Shown here: one piece after another, positions 1 through 64,000 of the stretch
Layout of the letters: each line of letters opens with the position of its first letter
Position numbering within the stretch: position 1 is the first letter of the stretch
Source of the DNA: Spirochaeta lutea
Lineage (GTDB): Bacteria; Spirochaetota; Spirochaetia; DSM-27196; Salinispiraceae
Direction: 5' to 3'
NCBI RefSeq assembly: GCF_000758165.1
Contig: NZ_JNUP01000069.1
Location: 1-64,000 of the forward strand
DNA: 64,000 bases
Position numbers and translations under genes: made by a program
Notes under the pieces: generated by a model
Told to the model about the DNA's origin: nothing
Seen by the model: only the letters and a program-made list of their open reading frames with translations
Databases searched by the model: none

Positions 1-47
1 CAAGGGTGGGGGGAGGTTTGTAAAAAGTTACAGGGTTTTGCGCACTA
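1..47 (+). repeat. Partial copy of dispersed palindromic repeat (right half)
   Basis: The segment ends in TTTTGCGCACTA and contains AAAGTTACA, matching the right half of the four complete repeat copies at 6325, 7061, 18592 and 63406. The left half lies beyond the window edge. The repeat abuts the stop codon of the DUF5312-like gene (TGA at 50..48) with no gap. Orientation is inferred from the AAAGTTACA end, which matches the right ends of the copies at 7061 and 18592. Confidence 0.7.
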
Positions 48-1694
48 TCAAAAGTCCTCCTCCTCGATTTCCGAGGCTTGGGCTCGGCTAGCAGCCTCAA
101 CCTGAGCAGCCTCCTCCTCCGCAACCGAGGGGTCAACCGCACCGGATTTGGCGAACATCTGCAGCAACTGAATGAAATAGTATAATCTTTTATACACCTC
201 ACCCATACGCTGCTTCAGGGGCTCTTCACTCAGAGACTCCAGTTCCTTCCAGTTGATTATTAGCTCATGGTTAGGCCGGTCCAAATCTTCCAGGAGGGAT
301 TTGATCCCCTTTCCGAAAGAAATCAGGCTGTTGGCTGCTTCAGCCACAATTTTCTGGGCGCGGATGTTGATCTCCTCCACCATGGTCCGAACCGGTCGCG
401 CGGTTGCTTCGTCCCGCTCAATCACCCTGCCGACCAAACGCTTAAGCTTTTGTCCGATCTCGCCTTCCTCACCCAGACTCTCATCGAAGGCGAGCAGAGT
501 ATCCGAAACCTCAAGCACCTTGTAATAATGATCTGACATCTGCTGGCTCAGCACATTCGTCGTCCACTTACCCCGTACCAGGAGCAAGTCCTCCAGCTCC
601 CTCACATCCTTCTTGAAAAAGTCCAGCAGAAAGGCCTTGAGATAGTTAATAGGCACGGTGTACTGGTAGCTCACACCCAGCTTTTTGGAAAAAGACATAT
701 TCGCCCGGTCGGTGTAGTACTTTACCCGGGGGGTGACAGGCCCGCCGAAAATCACCTGAATAAGCTTCTCCACCTTAGCTCCGCGTTTTTCCTGGACAAT
801 CCTCTGGATAATCTGCTCGGTCTGGGTCTTCAGCCTGTTCAGATACGATTCAACAATCCGTTCGCCGGGGACCCGCAGCACGGGCTTGTAGTAGGGATCC
901 TCGGATACGTGCTGAACCACCAGGGTTAGCACCTCGGCATGGACAATATTCTTTACTATCTGGGTTACCCGTCCCCATCCGGCACGGTTTACCACCTCTA
1001 CTCCCTTGTAGAGTTTAAGAATTTCAAAAACCGTATCCCAGTCCGCATCCTTGTCGATGGGCAGGGCAACCTCCAGAAAATCCTTCAGGTCGTCGGCAAT
1101 ATACTCCCCGTTAATGGCTTCAAACTTGGGCGATCCGGAGACATCCCCCTCAGAGAGGGTGGAATCAAACTTTTTCAGGGTAAAGTAGTAATCGAACCGC
1201 ACGAAGTTGGAGAACCGGAGGATCAAATTGTAGGTACTGTTGATCCGTTTCACCAGGTTGGAATCGAAGGATCCGAAAAAAGTCAGCATGTCGTCCTTGA
1301 GCTTGCTCGCCAGGAATTTAGGATCCATGGTCTTGGCAAGCTCCCGGATGGCAGGCTCACTCAGGCCGTCCCGGAGGGCAGTCATGGAATCGTTCAGAAA
1401 ATAATCGATGGTTATCTCACGCAGGGCATGGCTGGACTCAGCGTTTTGCATCAGACTGGATGCGCTGGCGGTTACCTTGTATATCTCGAAAAAGAGCTTC
1501 GCCAGCTGGGGCAGGGCCATCTCGCCCTTGGGTTTATAGAACTTGAACCGGAGCTTGCCAAGGTCTTTACCGATTTGTTTCAGTAGGCGCCGTTTTTCCC
1601 GTTCGGGATCGTTTCCACCCATAAAAAGCTGAACGATCCAGCCCAATAGTCCGCCGCCCTCGCCGGATTTATCTGATTTGCCATCTATAGCCAT
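48..1694 (-). CDS. Spirochaete DUF5312-like protein, function unknown
   Basis: A 548-residue soluble protein with no signal peptide. It starts with a short Gly-rich, possibly membrane-contacting stretch (around residues 14-26, GGGLLGWIVQLFMGG), followed by a charged alpha-helical body and an acidic, Ala/Glu-rich tail ending EIEEEDF. Size and overall character match the spirochaete-restricted family annotated as DUF5312; no catalytic motif is visible. The ATG at 1694 is the only upstream start. A TATAAT box lies on the minus strand at 1717-1712, giving a leader of only about 10 nt without a clear ribosome site. It diverges from the aminotransferase gene with 64 bp between start codons, so the two promoters overlap. 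The family name is recalled from sequence character and was not searched. Confidence 0.75.
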   Translation of the reverse strand: MAIDGKSDKSGEGGGLLGWIVQLFMGGNDPEREKRRLLKQIGKDLGKLRFKFYKPKGEMALPQLAKLFFEIYKVTASASSLMQNAESSHALREITIDYFLNDSMTALRDGLSEPAIRELAKTMDPKFLASKLKDDMLTFFGSFDSNLVKRINSTYNLILRFSNFVRFDYYFTLKKFDSTLSEGDVSGSPKFEAINGEYIADDLKDFLEVALPIDKDADWDTVFEILKLYKGVEVVNRAGWGRVTQIVKNIVHAEVLTLVVQHVSEDPYYKPVLRVPGERIVESYLNRLKTQTEQIIQRIVQEKRGAKVEKLIQVIFGGPVTPRVKYYTDRANMSFSKKLGVSYQYTVPINYLKAFLLDFFKKDVRELEDLLLVRGKWTTNVLSQQMSDHYYKVLEVSDTLLAFDESLGEEGEIGQKLKRLVGRVIERDEATARPVRTMVEEINIRAQKIVAEAANSLISFGKGIKSLLEDLDRPNHELIINWKELESLSEEPLKQRMGEVYKRLYYFIQLLQMFAKSGAVDPSVAEEEAAQVEAASRAQASEIEEEDF

Positions 1695-1722
1695 GATAAT
1701 AACCTATGTCAATTATATGGGC

Positions 1723-1751
1723 TTGTCAATTAACAGTGCCCTGGGTATTCT
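1723..1751 (+). promoter_or_regulatory. Candidate sigma-70 promoter of the aminotransferase gene
   Basis: TTGTCA (1723-1728), a 17-bp spacer and TATTCT (1746-1751). The -10 box ends only 7 nt before the ATG at 1759, so a transcript from this promoter would have almost no 5' leader. It lies opposite the TATAAT of the divergent DUF5312-like gene. Confidence 0.4.
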
Positions 1752-1758
1752 ATGGCCT

Positions 1759-3120
1759 ATGAATAGCCTGGCCCAAGACCTGAACCGGCAGCTCCAGGGC
1801 AGTATTGCCGAGCGCCTGTTATCGGACCTGGGGAAACGAATGTTTTTCCCCAAGGGTATCGTTGCTCAATCAGCGGAGGCGGCAGCCCACGCGAAGCGCT
1901 TTAACGCCACTGTCGGCATGGCCCTGGGATCGGGACAGCCCCTGATGCTGCCCAGCCTGCAGCACCTGGTTCCCGGTTTAACCAGCCGCGAAGCAGTAGC
2001 CTACGCCCCCACCGGCGGCCTTCCGGTGCTCCGGGGTCTCTGGAAGGATCAGATCCTTTCAAAAAACCCCAGCATCGTCTCCGGGGAAGCCATCAGCCAC
2101 CCCATGGTAGTTCCCGGCCTGACTGCAGGGATCTTCCAGGCTGCCGAGCTCTTCCTCAATCCCGGTGATGTAGTCCTTATTCCGGATATGTTCTGGGGCA
2201 ATTACCGCCTCGTGATAGAAGGCCGCCGTCAAGCGGTCATCGAGGAATTTCCCTTCTTTACCGCTCAAGGCACCTTCAACCAGGAGGCATTCTCCCAGGC
2301 CCTGGAAACGGCAGCAGACAAGACCGACAAAATTACCGTCATGTTGAACTTTCCCAACAACCCCTCGGGATATACCCCCACCCGCCAGGAAGCCGCCGCA
2401 ATCGTCCAAGCCTTGACGGCCCAGGCAGACCGGGGCACAGACATCCTGGTGATAACCGATGATGCCTATTTCGGGCTCTTCTTTGAACCCGAGTGCGAAC
2501 GGGAGAGTATCTTCGCTAAGCTGGTAACAGCCCATCCTAGGATTTTGGCCATGAAGATCGACGGAGCCACCAAAGAGGACCTGGTATGGGGCTTCCGGGT
2601 AGGCTTTGTTACCTTCGGAAGCCGGGACATGACCCAGCCCCAGTACGAAGCCCTGCTGCAAAAGCTCATGGGCTCCATCCGCAGCTCGGTATCCAGCAGC
2701 CCCGGAATAAGCCAACACCTGCTCATTAAAACCCTTCAGGCTCCGGACTACCAGAAGGAAAAATTATCCTTTGAGCAAACCATGAAGGAACGCTACCTGG
2801 CGGTCCGCCAGGTGCTGGAAACCCCCGAAGCCCAGGATGCCCGCCAGTACCTGGAGCCCCTGCCCTTCAACTCCGGGTACTTCATGAGCTTCCGATGCCA
2901 GGGATTCTCTTCGGAAGACCTGCGCCTGGCCCTTCTGGACCAGGGCATCGGCACCATATCCATCGCCGGCACCTTCCTTCGGATTGCCTTCTCCAGCATC
3001 GATGCCCAGGACATCCCCGAGCTATACAACGAGCTTTTCCGCACTGCCGCCCGGCTGGGTGGTACAAACACAACCCAAGGAAGCAAAACCGAACAAGACG
3101 AAACCAAGGACCGCCGTTAA
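1759..3120 (+). CDS. Class I/II PLP-dependent aminotransferase
   Basis: A 453-residue fold-type I aminotransferase. Visible landmarks are NFPNNPSG (about 197-204, substrate/PLP Asn), DDAYFGLFF (from about 234, with the PLP-pyridine Asp and Tyr), the Schiff-base lysine in GATKEDLVWGF (K272) and Arg280 in GFRVGF, at the usual position of the PLP-phosphate ligand. The start at 1759 (MNSLAQD) is preferred over the upstream ATG at 1678, which would overlap the divergent gene and adds a tail with no aminotransferase character. The substrate cannot be told from sequence; the KEDLVWGF surroundings are unlike typical aspartate aminotransferases. Its stop overlaps the start of the next gene by 1 nt (TAATG), so it heads a translationally coupled cluster with a solute-binding lipoprotein and a FAH-family enzyme. 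Confidence 0.88.
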   Translation: MNSLAQDLNRQLQGSIAERLLSDLGKRMFFPKGIVAQSAEAAAHAKRFNATVGMALGSGQPLMLPSLQHLVPGLTSREAVAYAPTGGLPVLRGLWKDQILSKNPSIVSGEAISHPMVVPGLTAGIFQAAELFLNPGDVVLIPDMFWGNYRLVIEGRRQAVIEEFPFFTAQGTFNQEAFSQALETAADKTDKITVMLNFPNNPSGYTPTRQEAAAIVQALTAQADRGTDILVITDDAYFGLFFEPECERESIFAKLVTAHPRILAMKIDGATKEDLVWGFRVGFVTFGSRDMTQPQYEALLQKLMGSIRSSVSSSPGISQHLLIKTLQAPDYQKEKLSFEQTMKERYLAVRQVLETPEAQDARQYLEPLPFNSGYFMSFRCQGFSSEDLRLALLDQGIGTISIAGTFLRIAFSSIDAQDIPELYNELFRTAARLGGTNTTQGSKTEQDETKDRR

Positions 3121-4445
3121 TGCAGGGGTTCTGGACAAGAATTCTCCGGGGCGGCTTGCGGGCAGGTCTCAAAGTCGCGGCAGGAATTCTGTCCGCGAGT
3201 GTGATTCTCGCCGGCTGCGGATCGGATCAAGCCCCTCAAACCCAGGGCCCGCTAATCTTAACCGACAACCCCGGGGTAATTCTGGCAGCTCAGGCCTATA
3301 ACGCCCTAGGTCAAGACCCCCCGATCCGGATAGAGGTTGCCGAAGCGGCTGACGGCGGATTGGTTCCCCACATGAGAACCATGAGTCCCCGTCCCGACGG
3401 CATCATCAGCAATCAGCACCTCTACCCCCAGAGTTTGAGCCTCTTTGCATCGGTAAACTCCCTGATTACATCCCTGAACCGCAGCCCGGCCGATTATCCT
3501 CCCCGTGCCTTGGTTATGGATCCTGAAGCCCAAAGCTACGTTGCCCTTCCCCTATCGGCAACCCTGCCTGTAGTGGTCTACCGGAAAAACGATCCCTCTA
3601 TGGCCGGCCGCCGTCGAATCACCCTGGAAGAACTTGCTGCTCTTGCCCGGGAATATAACACCCTGGAAGACAACCGATTGATACGAGCCGGCTTCCTGCC
3701 CACGAATAATCCGGCGTTTCTCTATGCTGCCGCCCAAATTTTCAAGGTTGATTTTAAGGCCTCGGTGCTGGAGCACCGCCTGTCCTGGAACCCTTCTGCC
3801 TTTACGGCGTTCACAGAGTTTCTGCGGGGCTGGTTTGATCCCGAAGAGGTCGCCCTGGAACAGCAGCGGCGTTTCGAACAGGAGCTGGCCTATGACCCCT
3901 GGCATATCATGGTCAGCGACGGACGCCTGAGGTTTACCCTGACCTCCTTTCAAGAGTACTACAGCATCCCCAGCGTTCTCCGCCAGAACCTGGCATATGC
4001 CTGGTTCACCGGCGGACAAAATCACCCTGGAATTCCCCTCTATTCCCAACCGGTATCCGCCTCGATCCTCAAGACCAGCACCAACCAGGACCGGACCCTG
4101 AACTTTTTTACCTGGCTATCCTCCCCCGAGGGCATTCAAGCCCTCTACGACCTGTGGATCGATCAGCAGATGCCCGGCCTTTCCTACCTGGGAGGGTTTC
4201 CGATCACCCCCATGGGTCAAACAACCTGGGCCAGCACCTACTTCCCCGGGCTGGAAAACCCAGTGCCGGGTCTGGATGAACTAGTATTTTCAGAAATTTT
4301 GCCCAGCCAATGGAAAAAGATGAAGCAGGAAGTAATTTTACCCCAGATAATAGCTAATATACGGGCTCCTGAAAATACAAGCACTTCTCAGGATACCCTC
4401 ATCCAGGAGCTTGAACGCTGGCAGCGGTTGTATCGCCAGGAATAA
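3120..4445 (+). CDS. Extracellular solute-binding-like lipoprotein
   Basis: A 441-residue lipoprotein. The signal peptide ends in a lipobox LAGC with the acylated cysteine at about residue 33, followed by a short polar linker. The mature part has the alternating alpha/beta make-up, DPW and Tyr/Trp-rich segments, and the C-terminal FFTWLSSPEGIQALYDLW stretch typical of ABC-type solute-binding proteins. No ABC permease or ATPase gene is in the window, so it may work with a distant transporter or have a sensory role. The ATG at 3120 overlaps the aminotransferase stop by 1 nt; the longer frame back to 2895 lies wholly inside the upstream gene and was discarded. Confidence 0.7.
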   Translation: MQGFWTRILRGGLRAGLKVAAGILSASVILAGCGSDQAPQTQGPLILTDNPGVILAAQAYNALGQDPPIRIEVAEAADGGLVPHMRTMSPRPDGIISNQHLYPQSLSLFASVNSLITSLNRSPADYPPRALVMDPEAQSYVALPLSATLPVVVYRKNDPSMAGRRRITLEELAALAREYNTLEDNRLIRAGFLPTNNPAFLYAAAQIFKVDFKASVLEHRLSWNPSAFTAFTEFLRGWFDPEEVALEQQRRFEQELAYDPWHIMVSDGRLRFTLTSFQEYYSIPSVLRQNLAYAWFTGGQNHPGIPLYSQPVSASILKTSTNQDRTLNFFTWLSSPEGIQALYDLWIDQQMPGLSYLGGFPITPMGQTTWASTYFPGLENPVPGLDELVFSEILPSQWKKMKQEVILPQIIANIRAPENTSTSQDTLIQELERWQRLYRQE

Positions 4446-4473
4446 CAGGTATAGTATTGAGTGAGGATTCCCA

Positions 4474-5574
4474 ATGCACGAATTCAATCAACGAGCCCAA
4501 ACCATTGAGCAGATCATCCTTGACCTGGGACAGCTCATCGTCCCTTGGGCACGCGAGCAACGTCTAGATAAACCAATCTACCGGATCATCCAGCGCTATG
4601 CTGCCCGGTTGGGAGAAGACGCAGAGCTCTGGCAGGACCAGTTCGGCGAATTATTGCTGCTCTACCACACCCTGAACCATCCGAACAGGATCAGCATGAT
4701 CTTGAAGGCAGAAAAGGACGGGGACTTCCCCAGACCCTTTACCGGTGATGAGCTGCAGATGCTGAATAACCTGTTGCATTACCAGTCCCTGATCTGTCGG
4801 TTTTACACCCTCCAGGATGAAATGCACCCCGACATCTACCATGTGAGCGAAGCGGTCAGCGGACATGACTATGTAGTAGTCAGTCCCCAGCTCCGGCAGG
4901 CAGTAGAGGGAAACAGGACTCTGATTCTGTCCGTCCTCATTCCCGTGGGAATCAGTCCTCCGCCGGCAGACCATCCTCTGGATGCCCCCTGGGAGGACGT
5001 TCCCGGGTTTACCCCCCTGGGCCAGTTCGCCGCCTTCGGTACCTATACCGAAAACGATGTGGAGTTTTTCGGCAACGCCCTCGCCGGTCGCAGCCTGAGC
5101 CGCAGTCAATTCGGCCCCTTCATCGGGGAACATCTGCCGGAGTGCATCTTCCTCAGCGGGCTGGCGACCCCGACGGCCGATCACCCAGCCATGGCGCAGC
5201 GGCTCTATCTGGCAGACTTTACCGTTCCCGAACCGGGAATTGACATCGCCCCGCTGGAAGACCAATTCGAGGTTCAGCGCAGGGGAGACTGGTCCTACGG
5301 GCGGGCAACCCTCGCCCTTCAAGAAGCCCAGGACGCCGATAAGGAAGCCCCCCACACCATGGAATTCTTCTACCATAAAAAAAACCGCCACACCATCATC
5401 CGGGCAGTGGACCACGATGCCTTTCTCACCCTCATTCAGCTTCTGGGAGTGCAATCCCTGGCGGTCCCTCCCCAGATCGACGCCAGTATGGGCATGATAT
5501 CAGCCGTCCAACTGCTAATGGACAAACCCTTCCCGGGAGACTACATCGCCAAGGAGTTTGACAGTGAGTTCTAG
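4474..5574 (+). CDS. Conserved-looking hypothetical protein
   Basis: A 366-residue soluble protein with no signal peptide or membrane segment. I do not recognise the family. The first 110 residues look helical; residues 120-250 are rich in Pro/Gly and beta-like; a HKKNRHTIIRAVDHDAF segment sits near 295. It lies 28 nt after the lipoprotein gene and overlaps the following FAH-family gene, so it is probably part of the same operon as the aminotransferase. The overlap and codon use like its neighbours argue that it is a real gene. Confidence 0.7.
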   Translation: MHEFNQRAQTIEQIILDLGQLIVPWAREQRLDKPIYRIIQRYAARLGEDAELWQDQFGELLLLYHTLNHPNRISMILKAEKDGDFPRPFTGDELQMLNNLLHYQSLICRFYTLQDEMHPDIYHVSEAVSGHDYVVVSPQLRQAVEGNRTLILSVLIPVGISPPPADHPLDAPWEDVPGFTPLGQFAAFGTYTENDVEFFGNALAGRSLSRSQFGPFIGEHLPECIFLSGLATPTADHPAMAQRLYLADFTVPEPGIDIAPLEDQFEVQRRGDWSYGRATLALQEAQDADKEAPHTMEFFYHKKNRHTIIRAVDHDAFLTLIQLLGVQSLAVPPQIDASMGMISAVQLLMDKPFPGDYIAKEFDSEF

Positions 5575-6316
5575 CACGACCCCATCCTCTCAGCCCATCA
5601 TCCTTCCTGTTCTGGGCAGCCGAGAAAGCTATACAATAAATCCCGGAAAAATCATCGCCGTCGGCTTGAACTACCGTGACCATGTAAAGGAGAGCCTCAC
5701 CTTTAACAATGAGGATCTGGATGCTCCCGCTGAACCGGTACTCTTTGCCAAAACCCCCAACGTCCTGGTAGGACCGGGTCAGCCCATCATCATTCCCGAG
5801 TATTTAACCGAGTATCACCCCAACCCCCGGACAGATTACGAGGCTGAGCTGGCCATCATCATCGGCCAACCATGTTCCCGCCTACCCTCGGAAGAAGCCC
5901 GGGAGGCAATATTCGGATTCACCTGCTTTAATGATGTCAGCCAGCGAAACATCCAAAAAAGTGATCCCTCGGGTTGGTTCCGGGGCAAGAGCCTGGACAG
6001 CTTCGGCCCCATCGGCCCCGCAGTGGCTACCCTCGAATACCTTGCATCCCAGAATCTGGACCCTCAGAACCTCGCCATCGCCGCCCGGCTGAACGGCCGC
6101 ACAGTACAGTCCTCCAATACCAAACACATGATCTTTACCCTGGAACACATCATCAGCTTCATCAGCCGTCATATCCGCCTGGAACCCGGCGATATCATTG
6201 CCACCGGCACCCCCAGCGGTATCGGTGCCCTCAACCCCGGCGACACCATCGAAATTGAGATCCAAGGCATCGGCACCCTCTCCAATCCCGTGGACGGCCC
6301 GCTAAGAAGCGCATAG
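5564..6316 (+). CDS. Fumarylacetoacetate hydrolase (FAH) family protein
   Basis: About 250 residues. FAH-family landmarks: the glycine-rich GLNYRDHVKE near the start, the acidic metal-binding segment DYEAELAIIIG, FNDVSQRNIQ, the GKSLDSFGPIGPAV segment and the C-terminal GDIIATGTPSGIG. Members are Mg-dependent C-C hydrolases, decarboxylases or isomerases acting on diketo acids; the exact substrate is not predictable. The GTG at 5564 is preferred over the TTG at 5558 because AAGGAG at 5551-5556 is 7 nt from the GTG but only 1 nt from the TTG. The start overlaps the previous gene by 11 nt, suggesting coupling. A palindromic repeat begins 8 nt after the stop. Confidence 0.9.
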   Translation: MSSSTTPSSQPIILPVLGSRESYTINPGKIIAVGLNYRDHVKESLTFNNEDLDAPAEPVLFAKTPNVLVGPGQPIIIPEYLTEYHPNPRTDYEAELAIIIGQPCSRLPSEEAREAIFGFTCFNDVSQRNIQKSDPSGWFRGKSLDSFGPIGPAVATLEYLASQNLDPQNLAIAARLNGRTVQSSNTKHMIFTLEHIISFISRHIRLEPGDIIATGTPSGIGALNPGDTIEIEIQGIGTLSNPVDGPLRSA

Positions 6317-6324
6317 CCTGTTGA

Positions 6325-6428
6325 TAGTGCGCAAAAGGTTGTAACATTGTACCCCGACGACACCACCCAGGGGGAACTTATAGGTTGCCCCACTATATCT
6401 GGTGTCGTTTACAGGCTTTTGCGCACTA
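6325..6428 (-). repeat. Dispersed palindromic repeat, copy 1 (104 bp)
   Basis: Starts TAGTGCGCAAAAGGTTGTAA and ends TTTTGCGCACTA. The inner motif CACCAGATATAG reads on the minus strand (about 6390-6401), so this copy is reversed relative to the other full copies. An inner inverted pair (CGACACC/GGTGTCG) extends the stem, so the whole element could fold into a long hairpin. It follows the FAH-family stop by 8 nt. Confidence 0.85.
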
Positions 6429-6594
6429 AGGAATTCTCACACTCATGAAGCAAGCCCATCAAACAACGCACTCCCCCATTTTTCCACAAAGAGCCGAATA
6501 ATCCCCTCCGCCGGGGGTACAATCCTCATCCAGGTGCCGAACACCGGCACAGAACCCCAGGCCCCCGGGCCACATATTAAGGTAAGGAGCAACT

Positions 6595-6801
6595 ATGGAT
6601 CGCGGATGGACCTGTCCGAAATGCGGATGTCAAGAATACGACCTGGATCAATTCCAGGCAACAGGCGGCACCTTTGCCAAGTTATTCGATGTGCAAAACA
6701 AGAAGTTCCGCACTGTCAGCTGTGCCGATTGCGGATTCACCGAAATCTACCGCAGCAAAACCAGCGGCGCCTCAAATATATTCGATTTCCTAACCAACTA
6801 G
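6595..6801 (+). CDS. Small zinc-ribbon protein (DUF2082-like)
   Basis: A 68-residue protein with two CxxC pairs (C7/C10 and C43/C46; C12 also close) expected to bind one zinc ion. The spacing and the FAKLFDVQNKKFRTVSCADCGFTE core followed by NIFDFLTN match the nucleic-acid-binding zinc-ribbon family once called DUF2082. A strong site (AAGGAG, 5-nt gap) precedes the ATG. It stands alone between two palindromic repeat copies in opposite orientation. The function of the family is not established; a nucleic-acid or protein contact role is inferred from the fold. Confidence 0.85.
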   Translation: MDRGWTCPKCGCQEYDLDQFQATGGTFAKLFDVQNKKFRTVSCADCGFTEIYRSKTSGASNIFDFLTN

Positions 6802-7060
6802 AACGCCCCAGGTACCGGGCCGGCAGTACCGCTGATGCACCCTCGTGGGCTTCATGCACCGGCCACCCGGGCCGGGCACAGCTTGAGGCGATACCGTCGG
6901 CCTGCCCCGCCGGCCGTTCCCAGCCCGGGGGAGGCACGCCATTCCAACCCGGAGGCACGCCGTTCCCGGCCCGGGGGGGCACGGCAGAGACACAGAACCG
7001 CCGGCGTTCCAGCACCGGCCTGCCCAATCTACAGCCGCGGGAACCCTTACAAGCCCTGGG
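6802..7060. other. GC-rich non-coding stretch with short direct repeats
   Basis: No convincing gene. The stretch is very GC-rich and holds two copies of GGAGGCACGCC(A/G)TTCC at about 6930-6945 and 6951-6966, plus several CCCGGGC/GCCCGGG blocks. The open frames crossing it have Pro/Arg/Gly-rich compositions typical of GC-rich non-coding DNA. Confidence 0.5.
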
Positions 7061-7165
7061 TAGTGTGCAAAAGGTTGTAACCTACGCCAGATATAGCGTC
7101 GTGGATCGGGAGCTAACCCAGGGATAGTGTCGTAGAGGCGAAAAGTTACAACCTTTTGCGCACTA
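7061..7165 (+). repeat. Dispersed palindromic repeat, copy 2 (105 bp)
   Basis: Begins TAGTGTGCAAAAGGTTGTAA and ends AACCTTTTGCGCACTA. The inner motif is GCCAGATATAGC (one change from the other copies), and the inner stem CTACG/CGTAG pairs although its sequence differs from other copies, suggesting that pairing is kept. It lies 49 bp before the DUF1295 start. Confidence 0.85.
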
Positions 7166-7213
7166 GGAAAAATCAAGCTGCAACTTCCCCGGCCTCCGGG
7201 TATACTGGAAGCC

Positions 7214-8203
7214 ATGAAACAGCTCATCGCATTTGTACTTGGACTTTTCGCAGTAAGCCTTATCGGCCTATCGGTTGTCTCGGGATTCGAAATCGGCCCC
7301 TGGCTTACCGCCGCTTCGGGCCTGGAAATCGTCAGCCTGCTTGCCCTCTGCTTTGCCCTGACCGCCTTCGGCTTCGGCCTGGCCACGGGGGACTACAGCT
7401 GGGTTGACCGCCTGTGGAGCACCGCACCCATCCTCTTCGCCTGGATCTACGCCGCCAAATCCGGCTACGGTCCCTGGACCACCCTGGCAGCCTTTTTCGT
7501 ATCCCTCTGGGGTGCCCGGCTCACGTTTAACTTCGCCAGGCGGGGCGGCTATTCGGGCAGCGAGGACTACCGCTGGCCGATCCTCCGGGACCGCATCAAC
7601 AACCCCTGGCTCTGGCAAATCTTCCATCTTTTCTTCATCTGCCTGTATCAGGTGGGGCTCTTCATCCTCTTTACCATGCCCTTATCTATTCTTTCCCAGG
7701 CGGATTCCAATGCCCTAACTCCCCTGGGACTCTCTGCAATCCCCGGCCTTCCCCCTGCGGCCTTCCTCACCGCCATCCTTCTCCTGGGGATGCTCGTCTA
7801 TGAAACCCTGGCAGATCAACAGCAGTGGAATTTCCACCGGATTAAAACCGCATACCGCCAGGGCCAGGACATCTCGGGCCACCCCTGGGAACAAGACGCC
7901 CGGGACGGCTTTCTGCACTCCGGCCTCTTCGCGTTAAGCCGGCATCCCAACTACTTCGGGGAACTGGGCTTCTGGTGGGCCATCTACCTGCTCGGCGCGG
8001 CCTCCCAGGGAACCCTGCTTCACTGGAGCATCATCGGCCCGGCCATGCTCACCCTGTTATTCATCGGCAGCACGATTTTTACTGAGGGCATAACAGCCTC
8101 AAAATACGAGGCATACCGGACCTACCAAAAAACCACATCTCCCATCATTCCCTGGATGGCCGGTTCCCCCCAGGCCCAAACGACCCGGAACAACAATACC
8201 TAA
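7214..8203 (+). CDS. DUF1295 family membrane protein (steroid 5-alpha-reductase-like fold)
   Basis: A 329-residue integral membrane protein with about seven hydrophobic segments. The family signature is in the C-terminal half: ADQQQWNFHR, then GFLHSGLFALSRHPNYFGELGFWWAIYL and a late TEGITASKYEAYRTYQ. Relatives bind NADPH or S-adenosylmethionine and act as reductases or methyltransferases of isoprenoid-like substrates; many DUF1295 members are uncharacterised. ATG at 7214 was chosen because the hydrophobic N-terminal segment starts there; the ribosome site is weak (CTGGAAG). Single gene ending in a strong hairpin terminator. Confidence 0.85.
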   Translation: MKQLIAFVLGLFAVSLIGLSVVSGFEIGPWLTAASGLEIVSLLALCFALTAFGFGLATGDYSWVDRLWSTAPILFAWIYAAKSGYGPWTTLAAFFVSLWGARLTFNFARRGGYSGSEDYRWPILRDRINNPWLWQIFHLFFICLYQVGLFILFTMPLSILSQADSNALTPLGLSAIPGLPPAAFLTAILLLGMLVYETLADQQQWNFHRIKTAYRQGQDISGHPWEQDARDGFLHSGLFALSRHPNYFGELGFWWAIYLLGAASQGTLLHWSIIGPAMLTLLFIGSTIFTEGITASKYEAYRTYQKTTSPIIPWMAGSPQAQTTRNNNT

Positions 8204-8238
8204 ATCCGCCGATCCTATGTTCGGCCCCGGACCGCTGA

Positions 8239-8320
8239 GTTTGCCGGAGTTTGCCGGAGTTTGTCGGCATCTGCCTAAAGCTGCCGGTGTCTACCTAAGG
8301 CTGCCGGAGTCGACCGAAGC
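8239..8320 (+). repeat. Short degenerate tandem repeat around TGCCGGAG
   Basis: Between the DUF1295 stop and the terminator, variants of TTTGCCGGAG and CTGCCGG(A/T)GTC recur about six times in 80 bp. No gene is supported: the only frame runs on through the terminator hairpin. Confidence 0.4.
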
Positions 8321-8362
8321 GTCGGAAGCCACCCGCAGGAATAAGGCCGAGTCACACGGCAT

Positions 8363-8398
8363 AAAAAAAGCTCCCGGAACCTACCGGGAGCTTTTTTT
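8363..8398. terminator. Bidirectional rho-independent terminator
   Basis: AAAAAAAGCTCCCGG, a 6-nt loop, then CCGGGAGCTTTTTTT. The flanking A and T runs make it usable in both directions. It separates the convergent DUF1295 and FadL/PorV-like genes. Confidence 0.9.
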
Positions 8399-8414
8399 GT
8401 GTTAAAACCCATAT

Positions 8415-9770
8415 CTACAGACGGAAGAGCACCTCCACCTGCATTGTGGTAAAGAGCTGCTTCTTCTCCTCATCCGTCAGGCTGCCTGAAGGCGGCATGA
8501 GAACCACATCTGCCGGGAAGGTGGCAGCCATGTTAATCTCTCCGAAGAGCAGACGACCGCCGAAGCCCACGGTATACTCCCCTTCCCAGGGAGAGAAGGC
8601 ACCGAATGCCTCGCCCAGGGTTCCGGGCAGGTTCTGGGTGTAACCGAGGCGTAGATGGCTGGTTAGAACCCGGGCAATATTGAAGCCTACCTCAATGCCG
8701 GCGTTCAGCTGACGCTTGGTCTGGCTGCCGATGTTTTTTAGGTCTCCCGCCAAAGCCAGGTTCAGGAAGTTCCAGTCCTCATCGTGCTTGCTGTTGGTCG
8801 GGGTCCAAGAAACACCCACCGAAAGGGTCTCAAAGATGCCCTTGGCATCCACCCCGGTTCCCTCGGGATCCAGGAAGAACAGCAGGTTATCCAGGTAGGC
8901 CCCTGCACTGAGTTTTCCCAGGGTAAAGAGGGCGCCGATTCCCAACTCAAAGTGGTTGGTCGTTTCTTCCCCCTCGGGAACCCCCATGAACAGGAACTTA
9001 AACAGGTCTTCCGGGGGACCGTACTGGAAATCCTCCGCCGTATAATCCAGGGTAAAGAGGCCGCGGTTGTAGTACTTCACATTGGCACCCAAGGCCACCG
9101 GGCCCAAATTGAACCCCAGGCCGCCGACTACCCCGAGCTTCCGGACCACCGAAACACCCAGGGGGGTTTCAGGACCGGAGTAGGTGTCTTCGGTCAGGAA
9201 GTCCATGGAGAACTCGCTGATGGTAGAAACACCGAAACCCTTCTCGGCGTAGGTTACCCGGGGAATCATGGTCAGGTAGCTGGTACCCTGGGCGAAGTTG
9301 TAAAACTCGTAGGTCTCCTGGTAGGTCATGTAATCCTGGATTGCCTGCTTTTTACTTTCCGGGTCCTCGGGATCATAGGGAAAACCGTAATCTGCAGGGT
9401 CGAAGGGAACAGTGGCATTCAGAAAATCGTCCCAATAGACGTACTCCATGGGGGCGTCGGGATTCCAGGAACTGTAATCCTCGTAGACATAGGGCAAATC
9501 ACCCTGGTCCGAGAGCACCCGCTTGGTCAATTCAAAATCAGCTCCGGCGCCGATGACCAGACTGGAATGGTCCAGGTAGCCCAGTCCCGCAGGGTTCAGG
9601 AACAGACTGTTCGCATCATCGGCCAACCCGGTGTAGGCCCCGGCCATACCCCGCACCCGGACATCCCCGGAGGTCTGACCCCAGAGAGGCAGGGCCAAGA
9701 CCAGGGCGAGAACGACTACTACCGCGACCCGGAAGCCGGATTTCTTCGTATGTATCTGTAATTTCATCAT
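8415..9770 (-). CDS. FadL/PorV-like outer membrane beta-barrel protein
   Basis: About 451 residues with a signal peptide (hydrophobic VAVVVVLALVLALPLWGQ) and a mature start VRVRGMAGAYTGLADDANSLF followed by LNPAGLG. This N-terminal hatch signature is shared by FadL-like hydrophobic-ligand channels, PorV-like proteins and treponemal UPF0164 proteins. Alternating aromatic beta-strands run to a C-terminal LFRL. The third codon (ATG at 9770) is favoured because AAGGAG lies 8 nt upstream of it but only 2 nt from the first ATG at 9776. It follows the lipoprotein gene by about 12 nt and is probably co-transcribed. The ligand is unknown. Confidence 0.8.
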   Translation of the reverse strand: MMKLQIHTKKSGFRVAVVVVLALVLALPLWGQTSGDVRVRGMAGAYTGLADDANSLFLNPAGLGYLDHSSLVIGAGADFELTKRVLSDQGDLPYVYEDYSSWNPDAPMEYVYWDDFLNATVPFDPADYGFPYDPEDPESKKQAIQDYMTYQETYEFYNFAQGTSYLTMIPRVTYAEKGFGVSTISEFSMDFLTEDTYSGPETPLGVSVVRKLGVVGGLGFNLGPVALGANVKYYNRGLFTLDYTAEDFQYGPPEDLFKFLFMGVPEGEETTNHFELGIGALFTLGKLSAGAYLDNLLFFLDPEGTGVDAKGIFETLSVGVSWTPTNSKHDEDWNFLNLALAGDLKNIGSQTKRQLNAGIEVGFNIARVLTSHLRLGYTQNLPGTLGEAFGAFSPWEGEYTVGFGGRLLFGEINMAATFPADVVLMPPSGSLTDEEKKQLFTTMQVEVLFRL

Positions 9771-9782
9771 GGTCATTTCTCC

Positions 9783-11402
9783 TTATTCCAGCACGTAGGC
9801 AGAGAGGTTATCCACAAAGAACCCCTTGCCGGTGCCCCAGCCGTTGCTGAAGAACCGCAGCTCCACACTGAACCCGCTGTCGGGAAGATCCCAGCCGGAC
9901 ATGGATATGGTTTCCCGGAACCAGCCGCCCTTCTCCGCTATGTCCTGGGGTCCCCACCAGGAGGTAAAGTACCGGGTACTTCCCCATGGGTCATCAGGAA
10001 CGACCTCCAGCTGAACGTAATCATAGTATCCGTAATCCAAATCCTTGAAGCGGTCGAAGCTGAGTACCAGGTTCTGGTTATCGGTAATCGCCTGGGCCTC
10101 GGTATCGCTGAGGCTGAATAGAACGGCGCTGTCGTAGCGGTTTGCTTCGTAGGGGGATTCAAATCCAGGCTCCGCACCCAAGCCGAGTACCCATCCGGTG
10201 GAATCATCAGGGGACGGGGGAACCTGCGTCCCACTATTCAGGGTGCCCAGGTACCAGTTGCTGTCCCCGGGTTCTGTGAGCAGGTTGAAGCCGTCGAAGG
10301 TCTCATTGTCTAGGATAGTCGTAATCGGATAGCCCCGGTAGTAAGTCTCGGTGTACTGGTAGGAACCGCCCTGGACGGAGAAGCCGATCCAGGTATTGGC
10401 CGAACCTGGGATGTGCACCAGCTGGGAACCTCCTGAGGTGTCCACATACCAGGGATCACCCGAAGGTTCAAATATGATGCGCCATGTCAGCTTGCCATTG
10501 TCATTTTCCGAGGCATTCGAATCATCCAAAACCGGAGTACTCCAGGGAACGCCATCTACCTGGACCTGGGTAAATTCTTCACCCTCTCCAGGACTGTATA
10601 CTAATGTGTACTCCTGACCGCCCCAACTCTCCTCGGCTGAGAACTTCAGTCCAGGCGTGGGCAGGATAACCGGGGTGTACTCATAGTCATGGCCGGGATT
10701 GTTCTCATCGTAATAGAGGCCGGTAATCTTCGAGCGCCCGATTCCCCGGGGCAGGGAGCTCGGGAAGGTAAACTGGCTTGCGCTGTAATCATTGGGCCTA
10801 ACCGCTGAATAGGCACTCTCGGTCCTGACGGTATGATAGGTATAGGCGTCTTCGGAGTGGGCATAGCCGTCGGCCACCATGACCTCCAGGGCATCAACGT
10901 CCTTATTCGGATCATAGTCCCAATTATAATTAGGATCATCGGTCTTATCCCCGTCCAGACGCTCGGGCCAGAGTTCAGGAACGATGTAGTTCCGGGCCAG
11001 GTAGCCCAGGTCAAATTCCAGAACCACCGGATCGCTCCCCTCAACATAAAAGACCGCAGGATCAATCCGTTTTCGTGCGGCGGGGTAAAACGAAGCGTCG
11101 CCGCCGTAGCCGTAATTATCTCGCGCGGGCATGAGCCGCAGCCACAGGAACAGGTCCGTGGGCAGAGAAAGGGGCACGCCGTCGGCTTCCTTTTTCGCCA
11201 CGGTTTCCTGCCAGGTTTCCCAATTCAGGCTGACCTCGGCACGGATAACCCGGCCTTCTTGGCTCAGAGCCACTGAATACACCCCCTCGGCACCGGATAT
11301 TCCATCCTGGTACTCAATGAAGTCGCATCCGCTTACCAATAAAACAGCCGCCGCCAGGGCGCCCAAAACTAGGGCGCGGGCGGATATTCGTGTACGTTCC
11401 AT
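9783..11402 (-). CDS. Large envelope lipoprotein, function unknown
   Basis: A 539-residue lipoprotein; the lipobox LVSGC puts the acylated Cys at residue 26. The mature protein is acidic and rich in Tyr, Trp, Asp and Gly. The C-terminal 140 residues look like an all-beta jelly-roll domain of the carbohydrate-binding or MAM type (paired phrases VQLEVVPDDPW, GWFRETISM and GKGFFVDNLSAYVLE), which is an inference from strand pattern only. It is transcribed just ahead of the FadL/PorV-like barrel, so the two may form an outer-membrane pair. Confidence 0.75.
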   Translation of the reverse strand: MERTRISARALVLGALAAAVLLVSGCDFIEYQDGISGAEGVYSVALSQEGRVIRAEVSLNWETWQETVAKKEADGVPLSLPTDLFLWLRLMPARDNYGYGGDASFYPAARKRIDPAVFYVEGSDPVVLEFDLGYLARNYIVPELWPERLDGDKTDDPNYNWDYDPNKDVDALEVMVADGYAHSEDAYTYHTVRTESAYSAVRPNDYSASQFTFPSSLPRGIGRSKITGLYYDENNPGHDYEYTPVILPTPGLKFSAEESWGGQEYTLVYSPGEGEEFTQVQVDGVPWSTPVLDDSNASENDNGKLTWRIIFEPSGDPWYVDTSGGSQLVHIPGSANTWIGFSVQGGSYQYTETYYRGYPITTILDNETFDGFNLLTEPGDSNWYLGTLNSGTQVPPSPDDSTGWVLGLGAEPGFESPYEANRYDSAVLFSLSDTEAQAITDNQNLVLSFDRFKDLDYGYYDYVQLEVVPDDPWGSTRYFTSWWGPQDIAEKGGWFRETISMSGWDLPDSGFSVELRFFSNGWGTGKGFFVDNLSAYVLE

Positions 11403-11548
11403 ACTCTAAGTATACCCCCGGGCCATGGAATTTTTCCTGAGTCAAGAACTTTTTCCGGTCAATCTTCCAGGGTGATTCCAAGGCCCGTGTACTCCCCCCG
11501 CCCCCTTACTGTATACAAAAAAATACCATGGCCTACCGATCCCTATAT

Positions 11549-11562
11549 AACCAAGATTGGTT
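11549..11562. promoter_or_regulatory. Candidate operator, ACCAAGATTGGT palindrome
   Basis: AACCAAGATTGGTT, a perfect 6-bp half-site palindrome around GA, 34 bp upstream of the candidate -35 of the SLBB export gene. Sister sites are at 22344 and 32151. Confidence 0.4.
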
Positions 11563-11595
11563 AGCCCCAAGCAGGCTCCCCGGGGAATCTTCAAC

Positions 11596-11624
11596 TTGCG
11601 GCGCCCCATGGAATAAGGTACAGT
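11596..11624 (+). promoter_or_regulatory. Candidate promoter of the SLBB export gene
   Basis: TTGCGG (11596-11601), 17-bp spacer, TACAGT (11619-11624); about 35 nt of leader precede the ATG at 11664. Confidence 0.4.
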
Positions 11625-11663
11625 AGTGCTCTAAGCCAGAATCCACATAAAGGTATACGCATC

Positions 11664-14066
11664 ATGACTATAGGATATAAATCTTTCGTCCTAAAACCGG
11701 TTTTCTTAGTGCTTCTGCTTGCAACCGCGGTAATCATGCCAAGCTACTCTCAAACCGCTGTCCCAGGCCAGACTACCCTCGAAACGGACAGCTCCGGCAG
11801 CGATGCCTCACCGGTCACCATTGCCTCCCTGGACGACCGGCTGAACCTCGCCAATACCCTGCCGGATTACCTGGTAACCCCCGGAGACACCTATGCCCTG
11901 AGCATGGCCGCCGGAGGAGGCATATCCAGCGGCCTGAACCGCTTGGAACTCTTTGTTGAAGAAGATTATACCGTCAATATGGCCTTCCTCGGCCAGGTTA
12001 ACGGCCGGGGAAAGACCTTCTCTCAATTGAAGCAGGAAATTCTCGGCATCGTCCGGCGCGCCTACCCCCAAAGCAGTCCCGCCCTGGTATTAACCGGCCT
12101 GGGAAACTTTGAAGTCACCCTAAAAGGAAGCGTCACCAGCGCAGGGATTATCCGGGCAGACGGACTCACCCGGCTCTCGGCTATCCTCAGCTCCCGGCTG
12201 CTGCCCTACTCCAGCAACCGGAACATCACCATTACCCATCGAAACGGACAAACCAACCAGGCCGATCTCTTCCTCTTCAGCCGTACCGCAGATCCGGCCA
12301 TGAACCCCTACCTGCGCCCGGGCGATGAGATTGTAGTACCCCGGGCGGATCGCAGGGTCACCATCTCCGGCAGCGTATACCGTCCGGGCACCTACACCCT
12401 GCTGCCCGGAGAAACCTTTGACGACCTGATTCACCATTACGGCGACGGCCTGCTTCCCCAGGCCGATCTATCCAACGTTACCAGGACCCGCACCCAGGAA
12501 CGGGTGACCAGGGATTATCTTGATCTCTCCAATCCCTCCGCCCAGACTGCCCTGGCCATTATTAACCAAGATGAGTTTGTTATCCCCTCCCATGAGGTAA
12601 ACCAGGATCTTTACTACGTTGAGGGAGCCCTGGACGTCTTAAAGATTGAAAACGAGGGCCAGGAGGTGCTCCGGGCAGAGAGTACGGAAGGCACAGCCAA
12701 ACCCTGGTACCGGCAATCCCGGCGGCTCATCACCGGCCTCTCCCTGCAAGACGTGGTCCGAAGTATCTTCCCCTATCTAACCCAGGATGCCGCCCTCAAA
12801 GACGCATACCTGTTAAAGAGCCAGGCCGAGGAGCCCCTACCCGTGGATATTCCTGAGGTGCTGGTCGGAAAATTCGGCCAGAACATTACCATTGAGCCTG
12901 GAGACCGCCTGGTTATCCCCTACGCCCAGACCTTCACCGTTCTCGTCCGGGGAGCGGTAGAAACCTCAGGACTGGTGAGCGTCAGCGGATACACCCGGTT
13001 AAGCGATGTTATATCGTCCCACCTCTTGGAAACCTCCAGCACCCGGAACATCCTGCTGGAACGGGCAGACGGCACCCGCCGTACCCTGGACCTCTTCCAG
13101 TACACCCGCTACGGTGACGTCACCCAAAACCCCTACATGCTCCCCGGGGACAGCATCACTATTCCCCGGGCGGAACGAAAGGTAACCATCTCCGGCAGCG
13201 TATACCGTCCGGGCACCTACACCCTGCTGCCCACAGATACCCTGACCGATCTCATCGAGCGCTATGCAGAGGGAATGCTGGACGACGCCGACCCGGTCAA
13301 CGCCAGCGTCATCCGGAACAACCGGGAGCAGATCAAAGAGTTCATTAACCTGTCCATCGGCCAGGAGATAAACGCCATCCCGGTATTGAACCTGGACGCA
13401 TTTACCATTCCCAGCGTGAACGTCCGCCAGTCGGTATTCTTCATCGAGGGAGCCCTCAGGGCGGAGCGCCTGACCACCACGGAAAGTTCAGACGCCCGGG
13501 TAACCGCAGCGGGCCTGGAGCCCTGGCTCCGGGAACGGAAGGACTTTATACCCGGAACAAACCTCCAGGACGCGGTGCGCCAGGCCTATCCCCTCCTGGC
13601 CCAGCAGGCCGCCCTGGGCGAAGCCTACCTGGTAAAAGCATCCTCGGACGAGCATATTCCCGTTAACTTTATTGAAATGCTCCTGGGCGAAGGCGGCCGT
13701 ACTATCACCATCGAACCCTACGACCGTCTGGTTGTCCCGTACCGGCAGTTCTGGGTGAATGTCCAAGGGGCGGTAAACAGCCCGGGATTCATTCCCTTCG
13801 TCGAGGGCCGGGGCGTGGACTACTACATCGATGTTGCCGGGGGTGTAAATCCCCAGGCAGGCTCGGGATCCTACGAGCTGCGCACCTCCGGGGGCGATAA
13901 AAAGAAACCCGGCGAACCCGTGCAGCCCATGGACACCGTCCACGTCCACCGCAACAATGTTAACGCTAGCATCGGCCCCACCCTGGGAACCATCGGCACC
14001 GTCCTGGGCATCGTAGGATCGGTACTGTCCCTGGTTACCACCATAATCAGCCTAGCAAATCCGTAA
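11664..14066 (+). CDS. Polysaccharide export protein with five SLBB domains
   Basis: An 800-residue exported protein: signal peptide (to about residue 30), a Poly_export segment (PDYLVTPGDTYALSM, about 66-150), SLBB-type segments near 150, 230, 423, 505 and 695 (for example VTISGSVYRPGTYTLLP), and a glycine-rich hydrophobic C-terminus (about 770-798) that could span a membrane. Wza-like proteins form the outer-membrane channel for capsule and exopolysaccharide; the extra SLBB modules would lengthen the periplasmic part. Residues about 150-420 and 424-695 form two similar modules 275 residues apart, with nearly identical DNA in part of them. No lipobox cysteine is seen, unlike classical Wza. 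It is far from the minus-strand EPS operon but is the only export channel in the window. Confidence 0.85.
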   Translation: MTIGYKSFVLKPVFLVLLLATAVIMPSYSQTAVPGQTTLETDSSGSDASPVTIASLDDRLNLANTLPDYLVTPGDTYALSMAAGGGISSGLNRLELFVEEDYTVNMAFLGQVNGRGKTFSQLKQEILGIVRRAYPQSSPALVLTGLGNFEVTLKGSVTSAGIIRADGLTRLSAILSSRLLPYSSNRNITITHRNGQTNQADLFLFSRTADPAMNPYLRPGDEIVVPRADRRVTISGSVYRPGTYTLLPGETFDDLIHHYGDGLLPQADLSNVTRTRTQERVTRDYLDLSNPSAQTALAIINQDEFVIPSHEVNQDLYYVEGALDVLKIENEGQEVLRAESTEGTAKPWYRQSRRLITGLSLQDVVRSIFPYLTQDAALKDAYLLKSQAEEPLPVDIPEVLVGKFGQNITIEPGDRLVIPYAQTFTVLVRGAVETSGLVSVSGYTRLSDVISSHLLETSSTRNILLERADGTRRTLDLFQYTRYGDVTQNPYMLPGDSITIPRAERKVTISGSVYRPGTYTLLPTDTLTDLIERYAEGMLDDADPVNASVIRNNREQIKEFINLSIGQEINAIPVLNLDAFTIPSVNVRQSVFFIEGALRAERLTTTESSDARVTAAGLEPWLRERKDFIPGTNLQDAVRQAYPLLAQQAALGEAYLVKASSDEHIPVNFIEMLLGEGGRTITIEPYDRLVVPYRQFWVNVQGAVNSPGFIPFVEGRGVDYYIDVAGGVNPQAGSGSYELRTSGGDKKKPGEPVQPMDTVHVHRNNVNASIGPTLGTIGTVLGIVGSVLSLVTTIISLANP
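12357..12407 (+). repeat. Near-identical DNA repeat inside the SLBB gene, copy A
   Basis: About 51 bp encoding the phrase VTISGSVYRPGTYTLLP recur at 13182-13232 with only one obvious base difference, much closer than the rest of the two modules. This suggests recent gene conversion or strong constraint. Confidence 0.7.
13182..13232 (+). repeat. Near-identical DNA repeat inside the SLBB gene, copy B
   Basis: Partner of the segment at 12357, 825 bp (275 codons) downstream, in the fourth SLBB segment. Confidence 0.7.
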
Positions 14067-14094
14067 TCAGCCCGAGCAACTAACCCGGGGTGCG

Positions 14095-14325
14095 GCTGCC
14101 CGGAGTTAGCGGCTGCCCGAAGTTGACATTGCAAGGCAACGGCAGCCCGAGGTTGACATAGCAGGGCAGCGGCTGACTGGGGTGCGGCCAAGCCCGGGCC
14201 TCCCCAGACCCACAACCTTGGACAGCCAATCCTTGTCCGGGACAGGCCCATCACGGTCAAGCCCGCCGAGGCGCGGGCTGCCCGGGGTGGACATTGCAGG
14301 ACAACGGGTGCCCGGAGTACACAAC
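14095..14325. repeat. Degenerate direct repeats around GCCCGnnGTTGACATTGCA
   Basis: The 274-bp gap between the SLBB gene and the convergent FHA-GGDEF gene holds at least three imperfect units of about 30 bp built as (G)GCTGCCCG-nn-GTTGACAT-nGCAnGGCAnCGG (about 14119, 14148 and 14277) plus shorter fragments. No gene is supported here. Confidence 0.5.
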
Positions 14326-14340
14326 AGATCACCGGGTATT

Positions 14341-15294
14341 TCACAGAGACCGGGCAATAACTACCTTGTTCCGCCCGGTTTCCTTCGCCCGGTACAGAGC
14401 AGCATCCGCCCGGGCAACCCATGCATCAATCACCTTCTCATGGTACTCCCGGGTTTCGGCCTGAAGCTCCGCCACCCCCATGCTCACCGTCAGCCGAAAG
14501 CCGAAGATAGCCTCGGACTGCCCCTCCACCAGGCGGCGCAGTTTTTCTGCTAGCCGGCCGGCCTCGGAGCCCGGTATCCCCGGTGAAATTATGGAGAACT
14601 CCTCTCCCCCGTAGCGGCAGGGAACGTCGTGGGCCCGCAGGTTGTCCTTCAAGAGCCCGCCGAGCCCCCGGAGCACATCATCACCGGCCTGATGCCCCCG
14701 GCGATCGTTCACCGCCTTGAAAAAATCTATATCCACCATAATCAGACTCACCGGCGACCGGTACCGCAGGGATCGCTGAGCCTCAGACCGGATCTGCTGG
14801 TCGTAGAACCGCCGGTTGTACAGCCCCGTCAGGGCATCCACATTCGCCGCAGCGTGCATCTGATCCCGGGACTTGTTAATCAGCCGCTTCAGACCGAAGA
14901 TCTCCTCCCGCATCCTGCCGCCCCCCGCAGCCTCATCTAACAATCGCGCCATCCGATACTCCAGAAGCAGGGTGTCCTGGAGAAGCCGGGAGAACTCATC
15001 ATCCTCACCCCGGCTATCCTGTTCAATATACACCAGGTTGAATGATCCTATGGTGATTCGATCGCCATCGCAAAGGCGTTCTTTTTGTACGGCCCTGCCA
15101 TTCACCCGGGTACCATTTCTGCTTCCCCGGTCTATAATCCACCATCTGCCCTGGTCATACCACAGCTCTCCATGGTGCCGGGACACCGTAGGCTCTTCCA
15201 GAACAATATCGGCCTCGGGATTCCGGCCAAGGGAATACCGCCGATCCTTCTGCAGGGTCAGTTTTTTATCCAGGTAGTAGAGTCTGTAAACCAT
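14341..15294 (-). CDS. FHA-GGDEF diguanylate cyclase
   Basis: About 317 residues. The N-terminal FHA domain (about 1-95) has the phosphothreonine-binding pattern GRNPEADIVL, SRHHGELWY and RGSRNGTRVNG; a helical linker follows; the C-terminal GGDEF domain has DALTGLYNRRFYD, DIDFFKAVND and the active-site GGEEF. An RxxD inhibitory site (RAHD) lies exactly five residues before GGEEF, so product inhibition by c-di-GMP is expected. The enzyme makes c-di-GMP from two GTP in the cytoplasm, gated by a phosphorylated partner. The start at 15294 is chosen since AGGGGG lies about 9 nt upstream; ATGs at 15303 and 15351 are alternatives. c-di-GMP often controls exopolysaccharide, which fits the surroundings, but the target is unknown. 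Confidence 0.93.
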   Translation of the reverse strand: MVYRLYYLDKKLTLQKDRRYSLGRNPEADIVLEEPTVSRHHGELWYDQGRWWIIDRGSRNGTRVNGRAVQKERLCDGDRITIGSFNLVYIEQDSRGEDDEFSRLLQDTLLLEYRMARLLDEAAGGGRMREEIFGLKRLINKSRDQMHAAANVDALTGLYNRRFYDQQIRSEAQRSLRYRSPVSLIMVDIDFFKAVNDRRGHQAGDDVLRGLGGLLKDNLRAHDVPCRYGGEEFSIISPGIPGSEAGRLAEKLRRLVEGQSEAIFGFRLTVSMGVAELQAETREYHEKVIDAWVARADAALYRAKETGRNKVVIARSL

Positions 15295-15396
15295 GATGTC
15301 CATCCCCCTAATTATAACTAAATAACTCGTTCTTTCTCTTGATATTCCCATACCCGGAAACTAAACTTTTTATATTACATTAAAAGTTTTAGGGGA

Positions 15397-15540
15397 GCAC
15401 CTCTAAAAGCCTAGTATTGATTCCATAGGAAAAGTGGAAAGATTTTGTAGCATCTGCGAACCACCGAAATCGAATTATGTAAGCATCGCAAAGAATCTTG
15501 ACAGCACAAAATATAGGAAACCAGGCAGTTTTAGAGGTGC
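15397..15540. repeat. 12-bp perfect inverted repeat enclosing 120 nt in the 15554 gene leader
   Basis: GCACCTCTAAAA (15397-15408) is exactly complementary to TTTTAGAGGTGC (15529-15540), just ahead of the AAGG ribosome site of the next gene. The left arm can also pair with TTTTAGGGG at 15387-15395, giving two exclusive folds. It could be a riboswitch-like closing stem or the ends of a small mobile repeat. Confidence 0.5.
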
Positions 15541-15553
15541 CAAGGTAATTTAT

Positions 15554-16201
15554 ATGAAAAAGTACGTCTTACTGGTGATTATTATCTCCGGATGGATGAT
15601 CCCGGCATATCCGGAAATCGTCCGGGGACGTATTGCCTGTTCAGACACCGATTTGCTGTACTCGGTAATACTGGCCGACCGAAGGGAACTAGGCCCCTAT
15701 CGACCACAGGATGCCGCCTTTGAAATCTCCCTGCCCCGGGGCACAACCTCGGGCACCCTGATCTTCCACGGATTTGAAGAAGGCATTCAATCATTCTACG
15801 CGGACATCCAGCGGCCCTTTACCCCCCAGGACTATTTCCAAGCATCCTACTCCTTCCGAGTTCCCAGCGGCGCCGAAGCGGTGGACCTCGGCACCCTTCG
15901 GATGGGCATCCTGCAGTTCCGAATTCAGCAGAGCGAAGAAACAGCGGCTCAGACCACCACCCTCCAGCCCGGTACCCCCATCCAGCTTGCCCTGCTCAAA
16001 GACGGCTACCCCACCTCGGTAAGCAGGATCATTCCCCTGGAACAGGAGTTTACCATCCGCTACCTGGTCTGGCCCGGTGCAGCCTACAGCCTGGCCTTTC
16101 TGGACCCCGAGGCAAGCCAAGCCTCCCGTCAGATAATTCAAAGCCAGAGCATCCGGGTAACCCAGGACTGCACGGTCCGCACGGTGTATTGGATTTATTA
16201 A
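15554..16201 (+). CDS. Secreted hypothetical protein
   Basis: A 215-residue protein with a clear signal peptide (MKKYVLLVIIISGWMIPAYPE). The mature part is predicted all-beta, with alternating hydrophobic residues and no cysteine pair motif or catalytic signature; family not recognised. The ATG at 15554 fits because the signal peptide starts there and AAGG lies 9 nt upstream; the longer frame from 15434 runs through the structured leader. Directly after its stop an open +1-frame tail of about 38 codons looks protein-like, so the gene may have been shortened by a frameshift. A strong terminator follows. Confidence 0.7.
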   Translation: MKKYVLLVIIISGWMIPAYPEIVRGRIACSDTDLLYSVILADRRELGPYRPQDAAFEISLPRGTTSGTLIFHGFEEGIQSFYADIQRPFTPQDYFQASYSFRVPSGAEAVDLGTLRMGILQFRIQQSEETAAQTTTLQPGTPIQLALLKDGYPTSVSRIIPLEQEFTIRYLVWPGAAYSLAFLDPEASQASRQIIQSQSIRVTQDCTVRTVYWIY

Positions 16202-16313
16202 CCAGGGCCAGGGCATTATTGAAGACTGCGAGGTCACCGAACCCAACGGTAGCGACTTCTACTATTATTCCCTCAGCATCGGGGATGATGCAATCTTCCA
16301 TTATTTCGAATAG
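16197..16313 (+). pseudogene. Possible frameshifted C-terminal remnant
   Basis: In the +1 frame relative to the preceding CDS, an open stretch reads INQGQGIIEDCEVTEP and goes on to GDDAIFHYFE before TAG at 16311. Codon choice is normal for this genome, and the stretch has no start codon of its own. It may be the lost C-terminus of the 15554 gene or the relic of another gene. Confidence 0.3.
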
Positions 16314-16335
16314 GTTGAACGAATAATACGGATAA

Positions 16336-16363
16336 GGGCAGCTAGAAGAGCTGCCCTTTTTTT
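16336..16363 (+). terminator. Rho-independent terminator
   Basis: GGGCAGCT, 5-nt loop, AGCTGCCC, then seven T. It ends the transcript of the secreted hypothetical gene. Confidence 0.9.
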
Positions 16364-16414
16364 GTCGCAACGAAATGCAGTAATCCCCAAAAAATACGCA
16401 TATTTGACTTTTCA

Positions 16415-16443
16415 TTGAATCAATATGAAAGGGGGGGTATAAT
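16415..16443 (+). promoter_or_regulatory. Sigma-70-type promoter of the large barrel gene
   Basis: TTGAAT (16415-16420), 17-bp spacer with a run of seven G, TATAAT (16438-16443). It is followed by a 33-nt leader with a strong GAAGGAGG ribosome site before the ATG at 16483. The G-run in the spacer could vary in length by slippage and alter expression. Confidence 0.6.
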
Positions 16444-16482
16444 TACAGAAAGCATATTCATTTCGACGAAGGAGGCTTTGAT

Positions 16483-18528
16483 ATGAAGCGCATTGCATTA
16501 GCCGTATTCATGGTTCTTCTCCTGGCAGGCGGGCTCAGCGCCCAGCAGGAGACATGGATTGACACCTCAGGATTGCCCCGGGGCATGCTCATTGATGTAA
16601 CCCAGGGACTCATGTACGACGAGTGGGACATTATCTTCCGGTCCCCGGCGGAGCTGTCCAACTACTCCGGCATCGGGGTGTACACCGCCTACGGCAACTA
16701 CGACGACCCCGGGTACACGGTAAATCCCTTTTCTACCACGACCGTAAACACGGGGAATTTCGGTGATTTCCAACTTGGATTCACCACGGATATTCTGGGC
16801 ATGCGGGCAGGTATTCTGGGAGGATTCACCCGGACCACTATCGGTAAAATCACTATCACTGAGGACTTGACACCCTCGGTAAACCCCACCACTAACTGGC
16901 AATACAATAGGACAGTAAATGCCGACGGAGAGCCCGACGGAACCGCCGACTACAGCTATACCCAAGCCATAGATGTTTCCAACTTTAGTCAGAATCACTC
17001 TAACAAATGGATCCTCGGACTGGACCTGGGCCCCATCGGTGCCAGCCTGCTCTTTAGTCACAGCGATGTCCGGGAGTTTATGGGCGGAACCACCTCCTAC
17101 ACCTGGACCAAGGGATCAGACAACGATTTTACCACCCCCAATGACCAGATAACATCCTTTACCACCGAGTACGGCGGTAATGAGGGGAAAAACGTTGTGG
17201 TAAGCGATACCGGAAGTTGGGATCTCATGATTTTAGGGGATCTGCCCCTGAGCCTCTTCGGGGAAGGAACCCCGGTTACCGCAAGCCTCGAGATTGGCTA
17301 CGAACCCAACAGCCCCAGCGATATGCCGGTTACCACCACCCTGACCACTACAAACGTTACCGGGGCTGCCAACGCCGAACAGAACAGCACCCTGACAGTA
17401 ACCTCCAGCACATTAGATCTCTTGGGCGACGCCAAAACATTTGGAGGTAACCCCGGTACTATTCCTCCTCCAGTTGAGTGGATCGATAGTATATTCAGTG
17501 TTGTGGATGCTACCCGGGACGAGGCTAGCCTTCTTGCCCTTGCTGATAGTGGTCTCGCTAAACAGCGTGCCCAGAATCCCGCCGAGTCAGCCGGAGGCAC
17601 CTTCAGCCTGGGTATTAATGCCAAAATGGATCCCCGGTTCTCCCTCTCGGAGATTGTGGCCCTGCGAACCCGGGCCGGTATCGGCTACTCCATCGCCAGC
17701 GGCGAAACCACCACAAATGAGTCCTACAGCATCAGCCTGGATCTAGCCAACGGCGCAGCGGACCTTTCCAGCTACACAAATAGCAGTACCAAGACCGCCA
17801 AGGATACCATTATTACCAACACCTTGAATCCCGAACTTGCAGGTATTTTGGAATTTACCACAGCCAACGACCGCCTGGCTCTGAGCACCGGGCTGGTATA
17901 CCACCCTACCTTCGAATTCGAGGCAACCACAAAGGCGAATGAGGTTACCACCACCAACTACAGCTGGACCGATGCCACCAACACCGATCCCGATGCTGTA
18001 GCAGCCACCACTGCAAACAATATTGAAACTCGAGCAGCCCAGGGAAGCGCGGTTGTAACCGAAACCACTGTCTTCGCCGATAAAGATACCCACAACACCT
18101 ACGAGCAAACCCTGACCATTCCTGTGGGAGTGCGCCTGGACATCGTACCCCAGAAGTTCCAGCTCTTCGGGGGCTACCGCTTGGACCACACCGCAACCAC
18201 TCATGTGTACACCGCAGCAGGTTCTACTACCACAACGGTAACTACCGTAAACAATGTCGCCGGCACCACGGTAAGTCCCGATCCGGCGGATACTGCGGTT
18301 AGCACGACCAAGGATGAGGTAACCACCCAAAAGACCACCAGCACCTGGACAGGCTCCATGGACTTTATGCTCCGCTGGATGCCCCTGGAGAACATGACCA
18401 TCGACCTGATCGGTACCGGGATTATGAACGCCCTGAATTTTGATTTTCTCGGCGGAAACACTGGGAACAATGTGAACTTCGATAGAATTCTCTCTAACCT
18501 CCGACTGAGCGTTTCCTTCCGCTTCTAA
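16483..18528 (+). CDS. Large Thr/Asn-rich outer membrane beta-barrel protein
   Basis: A 681-residue exported protein: signal peptide (about 20 residues, ending LSAQQ) and a body of amphipathic strands (LGLDLGPIGASLLF, VGVRLDIVPQKFQLFGGYRL) closing with NLRLSVSFRF, whose terminal Phe is the classic BAM-recognised barrel end. Long stretches rich in Thr, Asn, Ser and Asp (for example around 270-310, 500-540 and 580-620) are likely surface loops. Strong promoter and ribosome site suggest high expression. Function unknown; an abundant porin or surface protein is plausible. Flanked by terminators on both sides, so monocistronic. Confidence 0.75.
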   Translation: MKRIALAVFMVLLLAGGLSAQQETWIDTSGLPRGMLIDVTQGLMYDEWDIIFRSPAELSNYSGIGVYTAYGNYDDPGYTVNPFSTTTVNTGNFGDFQLGFTTDILGMRAGILGGFTRTTIGKITITEDLTPSVNPTTNWQYNRTVNADGEPDGTADYSYTQAIDVSNFSQNHSNKWILGLDLGPIGASLLFSHSDVREFMGGTTSYTWTKGSDNDFTTPNDQITSFTTEYGGNEGKNVVVSDTGSWDLMILGDLPLSLFGEGTPVTASLEIGYEPNSPSDMPVTTTLTTTNVTGAANAEQNSTLTVTSSTLDLLGDAKTFGGNPGTIPPPVEWIDSIFSVVDATRDEASLLALADSGLAKQRAQNPAESAGGTFSLGINAKMDPRFSLSEIVALRTRAGIGYSIASGETTTNESYSISLDLANGAADLSSYTNSSTKTAKDTIITNTLNPELAGILEFTTANDRLALSTGLVYHPTFEFEATTKANEVTTTNYSWTDATNTDPDAVAATTANNIETRAAQGSAVVTETTVFADKDTHNTYEQTLTIPVGVRLDIVPQKFQLFGGYRLDHTATTHVYTAAGSTTTTVTTVNNVAGTTVSPDPADTAVSTTKDEVTTQKTTSTWTGSMDFMLRWMPLENMTIDLIGTGIMNALNFDFLGGNTGNNVNFDRILSNLRLSVSFRF

Positions 18529-18558
18529 GCAGGGTTCTTAGAGAACACGGAAGACACC

Positions 18559-18589
18559 AACCGGCAGAGCAATCTGCCGGTTTTTTTTG
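18559..18589 (+). terminator. Rho-independent terminator
   Basis: AACCGGCAGA, a 4-nt loop, TCTGCCGG and a run of eight T. A palindromic repeat copy starts immediately downstream. Confidence 0.92.
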
Positions 18590-18591
18590 TC

Positions 18592-18694
18592 GTGTGCAAA
18601 AGGTTGTAAACAACACCAGATATAGCAGCTCCAGCCGAGGGGCACACCACAGGTAGCGGCGTCAGCACCGAAAGTTACAACCTTTTGCGCACTA
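18592..18694 (+). repeat. Dispersed palindromic repeat, copy 3 (103 bp)
   Basis: Begins GTGTGCAAAAGGTTGTAAAC, holds CACCAGATATAGC, and ends AAAGTTACAACCTTTTGCGCACTA-like. The left TA end is changed to CG. The outer arms remain complementary. Confidence 0.82.
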
Positions 18695-18780
18695 AGCAAA
18701 GATTTTGGATCTTCCTGAGTGTTATAGATACCTGGACCTTGCTCCGCAAACCAGGGACAGCCGCCCCCCAAGGAATGCGC

Positions 18781-20091
18781 CTAGGAGCCGGACTGGTAGG
18801 TGTAGGAAGCCGGGGCCTGGATGGTTTGCAGAGATTCCAATGCAATACCGGTGAGGTGCTGGGCCTGCCAGATTTGGGACAGGATGCCCGGCAGGGATAG
18901 ACTGGGAACGGTCATGGTGATGCGTTCCCGGGCGGCATTGCTGGTGCGGGAGCCGGGGAGCAGGCTGTGGGGGCCCAGGCGGGAGTACCGGGCGGTGGTG
19001 GCTCCCGGAGCGCCGGCGGACATGGCGGCCTGGACGAAGGCCGAGCCCTTGCCCTCCTCGCAGATGAAGCTGACCTCGGATCCGGCACCCCGAATCTGCA
19101 GGCCCTCGCTGCCCGGGGAGCGTACCCGGCGGCGCCAGGCGGTCCCGCCGTTGAGCTGGTCCAGGGTGGCGATGATCTGATCCAGGCTGGCGGCACGGCT
19201 CTGGTAGCCGATCTGTACCCGGGTATCCGGTAGGGCCTGGTAGACCGGCACGGCGTAGAGAAAGCCCTGGCCGGGACGGTTGAGCCGGGCGATTTCCACA
19301 CACTGGCTGATTACGGCTTCTTGATCCATCTCGGGAATCAACACCTGGACTATTTCCTTATCGTTGGGAACGGTAATCCGCAATAGGCCCAGGCGATCCC
19401 GGAAGCCGGTTCCGGCTCCCAGAGTAACCAGAGGCACGGAGGTTCCCAGATCCAGCATGACCCGGGCAAGACGTTCCCCGCTGCCGGGCATGGACAGAAT
19501 ACAGGTGAGCAGGCTCAGACCGCCCAGACTCCCGGGCAGGTGCTGCACCGGATCCGGGCGGCCGGCAGCCCGGGCTGGGCCGGTTTTGTCGGCTCCTGGG
19601 GCGGTTGCGCCGGGTCCGGGGGGGCCTGGGTTTTGGAAGGCATCCGTATTGGGGGTCTGGGGGGATTGGGCGGAGCGACCCGGGGCCCGGTCGGCAGGTT
19701 CTGCAGGGGCTATGGGGCCAAGCGCCCCGGCGGAGGGAACATCCAGGGGAAGGTACTCCTTGGCGTGTTGCAGATAGAGGCTGCCCCGGCCGGGGATGGA
19801 GAGGTCAAGGTGCTGGTAGAGGCCGGCCAGGAGGTCGGGGCTGTCCTGGGGTTTGAGGATGCAGGTGAAGACGTCCGAGGGACTGTCATCCAGGCGGGAT
19901 AGTACGCCGGGCAGCAGGCGGCGCTTATGCACCCGCCGGCGGACTACCCTGCCGCTTTGTTGGTAGAGCAGGTGAATCCCCCTGGAACGAAGCCAGGATG
20001 CGGCCTCGGATCCGGCCCGGTGGTTGGTAAAGAGGGTCAGGCGGTGGACCGGGGAGGGCTCGGGGAGCTGGGGGGCAAGGGAATCAAGCAT
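18781..20091 (-). CDS. Multidomain P-II-like signalling protein partnered with DUF1538
   Basis: A 436-residue soluble protein. Residues about 15-115 and 190-290 each look like a P-II/GlnB ferredoxin-like domain: a first beta-alpha unit, then a second strand-helix ending in the GxG-strand (TCILKPQDSPDLLAGLY to GRGSLYLQ; EIVQVLIPEMDQEAVI to PGQGFLYAVPVYQ). Residues about 305-430 may be a third, degenerate unit. A Pro/Ala/Gly-rich linker joins domains one and two (about 118-188). No GlnB uridylylation tyrosine motif is evident. The start overlaps the stop of the DUF1538 gene by 8 nt, so the proteins are probably made together, and the P-II-like part likely controls that membrane protein as GlnK controls AmtB. 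The ligand is unknown. Confidence 0.6.
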   Translation of the reverse strand: MLDSLAPQLPEPSPVHRLTLFTNHRAGSEAASWLRSRGIHLLYQQSGRVVRRRVHKRRLLPGVLSRLDDSPSDVFTCILKPQDSPDLLAGLYQHLDLSIPGRGSLYLQHAKEYLPLDVPSAGALGPIAPAEPADRAPGRSAQSPQTPNTDAFQNPGPPGPGATAPGADKTGPARAAGRPDPVQHLPGSLGGLSLLTCILSMPGSGERLARVMLDLGTSVPLVTLGAGTGFRDRLGLLRITVPNDKEIVQVLIPEMDQEAVISQCVEIARLNRPGQGFLYAVPVYQALPDTRVQIGYQSRAASLDQIIATLDQLNGGTAWRRRVRSPGSEGLQIRGAGSEVSFICEEGKGSAFVQAAMSAGAPGATTARYSRLGPHSLLPGSRTSNAARERITMTVPSLSLPGILSQIWQAQHLTGIALESLQTIQAPASYTYQSGS

Positions 20092-22066
20092 GGGGAACCT
20101 CCTCGGTTTCTGCCAGGATGGCGCGGCGGCGGATCCGGGCCAGGATTCCGTAGAGCAGAACGGTAATGACGGGGCAGAGGGAGGCCAGGGCCAGGATGCC
20201 GAAGCCGTCGGAGACCCCGAGGGCGGTGCCGATGCCCAGACCGAGGGAGAGGACCAGAGGTACTGTTACCGGTCCGGTGGTAACACCCCCGGCGTCCCAG
20301 GCGATGCCGACGAAATCATCCTCGCTGAAAAGGGTCAGAATCAGGGCCAGGCCGTAGCCGGGCAGCAGCAGGTTCAAGAGGGGTATGGCGTACACAATCC
20401 GAAGCACCCCCAGAACCAGTCCGAACCCCACACCCAGAGAGACCACGGCGATAATCGCCTTGGCCCGGAGGGTACCGACAGTCATGGTTTCCACGGTTTT
20501 ACCCATGGCCGCCAGGGCGGGCTCAGCCAGGGTGGAACCGTAGCCCAACCCGAAGGCGAAGACCAACACCACCCCCAGCCCCCAAACCGCCGGGGGCAGC
20601 CCCAGGGGAATCTGGGCGGGTACGATGAGTTCGTAGAGCCCCAGGGAACGGTTATGATTCTCTTCCCGGTAGGGGTATACCTCCGTGCCCCCCGCACCGT
20701 GAATAATAACGAGCTGCTGGGGCTCGCCCTGGGGGGTGTAGCCCCGGACCACTGAGGTCTCGTCGAAATTACGCAGGGTACGCTGGACCGCCGGGGCCGG
20801 ATCAAGCTGCTCGGGCAGACGCCGACCGATCTCATCACCCAGGGGCGAGAGCCCCAGAAGAATTCCGCTGGTAACCAGGACAAGCCCGAGGAAGGAAAGC
20901 ACAATCCCCAGAGCCACCTCGTCCAGGTAGCGGGTCCGCTCCCGGAGCACCAAAAACAGCAGCAGACTCAGCACCCCCGCCAGGGGCAGGATGGCCCGGG
21001 CGGCTCCCCGGAGTTCCGTGCCGAGCAGCCCCAGGACGGCGCCACGGCTCTCCGCCGATTTGGGAATTGCAGCAGGGCGGTCGGCATACTGAGAGGATTC
21101 GCCCGGCGAATTCTGGGTTTGGGTTTGGGTTTGGGATGATTCCAATGCCAGGGCATAGTAGTGCCGGCCCTGGGGGGTACCCCGGTTTTCCAGGAGCTCG
21201 GGCAGCCGGTCCGAAGAAATAAGCCGGACCCGGCCGTCGAGAACCCCTTGAATAAAATCCTCCTCGGTGGAGGGGGCGGGCATGCCGGGGGAAAGGGCCA
21301 GGCCGAAGATGAGCACCGCCAGAACCGGCAGGGCGGAGGCCAGCATGACAACCCCAAAGCCCCCGGCGCTGCCCTGACCGGAGCCCCGGAACCGGGAAAC
21401 CCCCATACCGAGAGCCAGAATCAGGGGGACGGTAACAACCCCGGTGGTAACCGCCCCGGAGTCCCAGGCAAGGCCCACGATCTGATCGCCCCCGGGCTGC
21501 CGGGCGGCAAACCAGGAAAGCACCAGAACCAGAGGCATGAGAATCACCACAAAAGGCTTTAAGGAAAGGAAAAAATAGAAGCGCAGCATCCCCAGGGCAA
21601 CCGCCAAGCCCACCCCCGCTCCGATAACCAGGGACAGCTCCAGGGAGTAGCGCTCCAGGAGGGCGAAAAGGAGGGGGGAATCCCAGGGGGTAATAGCGCT
21701 GCCCGCGGTCCGCAGGGCCGAGATGGCAGGCTCGGCCAGGGTGGCCCCCACACCGAGCACCAGGGAGAAGGCTAGCACCGCCGCCAATCCGCCCCGGACC
21801 GGCAGAGTCAACCCGATGCGCTCTCCCAGGGGCATGAGGCCCAGGAAGATGCCCTCGAGAAAGAGGGTAAGCCCCAGAATGACGAAGCCGAGTCCCAGGG
21901 CCAGGAGCCCGGCGTTAACCAGGGGGGCCCGGAAAATGAGCACCTGGAACACCAGGAGGTAGGCGACGATAAAAAAGGTGGACCGAATCTGCTCGGCCAA
22001 TTTGGTCCGCAGATAGGTGCCCACCATTCGAAGCGCCACAGGGGGCGCTATGGAAATTCGGTTCAT
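20084..22066 (-). CDS. Duplicated DUF1538 integral membrane protein (putative transporter)
   Basis: About 660 residues with some 12 or more membrane segments in two homologous halves. Each half carries LxLMPLGExIG or LGLSPLGDEIG, then GATLAEPAISAL or GSTLAEPALAAMG, then the re-entrant-looking WDSGAVTTGVVTVPLILALG or WDAGGVTTGPVTVPLVLSLG. These are DUF1538 hallmarks, and the duplication with inverted signatures resembles two-fold transporters. A soluble insert (about residues 270-350) lies between the halves. The ATG at 22066 has AGGT 5 nt upstream; a longer start at 22093 is possible. It overlaps the P-II-like gene downstream. The substrate is unknown. Confidence 0.8.
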   Translation of the reverse strand: MNRISIAPPVALRMVGTYLRTKLAEQIRSTFFIVAYLLVFQVLIFRAPLVNAGLLALGLGFVILGLTLFLEGIFLGLMPLGERIGLTLPVRGGLAAVLAFSLVLGVGATLAEPAISALRTAGSAITPWDSPLLFALLERYSLELSLVIGAGVGLAVALGMLRFYFFLSLKPFVVILMPLVLVLSWFAARQPGGDQIVGLAWDSGAVTTGVVTVPLILALGMGVSRFRGSGQGSAGGFGVVMLASALPVLAVLIFGLALSPGMPAPSTEEDFIQGVLDGRVRLISSDRLPELLENRGTPQGRHYYALALESSQTQTQTQNSPGESSQYADRPAAIPKSAESRGAVLGLLGTELRGAARAILPLAGVLSLLLFLVLRERTRYLDEVALGIVLSFLGLVLVTSGILLGLSPLGDEIGRRLPEQLDPAPAVQRTLRNFDETSVVRGYTPQGEPQQLVIIHGAGGTEVYPYREENHNRSLGLYELIVPAQIPLGLPPAVWGLGVVLVFAFGLGYGSTLAEPALAAMGKTVETMTVGTLRAKAIIAVVSLGVGFGLVLGVLRIVYAIPLLNLLLPGYGLALILTLFSEDDFVGIAWDAGGVTTGPVTVPLVLSLGLGIGTALGVSDGFGILALASLCPVITVLLYGILARIRRRAILAETEEVPHA

Positions 22067-22367
22067 GGTTACCTGCCAAAATGTTATGCGCATATCCTCG
22101 TTGCGCCGGTACCTACGAGCCGGAGGCCGGTGCCGGCCAGAAATACCCTAGAGCCTCACTGCGCACTAGGCATTCTGTTTAAGTTCGGCCTCATTGTACA
22201 CTCTTCAGGGGGTATGGGCCAGAGGATGGTGGTGAAGGTAGGTTGAGTGAGGAGGCTTCCTCACTCCAGGGTGGGAATAGAGTCGATATCGCGTTTGAAC
22301 CACTAATTTGCAGCTTGTCTCATTTTCATTTGATCATCTATACACCAATATTGGTTACTAATTTTCT
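22067..22367. other. Intergenic region with hairpin and operator-like site
   Basis: No gene is supported. It holds GCGCACTA at 22161-22168 (possible remnant of the palindromic repeat end), a perfect 9-bp hairpin GAGTGAGGA/TCCTCACTC at 22245-22266 without a T run, and the ACCAATATTGGT palindrome at 22344. It separates two minus-strand genes, so it should contain the DUF1538 promoter, which I could not place. Confidence 0.5.
22344..22355. promoter_or_regulatory. Candidate operator, ACCAATATTGGT palindrome
   Basis: Perfect 12-bp palindrome 12 bp beyond the stop of the Wzi-like gene and about 280 bp upstream of the DUF1538 start. Identical to the site before wecA at 32151. Confidence 0.4.
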
Positions 22368-24122
22368 CTACCACCGTACCTCGAGATCAAACACAAAGAA
22401 ATGGCTCAATCTGGATTCCCCGGATATGAGTCCAGCATTGGTAATGGATTCCAGGGTGTAACCGATCCCTGACGTAAACTGAGGAAGACGAGGCTTGAAA
22501 TCCGAGTCGGGAGCCTTGGCTGATGCCCCGGACTTCTGCCACGGAGGACTAGTCAGGTCCAGATCCCAGCGGGCGGTGATGCCCAATTGACGGGTGTACT
22601 CCAGGATATCCTGGGTTAAAAATCGGGTGTATGGTTGGCCGGTGGGATCGGTGTAAGGGGGCTGAAAGGTGGCAGTTTTTCCCTCGGAGCCGCCGTAGCC
22701 GGGATCAAAGATGGTACCAGTGGCCGTTGCGGGATCAATGTCTTGACCGGTGCTGGCATTTCCGTGGCGGTGCTGCTCCAGGCTCAGGCCGAGACGCAGG
22801 CCGGTTAGCGGTTCAGCGTCCACGGCGAGGCGGAAGCGGTCCGAGTTGGGAGGCAATCCCGTGGCCATATTGGAGCCTGCGTGGGTATAATTGGTGTAGT
22901 TCATGTTGGTCAGCCATGCTTCGGTTTGACCGGGGGTATCCGGATTACGGTGGGAATACATATAGGGCATGACGGCGGTATAGTCGAAGGCAACCCGGCG
23001 CAATACCGGAATGTTCACAGCTCCCGGTGCCCACTGGATACCGGTTTGAAGGCTTAGCTTCAGTTTCGTATTGAAATTAAACTTCACTACCTCGTTAAAA
23101 TCCACATCATCCGCGAATACCTGGAAAGGAAGCCGCAATCCGAGACCGGGATGGAAGGTTGCCGACACTCCGAGCAGGGAGTTATCGCTAAACCCTACAA
23201 TACCCTGAGATAAAAAGAGACTGGAAACAGGCACGAAGTAACCGGGTTCGAATCGCTCACCATAGACCACAGTCTCCCAGAAACCGAGCTCCAGCCAGGG
23301 CAGGATGCGGGCGTTTACGCTATGCATAACGGTGTGTTTACCGCTGCCCCTGCCAGCGCCGGTATTGGTGGTGGCGGTTATTGGTCTGTAGGTAAAGTTA
23401 TACTCGAAGGTGGGAGTTCGCCACACGTAGCCGAAGCGGATACCGAAGGGGCTTTGGGGGCTGAAGATAATTCCGTCGTGGTCGAAGGGACCAAAGCTCG
23501 ATCGGGTGATGCTGGCGTAGGCATGAAGACTAGGGCTTCCGATGGTCAGATGGCTGGTTACCTGGCTCAGCGCCCAGAGGGTTCGGTCGCCAAGGGTAAT
23601 ATTCGCACCATCGTTAATCCAGTCGCGAGTATGGCGCTGACCTGCAGGAAGGGCATGACCATCCGCACGGTCCACAAGATTCGGGTAGATGCTGGCACTC
23701 AGGTGTACAAGGTCTGCAATGGGCCAAATGATCTGGCCGGCAGCACCCGTTACGGAAAAGTACTGGTTCTCATCGCCCCGGGCGAGACGCTGCTGGGTAA
23801 AGCCGATAAACCGCAAGGGAGCAACCGGATTAAGCAGTGCATCTTTATAGTACGCCATCCGCTGTAGTATAGCGGGGGGAACCGACCCGGCGACCGGCTG
23901 AGCCCCCTCCAAGGCATCATTCAAAAGCCGAACAACATCCTGGGCTGCGTAGGGTCGCATCTGGGGCAAGGGATCAATAAAGCCCGCAAGCTCCCAATCC
24001 CCTAGATCGTCATAGATGGGATCAAATACATCAGAAAGGTTTTGCGCAAACCCGCCTGCAGCAGACAACAGGATAAGGAGTACCGTAAACAGCAGATAAA
24101 GCAGCGATCGTTTCATGGACAT
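22368..24122 (-). CDS. Wzi-like outer membrane protein, paralogue 1
   Basis: A 584-residue exported protein: signal peptide (RSLLYLLFTVLLILLSAAGGFAQ), an N-terminal helical stretch with PLPQMRPYAAQDVVRLLNDAL (about 50-70), then a long beta-barrel ending HFFVFDLEVRW. The layout (short periplasmic helical bundle, then barrel) and the paralogy to the next gene resemble capsule-assembly Wzi proteins, which anchor surface polysaccharide. Similarity is weaker than for the neighbour. No good ribosome site is seen before ATG 24122; ATG 24116 is equally possible. 53 bp separate it from the upstream gene, so they are probably co-transcribed. Confidence 0.6.
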   Translation of the reverse strand: MSMKRSLLYLLFTVLLILLSAAGGFAQNLSDVFDPIYDDLGDWELAGFIDPLPQMRPYAAQDVVRLLNDALEGAQPVAGSVPPAILQRMAYYKDALLNPVAPLRFIGFTQQRLARGDENQYFSVTGAAGQIIWPIADLVHLSASIYPNLVDRADGHALPAGQRHTRDWINDGANITLGDRTLWALSQVTSHLTIGSPSLHAYASITRSSFGPFDHDGIIFSPQSPFGIRFGYVWRTPTFEYNFTYRPITATTNTGAGRGSGKHTVMHSVNARILPWLELGFWETVVYGERFEPGYFVPVSSLFLSQGIVGFSDNSLLGVSATFHPGLGLRLPFQVFADDVDFNEVVKFNFNTKLKLSLQTGIQWAPGAVNIPVLRRVAFDYTAVMPYMYSHRNPDTPGQTEAWLTNMNYTNYTHAGSNMATGLPPNSDRFRLAVDAEPLTGLRLGLSLEQHRHGNASTGQDIDPATATGTIFDPGYGGSEGKTATFQPPYTDPTGQPYTRFLTQDILEYTRQLGITARWDLDLTSPPWQKSGASAKAPDSDFKPRLPQFTSGIGYTLESITNAGLISGESRLSHFFVFDLEVRW

Positions 24123-24175
24123 GAAGATAGCACACCCGAGTGGCCCTTAACAAATACCTTTTACGTACTATACGG

Positions 24176-25864
24176 TTATTTCACCATCCCAATAATCCAC
24201 CTCACCAGACCTCCTACATCGGCCTGCATGCCCAAGCTCCACTCAAACCCCGCCTCGCTCAGCCCCTCCTGATGGCCGGCGTTTTGCAGCCAGGTTCCAA
24301 AAAAACCGGCTTCAACCTGGAGCCAGGGTAGGACATCAGGAGCAGCGGTTAATTCCAGGCCCAAAACCTGACCGTACTCGGGAATACCCGTCGGGGTCCG
24401 CTTTGCCGCCGGCTCTACCCCACGGGCATAGGGTGTGCTGAGAGAATTCTGGCCCAGGGCACGGTGCTCAAAGCTCAGTCCGGCGCTGCCCCAGGCAGGC
24501 AGACGGTAGTCCAGCCGGGCGTACCACACATTGCTGTCCGGACCGTACACAAAACCCAGGGGCAGTTGAACCACCTGTCCGGATTTATAGTTGGAAAGTA
24601 CCCGCCGCCGCCAGGCGAAGGTCTTGAGCAGATTTTCGGATATGTATAAATACGGATCGGTGTGAAAATACTCAACCGTCAGCTCCAGGTCGCCGGCACC
24701 GACATCACCGATTACCAACCCAAGAGGCAGTAATCCCGTACCCCCGGCCACCCACCCGGTTGCGTTGGGAATGGAGGTCGCATTGTATTTTTCTATTTCG
24801 TATGCCGTCTGAATCTGATTGAACATGAACTGCCCGTAGAGACTTACCCAAGGCAGGGGCGCAATGGACAGATCCAAACCAAAGAGGCTGGAGGCAGGCT
24901 TCCAATCGTAGTAGTTATGCATAATCATTACCGGACTAAGAAAACGGAGATCCGGATACGCCCCGCCCCACATGAGTCCCTCGGTAATACCAACCGTTGC
25001 CCGGTCAAAAATACCGAAATCAAAACGGTGGATGAACAGGGTCTTCGAATCCACCAGCTCGTTTTTTCCAAGATTATCCGATGTCGCGGCGGGCCAGACG
25101 GCCAGTTCTGAATCTGAAATGTAGGGGTCAAAACCGATAGCTGCAAAGGTGTAGGTAAACTGGGACCAATACAGGGTAAAGCGCAGATGATCCAGGTACT
25201 CTGGGGACCGGCTCACAAGCAGCTTACTCCGCGCCCCAGGTCCAAGGGTTAGGTCGCCCCGGCCCAGCACAAGCTGCCAGTGCTTGCCCCCAGCAGCGCC
25301 GTAAGCCAAAAATGGAAACTGGACATCATAAAAGGATAGGTCACCGTAGATATTGCTTGCTGGAGCATGATCCTCCACATACCACCGATCCGGCTTTAGC
25401 TCGAACCGGGCATCTATGGCAAAGGATACCAAGCTTCCATCGACAAATGCTCCCATATCCAGCAACACAGGGCTGGTCCGTTTGCCGTAGTCCGTAAGGG
25501 CCGGAATATCGGTATTCGTCCGTCCGGTAAGTTGGGGACTTAGGTAAAAATCCGCCCGGAGTGGATACGCCGGTTGTTCTGGTTTTTCTAGAAGTGATTC
25601 TAATGCCCCTATGAGCTCCCTGGCGTATTCGGATACAGGACTTCCCTTGGCGGTAACCTTGTTCAGGTAGTCCCGGGCTTGAACATACGTATAGGGCCGT
25701 ACAAGGGGCGGCACTGTCATAGCCCGGGCTCGGCTCAGGCTGTCAAGAAGCTGATATACTGGAGAATCCAGAGGAACCAAACGCATATCCTGCTGCCCCC
25801 AGAGTAACAATCCCCCCAGAACATAGAACAACCCACCCAGGAACAATACCCTGAACCTAGCCAT
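24176..25864 (-). CDS. Wzi-like capsule assembly outer membrane protein, paralogue 2
   Basis: A 562-residue exported protein: signal peptide, an N-terminal segment VRPYTYVQARDYLNKV typical for this family, and a barrel with the segment LVLGRGDLTLGPGARSKLLVSRSP followed by HLRFTLYW, which resembles the conserved core of Wzi (a lectin-like outer membrane protein that fixes capsule to the surface). GGGAGG lies 5 nt before the ATG. First of a two-gene unit with paralogue 1. The nearby EPS locus gives the likely polymer. Confidence 0.72.
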   Translation of the reverse strand: MARFRVLFLGGLFYVLGGLLLWGQQDMRLVPLDSPVYQLLDSLSRARAMTVPPLVRPYTYVQARDYLNKVTAKGSPVSEYARELIGALESLLEKPEQPAYPLRADFYLSPQLTGRTNTDIPALTDYGKRTSPVLLDMGAFVDGSLVSFAIDARFELKPDRWYVEDHAPASNIYGDLSFYDVQFPFLAYGAAGGKHWQLVLGRGDLTLGPGARSKLLVSRSPEYLDHLRFTLYWSQFTYTFAAIGFDPYISDSELAVWPAATSDNLGKNELVDSKTLFIHRFDFGIFDRATVGITEGLMWGGAYPDLRFLSPVMIMHNYYDWKPASSLFGLDLSIAPLPWVSLYGQFMFNQIQTAYEIEKYNATSIPNATGWVAGGTGLLPLGLVIGDVGAGDLELTVEYFHTDPYLYISENLLKTFAWRRRVLSNYKSGQVVQLPLGFVYGPDSNVWYARLDYRLPAWGSAGLSFEHRALGQNSLSTPYARGVEPAAKRTPTGIPEYGQVLGLELTAAPDVLPWLQVEAGFFGTWLQNAGHQEGLSEAGFEWSLGMQADVGGLVRWIIGMVK

Positions 25865-25962
25865 GACGCCTCCCTATCCCCTACTTTTTATTTAACAGCT
25901 GTGAATTACACCAGGTGTTGTATGACGCTCCGACCCGGCTCACACCGGCAATTGTACCACAC

Positions 25963-26568
25963 CTACTCATCATCATCTATTACCCTGCAGAGCTCTACAT
26001 GGCCCTCTTCATGGAGCCAGGCGATAAGTTCAGGCAGCTTCTTTACCTGGTGGCGGGCATAGGTTTTGCTCAGGCATGCCCGGAGCGTTTCATAGTCCAG
26101 GCGCAGTTCGTAGGCCGCCTCTTTCAGGCTCATGTGCTCATTATTCAATATCAGTTGGAGAACAGCAATTTGTCTGTATCCAAACTTCAGGGGTACAAGA
26201 CTGCTGTGCTTAATCTGAAACCGGCATCCGTCATCATCGGCGGCACCGGATCCGATAGAGGATATTGAAGGGGAGCCGCCTCCGGACCTGCGCCCGGTGC
26301 GGACCTCAGATGAGTATCCGTCCCCGGTACCGGAGTTTTGCTGCTGAGCCTCCGGATAAGACGGGAGGGTTTCCTGGAGAAACTCCTTCAGGACAGGGGT
26401 AATCCAAGAGACGATCCGCCGGGGCAGGTCGTAGATAAATACACCCACCAACACCACTATTACCCCTGCAATTACAAAACCGAACAATCTGTCTGATAGT
26501 TTATACAACCCATACGCCGCCGCACCCAAAAGGATGGCTAATAATCCCAACCGTACCAATCGAGGCAT
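25963..26568 (-). CDS. Membrane-anchored helix-turn-helix protein
   Basis: About 201 residues: two hydrophobic helices at the N-terminus (about 5-22 and 28-46), a Ser/Gly-rich linker (about 70-105), and a C-terminal HTH (RQIAVLQLILNNEHMSLKEAAYELRLDYETLRACLSKTYARH, about 125-165) resembling the LuxR/GerE or sigma region 4 fold. ATG 26568 is preferred over the frame start at 26688 because AAGGAGG lies 8 nt upstream. A DNA-binding regulator held at the membrane could sense envelope state; it lies just upstream of the Wzi-like pair (98 bp) on the same strand. The target is not known. Confidence 0.7.
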   Translation of the reverse strand: MPRLVRLGLLAILLGAAAYGLYKLSDRLFGFVIAGVIVVLVGVFIYDLPRRIVSWITPVLKEFLQETLPSYPEAQQQNSGTGDGYSSEVRTGRRSGGGSPSISSIGSGAADDDGCRFQIKHSSLVPLKFGYRQIAVLQLILNNEHMSLKEAAYELRLDYETLRACLSKTYARHQVKKLPELIAWLHEEGHVELCRVIDDDE

Positions 26569-26924
26569 GCGCAGTCCCTCCTTACTATAGGTATATAGTT
26601 TGCAGAACTGTGCAGGCCTGGAAATACTCCGCCGGGCACGGCGCCCTGGGCAGTTCTGCGCACTGGCCGTAGGTAATATGATGCGCAATATGATCGGTAC
26701 ATCTATTTTGTTACTAAAGTATCACACTCCATAATAAAATGGTATAAGAAAAATCACTACCTAAATTTTCGGCCTTACAGTGTTTTTAGCCTACCCCGGT
26801 TGGCCCGGCCCCCGCTTCCAACCCCGGCGCCGCGGCAGAGTACCCGGCGCAAACCAGCCCGGAATACCGGAGTTCCCGGGTCGCCGGGGTAGGCTACCAG
26901 AATTACCCCATTCAGGAGGAAACC
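26569..26924. other. Divergent intergenic region with candidate promoter and leader stem
   Basis: 356 bp between the divergent HTH and HU-like genes. An AT-rich part (26690-26770) holds TTGTTA (26708) and TAATAA (26732) with an 18-bp gap, a weak candidate promoter for the HU-like gene. A GC-rich leader with a long inverted repeat follows (separate entry). No gene is supported. Confidence 0.45.
26787..26896. repeat. 13-bp perfect inverted repeat closing an 84-nt GC-rich loop
   Basis: TAGCCTACCCCGG (26787-26799) pairs exactly with CCGGGGTAGGCTA (26884-26896), ending 28 nt before the ATG of the HU-like gene and 15 nt before its AGGAGG site. The loop contains further CCCGG/CCGGG pairs. Likely a folded 5' leader or a small palindromic mobile repeat. 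Confidence 0.6.
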
Positions 26925-27611
26925 ATGGGAATTAACGTTGTAGTACGGCCGAACCAATTCACCAAAGACGGGAGCTTCTTTGCAAGCGTGGAGCACAAGG
27001 ACACCGTGAGCTTTGAGGAACTACTTGCCAAAATGCGCACTGACACGGCTCTGGAGATCGCGGACATTAGAAGCATCATAGAACGCTTCGGTCCCGACAT
27101 TATCCATTTCACATGTACCGGCAGGAAGGTCTCCACCCCAATGGGAATCTTTTACCTGGGCATCGGAAACGGATCCTTCCGGCTGGATAATGAAATGCCG
27201 GAAATCGATAAAGCCAGCCTCAAGCTTAAGTTCCGGCCGAGCCGGGAAATCGTGGAAACCATCCGACGGGAAAGCCAGATTACCATAACCGAACACCGGG
27301 GAACAAAGGTACCGGTCATCCACTCGGTGGTCAATGTCGCCGATCCGACCAGCTCAGAGATTCCCTCAGGCAGCCTCTGCCATGTGGTGGGCAGCCGGTT
27401 GACCTTCGACCGGCAGAATCCCGAGCAGGGCTTATTCCTCATCAACGGCGACCAACCCGATCAGGAGGTGCGGATGGACATCTACAGCCGTTGGGGTTCT
27501 AACTACATCGACTTTCTGCTTCCGGACCTGCAGCCTGGAACCTATCAACTGGAACTACGGGGCACGAAGAATACCGGCCGGATGGACAAACCCGTCCAGA
27601 TTGCAGCCTAG
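26925..27611 (+). CDS. HU-like DNA-binding protein with C-terminal DUF4469 domain
   Basis: A 228-residue protein. The N-terminal half (about 1-125) follows the HU/IHF-like pattern of the family starting MGINVVVRPNQFTKD with FEELLAKMRTDTALEIADIRSIIERF; the C-terminal part (about 130-228) matches the DUF4469 layout, with GSRLTFDRQNPEQGLFLINGD and YQLELRG. Homologues are common in Bacteroidetes and some spirochaetes; they are thought to bind DNA, but a cellular role is not established. Excellent ribosome site (AGGAGG, 5-nt gap). The next gene follows after 33 nt. Confidence 0.8.
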   Translation: MGINVVVRPNQFTKDGSFFASVEHKDTVSFEELLAKMRTDTALEIADIRSIIERFGPDIIHFTCTGRKVSTPMGIFYLGIGNGSFRLDNEMPEIDKASLKLKFRPSREIVETIRRESQITITEHRGTKVPVIHSVVNVADPTSSEIPSGSLCHVVGSRLTFDRQNPEQGLFLINGDQPDQEVRMDIYSRWGSNYIDFLLPDLQPGTYQLELRGTKNTGRMDKPVQIAA

Positions 27612-27644
27612 GCCTAGGTCACATGACAAGGAAAGGAGAAAGCA

Positions 27645-28328
27645 ATGTTACAGGCAACACTACAGGATTACCCTACGGGGATTCTAATCTGCGGAGACTA
27701 CTTCGACCGGGCAGCGGTGTACGACACCATCAGCCGGATTAGCGCCGTCAGCCGTCTCTCGGATCATCAGCGGATCTATCTGGAGGCGGTAACCCGCTGC
27801 TTCCTGGAGGCAGAACATGCCTCCCTGGTGCCGGGCTTAGAGTCCATGCCCCGGGGCTACGGGGCGGCGGCCTTTAAACTGATCCACTGGCTCTACATCC
27901 TCAGGGCCCTGCGCCAATGGGCTGCCGACTGTCCCACCACCCCGGCCCAGCAGGCCGACCTGTACCGCCTGGAGCAGGTAAGCTTCCAGGCCATCCAGGA
28001 ACGCTGGCCGGACATTCACCAGGAGGTAGAAACCCTGCACCGCAGCTTCTGGATCGACAACTCACCGGAGTTCACCTTGAGTCTGCTGGACTATCTCCAG
28101 GCGGAGTTCGAGGACCAGCTGAACAACCTGGAAGACGACCCTTCGGGCCTGCCCCTGCTTATTCTCGGCATGCAGCCCGGCTCCGCCCTGGCCGCCCAGT
28201 GGACCGAGGCCCTGCATGCCGGGGCTAAGGACCTACCGGCCTCGGAGCAGTACTTCCAGGAATGCTGCCAAAGCCCGGTACTGAACAGTACCGGCATCAT
28301 CCTGCCCCAGGAGCCCCTCAGCGCCTAA
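27645..28328 (+). CDS. Hypothetical protein, unknown family
   Basis: A 227-residue soluble protein, mostly alpha-helical, rich in Leu, Gln and Ala, without signal peptide, metal motif or recognised domain. A good ribosome site (AAAGGAG, about 7 nt) precedes the ATG, and it probably shares a transcript with the HU-like gene. I cannot assign a function. Confidence 0.7.
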   Translation: MLQATLQDYPTGILICGDYFDRAAVYDTISRISAVSRLSDHQRIYLEAVTRCFLEAEHASLVPGLESMPRGYGAAAFKLIHWLYILRALRQWAADCPTTPAQQADLYRLEQVSFQAIQERWPDIHQEVETLHRSFWIDNSPEFTLSLLDYLQAEFEDQLNNLEDDPSGLPLLILGMQPGSALAAQWTEALHAGAKDLPASEQYFQECCQSPVLNSTGIILPQEPLSA

Positions 28329-28465
28329 TCCGGTAGGTACGCACCCCCTTCCGGCCTGCAACCCTCGGCACACCAGCCGGGGGCTTGCGGGCCGGGTTCC
28401 CCTTCTGCACACACATACAAGATTGACCAGCCGAGAACCCGGCGGCTATACTTACACCCAGTACT

Positions 28466-29371
28466 ATGACCGAACTTAAGGCATTCGAATCCCCGGAAGG
28501 GAATCAAGGAACCATTCCCCCGAATTTACTGCTGGGAACCTGCTCGTGGAACTACCCCTCCTGGAAGGGCCTGGTCTACACCTGCACCCAAAAGACCGCC
28601 GCGGACTACCTGGGGGAATATGCCCGGCACTTTGACACCGCGGAAATCGACAGCTGGTTCTACAAGATCCCCAGCCCCCAGGAAGCGGCCCAATATGACC
28701 AAAACACCCCGGATCATTTCGTCTTTACCACGAAGGTCTGGCAGAACCTGAGCCTGACCCACCGCCGCAGCGCCCCAGGCGGCCCTCCGGGGGCGGAAAA
28801 CCCCGAGTTTCTATCCGTCGATGGCTTCAAGCGCTTTCACGAAGCCACCCTACCCCTGGCGGATAAGATAGCCGTATACATGTTCGAGTTTGAGTACCTG
28901 AACAAGGCGAAGATGGAATCGGTGGACCGGTTCATAGACCGGTTCGGGGAATTCAAGGCCAAGATAGATCCCGCCATACCCCTGGGCATAGAAATTCGAA
29001 ATAAGAACTACCTAACCCCGGGGTACTTTCGGTTCCTGCAGGAAGCCGGCATCATCCACGTGTTCTCCCAGAAACAGTACATGCCCCACTTCTACACGGT
29101 ATTCCAAACCTACCGGCAGTACCTGGGCCCTACCACGGTTCTACGTCTACTCGGGGGCGACCGGAAGGCCATCGAACAACAAACCGGCAACACCTGGAAC
29201 CAGATAGTGGATGAAAAACCAGACACCCGGGACATCATCAATTTTTCCGTGAATACCACCTTCGCCCCGGGCCGGGTGATTGTGAACGTCAACAACCATT
29301 ACGAGGGCTCCGCCCCACTCACCATCCAACGCATCCGCAGGCAGTTCGGGCTCCTTGGAAATCCTCTTTAG
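28466..29371 (+). CDS. DUF72 family protein (YecE-like TIM barrel)
   Basis: A 301-residue protein with DUF72 signatures: LLGTCSWNYPSWKGLVY at the start, FDTAEIDSWFYKIPS, DHFVFTTKVWQNLSLTHRR, and the C-terminal INVNNHYEGSAPLTIQRIR (written here as VNVNNHYEG in this protein). The predicted fold is a TIM barrel; the reaction is not established. It ends 7 bp from the convergent Rpn gene, and its last 54 bp are included in the duplication seen again at 30533-30586. Confidence 0.88.
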   Translation: MTELKAFESPEGNQGTIPPNLLLGTCSWNYPSWKGLVYTCTQKTAADYLGEYARHFDTAEIDSWFYKIPSPQEAAQYDQNTPDHFVFTTKVWQNLSLTHRRSAPGGPPGAENPEFLSVDGFKRFHEATLPLADKIAVYMFEFEYLNKAKMESVDRFIDRFGEFKAKIDPAIPLGIEIRNKNYLTPGYFRFLQEAGIIHVFSQKQYMPHFYTVFQTYRQYLGPTTVLRLLGGDRKAIEQQTGNTWNQIVDEKPDTRDIINFSVNTTFAPGRVIVNVNNHYEGSAPLTIQRIRRQFGLLGNPL

Positions 29372-29724
29372 AAACGCCTCATTCCTGCCGGTTTTGTCCT
29401 GGTGATTCTAAAACCTCAAAAACTTGAGCCTTATCTGTTGCTTCTATAATACTATCTAAGGCCCGCTCCAGGGTTTCAGAATTCTGTATCGAGCTGATGA
29501 CCGTCCGTTCTTCTTCAGTAAGCCCGAACTTTCGTTCCAACTGCCGAATCAAAATTGCCTGTTCTGCAACGAGCTGTCCCCGAGTAATGCCTTGCTCAAT
29601 TCCTTTCTCAATTCCCTTTTCAATACCCCTCTCCATACCTTCCTTCAGACCCCGCCGCAACCCGATCCGTTCGGGTGTAGATATGAATCCCATAGCACTA
29701 TCCTCCAGCACCTTTCGGCTCTCT
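29318..29724. repeat. Duplicated segment, copy A (407 bp)
   Basis: This segment (end of the DUF72 gene plus the 3' part of the Rpn gene) recurs at 30533-30939 with a constant offset of 1,215 bp and no gaps. By eye, 29545-29724 (180 bp) is identical, 29318-29386 is nearly identical, and the middle (about 29387-29544) differs at roughly a third of positions. Confidence 0.92.
29379..29693 (-). CDS. Internal RpnS-like antitoxin translated from inside the Rpn gene
   Basis: In-frame internal start within the Rpn gene. GGAGG (minus strand, 29706-29702) is 8 nt before the ATG at 29693, an ideal ribosome site and better than most in the window. The product would be 104 residues starting MGFISTPERIGLRRG, including the four-residue repeats and the variable tail. 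In E. coli, RpnS made this way blocks the toxicity of full-length RpnL. Separate translation here is predicted from sequence only; the preserved standalone copy at 30600-30908 supports it. Confidence 0.6.
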   Translation of the reverse strand: MGFISTPERIGLRRGLKEGMERGIEKGIEKGIEQGITRGQLVAEQAILIRQLERKFGLTEEERTVISSIQNSETLERALDSIIEATDKAQVFEVLESPGQNRQE

Positions 29725-30452
29725 TTATAGTATACCTCATCCAGCCCCTCGGGAAGAAGGATGATCCAATCCAAAAACATGAACAGACTTTGAATCTGCA
29801 AGCTTGAGTGTCCATGGGTTTTCAGCTGCCGGGTTAGTTCCAGCTTTAGGTACAGCAGGGATTGATTCGCATCTTCCAGGCGCGTCAGGCGGCGTTTATT
29901 CTTCTTCCGTGCGGCCATATACTCAAGATGGATCTTCGTCGCCAAGGCAAAGGGGTTGGCCGCACCTGATCCGGCCATGGTACCCAAGGCACTATCAGAA
30001 ACCCTCTCGTCAAAATCCAGGAGCTTGGCGGTATAAAACTGAAACCGGACCACCGGCAGGCCCGCTGCCTCAATGGTTAGCCCCTCGGGCCGAAAGCCCG
30101 GAACGGAATCGGTAAGCAAGGCCAGGGTAATGGGGTAGAAACCAAGACGGTCGAATATCCGGTAGGAATACTGAAACAGACGCCAGGTTAGGTTCTTCTC
30201 GGGGCTCTGCTGTACCTCAATGTGGCAGAACAGGATTCCCGGTTCCCCGGTTTTTAGCTGAACCTGCACCAGAAGGTCGGCATAGCGTTTGCCTGTTTTT
30301 GACCGCCGGGTTAACCGCTGGAGCTCTTTATCGAGAAACCGCGGTTTGGCGGCGATATCCAGCAGTGTATGAACCTGGGGAAAATAGAAGGATAAAAAAT
30401 CATACAGGTGTTGCTGGATGATGTACTTCCAGCCGTTATCGAAGGGCTCCAT
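29379..30452 (-). CDS. Rpn-family recombination-promoting nuclease (RpnL-like)
   Basis: A 357-residue protein. The N-terminal PD-(D/E)XK nuclease core shows YADLLVQVQ followed by LFCHIEVQ (the D...ExQ pattern, about 68-95). The C-terminal third carries four-residue repeats (GMER GIEK GIEK GIEQ GITR, about 275-295), the helix known from E. coli Rpn proteins as the dimerisation and antitoxin part. Rpn proteins are nucleases reported to act as toxins with antiphage activity, restrained by a separately translated C-terminal protein. Here an internal GGAGG/ATG at 29706-29691 is in the right place for that product. It converges on the DUF72 gene and is followed upstream by a partial duplicate of its own 3' end. 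Confidence 0.85.
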   Translation of the reverse strand: MEPFDNGWKYIIQQHLYDFLSFYFPQVHTLLDIAAKPRFLDKELQRLTRRSKTGKRYADLLVQVQLKTGEPGILFCHIEVQQSPEKNLTWRLFQYSYRIFDRLGFYPITLALLTDSVPGFRPEGLTIEAAGLPVVRFQFYTAKLLDFDERVSDSALGTMAGSGAANPFALATKIHLEYMAARKKNKRRLTRLEDANQSLLYLKLELTRQLKTHGHSSLQIQSLFMFLDWIILLPEGLDEVYYKESRKVLEDSAMGFISTPERIGLRRGLKEGMERGIEKGIEKGIEQGITRGQLVAEQAILIRQLERKFGLTEEERTVISSIQNSETLERALDSIIEATDKAQVFEVLESPGQNRQE

Positions 30453-30532
30453 GAATAGAATACCGCGGAAAAACGCGGAATTGCTTCAAGTCTGGGAGAA
30501 AGATTTTACCGCACAGGCAACAACACACAGCC

Positions 30533-30586
30533 CTCACCATCCAGCGCATCCGCAGGCAGTTCGGGCTCCTTGGAAATCCTCTTTAG
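30533..30586 (+). pseudogene. Remnant of the DUF72 gene 3' end
   Basis: The last 17 codons and stop (phrase LTIQRIRRQFGLLGNPL) of the DUF72 gene at 28466 reappear here without the rest of the gene, as part of the 407-bp duplication. Confidence 0.85.
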
Positions 30587-30599
30587 AAACGCCTCATTC

Positions 30600-30908
30600 C
30601 TACCGGTTTTGTCCTGGTGATTCCAAGACTTCCAGTACCTGAGCCTTATCCGTGGCATCCACAAACATATCTAAGGCCCGCTCCAGGGCCTGCGTGTTCT
30701 CCACCGACCGGATAAATGCCTTCTCTTCTTCTGAAAGGCTGAACTTATGTTCCAATAAGCGAATCAAAATTGCCTGTTCTGCAACGAGCTGTCCCCGAGT
30801 AATGCCTTGCTCAATTCCTTTCTCAATTCCCTTTTCAATACCCCTCTCCATACCTTCCTTCAGACCCCGCCGCAACCCGATCCGTTCGGGTGTAGATATG
30901 AATCCCAT
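30600..30908 (-). CDS. Standalone RpnS-like (Rpn C-terminal) protein
   Basis: A 102-residue open frame equal in layout to the internal RpnS of the neighbouring Rpn gene, with the same GGAGG site 8 nt before ATG 30908. The first half (to AEQAILIR) is identical; the second half is clearly diverged (LLEHKFSLSEEEKAFIRSV against QLERKFGLTEEERTVISSI) yet keeps the frame, length and helix pattern. No nuclease core precedes it; instead the stop of wecA lies 44 nt upstream, so it would be made from the EPS transcript. It may be an orphan antitoxin with a different specificity, or a decaying fragment; the intact frame in the diverged part favours a functional product. Confidence 0.55.
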   Translation of the reverse strand: MGFISTPERIGLRRGLKEGMERGIEKGIEKGIEQGITRGQLVAEQAILIRLLEHKFSLSEEEKAFIRSVENTQALERALDMFVDATDKAQVLEVLESPGQNR

Positions 30909-30951
30909 AGCACTATCCTCCAGCACCTTTCGGCTCTCTGAATTGTACCCC

Positions 30952-32094
30952 TCAGCCCGCATCCTCGGTACGGCGTTTGTATTCGTTGTTTCTATGGTGA
31001 TTCCACAGCAGGAAGGCTCCGGTGCCCAGCCAGGCGGCCAGAACCACCAGATCGCCCACCCACAGGGGGGCGTCAATCCGGCGGCTGTGCACCAGGGCCC
31101 AGAAGATAACCGTAAGGCCATCCAGGAGCACTACCGTGTAGAGCACCCCCAGAATCCGGGGGACGGAGTATCCAAAGTTAAGGTATTTATGGTGAATGTG
31201 CTCCCGGTCGGGAGCGTAGATGGGAGTGCCCCGGCGGATTCGGCGCAGGATAGCCGAAATCATATCGCCGACAGGCAAGAGCAGAACAGAGAGGGTGGCG
31301 AGGAGTCCGCCGAATAGTAATATCTGCGAGGTCTCAGAGGTAGCAGAAGCATCAAGGGCGCCGGAAGAACCGTTCATGAACAGAAGGCTGCCCAGAGCAA
31401 AGCCTAAGAACAGGCTGCCTGAATCCCCCATAAAAATCTGAGCCTTGGGCTTATTAAACACCAAAAATCCGGCCAAGGATCCGGCCAGAATGGCGCTCAA
31501 CACAGCGCCTGTAACATTGCCGAGGACAAGGTTAACCCCGGCGAAAATCAAAGCTGTAATAGTACTCATGCCCCCGGCGAGACCGTCTATGCCGTCCATC
31601 AGATTAATGGCGTTCGACAGGCTTATGAGCCAGAGCACCGTCAGGGGTCCGGCAAAAATGCCGAACTGTACATCAATATTGAAGAACGGCAGGGTAAATC
31701 CGGGTATAACCGCGCCGCCTAGTACAATTAATACACCGGCAATAATCTGGCCAAGGAGTTTGTACCGGGCGCGGATGCTCCGGAAGTCATCGATGAGTCC
31801 AAGAATATGTACTAGGGTAAAGCCTAGAAAGGAGAATAGAAGCTCAGATGAAAAGGAAAATGCGGGTAGATCAAATAGCTTGGGGGCAAGAAAACCAGCC
31901 AGAAGGGAGCACACTACAAAGGAGAAAAAAAAGCCTACCCCGCCAAGCCGGGGCACTTCGCCCTCGTGAACCTTCCGGTGGTCCAGGCTATCGTACCAGT
32001 TATTTTTATGGCTTACCTTCAGTATTAAGGGTGTAAGCAGGATATTCAGTATAAACGGGGTAAGCAGAGCAGTTAGAAGCAAAACAGGTACCAT
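30952..32094 (-). CDS. wecA: WecA/TagO-type undecaprenyl-phosphate GlcNAc-1-phosphate transferase
   Basis: A 380-residue polytopic protein (about 10-11 membrane segments) of the MraY/WecA family. Motifs: VHEGEVPRLGG, the catalytic DDFRSIRARYK, NAINLMDGIDGLAGG, IFMGDSGSLFLGF and the WecA/TagO-specific HIHH in PDREHIHHKYLNFGYS. It moves a HexNAc-1-phosphate from the UDP-sugar to undecaprenyl phosphate at the inner membrane, starting a repeat unit. ATG 32094 is preferred over the TTG at 32118 because AAAGGAG lies about 11 nt upstream. It has its own promoter with an adjacent palindromic site. Last full EPS gene of the minus-strand block and the second initiating transferase besides the one at 41206. 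Confidence 0.92.
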   Translation of the reverse strand: MVPVLLLTALLTPFILNILLTPLILKVSHKNNWYDSLDHRKVHEGEVPRLGGVGFFFSFVVCSLLAGFLAPKLFDLPAFSFSSELLFSFLGFTLVHILGLIDDFRSIRARYKLLGQIIAGVLIVLGGAVIPGFTLPFFNIDVQFGIFAGPLTVLWLISLSNAINLMDGIDGLAGGMSTITALIFAGVNLVLGNVTGAVLSAILAGSLAGFLVFNKPKAQIFMGDSGSLFLGFALGSLLFMNGSSGALDASATSETSQILLFGGLLATLSVLLLPVGDMISAILRRIRRGTPIYAPDREHIHHKYLNFGYSVPRILGVLYTVVLLDGLTVIFWALVHSRRIDAPLWVGDLVVLAAWLGTGAFLLWNHHRNNEYKRRTEDAG

Positions 32095-32119
32095 GTACAG
32101 ACATTCTCCTTTGTACAAG

Positions 32120-32148
32120 ATTATACAAAAGAAATGCAGATCTATCAG
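32120..32148 (-). promoter_or_regulatory. Promoter of wecA
   Basis: On the minus strand CTGATA (32148-32143), 17-bp spacer, TATAAT (32125-32120). The weak -35 directly follows the ACCAATATTGGT palindrome (2 bp apart), the usual layout for an activator-dependent promoter. Confidence 0.5.
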
Positions 32149-32150
32149 CC

Positions 32151-32162
32151 ACCAATATTGGT
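32151..32162. promoter_or_regulatory. Candidate operator, ACCAATATTGGT palindrome before wecA
   Basis: Perfect palindrome centred about 14 bp upstream of the middle of the wecA -35 element. Same sequence as at 22344; close relative at 11549. Confidence 0.5.
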
Positions 32163-32289
32163 TAATAGGTGGATAACTAATTTTGAATCTTGAGAACCTG
32201 TCTTTTAAGAATGAATTAAAAATACTGTTGCTTTTTTGTGTATCTTTTAGTGAACAAATCCTTCCAAATTTATTACTATTAAGAAAATT

Positions 32290-33357
32290 TCATGAATACT
32301 GGGCCTTCATCCACTCCCGGTATTCCCCGGTCCGCACTGCCTGGGACCACTCTTGATTCTCAATATACCAATCCACGGTCCTCTCCAAGCCCTGAGCAAA
32401 GGTAACCGATTGCCGCCAACCAAGCTCAGTTTTTAGCTTAGAACAGTCTATGGCATAACGTCTATCATGGCCGGGTCTGTCGGTAACATAGGAAATCAGG
32501 CTATGAAGCTTTTCCAGGGGGATTCCAACGCGCCTAGCCACAATAGCACAGAGTTCCCGGACCAGTTCGATGTTCTGCCATTCATTGTCTCCCCCGATGT
32601 TGTAGCCCCGGCCGATCTGCCCCTTCTGCATAACCAGCCATACTGCTGAGTTATGGTCCTCAACGTACAACCAATCCCGAATATTCGTTCCGTCCCCGTA
32701 GACCGGCAGGGGTTTGTTCTCCAGCATATTGAAGATCATTACAGGGATTAATTTTTCCGGGAATTGGTAGGGGCCATAGTTGTTGGAACAGTTTGTAAGG
32801 GTTACCGGCAGTCCGTAGGTATGATGGTAGGCCATTACCAGGTGGTCGCTGCCGGCCTTGCTTGCACTGTAGGGGCTTCTTGGGTCATAGGGGGTTCCCT
32901 CGGTAAAATAGCCCTCTTCCCCAAGGCTTCCGTAGACCTCGTCGGTACTGACATGATGAAACAGGACGTCCTTGCGATCCTGCCAGTAGGTTCTACAGGC
33001 TTCCAAGAGGCTGAAGGTGCCCACTACATTGGTCTGTACAAAGGCTCCGGGACCGTGGATGCTGCGGTCAACATGGCTTTCCGCGGCAAGATGAACCACA
33101 ACATCAACCTGGTAGGCTTCTAAAATCCTCCGGTTATTATCGGCATCGCAGATGTCCCCATGCTCAAAGATGTACCGGGATCCGCTGTGCTGATCTGCAA
33201 CATCCTTCAGACTCAGGAGATTTCCCGCATAGGTCAGGCTATCCAGGTTGATAATACGCCCGGTGAATCCCGAGGCAGGGGAGAGCATGTAGCGGATAAA
33301 ATTCGATCCGATAAAACCGGCCCCGCCGGTAACAAGAACTGAATTATACTGGCGCAT
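32290..33357 (-). CDS. rfbB: dTDP-glucose 4,6-dehydratase
   Basis: A 355-residue extended SDR enzyme: NAD-binding GGAGFIGSNFIRY at the start, STDEVYGSLGE with the catalytic Asp-Glu pair, and active-site YSASKAGSD (YxxxK). It converts dTDP-glucose to dTDP-4-keto-6-deoxyglucose, step two of dTDP-L-rhamnose synthesis. ATG 33357 fits the family start and has AAGGAG about 10 nt upstream; it overlaps the rfbD stop by 14 nt. Last gene of the rfbA-C-D-B run; wecA follows after a 171-bp gap with its own promoter. Confidence 0.96.
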   Translation of the reverse strand: MRQYNSVLVTGGAGFIGSNFIRYMLSPASGFTGRIINLDSLTYAGNLLSLKDVADQHSGSRYIFEHGDICDADNNRRILEAYQVDVVVHLAAESHVDRSIHGPGAFVQTNVVGTFSLLEACRTYWQDRKDVLFHHVSTDEVYGSLGEEGYFTEGTPYDPRSPYSASKAGSDHLVMAYHHTYGLPVTLTNCSNNYGPYQFPEKLIPVMIFNMLENKPLPVYGDGTNIRDWLYVEDHNSAVWLVMQKGQIGRGYNIGGDNEWQNIELVRELCAIVARRVGIPLEKLHSLISYVTDRPGHDRRYAIDCSKLKTELGWRQSVTFAQGLERTVDWYIENQEWSQAVRTGEYREWMKAQYS

Positions 33358-34246
33358 GGGTTGCGGGCTCCTTTCTGGCAGCTTCCTGTTGAATAAATAT
33401 CTCAAGACTCTCCTGCCAGGTGGGTACCGGCACCTGGTAAATTCGCTGGATCTTGTCCTTGGAAAAAACGCTCCAAGCAGGCCGCTTGGCAGGGGTAGGA
33501 TACTCCCGGGTGGTACACGGCCTCAGGCTGCAAGGGTTATCAGGACCAAGGAGACCGTATTGTATAGCCAGTTCCCGGATCTTCCTGGCAAAGTCGAACC
33601 ATGTAGTTTGCCCCTGGTTTGAGTAATGAAAGATCCCGGATACCGGCTTCGGATGGGAGACAACTATTCGTATTGCCTCAGCCAGATCCTGGGCATAGGT
33701 AGGGGTGCCATATTGGTCGTTAACAATGGATAATTCCGGTTTTTCAGTAAATAACCGGAGCATGGTGTATACAAAATTATTCCCATGGGGCCCGTAGAGC
33801 CAGGATGTGCGCAGGATCACTGATTCGGGGTAGTGGTGGAGTACGGCTCTCTCGCCGGCAAGCTTGGTTTGCCCGTACACCGATTCAGGGGCAACCGGAT
33901 CGTCTTCGGTCAGGGGTGTTTGCCCTCCGGAAGAACCAAAAACATAGTCAGTAGAAATATGGATCATTCGGGCATTCACAGCAGCAGCCGCGACGGCCAG
34001 GTTTTCCGGTCCGGTAACATTCAATGATCGGGCCGCCTCGGGTTCTTGCTCTGCCCGGTCGACGGCGGTGTAGGCCGCACAGTTTACGATCCAATTCGGC
34101 TTGAGCTCGGCAGCAAAGGACAGCACCCTTTGAGGATTGGTAAAATCCAGCTCCTTATCGGTAGCCTGGAAGGGAATGGCATGGCTGCGGAGAACCTGAG
34201 CTACCTGCTGTCCTAGCATTCCTTGGGCACCTACTATCCAGATCAT
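33344..34246 (-). CDS. rfbD: dTDP-4-dehydrorhamnose reductase
   Basis: A 300-residue SDR: GAQGMLGQQVAQVL (NADPH loop), ISTDYVFG, YGQTKLAGE (catalytic YxxxK) and RTSWLYGPHGNNFVYTML. It performs the final reduction to dTDP-L-rhamnose. The start overlaps the rfbC stop (ATGA). Confidence 0.96.
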   Translation of the reverse strand: MIWIVGAQGMLGQQVAQVLRSHAIPFQATDKELDFTNPQRVLSFAAELKPNWIVNCAAYTAVDRAEQEPEAARSLNVTGPENLAVAAAAVNARMIHISTDYVFGSSGGQTPLTEDDPVAPESVYGQTKLAGERAVLHHYPESVILRTSWLYGPHGNNFVYTMLRLFTEKPELSIVNDQYGTPTYAQDLAEAIRIVVSHPKPVSGIFHYSNQGQTTWFDFARKIRELAIQYGLLGPDNPCSLRPCTTREYPTPAKRPAWSVFSKDKIQRIYQVPVPTWQESLEIFIQQEAARKEPATHAPV

Positions 34247-34797
34247 AAGGCAAAGTCCTTTCCCAGATCGGCCAGGAAGGGCAGCTGGGAATCCTTAGGG
34301 GAAACCAAGGGCTGGTCCAGCGGCCAGGGCAGGGCTAAATCTGGATCATCCCAGCGCACCCCGCCGTCAGACTCCGGGGCGTATTCTTCGGTGCATTTGT
34401 ACACGAACTCCGCATGCTCCGAGAGGGTAATGAAGCCGTGGGCAAAGCCCGGGGGAATGTAGAACATAGTACTATTCTCAGGGCTGAGTTCTATGCCATG
34501 ATACCGGCCGAAGGTGGGTGAACCCCGGCGCAGATCCACTGCTACATCCCAGACCCGGCCGTCAAGACAGCGAACAAGCTTCCCCTGGGCGTGGGGGCTG
34601 CGTTGGAAGTGCAGACCCCGGAGTACCCCGCGGATGGAACGGCTGTGGTTATCTTGCACAAAATCTTCAGAAATACCGTGGTCGATAAACTCCGATTTTT
34701 TATAGCTTTCCATAAACCAACCACGATCATCTGCGAAGACCCTGGGCTGGATGATTACTAACCCCGGTATAGGCCCGGGAGTAAAGGTACAGGGCAT
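34243..34797 (-). CDS. rfbC: dTDP-4-dehydrorhamnose 3,5-epimerase
   Basis: A 184-residue cupin of RmlC type. IRGVLRGLHFQ holds the catalytic His, DVAVDLRRGSPTFG the Asp partner, and YIPPGFAHGF the conserved loop. It epimerises C3 and C5 of the 4-keto sugar. Start overlaps the rfbA stop (TGATG). Confidence 0.96.
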   Translation of the reverse strand: MPCTFTPGPIPGLVIIQPRVFADDRGWFMESYKKSEFIDHGISEDFVQDNHSRSIRGVLRGLHFQRSPHAQGKLVRCLDGRVWDVAVDLRRGSPTFGRYHGIELSPENSTMFYIPPGFAHGFITLSEHAEFVYKCTEEYAPESDGGVRWDDPDLALPWPLDQPLVSPKDSQLPFLADLGKDFAL

Positions 34798-35669
34798 CAG
34801 GCATCCTCCTTGAGCACATCTAAGAGGTACTGGCCGTAGCCGGACTTTAAGAGGGGCTGGGCAAGGCTTTCAAGCTGCTCTCCGGAAATGAATCCCATCC
34901 GCCATGCTATTTCTTCGATGCAGGCTATCTTCTGACCCTGACGGTCCTCAATAGCCTTAACGAAGTTGGAGGCTTCTAACAGGGAATCGTGGGTGCCGGT
35001 ATCGAGCCAGGCATAACCCCGCCCCAGCTTGGTTACCGACAGAGAACCCTTGTTCAAATAGTGGATGTTTACATCAGTTATTTCAAATTCGCCCCGAGCT
35101 GAGGGCTGCAGATTCTCAGCTACCTGAACAACAGAATTGTCGTAAAAGTACAGCCCCACTACAGCAAAATGCGATTTTGGGTGTTCGGGTTTTTCCTCAA
35201 TACTTAAGGCTCTGTCCTGGCCGTCGAAGGAAACTACCCCGTACCGTTGTGGGTCGGAAACCCGGTAGCCGAAGACCCGGGCTCCGGTTTGTAGCTGAGC
35301 CGCCTGGTGTACTAGCTTCGCAAAATCATGACCGAAAAAGATGTTATCCCCTAAAACCAGGCAAACCGAGTCGTTACCGATGAACTCCTTTCCAAGGACA
35401 AAGGCCTGGGCTAAGCCGTTGGGGGTTTCCTGAACCTGGTAGGTTATTGAAAGTCCGATTTGGCTACCATTCCCCAGGAGATCCTCAAAACGCGGGGTAT
35501 CCTGGGGGGTGGAGATTATGAGAATCTCCCGGATACCGGCCAGCATTAGGGTGGACAGGGGGTAGTAGATCATGGGTTTATCGTAAATAGGCAGCAGCTG
35601 TTTGCAAACCGGTTGAGTGGCGGGGTATAAACGTGTTCCAGCCCCCCCCGCAAGAATTATTCCCTTCAT
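34797..35669 (-). CDS. rfbA: Glucose-1-phosphate thymidylyltransferase
   Basis: A 290-residue nucleotidyltransferase, the usual length. [11 protein letters not shown] (signature loop), [28 protein letters not shown] and [15 protein letters not shown] are all present. It makes dTDP-glucose from dTTP and glucose-1-phosphate, first step of the rhamnose route. GC-rich like the rest of the rfb genes; composition changes abruptly just upstream, at the 35692 gene. Confidence 0.96.
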
Positions 35670-35691
35670 TACAACAATAACCTCTAGTAGT

Positions 35692-36453
35692 TTATGATTT
35701 ACTAAAAATATACGGAAAATATTTGAAATTCCATTTTAAAAGAAATTTGAATATACTTTGTATATTCCAAAAGTTTTTCTTGCTTAATATTTTTACCCTA
35801 CTTTCTTCTTGCAAATCATGATAAACACATAGATCTGGAAACTTTTTAATGATGTAACCTTCCTGAATCGCATTAAAACACACATCACTGTCTTCACAAT
35901 ACAATCGATAGCGTTCATCTAAAAGCATATCACCTTCTCTGGTAAGATTTGCTCGAATAAACATACAAGCACCTAGACACCAATAATTCTGGGATTGTCT
36001 AGGTTTATTGTCTTTTAAGATTTCTATACCAAGTCTATTTTTAAAGAATCCATGAAGACCTGGATATGACCGTATATTATCTTGTAATGAACCATCAAAA
36101 TTTATTAATTGAGGACAAGCAATTCCTATTTTTTGATTCTCTTCAAAAATGCTTAGAATTGGCGAGATAAAATCAATCTCGAAATAGGTATCTGGATTTA
36201 ATAAAATGAAAACATCTGGCCTCAGATTAAACACACGTATTAAATCGTTGTTATTTTTAGAAAAACTTTCTAGTTTAGTTTTTTTTAATATTTGTGACTG
36301 AAAACCTCTTGACTCGATAATCTCTGCAGATCCATCAGTTGAAGCTGCATCACAAAAATAAGTATTTTTGTAGTTTTGGTTTTTAATTGACTCTATTAAT
36401 CTGGGAAGATACCTAGCATGATTATGAGTAACTATGAGTAGAGCGTAATTCAT
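35692..36453 (-). CDS. Family 2 glycosyltransferase
   Basis: A 253-residue GT-A enzyme: [22 protein letters not shown] at the start, [13 protein letters not shown], and the nucleotide-binding acidic motif in [22 protein letters not shown] is a likely catalytic-base region. It resembles rhamnosyltransferases of O-antigen loci, which would fit the adjacent rfb genes, but donor and acceptor are not determined. Strongly AT-rich compared with rfbA 23 bp away. Start overlaps the previous stop (ATGA). Confidence 0.88.
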
Positions 36454-37550
36454 ACAGACTCATCTACCCAATCGGTAACAGTTTTATCTAATCTCAAAAG
36501 AAATTGCTCCTTCGTGAAATTTTTCTCATACCTACTAAAGGCACGCTTCCCAAACTTTCTTCTCAGGTCTGGGTTCGTGACCAATTGCCTTAATTTTCTG
36601 AATAGTTCCATATGATCACCAGGATCTATCAAATAGCTATCAAACTCATCGATCAATATATCTGGTATAGCACCAACTTTCGTTGAAATAATGGGAAGTC
36701 CGTGACTCATAGCTTCTATTATAACCAAAGGAAAACAATCATGATGTGTGGGTAAAACAAATATATCAGAGCTTTCATATATAGCTTCTTTCGCAAGACC
36801 ATATTTTGGCCCCAAATAAAATGTAATATTTTCTATACCATATCGATTAACTCTATTATCAAACCAAGCCTGGTTTACATCAACCATTCCTCCAACAAAA
36901 ACCAACTCGATACTTTCATTTCTTAACAGTGAAACGGCTCTGAGTAAATCTTCAATGCCTTTATTTTTAATTAGATTTGAAAGATACAATATCCTTAATT
37001 TTTCTTTTTTAGGATACTTAAAATTTTCTGGTGATTTAGTCAACAATCCATTCGGACAATATCTAACAGATTTTAATCTAAATCCATCAAGATCACTCAG
37101 TAACCTAGGAGATAAGACTATTAAATCACTATTCCTGAAAACATCCATATAAATGACACGTTTTAATAAATTATTCTTCTCTTTGATTACCCCTTTACTA
37201 TGCAGATGCACAAGTGCCTTTGTTTTATAAATTCTAAGCAATAGATAAAGAATATAATCTTTGTAAATAGCAGGTCCTACGGGCGTAAAAGTAAAATAAC
37301 ATTTTCTTATGCAATGGGATCTTAATAATTTATGAAGTGAATAAAATAATTTTAGGTATGAAATTAATTTTTTTTTAAAATGAAGCTTTCCTAAATACTC
37401 AGTTTTACCTGACGTTGCAATATTAAGAAATAAGGTATTTTCTGGATATTTCGCACTAAAATGCTGTCGGATTTCTTCATTTATTATGGATACACCATGA
37501 ATAGGTGGGGGCAAATGAACCAAAAAAAGAAGATTGTTATTAGTATTCAA
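36450..37550 (-). CDS. Family 4 glycosyltransferase
   Basis: About 366 residues, GT-B fold. N-terminal HLPPPIHGVSIINEEI, middle LRILYLSNLIKNKGIEDLLRAV, and the C-terminal donor site DIFVLPTHHDCFPLVIIEAMSHGLPII. TTG 37550 is favoured: GAGGT lies about 8 nt upstream, whereas the ATG at 37577 has no ribosome site and adds a Lys-rich tail; both overlap the wzy-like gene. AT-rich cassette member; the linkage formed is unknown. Confidence 0.85.
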   Translation of the reverse strand: MNTNNNLLFLVHLPPPIHGVSIINEEIRQHFSAKYPENTLFLNIATSGKTEYLGKLHFKKKLISYLKLFYSLHKLLRSHCIRKCYFTFTPVGPAIYKDYILYLLLRIYKTKALVHLHSKGVIKEKNNLLKRVIYMDVFRNSDLIVLSPRLLSDLDGFRLKSVRYCPNGLLTKSPENFKYPKKEKLRILYLSNLIKNKGIEDLLRAVSLLRNESIELVFVGGMVDVNQAWFDNRVNRYGIENITFYLGPKYGLAKEAIYESSDIFVLPTHHDCFPLVIIEAMSHGLPIISTKVGAIPDILIDEFDSYLIDPGDHMELFRKLRQLVTNPDLRRKFGKRAFSRYEKNFTKEQFLLRLDKTVTDWVDESV

Positions 37551-38823
37551 TTTTTTTGACCTCTTTTTTTTCAGCATATACTAAAAACCAAAAGAATAGT
37601 GCGAAAGAAGGGTATTCAACCCACATATCAAAAAAGAATATTCCTAAAGCAAATACAACAAGTAAAAACACACTTTTATCCTTCACACGTCCTTTCAGTA
37701 GTACTAAAAAGCCTGCGATAAACAATAAAAGCGCAATTACGCCCCCTTCACCAAAAATTGATTGAAACTGTACAAACGGTTGATTTGCAACAGAATTCTC
37801 CGAACCTCTTTTGGTTAATTCTCTATTCCACAGTGGTAAAATATATTTTTTTGTATAAAAGGATGGTGTCGTGGGAATAAAGCTAGGTTGTGGTGTTAAA
37901 TATTCTCCTCCGGTTATGAGTGCTGCCCTACTACTATAAGTACCAAGACCGGTTCCAGTAAATATGAGTTCTGAGCTTTCACTGGGAAGCTCAAGAAAGG
38001 TTTTTTGTAGTCCTATTATTTTTCTTGGGGTATTCGAACCCCCAACAGTGTTTATTACATTTAATCCATACTGAATATTGCCGAATTGAGAAATTGCGAA
38101 AATAAGCGCAACCAAAAAAATTCCTGTTAAAAGAACAAAACTTTTCTTTTTAATTCGAAGTTTTTTAAGCTCCCAATAAATATTTCTCACTAAGTAAATA
38201 ATCATGGTTATCCCAAAAACAATGAATGCACTAACATAGGATGAAGCAAGAAACATTATCAGTGGAAGAAAAAACCAAGCCCATGTTACTGACTTATCAA
38301 TCACTTTAGGTAAATAATATAAACTAATCAAACCCATCGTTACAGCAATCTGATGCGAGTTACCAATTGAAGTGCCCGATAAAAAATCCCCAGCCGCTAG
38401 AGTAGCACTGAATGGATTAATTGTTCTATAATTTAAAACAAGTAACGTGTATTGTATAATATAAAACCCAAATTCTAATACAATATACTTTTTTAATATT
38501 TTCCCTATATCAACGTTTTCACAAAGCCTCTTTAACAATAATGGAGTAATTAAGAAACTACTCAAAGTAAAAATTCCCCAGAACAAATTTTGTAAAGAGG
38601 CTGGATGTAAAGCAAAACTAAACACCATCCAGATAAACATGCTAAAAAATAATCTTAACGATTTTTCCAATCCAATTGGTATCGTTATTATCAGATTTCG
38701 ATTTAAAAAAACAAATACAATCAAGATAAGAAGTGTACCGATATATGAATTTGGAAGACTTACGCTTATTAGTAGCAATAGTGGTAATATTTCTTTTTTG
38801 TAAAACACTCCTTTAAGCATCAT
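37540..38823 (-). CDS. O-antigen/EPS polymerase, Wzy-like (first)
   Basis: A 427-residue membrane protein with about 11-12 hydrophobic segments and a large periplasmic loop (about 255-345), the usual topology of Wzy polymerases and O-antigen ligases. Sequence is not otherwise conserved, as is normal for Wzy. It would join lipid-linked repeat units in the periplasm. AT-rich. It overlaps the upstream glycosyltransferase by 11 nt. A second Wzy-like gene is at 48434. Confidence 0.78.
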   Translation of the reverse strand: MMLKGVFYKKEILPLLLLISVSLPNSYIGTLLILIVFVFLNRNLIITIPIGLEKSLRLFFSMFIWMVFSFALHPASLQNLFWGIFTLSSFLITPLLLKRLCENVDIGKILKKYIVLEFGFYIIQYTLLVLNYRTINPFSATLAAGDFLSGTSIGNSHQIAVTMGLISLYYLPKVIDKSVTWAWFFLPLIMFLASSYVSAFIVFGITMIIYLVRNIYWELKKLRIKKKSFVLLTGIFLVALIFAISQFGNIQYGLNVINTVGGSNTPRKIIGLQKTFLELPSESSELIFTGTGLGTYSSRAALITGGEYLTPQPSFIPTTPSFYTKKYILPLWNRELTKRGSENSVANQPFVQFQSIFGEGGVIALLLFIAGFLVLLKGRVKDKSVFLLVVFALGIFFFDMWVEYPSFALFFWFLVYAEKKEVKKIEY

Positions 38824-39901
38824 GACCTAAATATTTGCTAATTAGTTTAATTCTATTTTTTTCCAGAATAAATCCATCTATATATTTTTTTGATTCATCG
38901 TGCGATACTACATAATCACCTTTATTTGTTAGAAATTTTTTAATAGCATCTGTCTCCTCAAGTATTTTTTTAGGCTTTTTAAGTTGGAGCACCCAATCTG
39001 GCTTGGTTAAAGCGAAAGCAGAGTCAGTATATCCAATAATTATGGGAAAGCCCATGGCTATATATTCCCGAACCTTCAGTGGACAAGCTTCAGTCATTCC
39101 ATTTCTATATAATGCCAATGTGCCTATTGCAGCCTGACAGTGCCTTATTACCTCAATATAGTCACTTTTTTTCAGATACCCGTGATAAACAATATTTTCA
39201 ATCTTATTTAGCTGCTTATATGTGCCTATCACATGAAATGTATACTCATTACCCAATTTTTTAGCAATCTTTTCTATTATGTCTAATCCATGCCACTCTT
39301 GATTTGGAGTTCCCAAGAAAAATAGCTGAAATGTATTAGTATTTGCTCGAACGTCCTTTACCACTGGGTGATCAGACATGTTTATAGAATTAGGGGCGTG
39401 ACAAATTGGCACATTTTTAAATTTAAAGTTCTTCTTTTGGCTTAATTCCGCAGTTACCGCTAAAAGTAACTTAGCTCGCGACAAGATTATTCTCCGTGTA
39501 AATCTATTTATTAGGTATTTAGCTAGCCTATTTACCTCCCACCAATTGAATAAACGAAGCTCTTTGTTATCATCACTATTGATTTCACATACAAATGGGA
39601 TTGATTTAATGATATGATAAACCCGCATGTTGAATATTTCAAACCGTAGGTAGATAAAATCTGGTTTAAACAGACAAATTTGGTTATATGCCTGACCGTT
39701 GCCTAGAATTTTATCGACATTATTATTTGGGAAAAAATGCAGATACTGTTCAGTACTCAATTCTTCACTCACACAATCACCAAAACAAAATAAATCTACT
39801 AAATGCCCGAATGAGCGCCATGCATTTATTTGAGCCAATACTTTTTTTGAGACTCCATCATTCCCGAATTTATTCCAAGTTAAAACATATGCAATTCGCA
39901 A
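38813..39901 (-). CDS. Glycosyltransferase (GT-B), paralogue of the 49807 gene
   Basis: A 362-residue protein. MRIAYVLTWNKFGNDGVSKKV at the N-terminus, FFLGTPNQEWHGLDIIEKIAKKLG in the middle, and LYRNGMTEACPLKVREYIAMGFPIIIGY near the C-terminus match the 49807 gene closely, so the two arose by duplication or came from related loci. The EACPLKVREY segment replaces the common EX7E donor motif. Starts with TTG (AAGGA 6 nt upstream). Sugar specificity unknown. Confidence 0.8.
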   Translation of the reverse strand: MRIAYVLTWNKFGNDGVSKKVLAQINAWRSFGHLVDLFCFGDCVSEELSTEQYLHFFPNNNVDKILGNGQAYNQICLFKPDFIYLRFEIFNMRVYHIIKSIPFVCEINSDDNKELRLFNWWEVNRLAKYLINRFTRRIILSRAKLLLAVTAELSQKKNFKFKNVPICHAPNSINMSDHPVVKDVRANTNTFQLFFLGTPNQEWHGLDIIEKIAKKLGNEYTFHVIGTYKQLNKIENIVYHGYLKKSDYIEVIRHCQAAIGTLALYRNGMTEACPLKVREYIAMGFPIIIGYTDSAFALTKPDWVLQLKKPKKILEETDAIKKFLTNKGDYVVSHDESKKYIDGFILEKNRIKLISKYLGHDA

Positions 39902-39949
39902 ATCTGTTCCTTTTCAAGAATTACTATTTTATTCGAAATCACCCTAGAT

Positions 39950-41191
39950 TTATAACTCTCTTTTTAACCCTTTTTTTATCAACTGCCGACGACCTTCATC
40001 TTTTAGCACTTTTTTAAAAAAATGATTTAAAAAAGAAATGAAACATGAAGTAAAAAAGGTTATCATGGTAGCAATTATTATTATCATCTTCCGATCGGGA
40101 GAGCTACTGGCTTCTGGCACCTCCGCATAATCTAGTATTTGAAATACAGGAGCTTCACCTTCTACTTTTAGTTTCACTAATTCATATTGCTGAGTAAGAA
40201 GTTTATATATCTCTGCCTGTACACGAAGATCGCGCTCCAATCTACTAAACTCAAGCGCCAGTTCAGGTAACTCTTTCTGACTTAACATCCCAGTAGAAAA
40301 TCGATCAGATCTGCCTTCTTCGAGTTGTAGGATCAACCTCTCCAATGCATTTCTTTCAGATCGCATTCTCAATAATACAGGATCATTAATCATTGAAAAA
40401 TCACTATACGTAGATATTTCCATTTCTTTTAGTATTAGCTCACTTCTTGCTCTCGCGAGGATTGTCACCTGCTCGGTAGCAAACTGTTCAACCGTTAATA
40501 TTCCATGCCTTGTTTGGAAATCTTTTAGTTCAGCCTCAAGCCGTGTCAATTCCAACTTAACATCAGTAAGTTTTTGTTCTAGCAAAGCCTTTTCGGATAA
40601 AGTCTTATTAATTCCTATTGAACCAAACCTCTCATCAACCAAGCCCATTAATCGATTGGTGATTCTTTTAGCTTTCAACGGATCAATATCTGTTACTAGT
40701 ATTTCTACAATATTTAAGTCGGGTAAAAACTGTACATCTATCATGGAACGAACAATATCTCTACTAACAGTCTTGGCTATTTCGTTTCCTTCATCAATCA
40801 ATTTTTGGTAGTACCCAAACTCAGAAGCAATACTATCAAGAATTGAATTGCTTTTTACAATATGCACTACTAGGGGTCCATAGCCGCCGCTGGATACATT
40901 TACCCCGGCAAGGCTGGCCAGGCCTGCCAGATCGCCGCCTATGGCACTGCTCAAACCGCCTCCGGTTGATTGATTCAATAATAGCCTTCCGTTTGATGTA
41001 TACTCATCCGGCAGGGGGCTGATATCAGGGGGAATGAACTTTGTCACTACCATGGCAGCCAGGGCCAGAATGCCCACCACCAGGGTAGTAATGATGATCA
41101 TTTTTCTGTACTGCAGCAGAATGGCAAAGAGTTCTACTAAATCAATCTCATCATCCTCGATCTGAGGAGGAGACACTGGAGAGTCGCTCAT
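39950..41191 (-). CDS. wzz: Wzz-type chain-length determinant, mosaic gene
   Basis: A 413-residue polysaccharide co-polymerase: acidic N-terminus, first membrane helix (MIIITTLVVGILALAAMVV, about 31-49), a long periplasmic coiled-coil part (about 190-320), and a Pro-containing second helix (VPEASSSPDRKMIIIIAT, about 355-385). No C-terminal kinase domain, so it is the short Wzz type. The first 105 or so codons are GC-rich like the flanking genome, the remainder AT-rich like the cassette downstream; the switch lies near 40870. This points to recombination within the gene. Confidence 0.85.
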   Translation of the reverse strand: MSDSPVSPPQIEDDEIDLVELFAILLQYRKMIIITTLVVGILALAAMVVTKFIPPDISPLPDEYTSNGRLLLNQSTGGGLSSAIGGDLAGLASLAGVNVSSGGYGPLVVHIVKSNSILDSIASEFGYYQKLIDEGNEIAKTVSRDIVRSMIDVQFLPDLNIVEILVTDIDPLKAKRITNRLMGLVDERFGSIGINKTLSEKALLEQKLTDVKLELTRLEAELKDFQTRHGILTVEQFATEQVTILARARSELILKEMEISTYSDFSMINDPVLLRMRSERNALERLILQLEEGRSDRFSTGMLSQKELPELALEFSRLERDLRVQAEIYKLLTQQYELVKLKVEGEAPVFQILDYAEVPEASSSPDRKMIIIIATMITFFTSCFISFLNHFFKKVLKDEGRRQLIKKGLKREL

Positions 41192-41205
41192 GGGTATTGT
41201 TTCCT

Positions 41206-42726
41206 TTAATCAGGCTGGTACCGAAAGGCGTTTCTAACAGCCCGGGGTGTGCGTACTGGTTTTTTTGGTCGAATACGACGCAGAATGGGATAGAGGCTTA
41301 CCGAAAGAGCTCGGACAAATATCCAAGCATCTTTGTATAGCGATGCCTGTTTCCGGTATAACAGGTCTAATTCCACCCAGTCCCGGAATCCTAGGGTATC
41401 GCGCCCGTAGATCTGGGGTAGGCAGGCAATACCCGGAATGCATTCTAACCGCAGATGGTCCCGGGTGGTGTATGCCTGAACCTCATTGGGTAGGTGCGGC
41501 CGGGGCCCGATGATGCTCATATCGCCCTTTAACACGTTGATCATCTGGGGAAGCTCGTCGATGCTGGTTTTCCGGATAAAATGACCAATTTTGGTTATGC
41601 GCGGATCGTTGTCCAGCTTAAACAGCGGTCCGTCCTTCCGCTGGTTTAGGTGTAACAGCTCAGCTTTTTTCTTTTCAGCATCCATGACCATGGACCGGAA
41701 CTTGTAAAATTTTATCTTCCGCCCATGTACACCGATTCTCGTACTTACATAGAGGGCGGGTCCCCGGTCTTCAAGCCAGATCAGCAAGGCCACCAATCCG
41801 AAGACGGGCAGTAGGACAACAAAGGCAAGACTGGTAATAACAAGATCGGCAAGCCGCTTGAGACTTACGTAGCTAAAGGTATCGCGGTTGAAGGTACGGC
41901 GGCTCAATCCGTCTAGGATACTATCGATATGGATCTTTCCCCGGTGGCTGCGCAGTTTAAAAGGGTCAACAACGGAATATACTATATGGTTGCCTTCGCA
42001 AAAATCAAGAACCCTATTTATCTGGCTTGTCGGGGCGCTGTTGTTAAGCACCAAAACCTCGCCGATGTGGTTGGTATAGATTAATTCTTGAATAGAAGAA
42101 TACCAGATTTCCCGGTGAGGCTGGCCGGATAATTGGGCATACCAAAAGCCGTTGCGGTACTCCGCAGAACAGACTATCTTCCGTGACCGTCCGAAATCGA
42201 TAAAGGCGTTAATAATGCTGTCTCCGGTCGCACGGTCCCCAATATACAGAATCCGTTTCTTAAAAAACCCCACGGTAGCCAAGTTTCTGATCCACGCAAA
42301 CAAGGCTATGTAGATAAGAATGCTGGCTATTAGGGATGATCCTCCGGCAATGATGGCGAGGATACTTGCATACTCGGTTAACTCCGAGGATTGAAATGCC
42401 GGAGACGGTAAAATCCCGTAGAACCCATATATAAAGAGTAGAGCAAATCCAATATACACCACGGCGGTGATGGCGGTTGCCCGAATGAGGAGCCCCAGGG
42501 AAGCACGAAGATAAATATGGTAGTTCTTCGAGTGGATGAGCACCCATGAAAACAGGGTATGGAGCAGGCTGTACAGCCCGGAAAATACGAGGAGGGTAAG
42601 GAGCCTTCGGCCGTTACCCAATAAATCATTTATTATGACCGCAAAGCCTACCGCTACCAGGGTCTGCAATGCAAAAAATAACCCAAGAGATATGCCTCGC
42701 TTATAGTGACTACCGGTGTTGAACAT
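41206..42726 (-). CDS. Polyprenyl-phosphate sugar-1-phosphate transferase (WcaJ/WbaP type)
   Basis: A 506-residue PHPT. N-terminal half: about four membrane helices and a CoA-binding-like cytoplasmic domain (RILYIGDRATGDSIINAF). C-terminal catalytic domain: membrane helix, then KFYKFRSMVMDAE, NDPRITKIGHFIRKTSIDELPQ, MSIIGPRPHLPNEV and GIACLPQIYGR. It loads the first sugar-phosphate (glucose or galactose in WcaJ/WbaP) onto undecaprenyl phosphate. GC-rich, 15 nt before wzz. A separate WecA-type initiator is at 30952. Confidence 0.92.
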   Translation of the reverse strand: MFNTGSHYKRGISLGLFFALQTLVAVGFAVIINDLLGNGRRLLTLLVFSGLYSLLHTLFSWVLIHSKNYHIYLRASLGLLIRATAITAVVYIGFALLFIYGFYGILPSPAFQSSELTEYASILAIIAGGSSLIASILIYIALFAWIRNLATVGFFKKRILYIGDRATGDSIINAFIDFGRSRKIVCSAEYRNGFWYAQLSGQPHREIWYSSIQELIYTNHIGEVLVLNNSAPTSQINRVLDFCEGNHIVYSVVDPFKLRSHRGKIHIDSILDGLSRRTFNRDTFSYVSLKRLADLVITSLAFVVLLPVFGLVALLIWLEDRGPALYVSTRIGVHGRKIKFYKFRSMVMDAEKKKAELLHLNQRKDGPLFKLDNDPRITKIGHFIRKTSIDELPQMINVLKGDMSIIGPRPHLPNEVQAYTTRDHLRLECIPGIACLPQIYGRDTLGFRDWVELDLLYRKQASLYKDAWIFVRALSVSLYPILRRIRPKKPVRTPRAVRNAFRYQPD

Positions 42727-43000
42727 GTTCCTCTCAAATACTTTTTACTATTTCCTGACTGTGCCAGCACCTTTCACTATAACGCATGACCCAGCAATTT
42801 GCGAGATTACACAGAGGTTTCCGAGCCAGGCCGGTTTCGGACTTTCTCCTATTATATATAGTTCTACAGCTCCATGCCGCGGCCGAAACACGCTGACATA
42901 GATTTATTTCCTGATTCCGATTCAGATCCTTCTCGGGCATCAACAGCCCAAAGAATAGCTAATGGATAAATAGGGGTCAATGAGTTGTTTGGTGTTTATC
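42727..43000. other. Intergenic gap inside the EPS block
   Basis: 274 bp, no gene supported. The minus strand carries TATATATAAT (around 42862-42853) followed by AGGAG and a possible second TATAGT, so a promoter for the WcaJ/WbaP-type gene is likely but no good -35 was found. It marks a break between ugd and the GC-rich initiating transferase. Confidence 0.4.
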
Positions 43001-44173
43001 CTAATCTCGTTGGTAAAGGTCTCTGGTATAGACCTTCTCTTTAACATCCAAGAGTTCGTCCGCCATTCGGTTTGTTAGAATAATGTCACAGGTCTCTTTG
43101 AAGGCTTTTAGATCATGGAGAACAGGGGAGCGAAAAAACTCTTGCTCCGTGAATGCCGGCTCGTACACTACTATCGGAATTCCTTTGGCCTTTATCCGTT
43201 TCATTATTCCCTGTACGGCTGACTCTCTAAAGTTGTCTGAATTGGTCTTCATTGTCAGGCGGTAAATACCGACGGTCTTCGGGTTTCTTGCTAAAATACG
43301 TTCAGCAATATAGTCCTTCCGGGTCTGGTTGGCATCTACAATGGCCTTTATTATGTTGTTCGGGACCCGATTGTAGTTGGCTAAAAGCTGCTTTGTATCC
43401 TTTGGTAGACAGTAACCGCCGTACCCGAAACTCGGGTTATTATAAAAATCGCCAATACGAGGATCAAGGCAGACCCCCTGGATAATTTGCTTCGTATTCA
43501 GACCATGGCTTTCCGCGTAACTGTCTAATTCATTAAAATATGCCACCCGCATAGCCAAATACGTATTGGCAAAAAGCTTTATTGCCTCAGCCTCAGTTGA
43601 GTCAGTAAAGAGCACCGGCACATCTTCTGTTAACGCACCCTGCCTGAGTAGCTCTGCAAATTGGCGAGCCTTGACAGACCGATCCCCCACCACAATTCGA
43701 GATGGATGCAGATTATCGTACAAGGCCTTCCCCTCCCTCAAGAATTCTGGGGAAAAAATAATGTTCCTTGTACCAAAGCGCTCCCGCATCTGAGCCGTGA
43801 ATCCAACCGGTACAGTGGATTTTATGACCAAGGTTGCATGGGGGTTCACGCGAAGAACATCCTCAATCACCGACTCAACGGTTGTAGTATCAAAAAAATT
43901 ATTCTTCGGGTCGTAGTTCGTCGGCGTGGCAATAATAACAATGTCGGATGCTTTATAGGCTTGCTGCTTATCCGTGGTTGCATTTAGGTGCAACCCCCTA
44001 TTCTGCAGGTAGTCAGCCAGCTCCGGATCTATAATGGGTGACTGGCCGCAGTTTACCATATCTACCCTAGTTGGATCGATGTCCAGGGCTATAACATGGT
44101 TGTGTTTTGACAACACCGCTGCATTGGACAATCCAACATATCCAAGACCTACCACCGTAATGGGTAATGACAT
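43001..44173 (-). CDS. ugd: UDP-glucose 6-dehydrogenase
   Basis: A 390-residue enzyme of the short E. coli Ugd type: [17 protein letters not shown] (NAD loop), [16 protein letters not shown], and the catalytic Cys in [18 protein letters not shown] preceded by [17 protein letters not shown]. It oxidises UDP-glucose to UDP-glucuronate, supplying acidic residues for the polymer. Its ribosome site GAGG sits in the 3' arm of a 7-bp hairpin immediately upstream, so translation could be gated. Confidence 0.94.
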
Positions 44174-44177
44174 CGTG

Positions 44178-44196
44178 ACCTCGCTAAAGGCGAGGT
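44178..44196 (-). promoter_or_regulatory. Hairpin sequestering the ugd ribosome binding site
   Basis: On the minus strand ACCTCGC, loop CTTTA, GCGAGGT. The 3' arm contains the GAGG Shine-Dalgarno, 5 nt before ATG 44173. A folded leader would hide the site. Confidence 0.55.
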
Positions 44197-44317
44197 TAGT
44201 TGCCGCATTTTAAAAGTTCTTTTTCATTTAATGAGAATTTAATTAGTCCAAATCAGTTACGAGCTATATGAGCATTGAGAGACAGGTTGACAGATTTTTA
44301 CCGGCTCTCAACTTAAC

Positions 44318-45370
44318 TCAAGGCTGCCCTAAATAATTTTCGTACAGCCTCGGTAATCCCTGTTCTAGGGATGTAGAATACTTCCAGCCTAATTGATTCA
44401 ATTTACTAACATCGGTGAGTTTTTGATACGTCCCATCTGGTAAATCAGGATTGAATCTTAAGTCTCCTGGAAAACCAACAACTTCACGAAGGAGTTCGGC
44501 AAGATCTCGAATGCTTATATCTATGCCAGTGCCAATATTTATATGGGTATTCCGTATCTCCCTCGTCTTGTCTTTAATTAGATCCGAGAAATCTTGATGC
44601 TCCATAATAAACACACATGCATCAGCCATGTCTTCACTCCAAAGGAACTCACGGCGTGGTTTTCCACTACCCCAGATTTCCACAACGTCTTTAGAAACAC
44701 CGAACCTATCCAGTATAGGCACTGCATCCTCAAAGGAAGAAACACCCAAATCTTTGACAATACCTTCAAAGTCCTCGTGATGAAGCAGTTTCGCAAGGTG
44801 TAATTTTCTTAAAAGTGCGGGTAATACATGAGATTTTTCTAGATCAAAATTATCCCCAGGTCCATAAAGGTTCGTTGGCATCACCGATAAAAAATTTGTG
44901 CCATATTGTATATTATAACTCTCACAAAGCTTTATCCCGGCAATTTTCGCAATAGCATACGGCTCGTTGGTATACTCTAGTTCACCTGTTAGTAGGCAAC
45001 TCTCAGGCATAGGCTGAGGAGCTAGTCTGGGGTAGATACATGTGCTTCCTAAGAATAGCAATTTTTTAACCCCATGTACGTAACTCGAATGAATAACATT
45101 ATTTTGGATCATCAAGTTCGTATAGATAAAATCTCCCCGATAGGTATTATTTGCAACAATACCTCCTACCTTCGCAGCAGCAAGAAATACGTATTCTGGT
45201 TTCTGCTGTAAAAAGAATTCGTCAACAGCCGCCTGATTAGTCAATTCTAATTCGGCATGAGTCCGCGTAATGATATTATTATACCCTTTGGCGAGTAAAT
45301 TCTTATGTATGGCGCTGCCTACTAATCCTCTATGACCAGCCAAAAAAATCTTTGATTCTTGATTCATCAT
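44318..45370 (-). CDS. fcl: GDP-L-fucose synthase
   Basis: A 350-residue SDR epimerase/reductase: [37 protein letters not shown], and the catalytic [15 protein letters not shown]. It turns GDP-4-keto-6-deoxymannose into GDP-L-fucose. Slightly longer than the usual 310-320, with an insert around 190-215. Start overlaps gmd by 4 nt. Confidence 0.95.
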
Positions 45371-46494
45371 TCGAAGTACCTAAAGATTTGATGGCCCGCT
45401 TCAATTAAATATTTATCTTTTTTCATTAGAGCCACATCTCCTTCCATCATATCCTTTACAAGCTCATCAAGAGTATACCTAGGAACCCATCCAAGCTTTT
45501 CTTTTGCCTTTGTTGGATCCCCAATAAGAATATCTACCTCAGTCGGCCGGAAATACCTTGGGTCTACCCGCACTACTTCTTGGCCTACCGTTAATTTGCA
45601 TTCCAACTCGGGATCTGTAGGATTCACTTTAGAAACGACACCAACCTCATCTACCCCGCTGCCTTTGAATTCCAAGGATACACCAACATGAGCGAAGGCC
45701 ATTCTCACAAAATCACGAACCGATGTTGTTACTCCGGTTGCAATAACCCAATCCTCCGGGATATCTGCCTGAAGGATTAACCACATCATTTCTACATAAT
45801 CTTTTGCATGTCCCCAATCACGTTTTGAATCAAGATTCCCGAGGAAGAGACAATCTTGTAATCCTAGAATTATTTTCGCTGCTGCACGAGTTATTTTTCT
45901 GGTAACAAACGTTTCGCCTCTGATGGGACTTTCATGATTGAACAATATTCCATTACAGGCAAATAGATTATACGCTTCTCTGTAGTTAACCGTAATCCAA
46001 TAGGCATACATTTTTGCTACCGCGTAGGGACTTCGAGGGTAAAAAGGAGTAGTTTCTTTCTGCGGAATCTCTTGAACCTTCCCAAACAGTTCACTAGTAC
46101 TTGCCTGATAGACCCTTGTTTTCTCTGAAAGGCCGAGAAGTCGCACCGCCTCAAGCACACGCAAGGTACCAATCCCGTCTGCATTGGCTGTATATTCAGG
46201 AGTTTCAAAACTTACTTGAACATGGCTCATCGCAGCCAAATTGTAGATTTCATCAGGTTGGATTTCTTGTATAAGCCGGGTCAGATTCATACTATCGGTC
46301 ATATCACCATAATGAAGTTTTAATCGGACATCAGATTCATGAGGATCTTGGTATAAATGGTCAATTCGATCCGTATTAAACAAGGACGATCGACGCTTCA
46401 GTCCATGTACTTCGTAGCCTTTATTCAAAAGAAATTCCGTTAAATATGCTCCATCCTGACCAGTTATGCCTGTAATGAGTGCTTTTTTCGCCAT
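45367..46494 (-). CDS. gmd: GDP-mannose 4,6-dehydratase
   Basis: A 375-residue extended SDR of the usual length: [45 protein letters not shown] and [12 protein letters not shown] (YxxxK), then [17 protein letters not shown]. First committed step to GDP-L-fucose. Good AAGGAG site before the ATG. Confidence 0.96.
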
Positions 46495-46546
46495 CCCTTG
46501 GTCTTCTCCTTAATTCAATCCATTAGTCTTGTTCATAACCAAATTA

Positions 46547-47293
46547 TTAAACAAAAAATTGAGATATTTTCCTTAGAGGTTTCAAAATAGTCGTATACCA
46601 TTTTGGCCTTATCCCGTTAACTACCCAACTCTTCTTGTCATTACTATTCGCAAGCAATCGGTTTCCTAAATTCGCATTACTCGCCCCACCTAACCTCATT
46701 TTTACACACATCCTGGATAGGTAGACCGCAGGCACTTTATTCACATGCAAAAACCTCAACATTAATTCGTAGTCGGCTGAAGAACCAAGATCGAGTCTGA
46801 AGCTTCCGTATTTTAAAAAAATACTTTTTTTTGCAAAGAACGCCGGGTGAGGAGGCATCCATCCACGGACAAAACTTCCGGGTTTATATTCTCCAGCTCT
46901 CCACTTTCTCTTTACTCGGTTGGTGTGCACTGGATCGACGAACTCAATATCACCGTAAACCACATCGCTATTTGTCCTCTTAAACAACAAGTCCACGTCG
47001 CTAAGAACCTTTGAATCATAGTACATATCGTCTGCATTTAAGAATCCAATTGCGTCACCTGAAGCAATCCCAATTCCCTTATTCATTGCATCATATATTC
47101 CACGATCAGGCTCAGACACTACATGAGAGACTACAGGTCCAAAGCTATCTATCACCTGTAATGTGGTATCCTGGGAGGCACCATCAATAATAATATATTC
47201 AATATTCCGGTGGTCCTGCTCTTTTATTGATTGTATGGTATCAGCAATTGTCTGCTCATTATTAAATGATACAGTTATGACACTAATTTTCAC
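46547..47293 (-). CDS. Family 2 glycosyltransferase (colanic-acid type)
   Basis: A 248-residue GT-A: ISVITVSFNNEQTIADTIQSI, EYIIIDGASQDTTLQVI, the DxD-like FLNADDMYY, and WMPPHPAFFAKKSIFLKYG, a pattern shared with colanic-acid and O-antigen GT2 enzymes, often neighbours of gmd-fcl. Transfers one sugar, unknown. The start overlaps the upstream GT4 gene by 11 nt. Confidence 0.9.
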   Translation of the reverse strand: MKISVITVSFNNEQTIADTIQSIKEQDHRNIEYIIIDGASQDTTLQVIDSFGPVVSHVVSEPDRGIYDAMNKGIGIASGDAIGFLNADDMYYDSKVLSDVDLLFKRTNSDVVYGDIEFVDPVHTNRVKRKWRAGEYKPGSFVRGWMPPHPAFFAKKSIFLKYGSFRLDLGSSADYELMLRFLHVNKVPAVYLSRMCVKMRLGGASNANLGNRLLANSNDKKSWVVNGIRPKWYTTILKPLRKISQFFV

Positions 47294-48437
47294 GGGGCCC
47301 CTGCTTTAGCACTACTTCATTATGATCATCAACAGGCATGATTTCATCAATGAGAGTAAAAAAGTTCTCAGAAAATTTTTCTTCAGTGAATTCTCTACGT
47401 GCATATTCCGAGTTCTTTATTGCGATTTGTAATAGCATTGTATTGTCAATTGAAAAAGATTTTACGATTTCTTCAAGCGTTCTCTGTATAGCTTGAATGG
47501 ACTTTTTAACTACTAAGTACCCGTTTTCTGGAGCACAGAAAACATCTGGTATCCCACCTTGATCTGTGGTAATAACAACATTACCAGTCGCATATGCCTC
47601 AAGAATGCTAACCGGTTGACCTTCATAACGGTAATATGTTGGTAAAATAAAAATATGCGATCCCTGCAACAACTCACGCTTACTCTCAGAAGCAACTATC
47701 CCATGATAGAAAATGCCACATGATTTCTGGAGAATATCAGACATCCATTCCTCACTGCCTTCATTCTCAAATGCACCTGCAATGTGCAACTCTAAAGACT
47801 CGCGTGTATGTTCACTCAAACTAAGAAACGCCTTGACTATTTCTCGATAACCCTTTTCTTCTAGGAGATTCGATAAAAATAAAACCTTCAGCTTCTCGCT
47901 AGTATGGAATTTTCTTTCAATACCCTGAAGGGGCATAAACAAGTCTTCAGAAACGAAGTTTGGTATGGAAACGAAGTAATCTTTTCTCTCAATAAATGGA
48001 TAATTGGACTGCAAGGAATCGCTTAATATAATAATTTTTTTCACTTTTTTTAGATAAACTCGTTTATTAAATTCAGCCAAGATTTTATGCGAACGAAATA
48101 CCGTCTCGTATATCCCTCCTCCATGCAGATGTAAAACAACCGGTGCTCTTGCGAATATCATGATTAAAAGGTCCTTGAGATTTCCTAAAAGCGACTGAGA
48201 GACTGTCAGGTAAACAATATCAACCGTGCCAAGACGAATTGAGTCCCGAACTACTTCTAGGACCTGTAATAGTCGCTTCACCCGTGCTTTACCTTGTTCA
48301 AAGTTCCCTTTTGTAAAATCAATTGGAACCATTGAGAACTTCCGACCTAAGCAATGGAAGAGCTGTTTAGATATAAGAGATTGCCCTGTTACCGGAGGAG
48401 GGAATGGTGCAATAAATAAAATTTTTTTTTGTTTCAT
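47283..48437 (-). CDS. Family 4 glycosyltransferase
   Basis: A 384-residue GT-B: FIAPFPPPVTGQSLISKQLF at the N-terminus, KLKVLFLSNLLEEKGYREIVKAF in the hinge, and a clear EX7E donor motif in YEGQPVSILEAYATGNVVI. Member of the overlapping run 46547-50862; substrate unknown. Confidence 0.9.
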   Translation of the reverse strand: MKQKKILFIAPFPPPVTGQSLISKQLFHCLGRKFSMVPIDFTKGNFEQGKARVKRLLQVLEVVRDSIRLGTVDIVYLTVSQSLLGNLKDLLIMIFARAPVVLHLHGGGIYETVFRSHKILAEFNKRVYLKKVKKIIILSDSLQSNYPFIERKDYFVSIPNFVSEDLFMPLQGIERKFHTSEKLKVLFLSNLLEEKGYREIVKAFLSLSEHTRESLELHIAGAFENEGSEEWMSDILQKSCGIFYHGIVASESKRELLQGSHIFILPTYYRYEGQPVSILEAYATGNVVITTDQGGIPDVFCAPENGYLVVKKSIQAIQRTLEEIVKSFSIDNTMLLQIAIKNSEYARREFTEEKFSENFFTLIDEIMPVDDHNEVVLKQGPREN

Positions 48438-49732
48438 AGTACATCACTTCTGTTCTGTAGTTTAGTATTAGAATTAATCTCAGGCTTACAGATAAACAGT
48501 ACGAGAAAAATATAAAAAGTATAAAAAGTATAACTATCAAATTGAATGTATAACCAAAAAGTGGTTAGAATTACCAGTAATGGGACCCGTTGCTGAACGG
48601 ATTTAAACGCAATATACACCCCGCCGATCATAACTGGAAAGAACCCAATTTCACCAATCAATCGGAACGGCATGCTAAAGATACTATCTACCGGCGCAGT
48701 CTTAAGCCCCATCACTTCTTTAAGATACAAACTATCGTACTCAGCATACGCACCCTCCCATCCCTCCCGTAGTGGGATGTAGATATTCCCCAATCCTGAT
48801 CCGAATAGGAACAGCAAAGGATCTTCAAATAATCCCTTAACTGTTGCATTAATCCTAAAAAAGCGTGATGCTAAAGATCCATCACTGTATATCCCAGCGG
48901 ATACAATATTTGCAAGTCTTGGAATTTTTTCCAGGACCGGTTCGAATAATAGAAACCAACCCAATACTCCTAGCAGAATTACCAATGTGGAAAGTATTGA
49001 TTTTTTCAAAGATTTTTGAGGCATGAATGCAGTAATAAATAGATAAATTGTTATAAAAACAACTGAATCTAGAAGCAGACGCATGGAAGAAAAAGTAATT
49101 GTACCTAGGAGAACCATGGTTCCCATGAGCCAGCGCACTTTTGTTTTTGCTAATTCATTTTTTAATGCAGAATAAACAATAAAAAGAACCCCATATACAT
49201 GCATGCTAATAAACGAAGGTTCGGTAAACGTAAACCCCATACGGGGAGTGTATCGTTTTTCAATAAATATAAATATTGACTTGAATAGGTTAATATCAAG
49301 GAAATGTACAAAAAGCTTTATAACACCGTAGATTATAGAAATGGTATATGCAAAAATTAACGTTTCTACATCTTCTTCCAGTGATCTGCCATCAATAATA
49401 TACCGGAAATAGAATAGTAAAAAAACTGAAAAACCAAGTACAATCGTAAACAAGCTTGAAATATAATTTCCAATCTGTATAGGATAAAAGACAACCGGAA
49501 TACTCACTAGAGCAATAAACCCGAGAAGTACAGCATATTGTCTCAATAACACTACTCGTTCGATTCTAATGCCTAGTGCTAAACGTAGGATCACCCAAAC
49601 TGCAGCCAACATGGGCGTGATCGTCGCCCACCCGGCACTAGGTGCAAAAAAAAGATTATCAAATGGTATTGTGAATAAGATCAATCGATAGAATTGATCC
49701 AAAAAATCTGGTTTTTTCGATATGTTATTCAT
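48434..49732 (-). CDS. O-antigen/EPS polymerase, Wzy-like (second)
   Basis: A 432-residue membrane protein with about 11 hydrophobic segments and a main periplasmic loop around 280-350 (GSGLGNIYIPLREGWEGAYAEYDSLYLKEVMG). Topology and position among glycosyltransferases fit Wzy. Overlaps the next gene by 4 nt. Unrelated by eye to the Wzy-like gene at 37540. Confidence 0.75.
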   Translation of the reverse strand: MNNISKKPDFLDQFYRLILFTIPFDNLFFAPSAGWATITPMLAAVWVILRLALGIRIERVVLLRQYAVLLGFIALVSIPVVFYPIQIGNYISSLFTIVLGFSVFLLFYFRYIIDGRSLEEDVETLIFAYTISIIYGVIKLFVHFLDINLFKSIFIFIEKRYTPRMGFTFTEPSFISMHVYGVLFIVYSALKNELAKTKVRWLMGTMVLLGTITFSSMRLLLDSVVFITIYLFITAFMPQKSLKKSILSTLVILLGVLGWFLLFEPVLEKIPRLANIVSAGIYSDGSLASRFFRINATVKGLFEDPLLFLFGSGLGNIYIPLREGWEGAYAEYDSLYLKEVMGLKTAPVDSIFSMPFRLIGEIGFFPVMIGGVYIAFKSVQQRVPLLVILTTFWLYIQFDSYTFYTFYIFLVLFICKPEINSNTKLQNRSDVL

Positions 49733-49806
49733 TCAATCACTTTTTTACCAGAAAGCAGCCTTTACCATAATCACATTCCATCAGAAAAGTTCTTTTAAAG
49801 TTGATT

Positions 49807-50862
49807 TTATAATTGCGTCATAAATTTAAGTCTCTGGGATTCAACCACTGTGCTGTCTATCGACTCAATCTCATCACGACGAACTATATAGTTTTTCATT
49901 TTCTTAGCGAAAGATTTGATTTCCTGGATTGACTTTTGAGAAATACCCTTTGACAAGTCTATTTTTAATATGAAATTGGGTAGCTCTTTTAAAAAGGCAG
50001 TATCCTCATAACCGATTATCACGGGAAAACCCCTGGCTAAGTATTCTCGTACCTTAAGGGGACAAGCTTCTAACATATTTTCTCGAAACAATGCTAATGA
50101 ACCTATGGAAATATCACACTTAGCAAGAATATCATCATATTCAGTTCTGTATCCATAGTAGAATAGATTAGTAGTGCTCTCTCCTTCCGAACCCACAATA
50201 TGAAAGTCATATTCAGGTAGGCGCTCGGCGAGACCTACAATCAAGTCAACACCATGCCAGCTTTGATTGGGAGACCCAATGAAGAAAAAACCAATTCTTC
50301 TATCAACATCGACCTTTTTAATTTGTAATTGAATAGATAAGTCTGCTGAATTTGGAATCGCAATAGTATTGTGATGGAGTTTTGCAGCTCTCACTCTTAA
50401 CTCGTTAGTGACAGTAATCAGTCCATCCGCTAGCTGAAGTTGAAAATTTCTTGTCATCGCATTAGCAACAAGACTTAATAAGTTTTTTACATTAGGGTTT
50501 TTTCTTAAAACAAGTTTTTGTTCTTTAATCTCGTCGGAGTTTATCTCAATCACAGTTTTATAAGCTCTAAGCAAAACAAGAGTATTTCTGCAAAACGGTA
50601 CGTATCTTAAATAAAGTCGGTCAGGATCGAACTCTTCAACAGCACGGTTCAATTCATGGTATATTCCAAACTTAGATTTGAGTAAACCACCCTTAGGAAC
50701 ACATATTTCTGAGGAGATATAATTCTTGGGTACGTGCTCAGAAACTACAAATAATTTGACCTCATGCCCAAACCGCTGCCATTGTTGTACTTGCATGAAG
50801 ACTTTTTTCGTGACACCATCATTTTTGCTGATATCATGATATAAGAAATAACCAATTCTCAA
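49807..50862 (-). CDS. Glycosyltransferase (GT-B), paralogue of the 38813 gene
   Basis: A 351-residue protein sharing with 38813: MRIGYFLYHDISKNDGVTKKV, FFFIGSPNQSWHGVDLIVGLAERL and FRENMLEACPLKVREYLARGFPVIIGY. Less AT-rich than the cassette copy. TTG start overlapping the dehydrogenase stop by 4 nt. Sugar specificity unknown. Confidence 0.8.
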   Translation of the reverse strand: MRIGYFLYHDISKNDGVTKKVFMQVQQWQRFGHEVKLFVVSEHVPKNYISSEICVPKGGLLKSKFGIYHELNRAVEEFDPDRLYLRYVPFCRNTLVLLRAYKTVIEINSDEIKEQKLVLRKNPNVKNLLSLVANAMTRNFQLQLADGLITVTNELRVRAAKLHHNTIAIPNSADLSIQLQIKKVDVDRRIGFFFIGSPNQSWHGVDLIVGLAERLPEYDFHIVGSEGESTTNLFYYGYRTEYDDILAKCDISIGSLALFRENMLEACPLKVREYLARGFPVIIGYEDTAFLKELPNFILKIDLSKGISQKSIQEIKSFAKKMKNYIVRRDEIESIDSTVVESQRLKFMTQL

Positions 50863-52166
50863 AGTTTATAAATCCTGTCTGTACCGTCTTCATACACATT
50901 TTGCAAGTCAACAATTAATTTAGCTTGTTCACGTACCGTTTCGAAGTCCACACTGCTATGTTTCGTTGTGATTACAACACAATCATATATTGAAACATCA
51001 TCCAACGCTGGCTTACTAGTGTACTGGGTTCCATCCTCCGTGACAGCCTCGTACACATGTGGGTCAAAGAACTCTACAAGACCTCCCTTATTTGCTACTT
51101 CCTGCATAATTTTTAAAGCAGGGCTTTCACGTTCATCAGCAATGTTTGGCTTATAAGCCACACCCACGAAAAGAATACGGGATCCATTCACTGATTTTTT
51201 CTGCCGGTTAAGCGCCGAGGTAATCTTTATAGTCATCCTATGGGGCATGAGCATATCAATATGTCCGGCAGTATGGATCATGGTTAAATCAAAATCGAAT
51301 TTTTTAGCAATGTACTCCAGGTAAAATGGATCCAAAGGAATACAGTGCCCACCGATACCGGGACCTGGATAGAAGGCTTGAAACCCGTAGGGCTTTGTTT
51401 TAGCTGCATCAATAACCTCCCAGATATTAATCCCCATTTTACCGCTCAATAATGCAAGCTCATTTATCAAGCTTATATTTACCAATCTATAGGTGTTTTC
51501 GAGTATTTTCACCATTTCGGCGACTTTGGGGCTACTAACAGGAAAAACCTGATTTATAGCCTTCTTGTACAAGGCCATACCGATTTCCTGCCCCTCTGCC
51601 GTCATAGCTCCCAGCACTTTTGGTGTGTTCTCAGTTTTAAAGGTAGTATTTCCTGGATCGACACGCTCTGGACTATATGCAAGCCAAAAATCAGTTCCAT
51701 GGGTTAATCCCGATTCACGTTCGATAATGGGGAGCATAAAATCTTCCGTCGTAGTTGGATAGGTTGTACTCTCTAAGGCAATGAAGGTTCCTTTTTTCAT
51801 ATTACGCCCAATTTCTTCACAAGCCCCTTCAATATACCGCATATCAGGTTTACGGAATCTGTCTAACGGGGTGGGCACACAAATAAATATTGCATCACAC
51901 TCATTAAGACGGCTGAAATCCGTTGTAGCAGAGAAGGTTTTATTCTGAACGACTAGGAGAAGATCCTCGTCGGTCACGTCCGAAATATAATTTCGGCCTG
52001 CCGCAGCATCTTGGGCTTTTTTTACCGATTTTTCAAAACCTAGAACTTCAATACCCTTTTTAGCGAAGGTTACCGCTAATGGTAGACCAACATACCCTAA
52101 GCCGAGAACTCCGATTTTAACTGAATTGTTGGCTATCTTTGTTAAAAATCCTTCATGTGTTGACAT
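50859..52166 (-). CDS. wbpA: UDP-GlcNAc 6-dehydrogenase (WbpA-like)
   Basis: A 435-residue nucleotide-sugar dehydrogenase: GVLGLGYVGLPLAVTFAKKG, ICVPTPLDRFRKPDM, SPERVDPGN, and the catalytic Cys in GPGIGGHCIPLDPFYL. This subfamily (WbpA/WecC) acts on UDP-GlcNAc or UDP-ManNAc; WbpA is inferred because all four partner genes follow. It gives UDP-GlcNAcA for the WbpB/E step. Start overlaps the epimerase stop by 1 nt. Confidence 0.88.
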   Translation of the reverse strand: MSTHEGFLTKIANNSVKIGVLGLGYVGLPLAVTFAKKGIEVLGFEKSVKKAQDAAAGRNYISDVTDEDLLLVVQNKTFSATTDFSRLNECDAIFICVPTPLDRFRKPDMRYIEGACEEIGRNMKKGTFIALESTTYPTTTEDFMLPIIERESGLTHGTDFWLAYSPERVDPGNTTFKTENTPKVLGAMTAEGQEIGMALYKKAINQVFPVSSPKVAEMVKILENTYRLVNISLINELALLSGKMGINIWEVIDAAKTKPYGFQAFYPGPGIGGHCIPLDPFYLEYIAKKFDFDLTMIHTAGHIDMLMPHRMTIKITSALNRQKKSVNGSRILFVGVAYKPNIADERESPALKIMQEVANKGGLVEFFDPHVYEAVTEDGTQYTSKPALDDVSIYDCVVITTKHSSVDFETVREQAKLIVDLQNVYEDGTDRIYKL

Positions 52167-53221
52167 TAAATTGCTCCTTTAAGAACAGAAAGTATTTCAT
52201 CGGCAGCATTTCCACTTCCGTAGAGTTCATTATATGGATGTTTATCAGATAAAGATTTAATCGCACCTAGTATCCGATTTTTTTCAGAACCAACCAGGAC
52301 ATTCCAACCCGCATCTACCGTCTCTACCCATTCGGTTTGGTCGCGCAAGGTAATACAAGGCTTTTTAAAAAAGTATGCTTCCTTCTGCACGCCACCTGAG
52401 TCAGTAATTATTCCCATACATTTTTCCTCAAGTGCAATCATTTCAAAAAAACTAACCGGAGGTACAGTAATTATGTTTGATGTGAACTCTAACCCTTGTT
52501 GTTCCAATACCTTTTTTGTTCTCGGATGTAAGGGCAACACACCATTGATCTGTGATTCATTCAGAGCTTCTACAATATTACGAAGGCGCACAGGATCATC
52601 GGTATTCTCTGCCCGGTGAAGAGTGATTAAAAAGAACTCCCCCGGCAGGGAAAAGGGCAGGTTTACGGTAAATTGCCGATAGTACAATGAAGCATCAAGC
52701 ATGATATCTCCGGTTTTATACACACCCTTACTGATCCCTTCTTCTTTTAAATTCGCTACTGCAGTATCCGTGGGACAAAACAAGAAATCCGAAATGTGGT
52801 CTGTAAGAATACGGTTTTGCTCTTCTGGCATGTTTTTATTAAAACTTCGTAATCCTGCCTCTACATGAACAACGGGTATGTGTAGCTTACTTGCAGCAAG
52901 AGCTCCTGCGATAGTAGAGTTTGTATCGCCATAGGTTAATAAACAATCAGGACACTCCTCTTTTAAAATTCCTTCAATTCCTTCCAGCATCCTTCCCGTC
53001 ATAGCTCCATGACTACCGGAGCCTATTTCCAGGTTTCTATGCGGTTTGGGAATTTTCATTTGATCAAAAAACACCTCAGACATATTTGCATCGTAATGTT
53101 GTCCTGTGTGTACAATAAGCTCTTCAAAAAAGTGTGCATATTTCTCTCTTATTTTCCGGCTGAGGACTGCGGCTTTTACAAATTGAGGGCGTGCGCCTAC
53201 TACCGTTATTATCTTCTTCAA
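52166..53221 (-). CDS. wbpI: UDP-GlcNAc 2-epimerase family (WbpI-like)
   Basis: A 351-residue epimerase: VVGARPQFVKAAVLSRKI, IVHTGQHYDANMSEVFF, LTYGDTNSTIAGALAA, VEAGLRSFN and ITDSGGVQKEAYFFKKPCITLRDQTEW. In this context it most likely epimerises UDP-GlcNAc3NAcA to UDP-ManNAc3NAcA; WecB activity (UDP-ManNAc) is the alternative. Starts with TTG, AAGGA 7 nt upstream. Confidence 0.9.
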   Translation of the reverse strand: MKKIITVVGARPQFVKAAVLSRKIREKYAHFFEELIVHTGQHYDANMSEVFFDQMKIPKPHRNLEIGSGSHGAMTGRMLEGIEGILKEECPDCLLTYGDTNSTIAGALAASKLHIPVVHVEAGLRSFNKNMPEEQNRILTDHISDFLFCPTDTAVANLKEEGISKGVYKTGDIMLDASLYYRQFTVNLPFSLPGEFFLITLHRAENTDDPVRLRNIVEALNESQINGVLPLHPRTKKVLEQQGLEFTSNIITVPPVSFFEMIALEEKCMGIITDSGGVQKEAYFFKKPCITLRDQTEWVETVDAGWNVLVGSEKNRILGAIKSLSDKHPYNELYGSGNAADEILSVLKGAI

Positions 53222-53796
53222 TGTTGTTCCTTCCCTTCTAACAATCCCTCCCGTTGGAGATATTCAGTACCACACGTCGGGCAAATCAGGTCGCTATTTA
53301 ATTTCTCTCCGCATTTGCACACCCAACCATTAGCCTTTGCTGGATTACCGTACACTAAGGCATGGGCGGGCACATCTTTAGTAACAACCGCACCGGCTCC
53401 TATGAAGCAATATTCTCCCAAGGTTACTCCGCACACGATTGTTGCATTAGCACCAATGGATGCGCCTTGTTTTACAACAGTCTTCTTATACTCCGCCTTC
53501 CGTTCAACGAAGGCTCTCGGGTTTATTACATTAGTAAATACACAGGACGGGCCGCAAAACACATCATCTTCAAGAACAACATCATCATAAATACTGACAT
53601 TGTTCTGAACCTTCACCCTATTGCCGATAATAGCCCGAGAACCAACATTCACATTCTGTCCCAGGGAGCAGTCTGAACCGATAACAGCATGTGGCATTAT
53701 ATGGGTAAAATGCCACACCTTTGTCCCCGGACCTATTCTTGCCCCCTCATCCACATAGGAGCTTTCGTGGACGAAGTAATTTTCTTCTTTAGCCAT
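53218..53796 (-). CDS. wbpD: WbpD-like sugar N-acetyltransferase
   Basis: A 192-residue left-handed beta-helix enzyme made of hexapeptide repeats (IGPGTKVWHFTHI, VFCGPSCVFTNVINPRA, IGANATIVCGVTLGEY), with a short C-terminal zinc-ribbon-like CGEKLNSDLICPTCG (four Cys). Length matches WbpD. It acetylates the 3-amino group of UDP-GlcNAc(3NH2)A. ATG 53796 (GAGAGG about 6 nt upstream) replaces the TTG at 53820; it overlaps the aminotransferase by 8 nt. Confidence 0.9.
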   Translation of the reverse strand: MAKEENYFVHESSYVDEGARIGPGTKVWHFTHIMPHAVIGSDCSLGQNVNVGSRAIIGNRVKVQNNVSIYDDVVLEDDVFCGPSCVFTNVINPRAFVERKAEYKKTVVKQGASIGANATIVCGVTLGEYCFIGAGAVVTKDVPAHALVYGNPAKANGWVCKCGEKLNSDLICPTCGTEYLQREGLLEGKEQH

Positions 53797-54880
53797 GAAT
53801 TGCCTCTCGGATGGAAGCAATCACCTCATCCTGTTCGTTCCGAGTAATGAATGCGTGCATTGGCAGACTTAATACCTGTGTACTCAGAGAATCGCTTACC
53901 GGGTACGGTCCAGAATCCTTAAGATAAGAGAAGGCTTCTTGTTTATATAGCGGCATAGGATAATGCACAGAGGTTGGTATTTCTTTTGTGGACAATACTT
54001 CTCTCACCTTGTCCCGATTTTCAACCTTGATTGTATATTGGGCCCAAGAAGAAACATTCCCATCTATAATCACCGGTGTCTCAACAATATCTTGTAGATG
54101 CTTGGTATAATATGCAGCAGCCTCATTGCGCAGCTCAATCTCTTGAGAAAAGTTTCTTAACTTTACCCGCAATATTGCTGCCTGAATGGTATCAAGCCTT
54201 CCGTTAATGCCAACGTATCTATGATGGTACCGCTTTGATTGTCCATGATTAATATATTTTCTAAGCAGGTCGGCAAGATCAGGATCATTAGTGAACATTG
54301 CTCCACCGTCGCCATAACAACCCAAAGGCTTTGCAGGAAAAAAACTTGTCGTGGCGATCTCACTGAGATTGCAAGAACATTTACTACCAGAGCGTGCACC
54401 AAAGGATTGCGCCGCATCTTCAAGTACCCAAAGTCCATGTGCTTTGGCGATGCTGTTTATCGCATCGAAGTCCGCTGGTTGACCATACAAGGAAACGGCA
54501 AAGATCCCACGCGTCTTATTGGTAATCTTTTCTTCAATTTTTGCCGGATCAATATTAAACGTAATTGGATCAACATCAACAAATACAGGCCGTGCTCCCC
54601 AATGGCTCACCATACTAGCGGTAGCAAAATAGGTAAAAGCGGGAACAAGTATCTCATCCCCTGGTTTAACACCCTTCGCCATAAGCGGTACAAGTAATGC
54701 ATCGGTTCCGGACGAACACCCTATAGCATAGGAAACACCTGCGAAATCCGCAAGCTCAGCCTCGAGAGATGAAACCTCATCACCATTTATAAACTGCGTA
54801 CTATCAAGTACACCCTGAATTGCCTGGTCTATTTCTTTTTTATACTCTCTATATTGCTTACCAAGGTCGACAAATTGCAT
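53789..54880 (-). CDS. wbpE: WbpE-like DegT/DnrJ/EryC1 aminotransferase
   Basis: A 363-residue PLP enzyme: MQFVDLGKQYREYKKEIDQAI, GCSSGTDALLVPLMA, LEDAAQSFGARSG, and the Schiff-base Lys in SFFPAKPLGCYGDGGAMFT. It transfers an amino group to C3 of the keto sugar made by the WbpB-like enzyme. ATG 54880 is favoured over 54886 since AAGGAG lies 8 nt from it and only 2 nt from the first ATG. Confidence 0.9.
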   Translation of the reverse strand: MQFVDLGKQYREYKKEIDQAIQGVLDSTQFINGDEVSSLEAELADFAGVSYAIGCSSGTDALLVPLMAKGVKPGDEILVPAFTYFATASMVSHWGARPVFVDVDPITFNIDPAKIEEKITNKTRGIFAVSLYGQPADFDAINSIAKAHGLWVLEDAAQSFGARSGSKCSCNLSEIATTSFFPAKPLGCYGDGGAMFTNDPDLADLLRKYINHGQSKRYHHRYVGINGRLDTIQAAILRVKLRNFSQEIELRNEAAAYYTKHLQDIVETPVIIDGNVSSWAQYTIKVENRDKVREVLSTKEIPTSVHYPMPLYKQEAFSYLKDSGPYPVSDSLSTQVLSLPMHAFITRNEQDEVIASIREAIHG

Positions 54881-54892
54881 TCTCATAGCTCC

Positions 54893-55993
54893 TTATGAAA
54901 AGGTTCCCACCATATCGGTGGTCTTGAACTCAAATGGAAGGTCTACGGGTCGTCCGTCTTTCATCGACTTGTAGATGGCCAGAACAACATCTACCGCCTT
55001 CCTTCCCTCCTCCCCAGAAACCGCGGGATCACGATCTTCTCGGATAGCATCAATAAAATCCCTATACAGGGCGGTGTGGCCAAAACCATACACACTCGGC
55101 GGATCCTTCTCATGTGGATTTACTACAGAGTCTTCAAGGTCCCCATACTCTTGCGCATCGGCGAATCTCCAGGTTTCAATCTTATTTACAGCAAGACCGC
55201 CAATGACAGCAGATCCTCTTTCACCAAAGATACTTAGTGTTTCGTTTATATTTGTCGGGTACACATTTGCAGTGCCCTCAATTATTCCCACCGCGCCGCT
55301 TTCAAATTCAAGGATGGCTGATCCGAAGTCTTCAGCCTCAATAGGTCTCTGGAACTTCCTTGTTACTCCATGAACTCTTTTAACCGGACTATTCATGAGC
55401 CACTGGAGCAGATCAATTCCGTGGGTACACTGATTCATTAGGGTGCCGCCGTCTTGAGCCCATGTTCCCCGCCAGGGGGCCTGGGCATAGTACCCTTCAT
55501 TCCTGTTCCATCGGATTTGAATTTGTCCATGCAAGATTCGGCCAAAACGCCCCTGTTCTACAGCAGTCCGCAATCTCTGAATAGGTGCATTAAACCTATT
55601 TTGGAAGCACACACCAAGCCGCATACCAGTATCTTCAGAAACACTAATCACACGGGTCATATCATCCGTATCCAAAGCCATGGGCTTTTCTGTTAATACA
55701 TGAAAACCAGCACGCATGGCATCGATGGCAATCTGAGCATGGATACCTGATTCTGTTGCAATAGCAACCAGATCGATTTCTTCCTTCGCAATCAAGTCGT
55801 GATAATCTTGATAGACTTCAACTTGATTCACATGACCTGTTTTCGTGTAGTATTCCTGTTTTTTTTCTTCTGCCCGGTTAAGGTCTGGATCACATACGGC
55901 TACCAATTGTACCAATTCTTTGTTGTTCTGGTATGCTTCTATATGCTTGTAACTGATGCGGCCACAGCCGATGAGAGCAATTTTAATCATCAT
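54893..55993 (-). CDS. wbpB: WbpB-like Gfo/Idh/MocA oxidoreductase
   Basis: A 366-residue NAD-dependent oxidoreductase: ALIGCGRISYKHIEAY (Rossmann loop), EKPMALDTDDM (catalytic Lys) and GGTLMNQCTHGIDLLQWLM. In the pathway it oxidises C3 of UDP-GlcNAcA. It lies 12 bp upstream of the WbpE-like gene. About 50 residues longer than typical WbpB, with an extended C-terminal part. Confidence 0.87.
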   Translation of the reverse strand: MMIKIALIGCGRISYKHIEAYQNNKELVQLVAVCDPDLNRAEEKKQEYYTKTGHVNQVEVYQDYHDLIAKEEIDLVAIATESGIHAQIAIDAMRAGFHVLTEKPMALDTDDMTRVISVSEDTGMRLGVCFQNRFNAPIQRLRTAVEQGRFGRILHGQIQIRWNRNEGYYAQAPWRGTWAQDGGTLMNQCTHGIDLLQWLMNSPVKRVHGVTRKFQRPIEAEDFGSAILEFESGAVGIIEGTANVYPTNINETLSIFGERGSAVIGGLAVNKIETWRFADAQEYGDLEDSVVNPHEKDPPSVYGFGHTALYRDFIDAIREDRDPAVSGEEGRKAVDVVLAIYKSMKDGRPVDLPFEFKTTDMVGTFS

Positions 55994-56002
55994 GTTTCCT
56001 AA

Positions 56003-57406
56003 TTAAATCCTTTTAAACTCATAAATTTTTTTGATTGCTAACCGAGTAAAAATTAATATAAGTAAACCTGCACACCCGTACAAAATGAGTCCTTGCACGT
56101 TAATGGATACCAAGATAGCTATAAGTAACATTGATAACGTAGTAAAAACATGGGGTTTCAATGTAACTAACGTCAATTGACTGTGCGCAATTAGGGTTCT
56201 TAACCAAAAAAAGACAATAAATGAAATGCCGGTACTTACAGAGGCTCCGAATCCTCCATAAGTTGGTACTAAAAGTATGTTACCAACTAGATTCACCATC
56301 GCAGCTACGATCGTAACTACGAGAGTCAACCATGTTTTTCTCTTAAAGGAAATCGCCAAACCTGTGGTTTCGGAGAGAGTATACATCACCGGAAAAAAAA
56401 GCAGAAAGGGGATCATTGTAAGCGAAGCATAGTATGACTCATCAATAATTATTTTTACCAGGTCTTTAGAAACGGCAACTACAATAAATATGATTGTTAG
56501 AACATACGCCATGAGAGAACTAATTATGCTAAAGCGTTTTGTACCCGGTTCTTCTGAATACCATCGATAGCTGGTTGGTGCATAAAATGTACTGAAAGCA
56601 GTTTGAATAATTGTGAAAAGCCCTGCGATTCTAAAAGCATTAGAATACAGCCCTAATTCATAAAAAGTTGACCATGAACGTAGTGCTACTTTATCCATAG
56701 AATTTAATATCCACATGAACGCTCCTGCAATAGCAAGGGGTGTACCATACTTTAAATAAGACACCTGTTCCCGGATGTTCAAACTTTTTAGATCAAGTTC
56801 CCAGGTCTTATTCAGATACAATCTCTGAAGGAGGCTAGTAAGAACAAGAGAAGTAACAAATGCAACAACTACCGCCAAGTAATCTGCCTGTATTAAGTAT
56901 GCAAACAGTAAAAGCACTAAAACATTGGTGACTTTATTTGATATATTGAAAACAGAATACAATAAAGCTTTCTCTCGCATACGAATAAGCAGAGACGAAA
57001 ACCTTAGTACAACTGATAATACAGCAGAAACACATAGCAACCCAGCGACCAAAAATGATTGCTCCTCAACAACCAGATTGGAAACCGGCTTCCACCATAT
57101 CACCACAATTATTCCGATCAATCCAGAAAACAGTAGCGGTGGAATAAAGGAATTGGTGAATAGGCTTTTTTTATCGGTCGACTGGTGATATTCCCTTACA
57201 AACGCCTGATCAAAACCAAGAACAGTGATCAATTGTATTAGTTGATTTATAGTAATGAAAAAGGACCCTCGCCCTAGTTCTTCAGGTGAAATAAGGAACG
57301 TTGTAATGGGAACTACAGCAAAGGCAATTAACGCAGATACTATGGGGCCAATAGAGAACCCGCTAAGCCCCCTAAAGAATTTAGAAAATTCGGTTTGCTT
57401 ACTCAC
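56003..57406 (-). CDS. wzx: Wzx-type flippase
   Basis: A 467-residue membrane protein with 12-14 hydrophobic segments and the MOP-superfamily look: SIGPIVSALIAFAVVPITTFLISPEELGRGSFF at the N-terminus and YGGFGASVSTGISFIVFFWLR near 380. It would flip lipid-linked repeat units across the inner membrane. The only flippase in the window, although two polymerases and two initiating enzymes are present. GTG start overlapping the upstream stop by 4 nt. Confidence 0.87.
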   Translation of the reverse strand: MSKQTEFSKFFRGLSGFSIGPIVSALIAFAVVPITTFLISPEELGRGSFFITINQLIQLITVLGFDQAFVREYHQSTDKKSLFTNSFIPPLLFSGLIGIIVVIWWKPVSNLVVEEQSFLVAGLLCVSAVLSVVLRFSSLLIRMREKALLYSVFNISNKVTNVLVLLLFAYLIQADYLAVVVAFVTSLVLTSLLQRLYLNKTWELDLKSLNIREQVSYLKYGTPLAIAGAFMWILNSMDKVALRSWSTFYELGLYSNAFRIAGLFTIIQTAFSTFYAPTSYRWYSEEPGTKRFSIISSLMAYVLTIIFIVVAVSKDLVKIIIDESYYASLTMIPFLLFFPVMYTLSETTGLAISFKRKTWLTLVVTIVAAMVNLVGNILLVPTYGGFGASVSTGISFIVFFWLRTLIAHSQLTLVTLKPHVFTTLSMLLIAILVSINVQGLILYGCAGLLILIFTRLAIKKIYEFKRI

Positions 57407-58506
57407 CTACGAGCACCATTATATAAGTCAAGCCATTGGCTCTTTACTGCAGCCCATGATGATATCCTATCAATAATGGAAGTATTTACTGATGCTTTTT
57501 GCTTTTCAACCTCAATGTCCCCTAAGATTTGGCTCAGAGTCTCAGATAAACACCCTATTGAGTCAATCGAATGAAAGTAACAGCCTTCTTTTCGTAACTT
57601 ATCATAGGGCAACCAGTTTCCAGTGATGACTATACTCCCTGCAAACATATGCTCTTGCATAGACGCGGATTGTGCATCAGTTTCTTGTAAATTAATGAAT
57701 ACATCGGTTTCTAATGTTGACTTAGCTAACTCAATATCCGACAAAAAAGATTCATTCGATTTGATTTCTATGGTAGATGATGCAATAACCGCTTTTAGTG
57801 CTCCCAAGTAATCCAAATCGCTGCGTCCATAGCCTAGTGGTAAATAAACGGTAATTTTGCTTTTTACTTCAGCCGGAATTTTTTCTAACTCCTGGAGTAT
57901 TGGTATATGCTGCTGCTGAGACCTCGCATTGTAACCGACTTTGATTCTGAATTTCTCTTGCTCATCGTCACTGTGTTTTTTACATAATTCTTTAATATTC
58001 TCTATATTCGGAAGTGCAAAACGGGCCATATTCACTTGTTTTTTATATCGGTACTTTTTATAGAAAAACTCCTTCATTTCATCTGTGCTAAGAGAGACCA
58101 AACTCGACAAAAAAACTGCAATTTTCTTCATCAAGAAGCGAAACGTATTTACCGGAACAAATAAGTCTGAGCCCCAAAATGTGATGATAGAATTCGCCCT
58201 ACGTAATTTTGCACCTAATAAAATTATTACTTCTCGAGCTCCACCTAGATAATGTATGTGTAGAGTGTCATTACTTGTTAGGCACATCCCTAGGGAAAAA
58301 TACCAACCAAACTTCCTTAGAGGACTGGCGGTACACTTTCGTGCTTTTTCCCACCAGTACTCAGGGTTTGACTCATCCCTACCTTTATGAGGCATAGGAA
58401 TGTAATTTAAGGAAGTATCAAGCAAACAGATTTCTTTTTCTGCGCCAATTACCCTAAGATAATCCTCAATAAAAATGCTTTCACTATTCCCAAGTATATA
58501 GATCAA
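57403..58506 (-). CDS. Putative glycosyltransferase (GT-B, WecF-like)
   Basis: A 367-residue protein: IHYLGGAREVIILLGAKLRRANSIITFWGSDLFV in the N-terminal domain, FRIKVGYNARSQQQHIPILQEL and ITVYLPLGYGRSDLDY in the middle, and DVFINLQETDAQSASMQEHM near the C-terminus. The last two resemble WecF/GT56-type transferases, but similarity is loose. TTG start, overlapping the nucleotidyltransferase stop. Confidence 0.65.
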   Translation of the reverse strand: MIYILGNSESIFIEDYLRVIGAEKEICLLDTSLNYIPMPHKGRDESNPEYWWEKARKCTASPLRKFGWYFSLGMCLTSNDTLHIHYLGGAREVIILLGAKLRRANSIITFWGSDLFVPVNTFRFLMKKIAVFLSSLVSLSTDEMKEFFYKKYRYKKQVNMARFALPNIENIKELCKKHSDDEQEKFRIKVGYNARSQQQHIPILQELEKIPAEVKSKITVYLPLGYGRSDLDYLGALKAVIASSTIEIKSNESFLSDIELAKSTLETDVFINLQETDAQSASMQEHMFAGSIVITGNWLPYDKLRKEGCYFHSIDSIGCLSETLSQILGDIEVEKQKASVNTSIIDRISSWAAVKSQWLDLYNGARR

Positions 58507-59573
58507 GTGTATTTCCTATATTTTTTATATGTGGATACCAACTCACCCCATTCTCCGATGTCATACCATGAACCCGAACTTACAGGAAATACTCCCACTC
58601 GCCCTCCCCGATTTTTTATTTTATCAATTAAATGGGTAATATGAAAAAAGGTGTCCTCAGGAATCTCATCTAGTAGATGTGGTTCAAGTACATACATCCC
58701 ACTATTTATCTGAAAGATATAGTCTGGCTTCTCCTCTATCGAACTCAAAACACCATCCGCAGTTGTATTTATCACACCATATGGAATTGGGTAGTGCTTG
58801 ATTACTGATACCATCGTTAACTCATTATTATTTGCCCTGTGATAATCTAGGATAGAAAAGTAATCCTCATCAATCAGAATGTCACAATTTATAACAAAAA
58901 ATGTGGTTTTAAGATAATCTTTCATCAGCGAGAGACTACCGGCAGTACCGGTGGGCTTTTCCTCGGAAATATACTTAATATCAAAATTATGATCTAGGGA
59001 ATTAAAGTAATACTCAATTAAATCTGCCTTGTAATTTACTGACATAATAAAATTACTGCATTCATATTTCGAGAACCTATCCATTATTTCATGAACGATC
59101 GCCTTATCGTTCACTGGTACTAGTGGTTTTGGGATAATATTTGTTAATGGTTTTAGTCTCGTTCCTTCACCGCCAGCCATAATCACAACTGGAAGATTGA
59201 TTGACCGTGCAGTTGGTTTTTCTGGGAATAAATCGTCCCAGAGAATTATTTTTATAAGTTCTCGGGATGTCTTCTTAATCACAGGCATGCACTCAAGCCT
59301 GAGCTCAATCATCAATTCTTTTATCCGTTCCTCTGGGGTAGTTTCATCAGCAATTATTTTTTTACCAATTTGAATATCAATTAAACTAGTTGAAAGACCA
59401 ATTTTAGCTAATAATGCTCGCTGAATATCTCCTATACTAACTAAATCTATAAGTTTCGATCCATCCATAATAAACAGAAGACGGACATGCTCGCTATCCA
59501 TTTTTGTAAGGGCATCTAAAAGTGTATTACTAGGCAAAATTCTTCTTGTCTGAATATCCTTATTATGCATCAT
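58503..59573 (-). CDS. CBS-domain sugar nucleotidyltransferase
   Basis: A 356-residue fusion: two CBS motifs (about 10-125, with MDSEHVRLLFIMDGSKLIDLVSIGDIQRA) before a sugar-nucleotidyltransferase domain with IMAGGEGTRLKPLTNIIPKPLVPV (about 131-155) and INCDILIDEDYF. The architecture matches PtmE-type glucosamine-1-phosphate guanylyltransferases of legionaminate loci, but no NeuB-type synthase is in the window, so the product is uncertain. CBS pairs often bind adenine nucleotides and may regulate activity. Overlaps the acetyltransferase gene by 11 nt. Confidence 0.8.
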   Translation of the reverse strand: MMHNKDIQTRRILPSNTLLDALTKMDSEHVRLLFIMDGSKLIDLVSIGDIQRALLAKIGLSTSLIDIQIGKKIIADETTPEERIKELMIELRLECMPVIKKTSRELIKIILWDDLFPEKPTARSINLPVVIMAGGEGTRLKPLTNIIPKPLVPVNDKAIVHEIMDRFSKYECSNFIMSVNYKADLIEYYFNSLDHNFDIKYISEEKPTGTAGSLSLMKDYLKTTFFVINCDILIDEDYFSILDYHRANNNELTMVSVIKHYPIPYGVINTTADGVLSSIEEKPDYIFQINSGMYVLEPHLLDEIPEDTFFHITHLIDKIKNRGGRVGVFPVSSGSWYDIGEWGELVSTYKKYRKYT

Positions 59574-60192
59574 TCATCCTTTGTATCTTTGCAGGATTAC
59601 CATAGGCAATTACATTATCTGGAATATTCCGGGTGACATTTGCACCTGCACCTATAATAACATTGCTTCCAATCTGTACTTTGGGGTGTATAACGGCATT
59701 GGCCCCTATATATGTACAATTTCCAATTTTTGATCCACCTAATACTGTACACCCTGGTGCCAAAACAGAATAATCACCTATCTCAACATTGTGTGTTACA
59801 TTCGCATAATAGTTAAGGCGAACACCATTCCCCAAAGTAGAATTAGACGAAACTGAGGAAAAGCGCTGAATAAGACTACCATTCCCTAATTTAGCTGATT
59901 TAGAAATATAAGCTTTATCAGAAATCACTGTTTGAGGACCCATTCCCAATTGGTAATAACTTTCAAAAAGCTTCTTCCTGATTCTAGGTGAATCTGGACT
60001 CACAACAAATCTAATTGAGGTATCTATTTCTGACATTAAGAAACCCTGGTCAGAACCAAGATATTTTTGCTCACAATCGCCGTATTGTACTAAATCTGTA
60101 TACCCTACTATTTGCAATGAGGAGTCCTCTCCAATGAGCTCAACAATCTCATCAAAATAGCCAATTAAAATTACACGCCTACTAACTGTCAT
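59563..60192 (-). CDS. NeuD/PglD-like sugar O/N-acetyltransferase
   Basis: A 209-residue protein: Rossmann-like N-terminal domain (RRVILIGYFDEIVELI) then a left-handed beta-helix of hexapeptide repeats (VRLNYYANVTHNVEIGDYSVLAPGCTVLGG, IGANAVIHPKVQIGSNVIIG). The usual catalytic His is seen in VTHNVEIG. It probably acetylates the 4-amino group made by the next enzyme, as PglD does for UDP-diNAcBac. Overlaps the aminotransferase gene by 11 nt. Confidence 0.85.
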   Translation of the reverse strand: MTVSRRVILIGYFDEIVELIGEDSSLQIVGYTDLVQYGDCEQKYLGSDQGFLMSEIDTSIRFVVSPDSPRIRKKLFESYYQLGMGPQTVISDKAYISKSAKLGNGSLIQRFSSVSSNSTLGNGVRLNYYANVTHNVEIGDYSVLAPGCTVLGGSKIGNCTYIGANAVIHPKVQIGSNVIIGAGANVTRNIPDNVIAYGNPAKIQRMNDA

Positions 60193-61303
60193 AAAATTTA
60201 TTAATCATCGAACAAATATAATCGACTTCCTCATCGCGTAAAGTTGGATACAACGGCAGTGTAACAATGTTATTCAACAATGGTTCGTTTAACTTAAATT
60301 TATGATTTTTATAATAAGAAAAATCAGAGATCAACTTATAATGCCGGCTAGTTTGAATACCGTTAGAACTCAAGTATTCTCTCAATCCATCTGGATTCTC
60401 TTTGGGGATAATTACCATTAAGTGGCATGCTGACTCACTTAAAATTCTCTCTAAAAAAGGTATAAATATATTACTATTATTTATTAATTGATCAAAGTAG
60501 CGGGTAACTAATTCTTGTCTCCGCTGGTTGAAACCTTCAACCTTTTTTAATTGTTCAATGCCTATACTAGCGCGCAAATCATCTAGTCTATAATTGTAAC
60601 CGAGAAGTCTAACCTCATACTCCGATGCATGCCCCTTAAAACGATCAAAACTCAGAGTAGTCATTCCATGTGAACGTAACAATTTAAGTGTATCAGCATA
60701 ATCATCAGAATTCGTGACAACCATTCCGCCCTCTCCGGTTGTCATGTTCTTATTTCCATAAAAACTGAAACAAGCAATATTACCTTTGGTTCCAAGATAA
60801 GAGCCGTCCGAATTCTTCCCAAGAATGGAATGTGCACAATCTTCAATAATATGAAGATCATATTTATTTGCAATACTGAGTATTTTGCCCATCTCAACGG
60901 AGTAACCTCCGTAATGCATCACCATAATTGCCTTAGTATTTGGTGTAATCTTTTTCTCGATCTCTTCAGGATCCAAAGTCAAATCGGAAACAGACTTTGG
61001 ATTTACAAAAACTGCTTGAGCCCCAGTATATTCGATGGCATTCGCAGTAGCAACAAAACTTAGTACTGGACAAAGAACTTCATCACCAGGTCCAAGGCCA
61101 ATAGACAAACAGGCCATATGTAGTGCAGCAGTACAGTTTGAGACAGAAAATGCATATTTTACACCGATCTTCTCGGCGAACATCTTCTCGAACTCATTCG
61201 TTACTGGTCCCATTGTTAACCAATTACGCTGTACCACTGATTGAACGGCCTGGAGTTCTTCTTGCCCAAGGGAGGGCTCCGCCAATGGAATTTTATATGC
61301 CAT
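60182..61303 (-). CDS. DegT-family aminotransferase (PglE/LegC-like)
   Basis: About 373 residues: YKIPLAEPSLGQEELQAVQSVV, VSNCTAALHMACLSIG, IEDCAHSILG and the PLP lysine in CFSFYGNKNMTTGEGGMVV. Next to a UDP-GlcNAc 4,6-dehydratase and a PglD-like acetyltransferase, it most likely aminates UDP-4-keto-6-deoxy-GlcNAc at C4. ATG 61303 is chosen over the GTG at 61315 because GAGGA lies 6 nt upstream. Confidence 0.87.
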   Translation of the reverse strand: MAYKIPLAEPSLGQEELQAVQSVVQRNWLTMGPVTNEFEKMFAEKIGVKYAFSVSNCTAALHMACLSIGLGPGDEVLCPVLSFVATANAIEYTGAQAVFVNPKSVSDLTLDPEEIEKKITPNTKAIMVMHYGGYSVEMGKILSIANKYDLHIIEDCAHSILGKNSDGSYLGTKGNIACFSFYGNKNMTTGEGGMVVTNSDDYADTLKLLRSHGMTTLSFDRFKGHASEYEVRLLGYNYRLDDLRASIGIEQLKKVEGFNQRRQELVTRYFDQLINNSNIFIPFLERILSESACHLMVIIPKENPDGLREYLSSNGIQTSRHYKLISDFSYYKNHKFKLNEPLLNNIVTLPLYPTLRDEEVDYICSMINKFYDS

Positions 61304-61311
61304 AATGTTCC

Positions 61312-62505
61312 TCACATCTTCCCATCAAGGTATTTTCCTGTTTCCTTGTGCCCAAAATTTGGCAATAAGGTTTTGAATAATGCAACTAATTCTGTCTTCT
61401 CCCAGCTTCCCCGCTTGAGTAAAGAATGGATGGTTTGGGTAAAATCCCGTAGGAGGGATTGATCAGCTCCATGAGAGTTTAAAACAACACCTAGAGTCGA
61501 GAAGCGGTCTAAATCCACCTCTTCTCCCGGCGTGAAAAACTCTTCAAAATCTTTTTCCCCCGTCGTATCACTTTTAGAAAAATAGCACGGCCACCTGCCA
61601 TCCTGTTTAAGGGTAGCTACCGAGGACCGTGCTTCATCTTCTGATGCACACTCTACAGCTTGGTAACCCCGTGATTTCAGGAAGTTTTTTGCGATCTCTG
61701 AGAAGGTAATCAGATTCAATTCCTCACTGAGCTTGGGAAAGAAAATCTCCTTGCTTTCCCCAAGAATGGTGGACATGAGACACAGCTGCCCGGCCTCTTC
61801 AAACGTCACAAAATACCGGCGCACATCGTTGGGGGCGGATATCGGCTGGTTTTTTTCTATACGTTTCGTAAACCCTTGTAATAAACTGCCATCAGAAAAG
61901 GCCACATTGGCAAAGCGTGCCGTGGATATGGTGATTTTGTCAGCGTATGAGAAAAGGTACTGCTCCATTATTCGCTTTGAAGCACCCATCATATTTACCG
62001 GATTGGCTGCCTTATCGGTAGATACACAAAAGTACTTCTTAGCTCCGGTCTTAATTGCGAGTTCAATAGTTTTTATGGTGTTAAGGATATTTACCTGCAC
62101 CATTCTCATGAGCGTGTAGGGATCGCGTTCACTCCGAACATGCTTCAAAGCCGAGAGATTGAGGACGTAGTCAAAAGTAGGCTGGGCAGTGATATAGGCC
62201 TCGAATTCCACAGACCCGCAATCGATGGCAAAGGTACTGAAATCACCAGAAATATACCCAAAAGAGCTTCGAATATCTCGGACGAGTTCTACAAGATTGT
62301 TCTCGCTTAGGTCGACAACATGCAGCTTTTTCGGATTACGCTTGAATATCTCCTTGGTGACTGCCTGTCCAATTGACCCCGCACCGCCGATGACTAAGAA
62401 ACTTGATTGCTCAACCTTTTTTGAGAGCTCTGATTCCCAAGACTCAACATCCTTTGCTAATAATTCATTGGTTCGACCGATCATCTGTAAATCAGGGTTG
62501 TTCAT
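61312..62505 (-). CDS. UDP-N-acetylglucosamine 4,6-dehydratase (CapD/FlaA1-type short form)
   Basis: A 397-residue SDR of the Polysacc_synt_2 group: FLVIGGAGSIGQAVTKEIF, NLSALKHVRSERDP, and STDKAANPVNMMGASKRIMEQ with the MxxxK catalytic pair of this group. It makes UDP-4-keto-6-deoxy-HexNAc. Whether C5 is inverted (PseB type) cannot be told reliably. It has a long C-terminal part beyond residue 290. GGAGG stands 4 nt before the ATG; the start overlaps the regulator stop (ATGA). Confidence 0.88.
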   Translation of the reverse strand: MNNPDLQMIGRTNELLAKDVESWESELSKKVEQSSFLVIGGAGSIGQAVTKEIFKRNPKKLHVVDLSENNLVELVRDIRSSFGYISGDFSTFAIDCGSVEFEAYITAQPTFDYVLNLSALKHVRSERDPYTLMRMVQVNILNTIKTIELAIKTGAKKYFCVSTDKAANPVNMMGASKRIMEQYLFSYADKITISTARFANVAFSDGSLLQGFTKRIEKNQPISAPNDVRRYFVTFEEAGQLCLMSTILGESKEIFFPKLSEELNLITFSEIAKNFLKSRGYQAVECASEDEARSSVATLKQDGRWPCYFSKSDTTGEKDFEEFFTPGEEVDLDRFSTLGVVLNSHGADQSLLRDFTQTIHSLLKRGSWEKTELVALFKTLLPNFGHKETGKYLDGKM

Positions 62506-63392
62506 TGATCCTCCACGAGTAGTACTTGTAGGTAGTAAGGTCCGGCTTGTCCACCAGCAACATGCTGTGCCGTACTTTTCATTCTCTCCGGCGCAGCGAC
62601 CCCCTCCCCGAAGAGAACCAGCTCGGAAGAAGAAGGGGTGCGGGAGGGGCGGGCATTGAAATCACCCTCAGATATGTGACGAAAGCCCAGGCCGTGGCGG
62701 CCGGCGGTATGCTCGACGATAAAATCCAGGTCGCTGGGGCCCACCAGGGTTATGCTGCGGCGACCCCGATGTTTGGCGTCCAGGGCCAGGTTGTCGATGG
62801 TTTGTTTCCAGCGGACCACGCTGCCGATGGTGCGGCGCAGGTAGCGGTAGCTGCGCTTGGCCACCTCCCGGGTACCCTCGGGGGTCAGGCTGTAGGCCAG
62901 GTTGCGGCCGTTTACCTTGTGCATTACCAGCCAGCCCTTGTGCACCAGGCGTTTGATGATGCTGTTGGTCATGCCCAGGCTGATGCCCAGTACCGCAGCC
63001 AGGTCGCGCTGGCGCAGCTGGTCGGCTTTTTGGGCCTGAATGGTCTGAATACTCTGCAGGGCCTGGTACTCTAAATCGGCCTCGTGCTGCTGAGCCTGGG
63101 AGGGTTCGGTGGGACTGGTTTGCTGCTCCGGTGGGTTGTCCCGGGAATCTTGATCGGCCTTTGAGGCTTCTGTAGGCCCTTTGGTCGGCTCGTGACTATG
63201 TTCTTTTGGCTCCAGGCCGGTACCTTGTTGGCCCTGGCTTTTGGATGGCATTCCCCGGTTTGTTTTCGGCTGCGTCCTACTGGCTCCCGGCTGCTCCTTG
63301 CCTTGGTTTCCAGGGGGCTGACCGTGGAGAGGTGGTGTATTGAATTGGTCTGGTTTGGGGTTCCCGGGGGAAGGCCCTTTTTTTTCTGCCAT
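62502..63392 (-). CDS. MarR-like winged-helix regulator leading the EPS operon
   Basis: About 296 residues. The first 110 are a disordered Pro/Gln/Thr/Lys-rich tail (MAEKKGPSPGNPKPDQF...). Residues about 115-200 form a winged helix: EYQALQSIQTIQAQKADQLRQRDLAAVLGISLGMTNSIIKRLVHKGW and a wing VNGRNLAYSLTPEG, like the EPS-associated MarR-family regulators. The last 90 residues contain LALDAKHRGRRSITLVGPSDLDFIV, which looks like a small Rossmann-type segment. ATG 63392 is used because the longer frame (to 63488) runs through the palindromic repeat. It is first in the operon and overlaps the dehydratase gene, so it probably autoregulates the locus; this is an inference. Confidence 0.75.
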   Translation of the reverse strand: MAEKKGPSPGNPKPDQFNTPPLHGQPPGNQGKEQPGASRTQPKTNRGMPSKSQGQQGTGLEPKEHSHEPTKGPTEASKADQDSRDNPPEQQTSPTEPSQAQQHEADLEYQALQSIQTIQAQKADQLRQRDLAAVLGISLGMTNSIIKRLVHKGWLVMHKVNGRNLAYSLTPEGTREVAKRSYRYLRRTIGSVVRWKQTIDNLALDAKHRGRRSITLVGPSDLDFIVEHTAGRHGLGFRHISEGDFNARPSRTPSSSELVLFGEGVAAPERMKSTAQHVAGGQAGPYYLQVLLVEDQ

Positions 63393-63405
63393 GGCTTTTA
63401 TTTCA

Positions 63406-63512
63406 TAGTGCGCAAAAGGTTGTAAACGACACCAGATATAGCGGTGCAACCAATGATTCCACTCATGGGTGGTGTCGCCGGGGTGCAATGTTACAACCTT
63501 TTTTGCGCACTA
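63406..63512 (+). repeat. Dispersed palindromic repeat, copy 4 (107 bp)
   Basis: Starts TAGTGCGCAAAAGGTTGTAA and ends with AACCTTTTTTGCGCACTA; contains GACACCAGATATAGC, and GGTGTCGCC pairing with it. It lies 13 bp upstream of the regulator start, filling the 5' leader of the EPS operon. Aligned with the reversed copy 1 it agrees at most positions. Confidence 0.88.
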
Positions 63513-64000
63513 TAGGATCGTTATGCTGATTTCGTTCCAGATCCACCGTACCTGGGATCATCTTCGTCCCTAGTATCGTCCCGGAAGACGCGGCTCCGCC
63601 CATTCCCGGGCTTGAAGACAAGCCGGTAGGATCCTGGTTGGTAGTCCTGTCCGGAGGCGGCCGAAACACGCTCACCGGGCTGGGGCGGAAGGCCTCCGCC
63701 TCTGTGGTGCCGGAGATCCCGGGGCCGGTCTGGTACATGCGGCCGTGGGTTTGGACTCCGGTATTTGTTCGATAATTGAACAATATCCCGGGTTGCCCGG
63801 GCTGTCAAAGCAATACGGCTTCGGCGGACCCGGCTTCGGAGGCATAGATGGCTGCCCCGCCTTCGGCACTTCTTTGAAGTGTATACTTTTGTGGTCAGGG
63901 CTGTGGTTGGTCATGATGGATAGAGAGCAGGTTATCGAAAGTACATACGGTCATCCTACATAAAAACCGCTTGTACGGCACGCCGTCAATTGGCGTGGAG
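63513..64000. other. GC-rich region upstream of the EPS operon, no clear gene
   Basis: 488 bp. Several overlapping frames are open on the minus strand, but their compositions (Arg/Pro/Gly-rich) and mutual overlap suggest GC-driven artefacts. A small hairpin CACTTC/GAAGTG with a TATACT box lies near 63869-63888. A gene continuing beyond the window cannot be excluded. The EPS operon promoter should be here or within the repeat; I could not place it. Confidence 0.4.

Follow-up and report, generated by a model that had tools for sequence, protein, structure and literature searches.

Separately encoded RpnS proteins

The closest described systems are those of Escherichia coli, in which the toxic nuclease RpnL is bound and inhibited by RpnS (Zhong et al. 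2023, PMC10327210). RpnAS dimerises via its long first helix, RpnCL is blocked solely by RpnCS of equal repeat number (Fig. 4D of that paper), and the four-residue repeats begin 8-20 residues past the internal start. RpnS is also encoded on its own there: ypaA (rpnES) stands beside rpnE and rpnCS lies downstream of rpnC, and YpaA/RpnES is translated (PMC10327210). The same paper reported rpnE fusions with a standalone-type end, and the formation of rpn arrays through tandem duplication. In some species DUF4351 is the annotation of ypaA-type standalone rpnS. In polymorphic toxin systems alternative end modules are stored as orphan cassettes beside the full gene, the module consisting of a toxin tip and the matching immunity gene. 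An earlier note on the present locus drew its analogy from those cassettes, but what is found here is an antitoxin-type tail, and the analogy is not needed given that separate rpnS genes (ypaA, and the one beside rpnC) were published in 2023. A standalone rpnS beside rpn is an already known kind of gene (Zhong et al. 2023, PMC10327210).

The locus in Spirochaeta lutea

The window, i.e., the whole stretch of DNA analysed, is positions 1-64,000 of contig NZ_JNUP01000069.1 of Spirochaeta lutea, whose genome assembly (GCF_000758165.1) consists of 69 contigs. The order on the minus strand is wecA, standalone gene, rpn. The features are as follows, with positions in the window.

28466-29371, plus strand: DUF72 gene, whose 3' end was copied along with the tail
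29318-29724: duplicated block, copy 1
29379-30452, minus strand: rpn, predicted full-length RpnL nuclease, 357 aa (open reading frame; PF04754 match; D59, E79 and Q81 invariant)
29379-29693, minus strand: predicted intragenic RpnS, 104 aa (frame; internal-start enrichment)
29409-29544, minus strand: rpn copy of the exchanged rear half of the tail (43/136 positions differ)
29577-29651, minus strand: four-residue repeats in helix 1 of the rpn copy
29702-29706, minus strand: internal ribosome site GGAGG, 8 nt 5' of the internal ATG (nucleotide-level conservation in homologues)
30463-30478, minus strand: hairpin past the standalone gene and ahead of the rpn start, putatively weak terminator-like or for translational control
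30533-30939: duplicated block, copy 2 (its opening 54 bp are a repeat of the DUF72 3' end)
30600-30908, minus strand: standalone RpnS-type gene, 102 aa
30624-30759, minus strand: exchanged segment, standalone copy
30792-30866, minus strand: four-residue repeats in helix 1 of the standalone copy, the same as in rpn
30917-30921, minus strand: ribosome site GGAGG of the standalone gene
30952-32118, minus strand: intact glycosyltransferase gene resembling wecA, 5' of the standalone gene

As with rpnE/ypaA and rpnC of E. coli, a full rpn with an internal start has an adjacent RpnS-only copy, and the feature of ypaA-type genes, an RpnS-only reading frame with its own ribosome site adjoining rpn, is present. 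The arrangement differs in that the E. coli standalone copy is downstream of rpn whereas this one is upstream of it, behind wecA, and in that the two tails here do not differ in their repeats and have a rear half that is longer and DUF4351-like.

PF04754 (Transposase_31 in Pfam) matches the rpn product at 30.4 bits (cut-off 21; E 3.8e-7), over residues 55-102 only, and TIGR01784 gives 20.8 bits, under its cut-off of 52.1. D59, E79 and Q81 are invariant across 7 homologues and are presumably the PD-(D/E)XK-type catalytic motif of the Rpn family. A PF04754-type core, an internal ribosome site and four-residue repeats are shared with the RpnL/RpnS of E. coli and C. difficile (COG5464); the core is, however, divergent and the tail is not sequence-matched to 7TH0. 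By its profile scores this core is that of a divergent subfamily. The AlphaFold2 model of the full-length protein (mean pLDDT 77.5) has a core of mixed alpha/beta structure, followed by a middle part and a tail that are both helical. Its residues 1-147 align with NucS/EndoMS, Card1, Can2 and restriction enzymes (Z ~4-7, Foldseek E >0.1), and so, as modelled, would fall among PD-(D/E)XK nucleases, with scores too low to stand alone. A genome search found no second rpn gene in Spirochaeta lutea, and PADLOC gave no meaningful match.

Between the standalone gene and rpn (30453-30532) the rpn ATG is without a recognisable ribosome site, and a CCGCG/CGCGG hairpin ends ~10 nt upstream of it. This hairpin is possibly a control element for RpnL translation.

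A probable gene within rpn

That rpn encodes a nuclease together with a separately started internal RpnS-type product was the starting proposal of the earlier note. The coordinates and frame are confirmed: the internal ATG is at 29693-29691, GGAGG is at 29706-29702 with a spacer of 8 nt, and the product has 104 aa. Its repeats, GLKE-GMER-GIEK-GIEK-GIEQ-GITR-G, begin at residue 15, within the published range of 8-20.

Is the internal start real? Homologues from Spirochaetes and Aminicenantes have a start codon at the same place, behind a strong ribosome site, and an internal GGAGG-type site with its start is present in every subfamily homologue readable there. The residues encoded under the site vary among homologues (LEDSA, LGEET, TGGGT, TGGKI, ARGAD, LEEDYK, QEDTI), so that the nucleotides are conserved and the encoded residues are not, the pattern that a genuine internal start predicts. 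In a sample of full-length rpn reading frames, mostly from the class, 51 of 71 have an internal start with a site of at least 5 nt in the 28 codons before the repeats, compared with 39 of 499 background segments of 25 codons in the core, the two lengths differing slightly (Fisher p ~1e-31, a statistic that ignores kinship). With the site kept over differing residues and this enrichment, rpn as a gene-within-gene, giving a predicted RpnL and an internally started RpnS, is well supported, and to that extent the proposal has stood up.

Origin of the standalone gene

The standalone reading frame arose by duplication of the 3' part of rpn. The direct duplication of 407 bp (29318-29724 and 30533-30939, offset 1215 bp) is free of indels, takes in the final 54 bp of the convergent DUF72 gene and is not a product of chance. 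An artefact of assembly is unlikely, as the junction at 30533 has by eye only ~1-2 nt of microhomology and thus lacks any long common word that would link the pieces. The copy, from 30908 to 30600, has an intact frame, of 102 aa rather than 104 due to a C-to-T change that creates TAG two codons ahead of the position of the rpn stop. Its GGAGG and ATG are identical to those of the rpn copy, so the earlier description of an intact RpnS-type frame that retains its ribosome site and start is accurate.

The same description had the first half identical and the second half diverged. This is correct for the front (0/180 positions differ in the coding direction) and for the rear (43/136), but the pattern is in three parts, as the last stretch differs at only 2/91. 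A model of three rates is favoured over one rate with LR 94, matched by 0/300 permutations. The rear halves are separated by dS 1.19 and dN 0.20 (dN/dS ~0.17; pS 0.60), while the front has zero change across 41.7 synonymous sites, and so parts of the one tail differ in age. This comparison of the copies shows replacement of the rear three-helix half in one of them, evidently via recombination with a diverged allele. Unequal divergence rates without recombination are ruled out, as a rear pS of 0.60 stands against no change at the 41.7 front synonymous sites. Neither a donor for the exchanged half nor a further copy of the duplicated tail was found elsewhere in the Spirochaeta lutea genome.

A near-identical adjacent repeat with a variable stretch is also what template-copy mutagenesis by a diversity-generating retroelement would leave. 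However, the substitutions are of all types and in both directions instead of being confined to adenine, and the two reverse transcriptases of the genome are on other contigs; the proposal is refuted on both counts and its probability is negligible. The reverse transcriptase genes (G000:C1:102416-103156 and G000:C39:4582-5223) are in frames of ~500 codons. As to phage origin, there was no match among 50,697 phage records and likewise none in a scan of viral contigs; plasmid matches are only ~30% identical and mainly cyanobacterial.

The low dN/dS of the rear half reflects the history of both rear halves, not selection on the standalone gene. With the front identical even at its 41.7 synonymous sites, the duplication is too young to reveal selection on the standalone copy and, being so recent, leaves the intact frame short of proof of function. 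Might the copy then be a functionless by-product of recombination, a tail left behind by duplication and deletion of the core that has yet to decay? The 0/180 and 2/91 differences that point to a recent event, the useless piece of DUF72 gene carried in the block, and the known origin of rpn arrays by tandem duplication (PMC10327210) all accord with this.

Standalone tails in relatives and in E. coli

The earlier note had suggested looking in related genomes for solo Rpn C-terminal frames beside rpn, and many were found in Spirochaetia. Besides that of the window, 46 standalone tail frames were identified in the loci examined, including E. coli ypaA and one on an Acidobacteriota contig; as the loci were chosen partly for short reading frames and a few entries may be fragments, 46 is a count and not a rate. 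In Spirochaeta sp. GH27 a full rpn, its 5' end cut by the contig end, is followed by two standalone tails at 819-1136 and 1140-1421 (contig L060, apparently the same as L008). The two tails are identical or almost identical over the first 60 nt, which include the ribosome site, and differ in the number of GxEQ repeats and in the rear part. Other Spirochaetia loci have two tandem standalone tails (L065, L110) or three (L100), with different rear ends, at the following positions counted along the strand of the frames.

L100, 2982-3899, minus strand: tandem tails with different rear ends
L065, 3134-3607, plus strand: tandem tails with different rear ends
L110, 3168-3826, minus strand: tandem tails with different rear ends

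The tandem tails of GH27 (L060/L008), L065, L066, L100 and L110 resemble the window pair in their conserved start region and exchanged later parts, but they comprise up to three copies with unequal repeat numbers, compared with one copy and equal repeats in the window. Across 17 pairs of standalone and full-length tails, mean similarity is 0.92 at the front and 0.85 at the end (one-sided Wilcoxon p 0.004). Length differs inside the repeats in 14 of the 17, mostly by whole four-residue units; the other three, the window pair among them, have equal repeat number. The copied segment starts 31, 24 and 12 nt ahead of the start codon in three separate cases, with the ribosome site retained. A different product of rearrangement is seen in L041 (3651-4205), L043 (3354-3920) and L073 (3894-4310), where the middle of the core is deleted in frame, with N-terminus and tail kept, beside full-length copies; such deletion would be another route to tail-bearing proteins that are predicted to be nuclease-dead.

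In E. coli MG1655, rpnE and ypaA are near-identical in the start and the front of helix 1, ypaA has one extra repeat, and the ends have diverged. Sampled strains with both genes always have one end type on rpnE and the other on the standalone gene. In three strains lacking the standalone gene rpnE bears the standalone end type, so this end has been transferred to the nuclease gene. The repeat number of the standalone gene differs from that of its own rpnE in 7/7 distinct pairs sampled, which is not evidence of selection since, on our own estimate, random pairing would give no match ~40% of the time. Several intact E. coli standalone rpnES genes (L134-L141, L149-L152) are annotated by NCBI as incomplete or as pseudogenes, so short standalone genes are easily overlooked.

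Exact retention of ribosome site and start, likewise in independent cases, the recurrence of standalone copies across many genomes, and translation of the E. coli counterpart (PMC10327210) all argue against a functionless by-product, which is left as an unlikely origin though still one to be reckoned with. The frame in the window is very probably a genuine standalone RpnS-type gene.

The product and its likely partner

The two tails differ by 18 residues, located in the final turns of helix 1 and the three helices of the rear half, and the changes largely avoid positions conserved in the family. The AlphaFold2 model of the standalone protein has one 50-residue helix and a confident three-helix bundle, and as modelled this long repeat helix with a helical bundle is the general plan of RpnAS. 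Structure searches with it gave no significant match, 7TH0 being absent from the matches listed. A profile of window-type tails (A4) is without match to 7TH0, whereas another (A5) matches it with E 1.4e-7, and the two profiles align only across the repeat helix and its end. At the level of sequence the DUF4351-like rear half is not recognisably related to that of crystallised RpnAS (7TH0). PF14261 (DUF4351) itself matches the rpn tail weakly (16.8 bits, below the cut-off of 25) and reaches E of 0.1 or less with 10 of the 20 tails aligned; a search with it over 395 genomes was too insensitive for use.

The best explanation of the whole, to which a probability of about 0.5 is given, is a young standalone RpnS-type antitoxin that acts in trans and pairs with the adjacent RpnL. 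The rpn mRNA would, as its sequence strongly suggests, be translated into full-length RpnL and, by initiation behind the internal ribosome site, into RpnS. The standalone product would pair with RpnL, and with RpnS, via the common repeat helix, and so restrain the nuclease in trans; the exchanged rear half may alter stability, sensing or contact with DNA. Because the repeats and nearly all of helix 1 are shared with the adjacent RpnL, the standalone protein is expected by default to pair with it. That the protein does act as an antitoxin on this RpnL, a step argued by analogy, is put tentatively at slightly short of an even chance. The standalone gene has a strong ribosome site and starts 43 nt past wecA; the gap is free of terminator-like signals, and a shared wecA transcript is plausible from this layout. 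On such a transcript its product would come ahead of rpn, antitoxin before toxin. Of the relatives that have a close wecA, the nearest (L148) shows neither DUF72 nor rpn beside that gene among the long reading frames listed, and so gives no date for the insertion.

The earlier note preferred an orphan antitoxin of another specificity, directed at a different RpnL and distinguished by its rear half. There are the 18 rear-half differences to consider, and standalone copies elsewhere are usually unlike their neighbour, but chiefly in repeat number. Repeat number with helix 1, the sole demonstrated determinant of pairing, is here common to the adjacent RpnL, helix 1 being the same save for its last turns, and the genome is without any other rpn for such an antitoxin to meet. 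A different specificity is accordingly not borne out, and a foreign RpnL as partner is improbable.

A further possibility is that the standalone tail is a stored cassette, the tails swapping rear halves by gene conversion and so renewing the RpnL tail and its internal antitoxin together. The exchanged segment does sit between two homogenised flanks, and the rpnE genes with a standalone-type end in E. coli strains lacking the standalone gene fit such traffic. The window, however, is a single genome, and a crossover between its copies would delete the nuclease core, leaving conversion alone as workable. Storage is doubtful as the explanation, and is compatible with antitoxin function rather than exclusive of it. 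A role for standalone RpnS genes as trans antitoxins and stored cassettes at once, with swaps via the identical start-and-helix segment renewing phage defence, is just as speculative. So too is the corollary that such swaps would exchange rear halves (elsewhere repeat numbers), altering toxin and internal antitoxin jointly.

Implications

With the trans-acting antitoxin as the preferred reading, separate rpnS genes, described in 2023 in E. coli, are extended to a spirochaete lineage, where they are common and sometimes in tandem. In E. coli and Spirochaetia alike the pattern is of a front, with its start signal and pairing helix, that is kept and a rear that is swapped. The window pair is a natural test of RpnL-RpnS pairing, as its rear half varies while repeat number is constant, and in this it complements the published experiment on repeat number (Zhong et al. 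2023). Should the short proteins prove able to replace each other, pairing is not set by the rear half, which may then serve sensing or stability; should they not, a second element of specificity exists.
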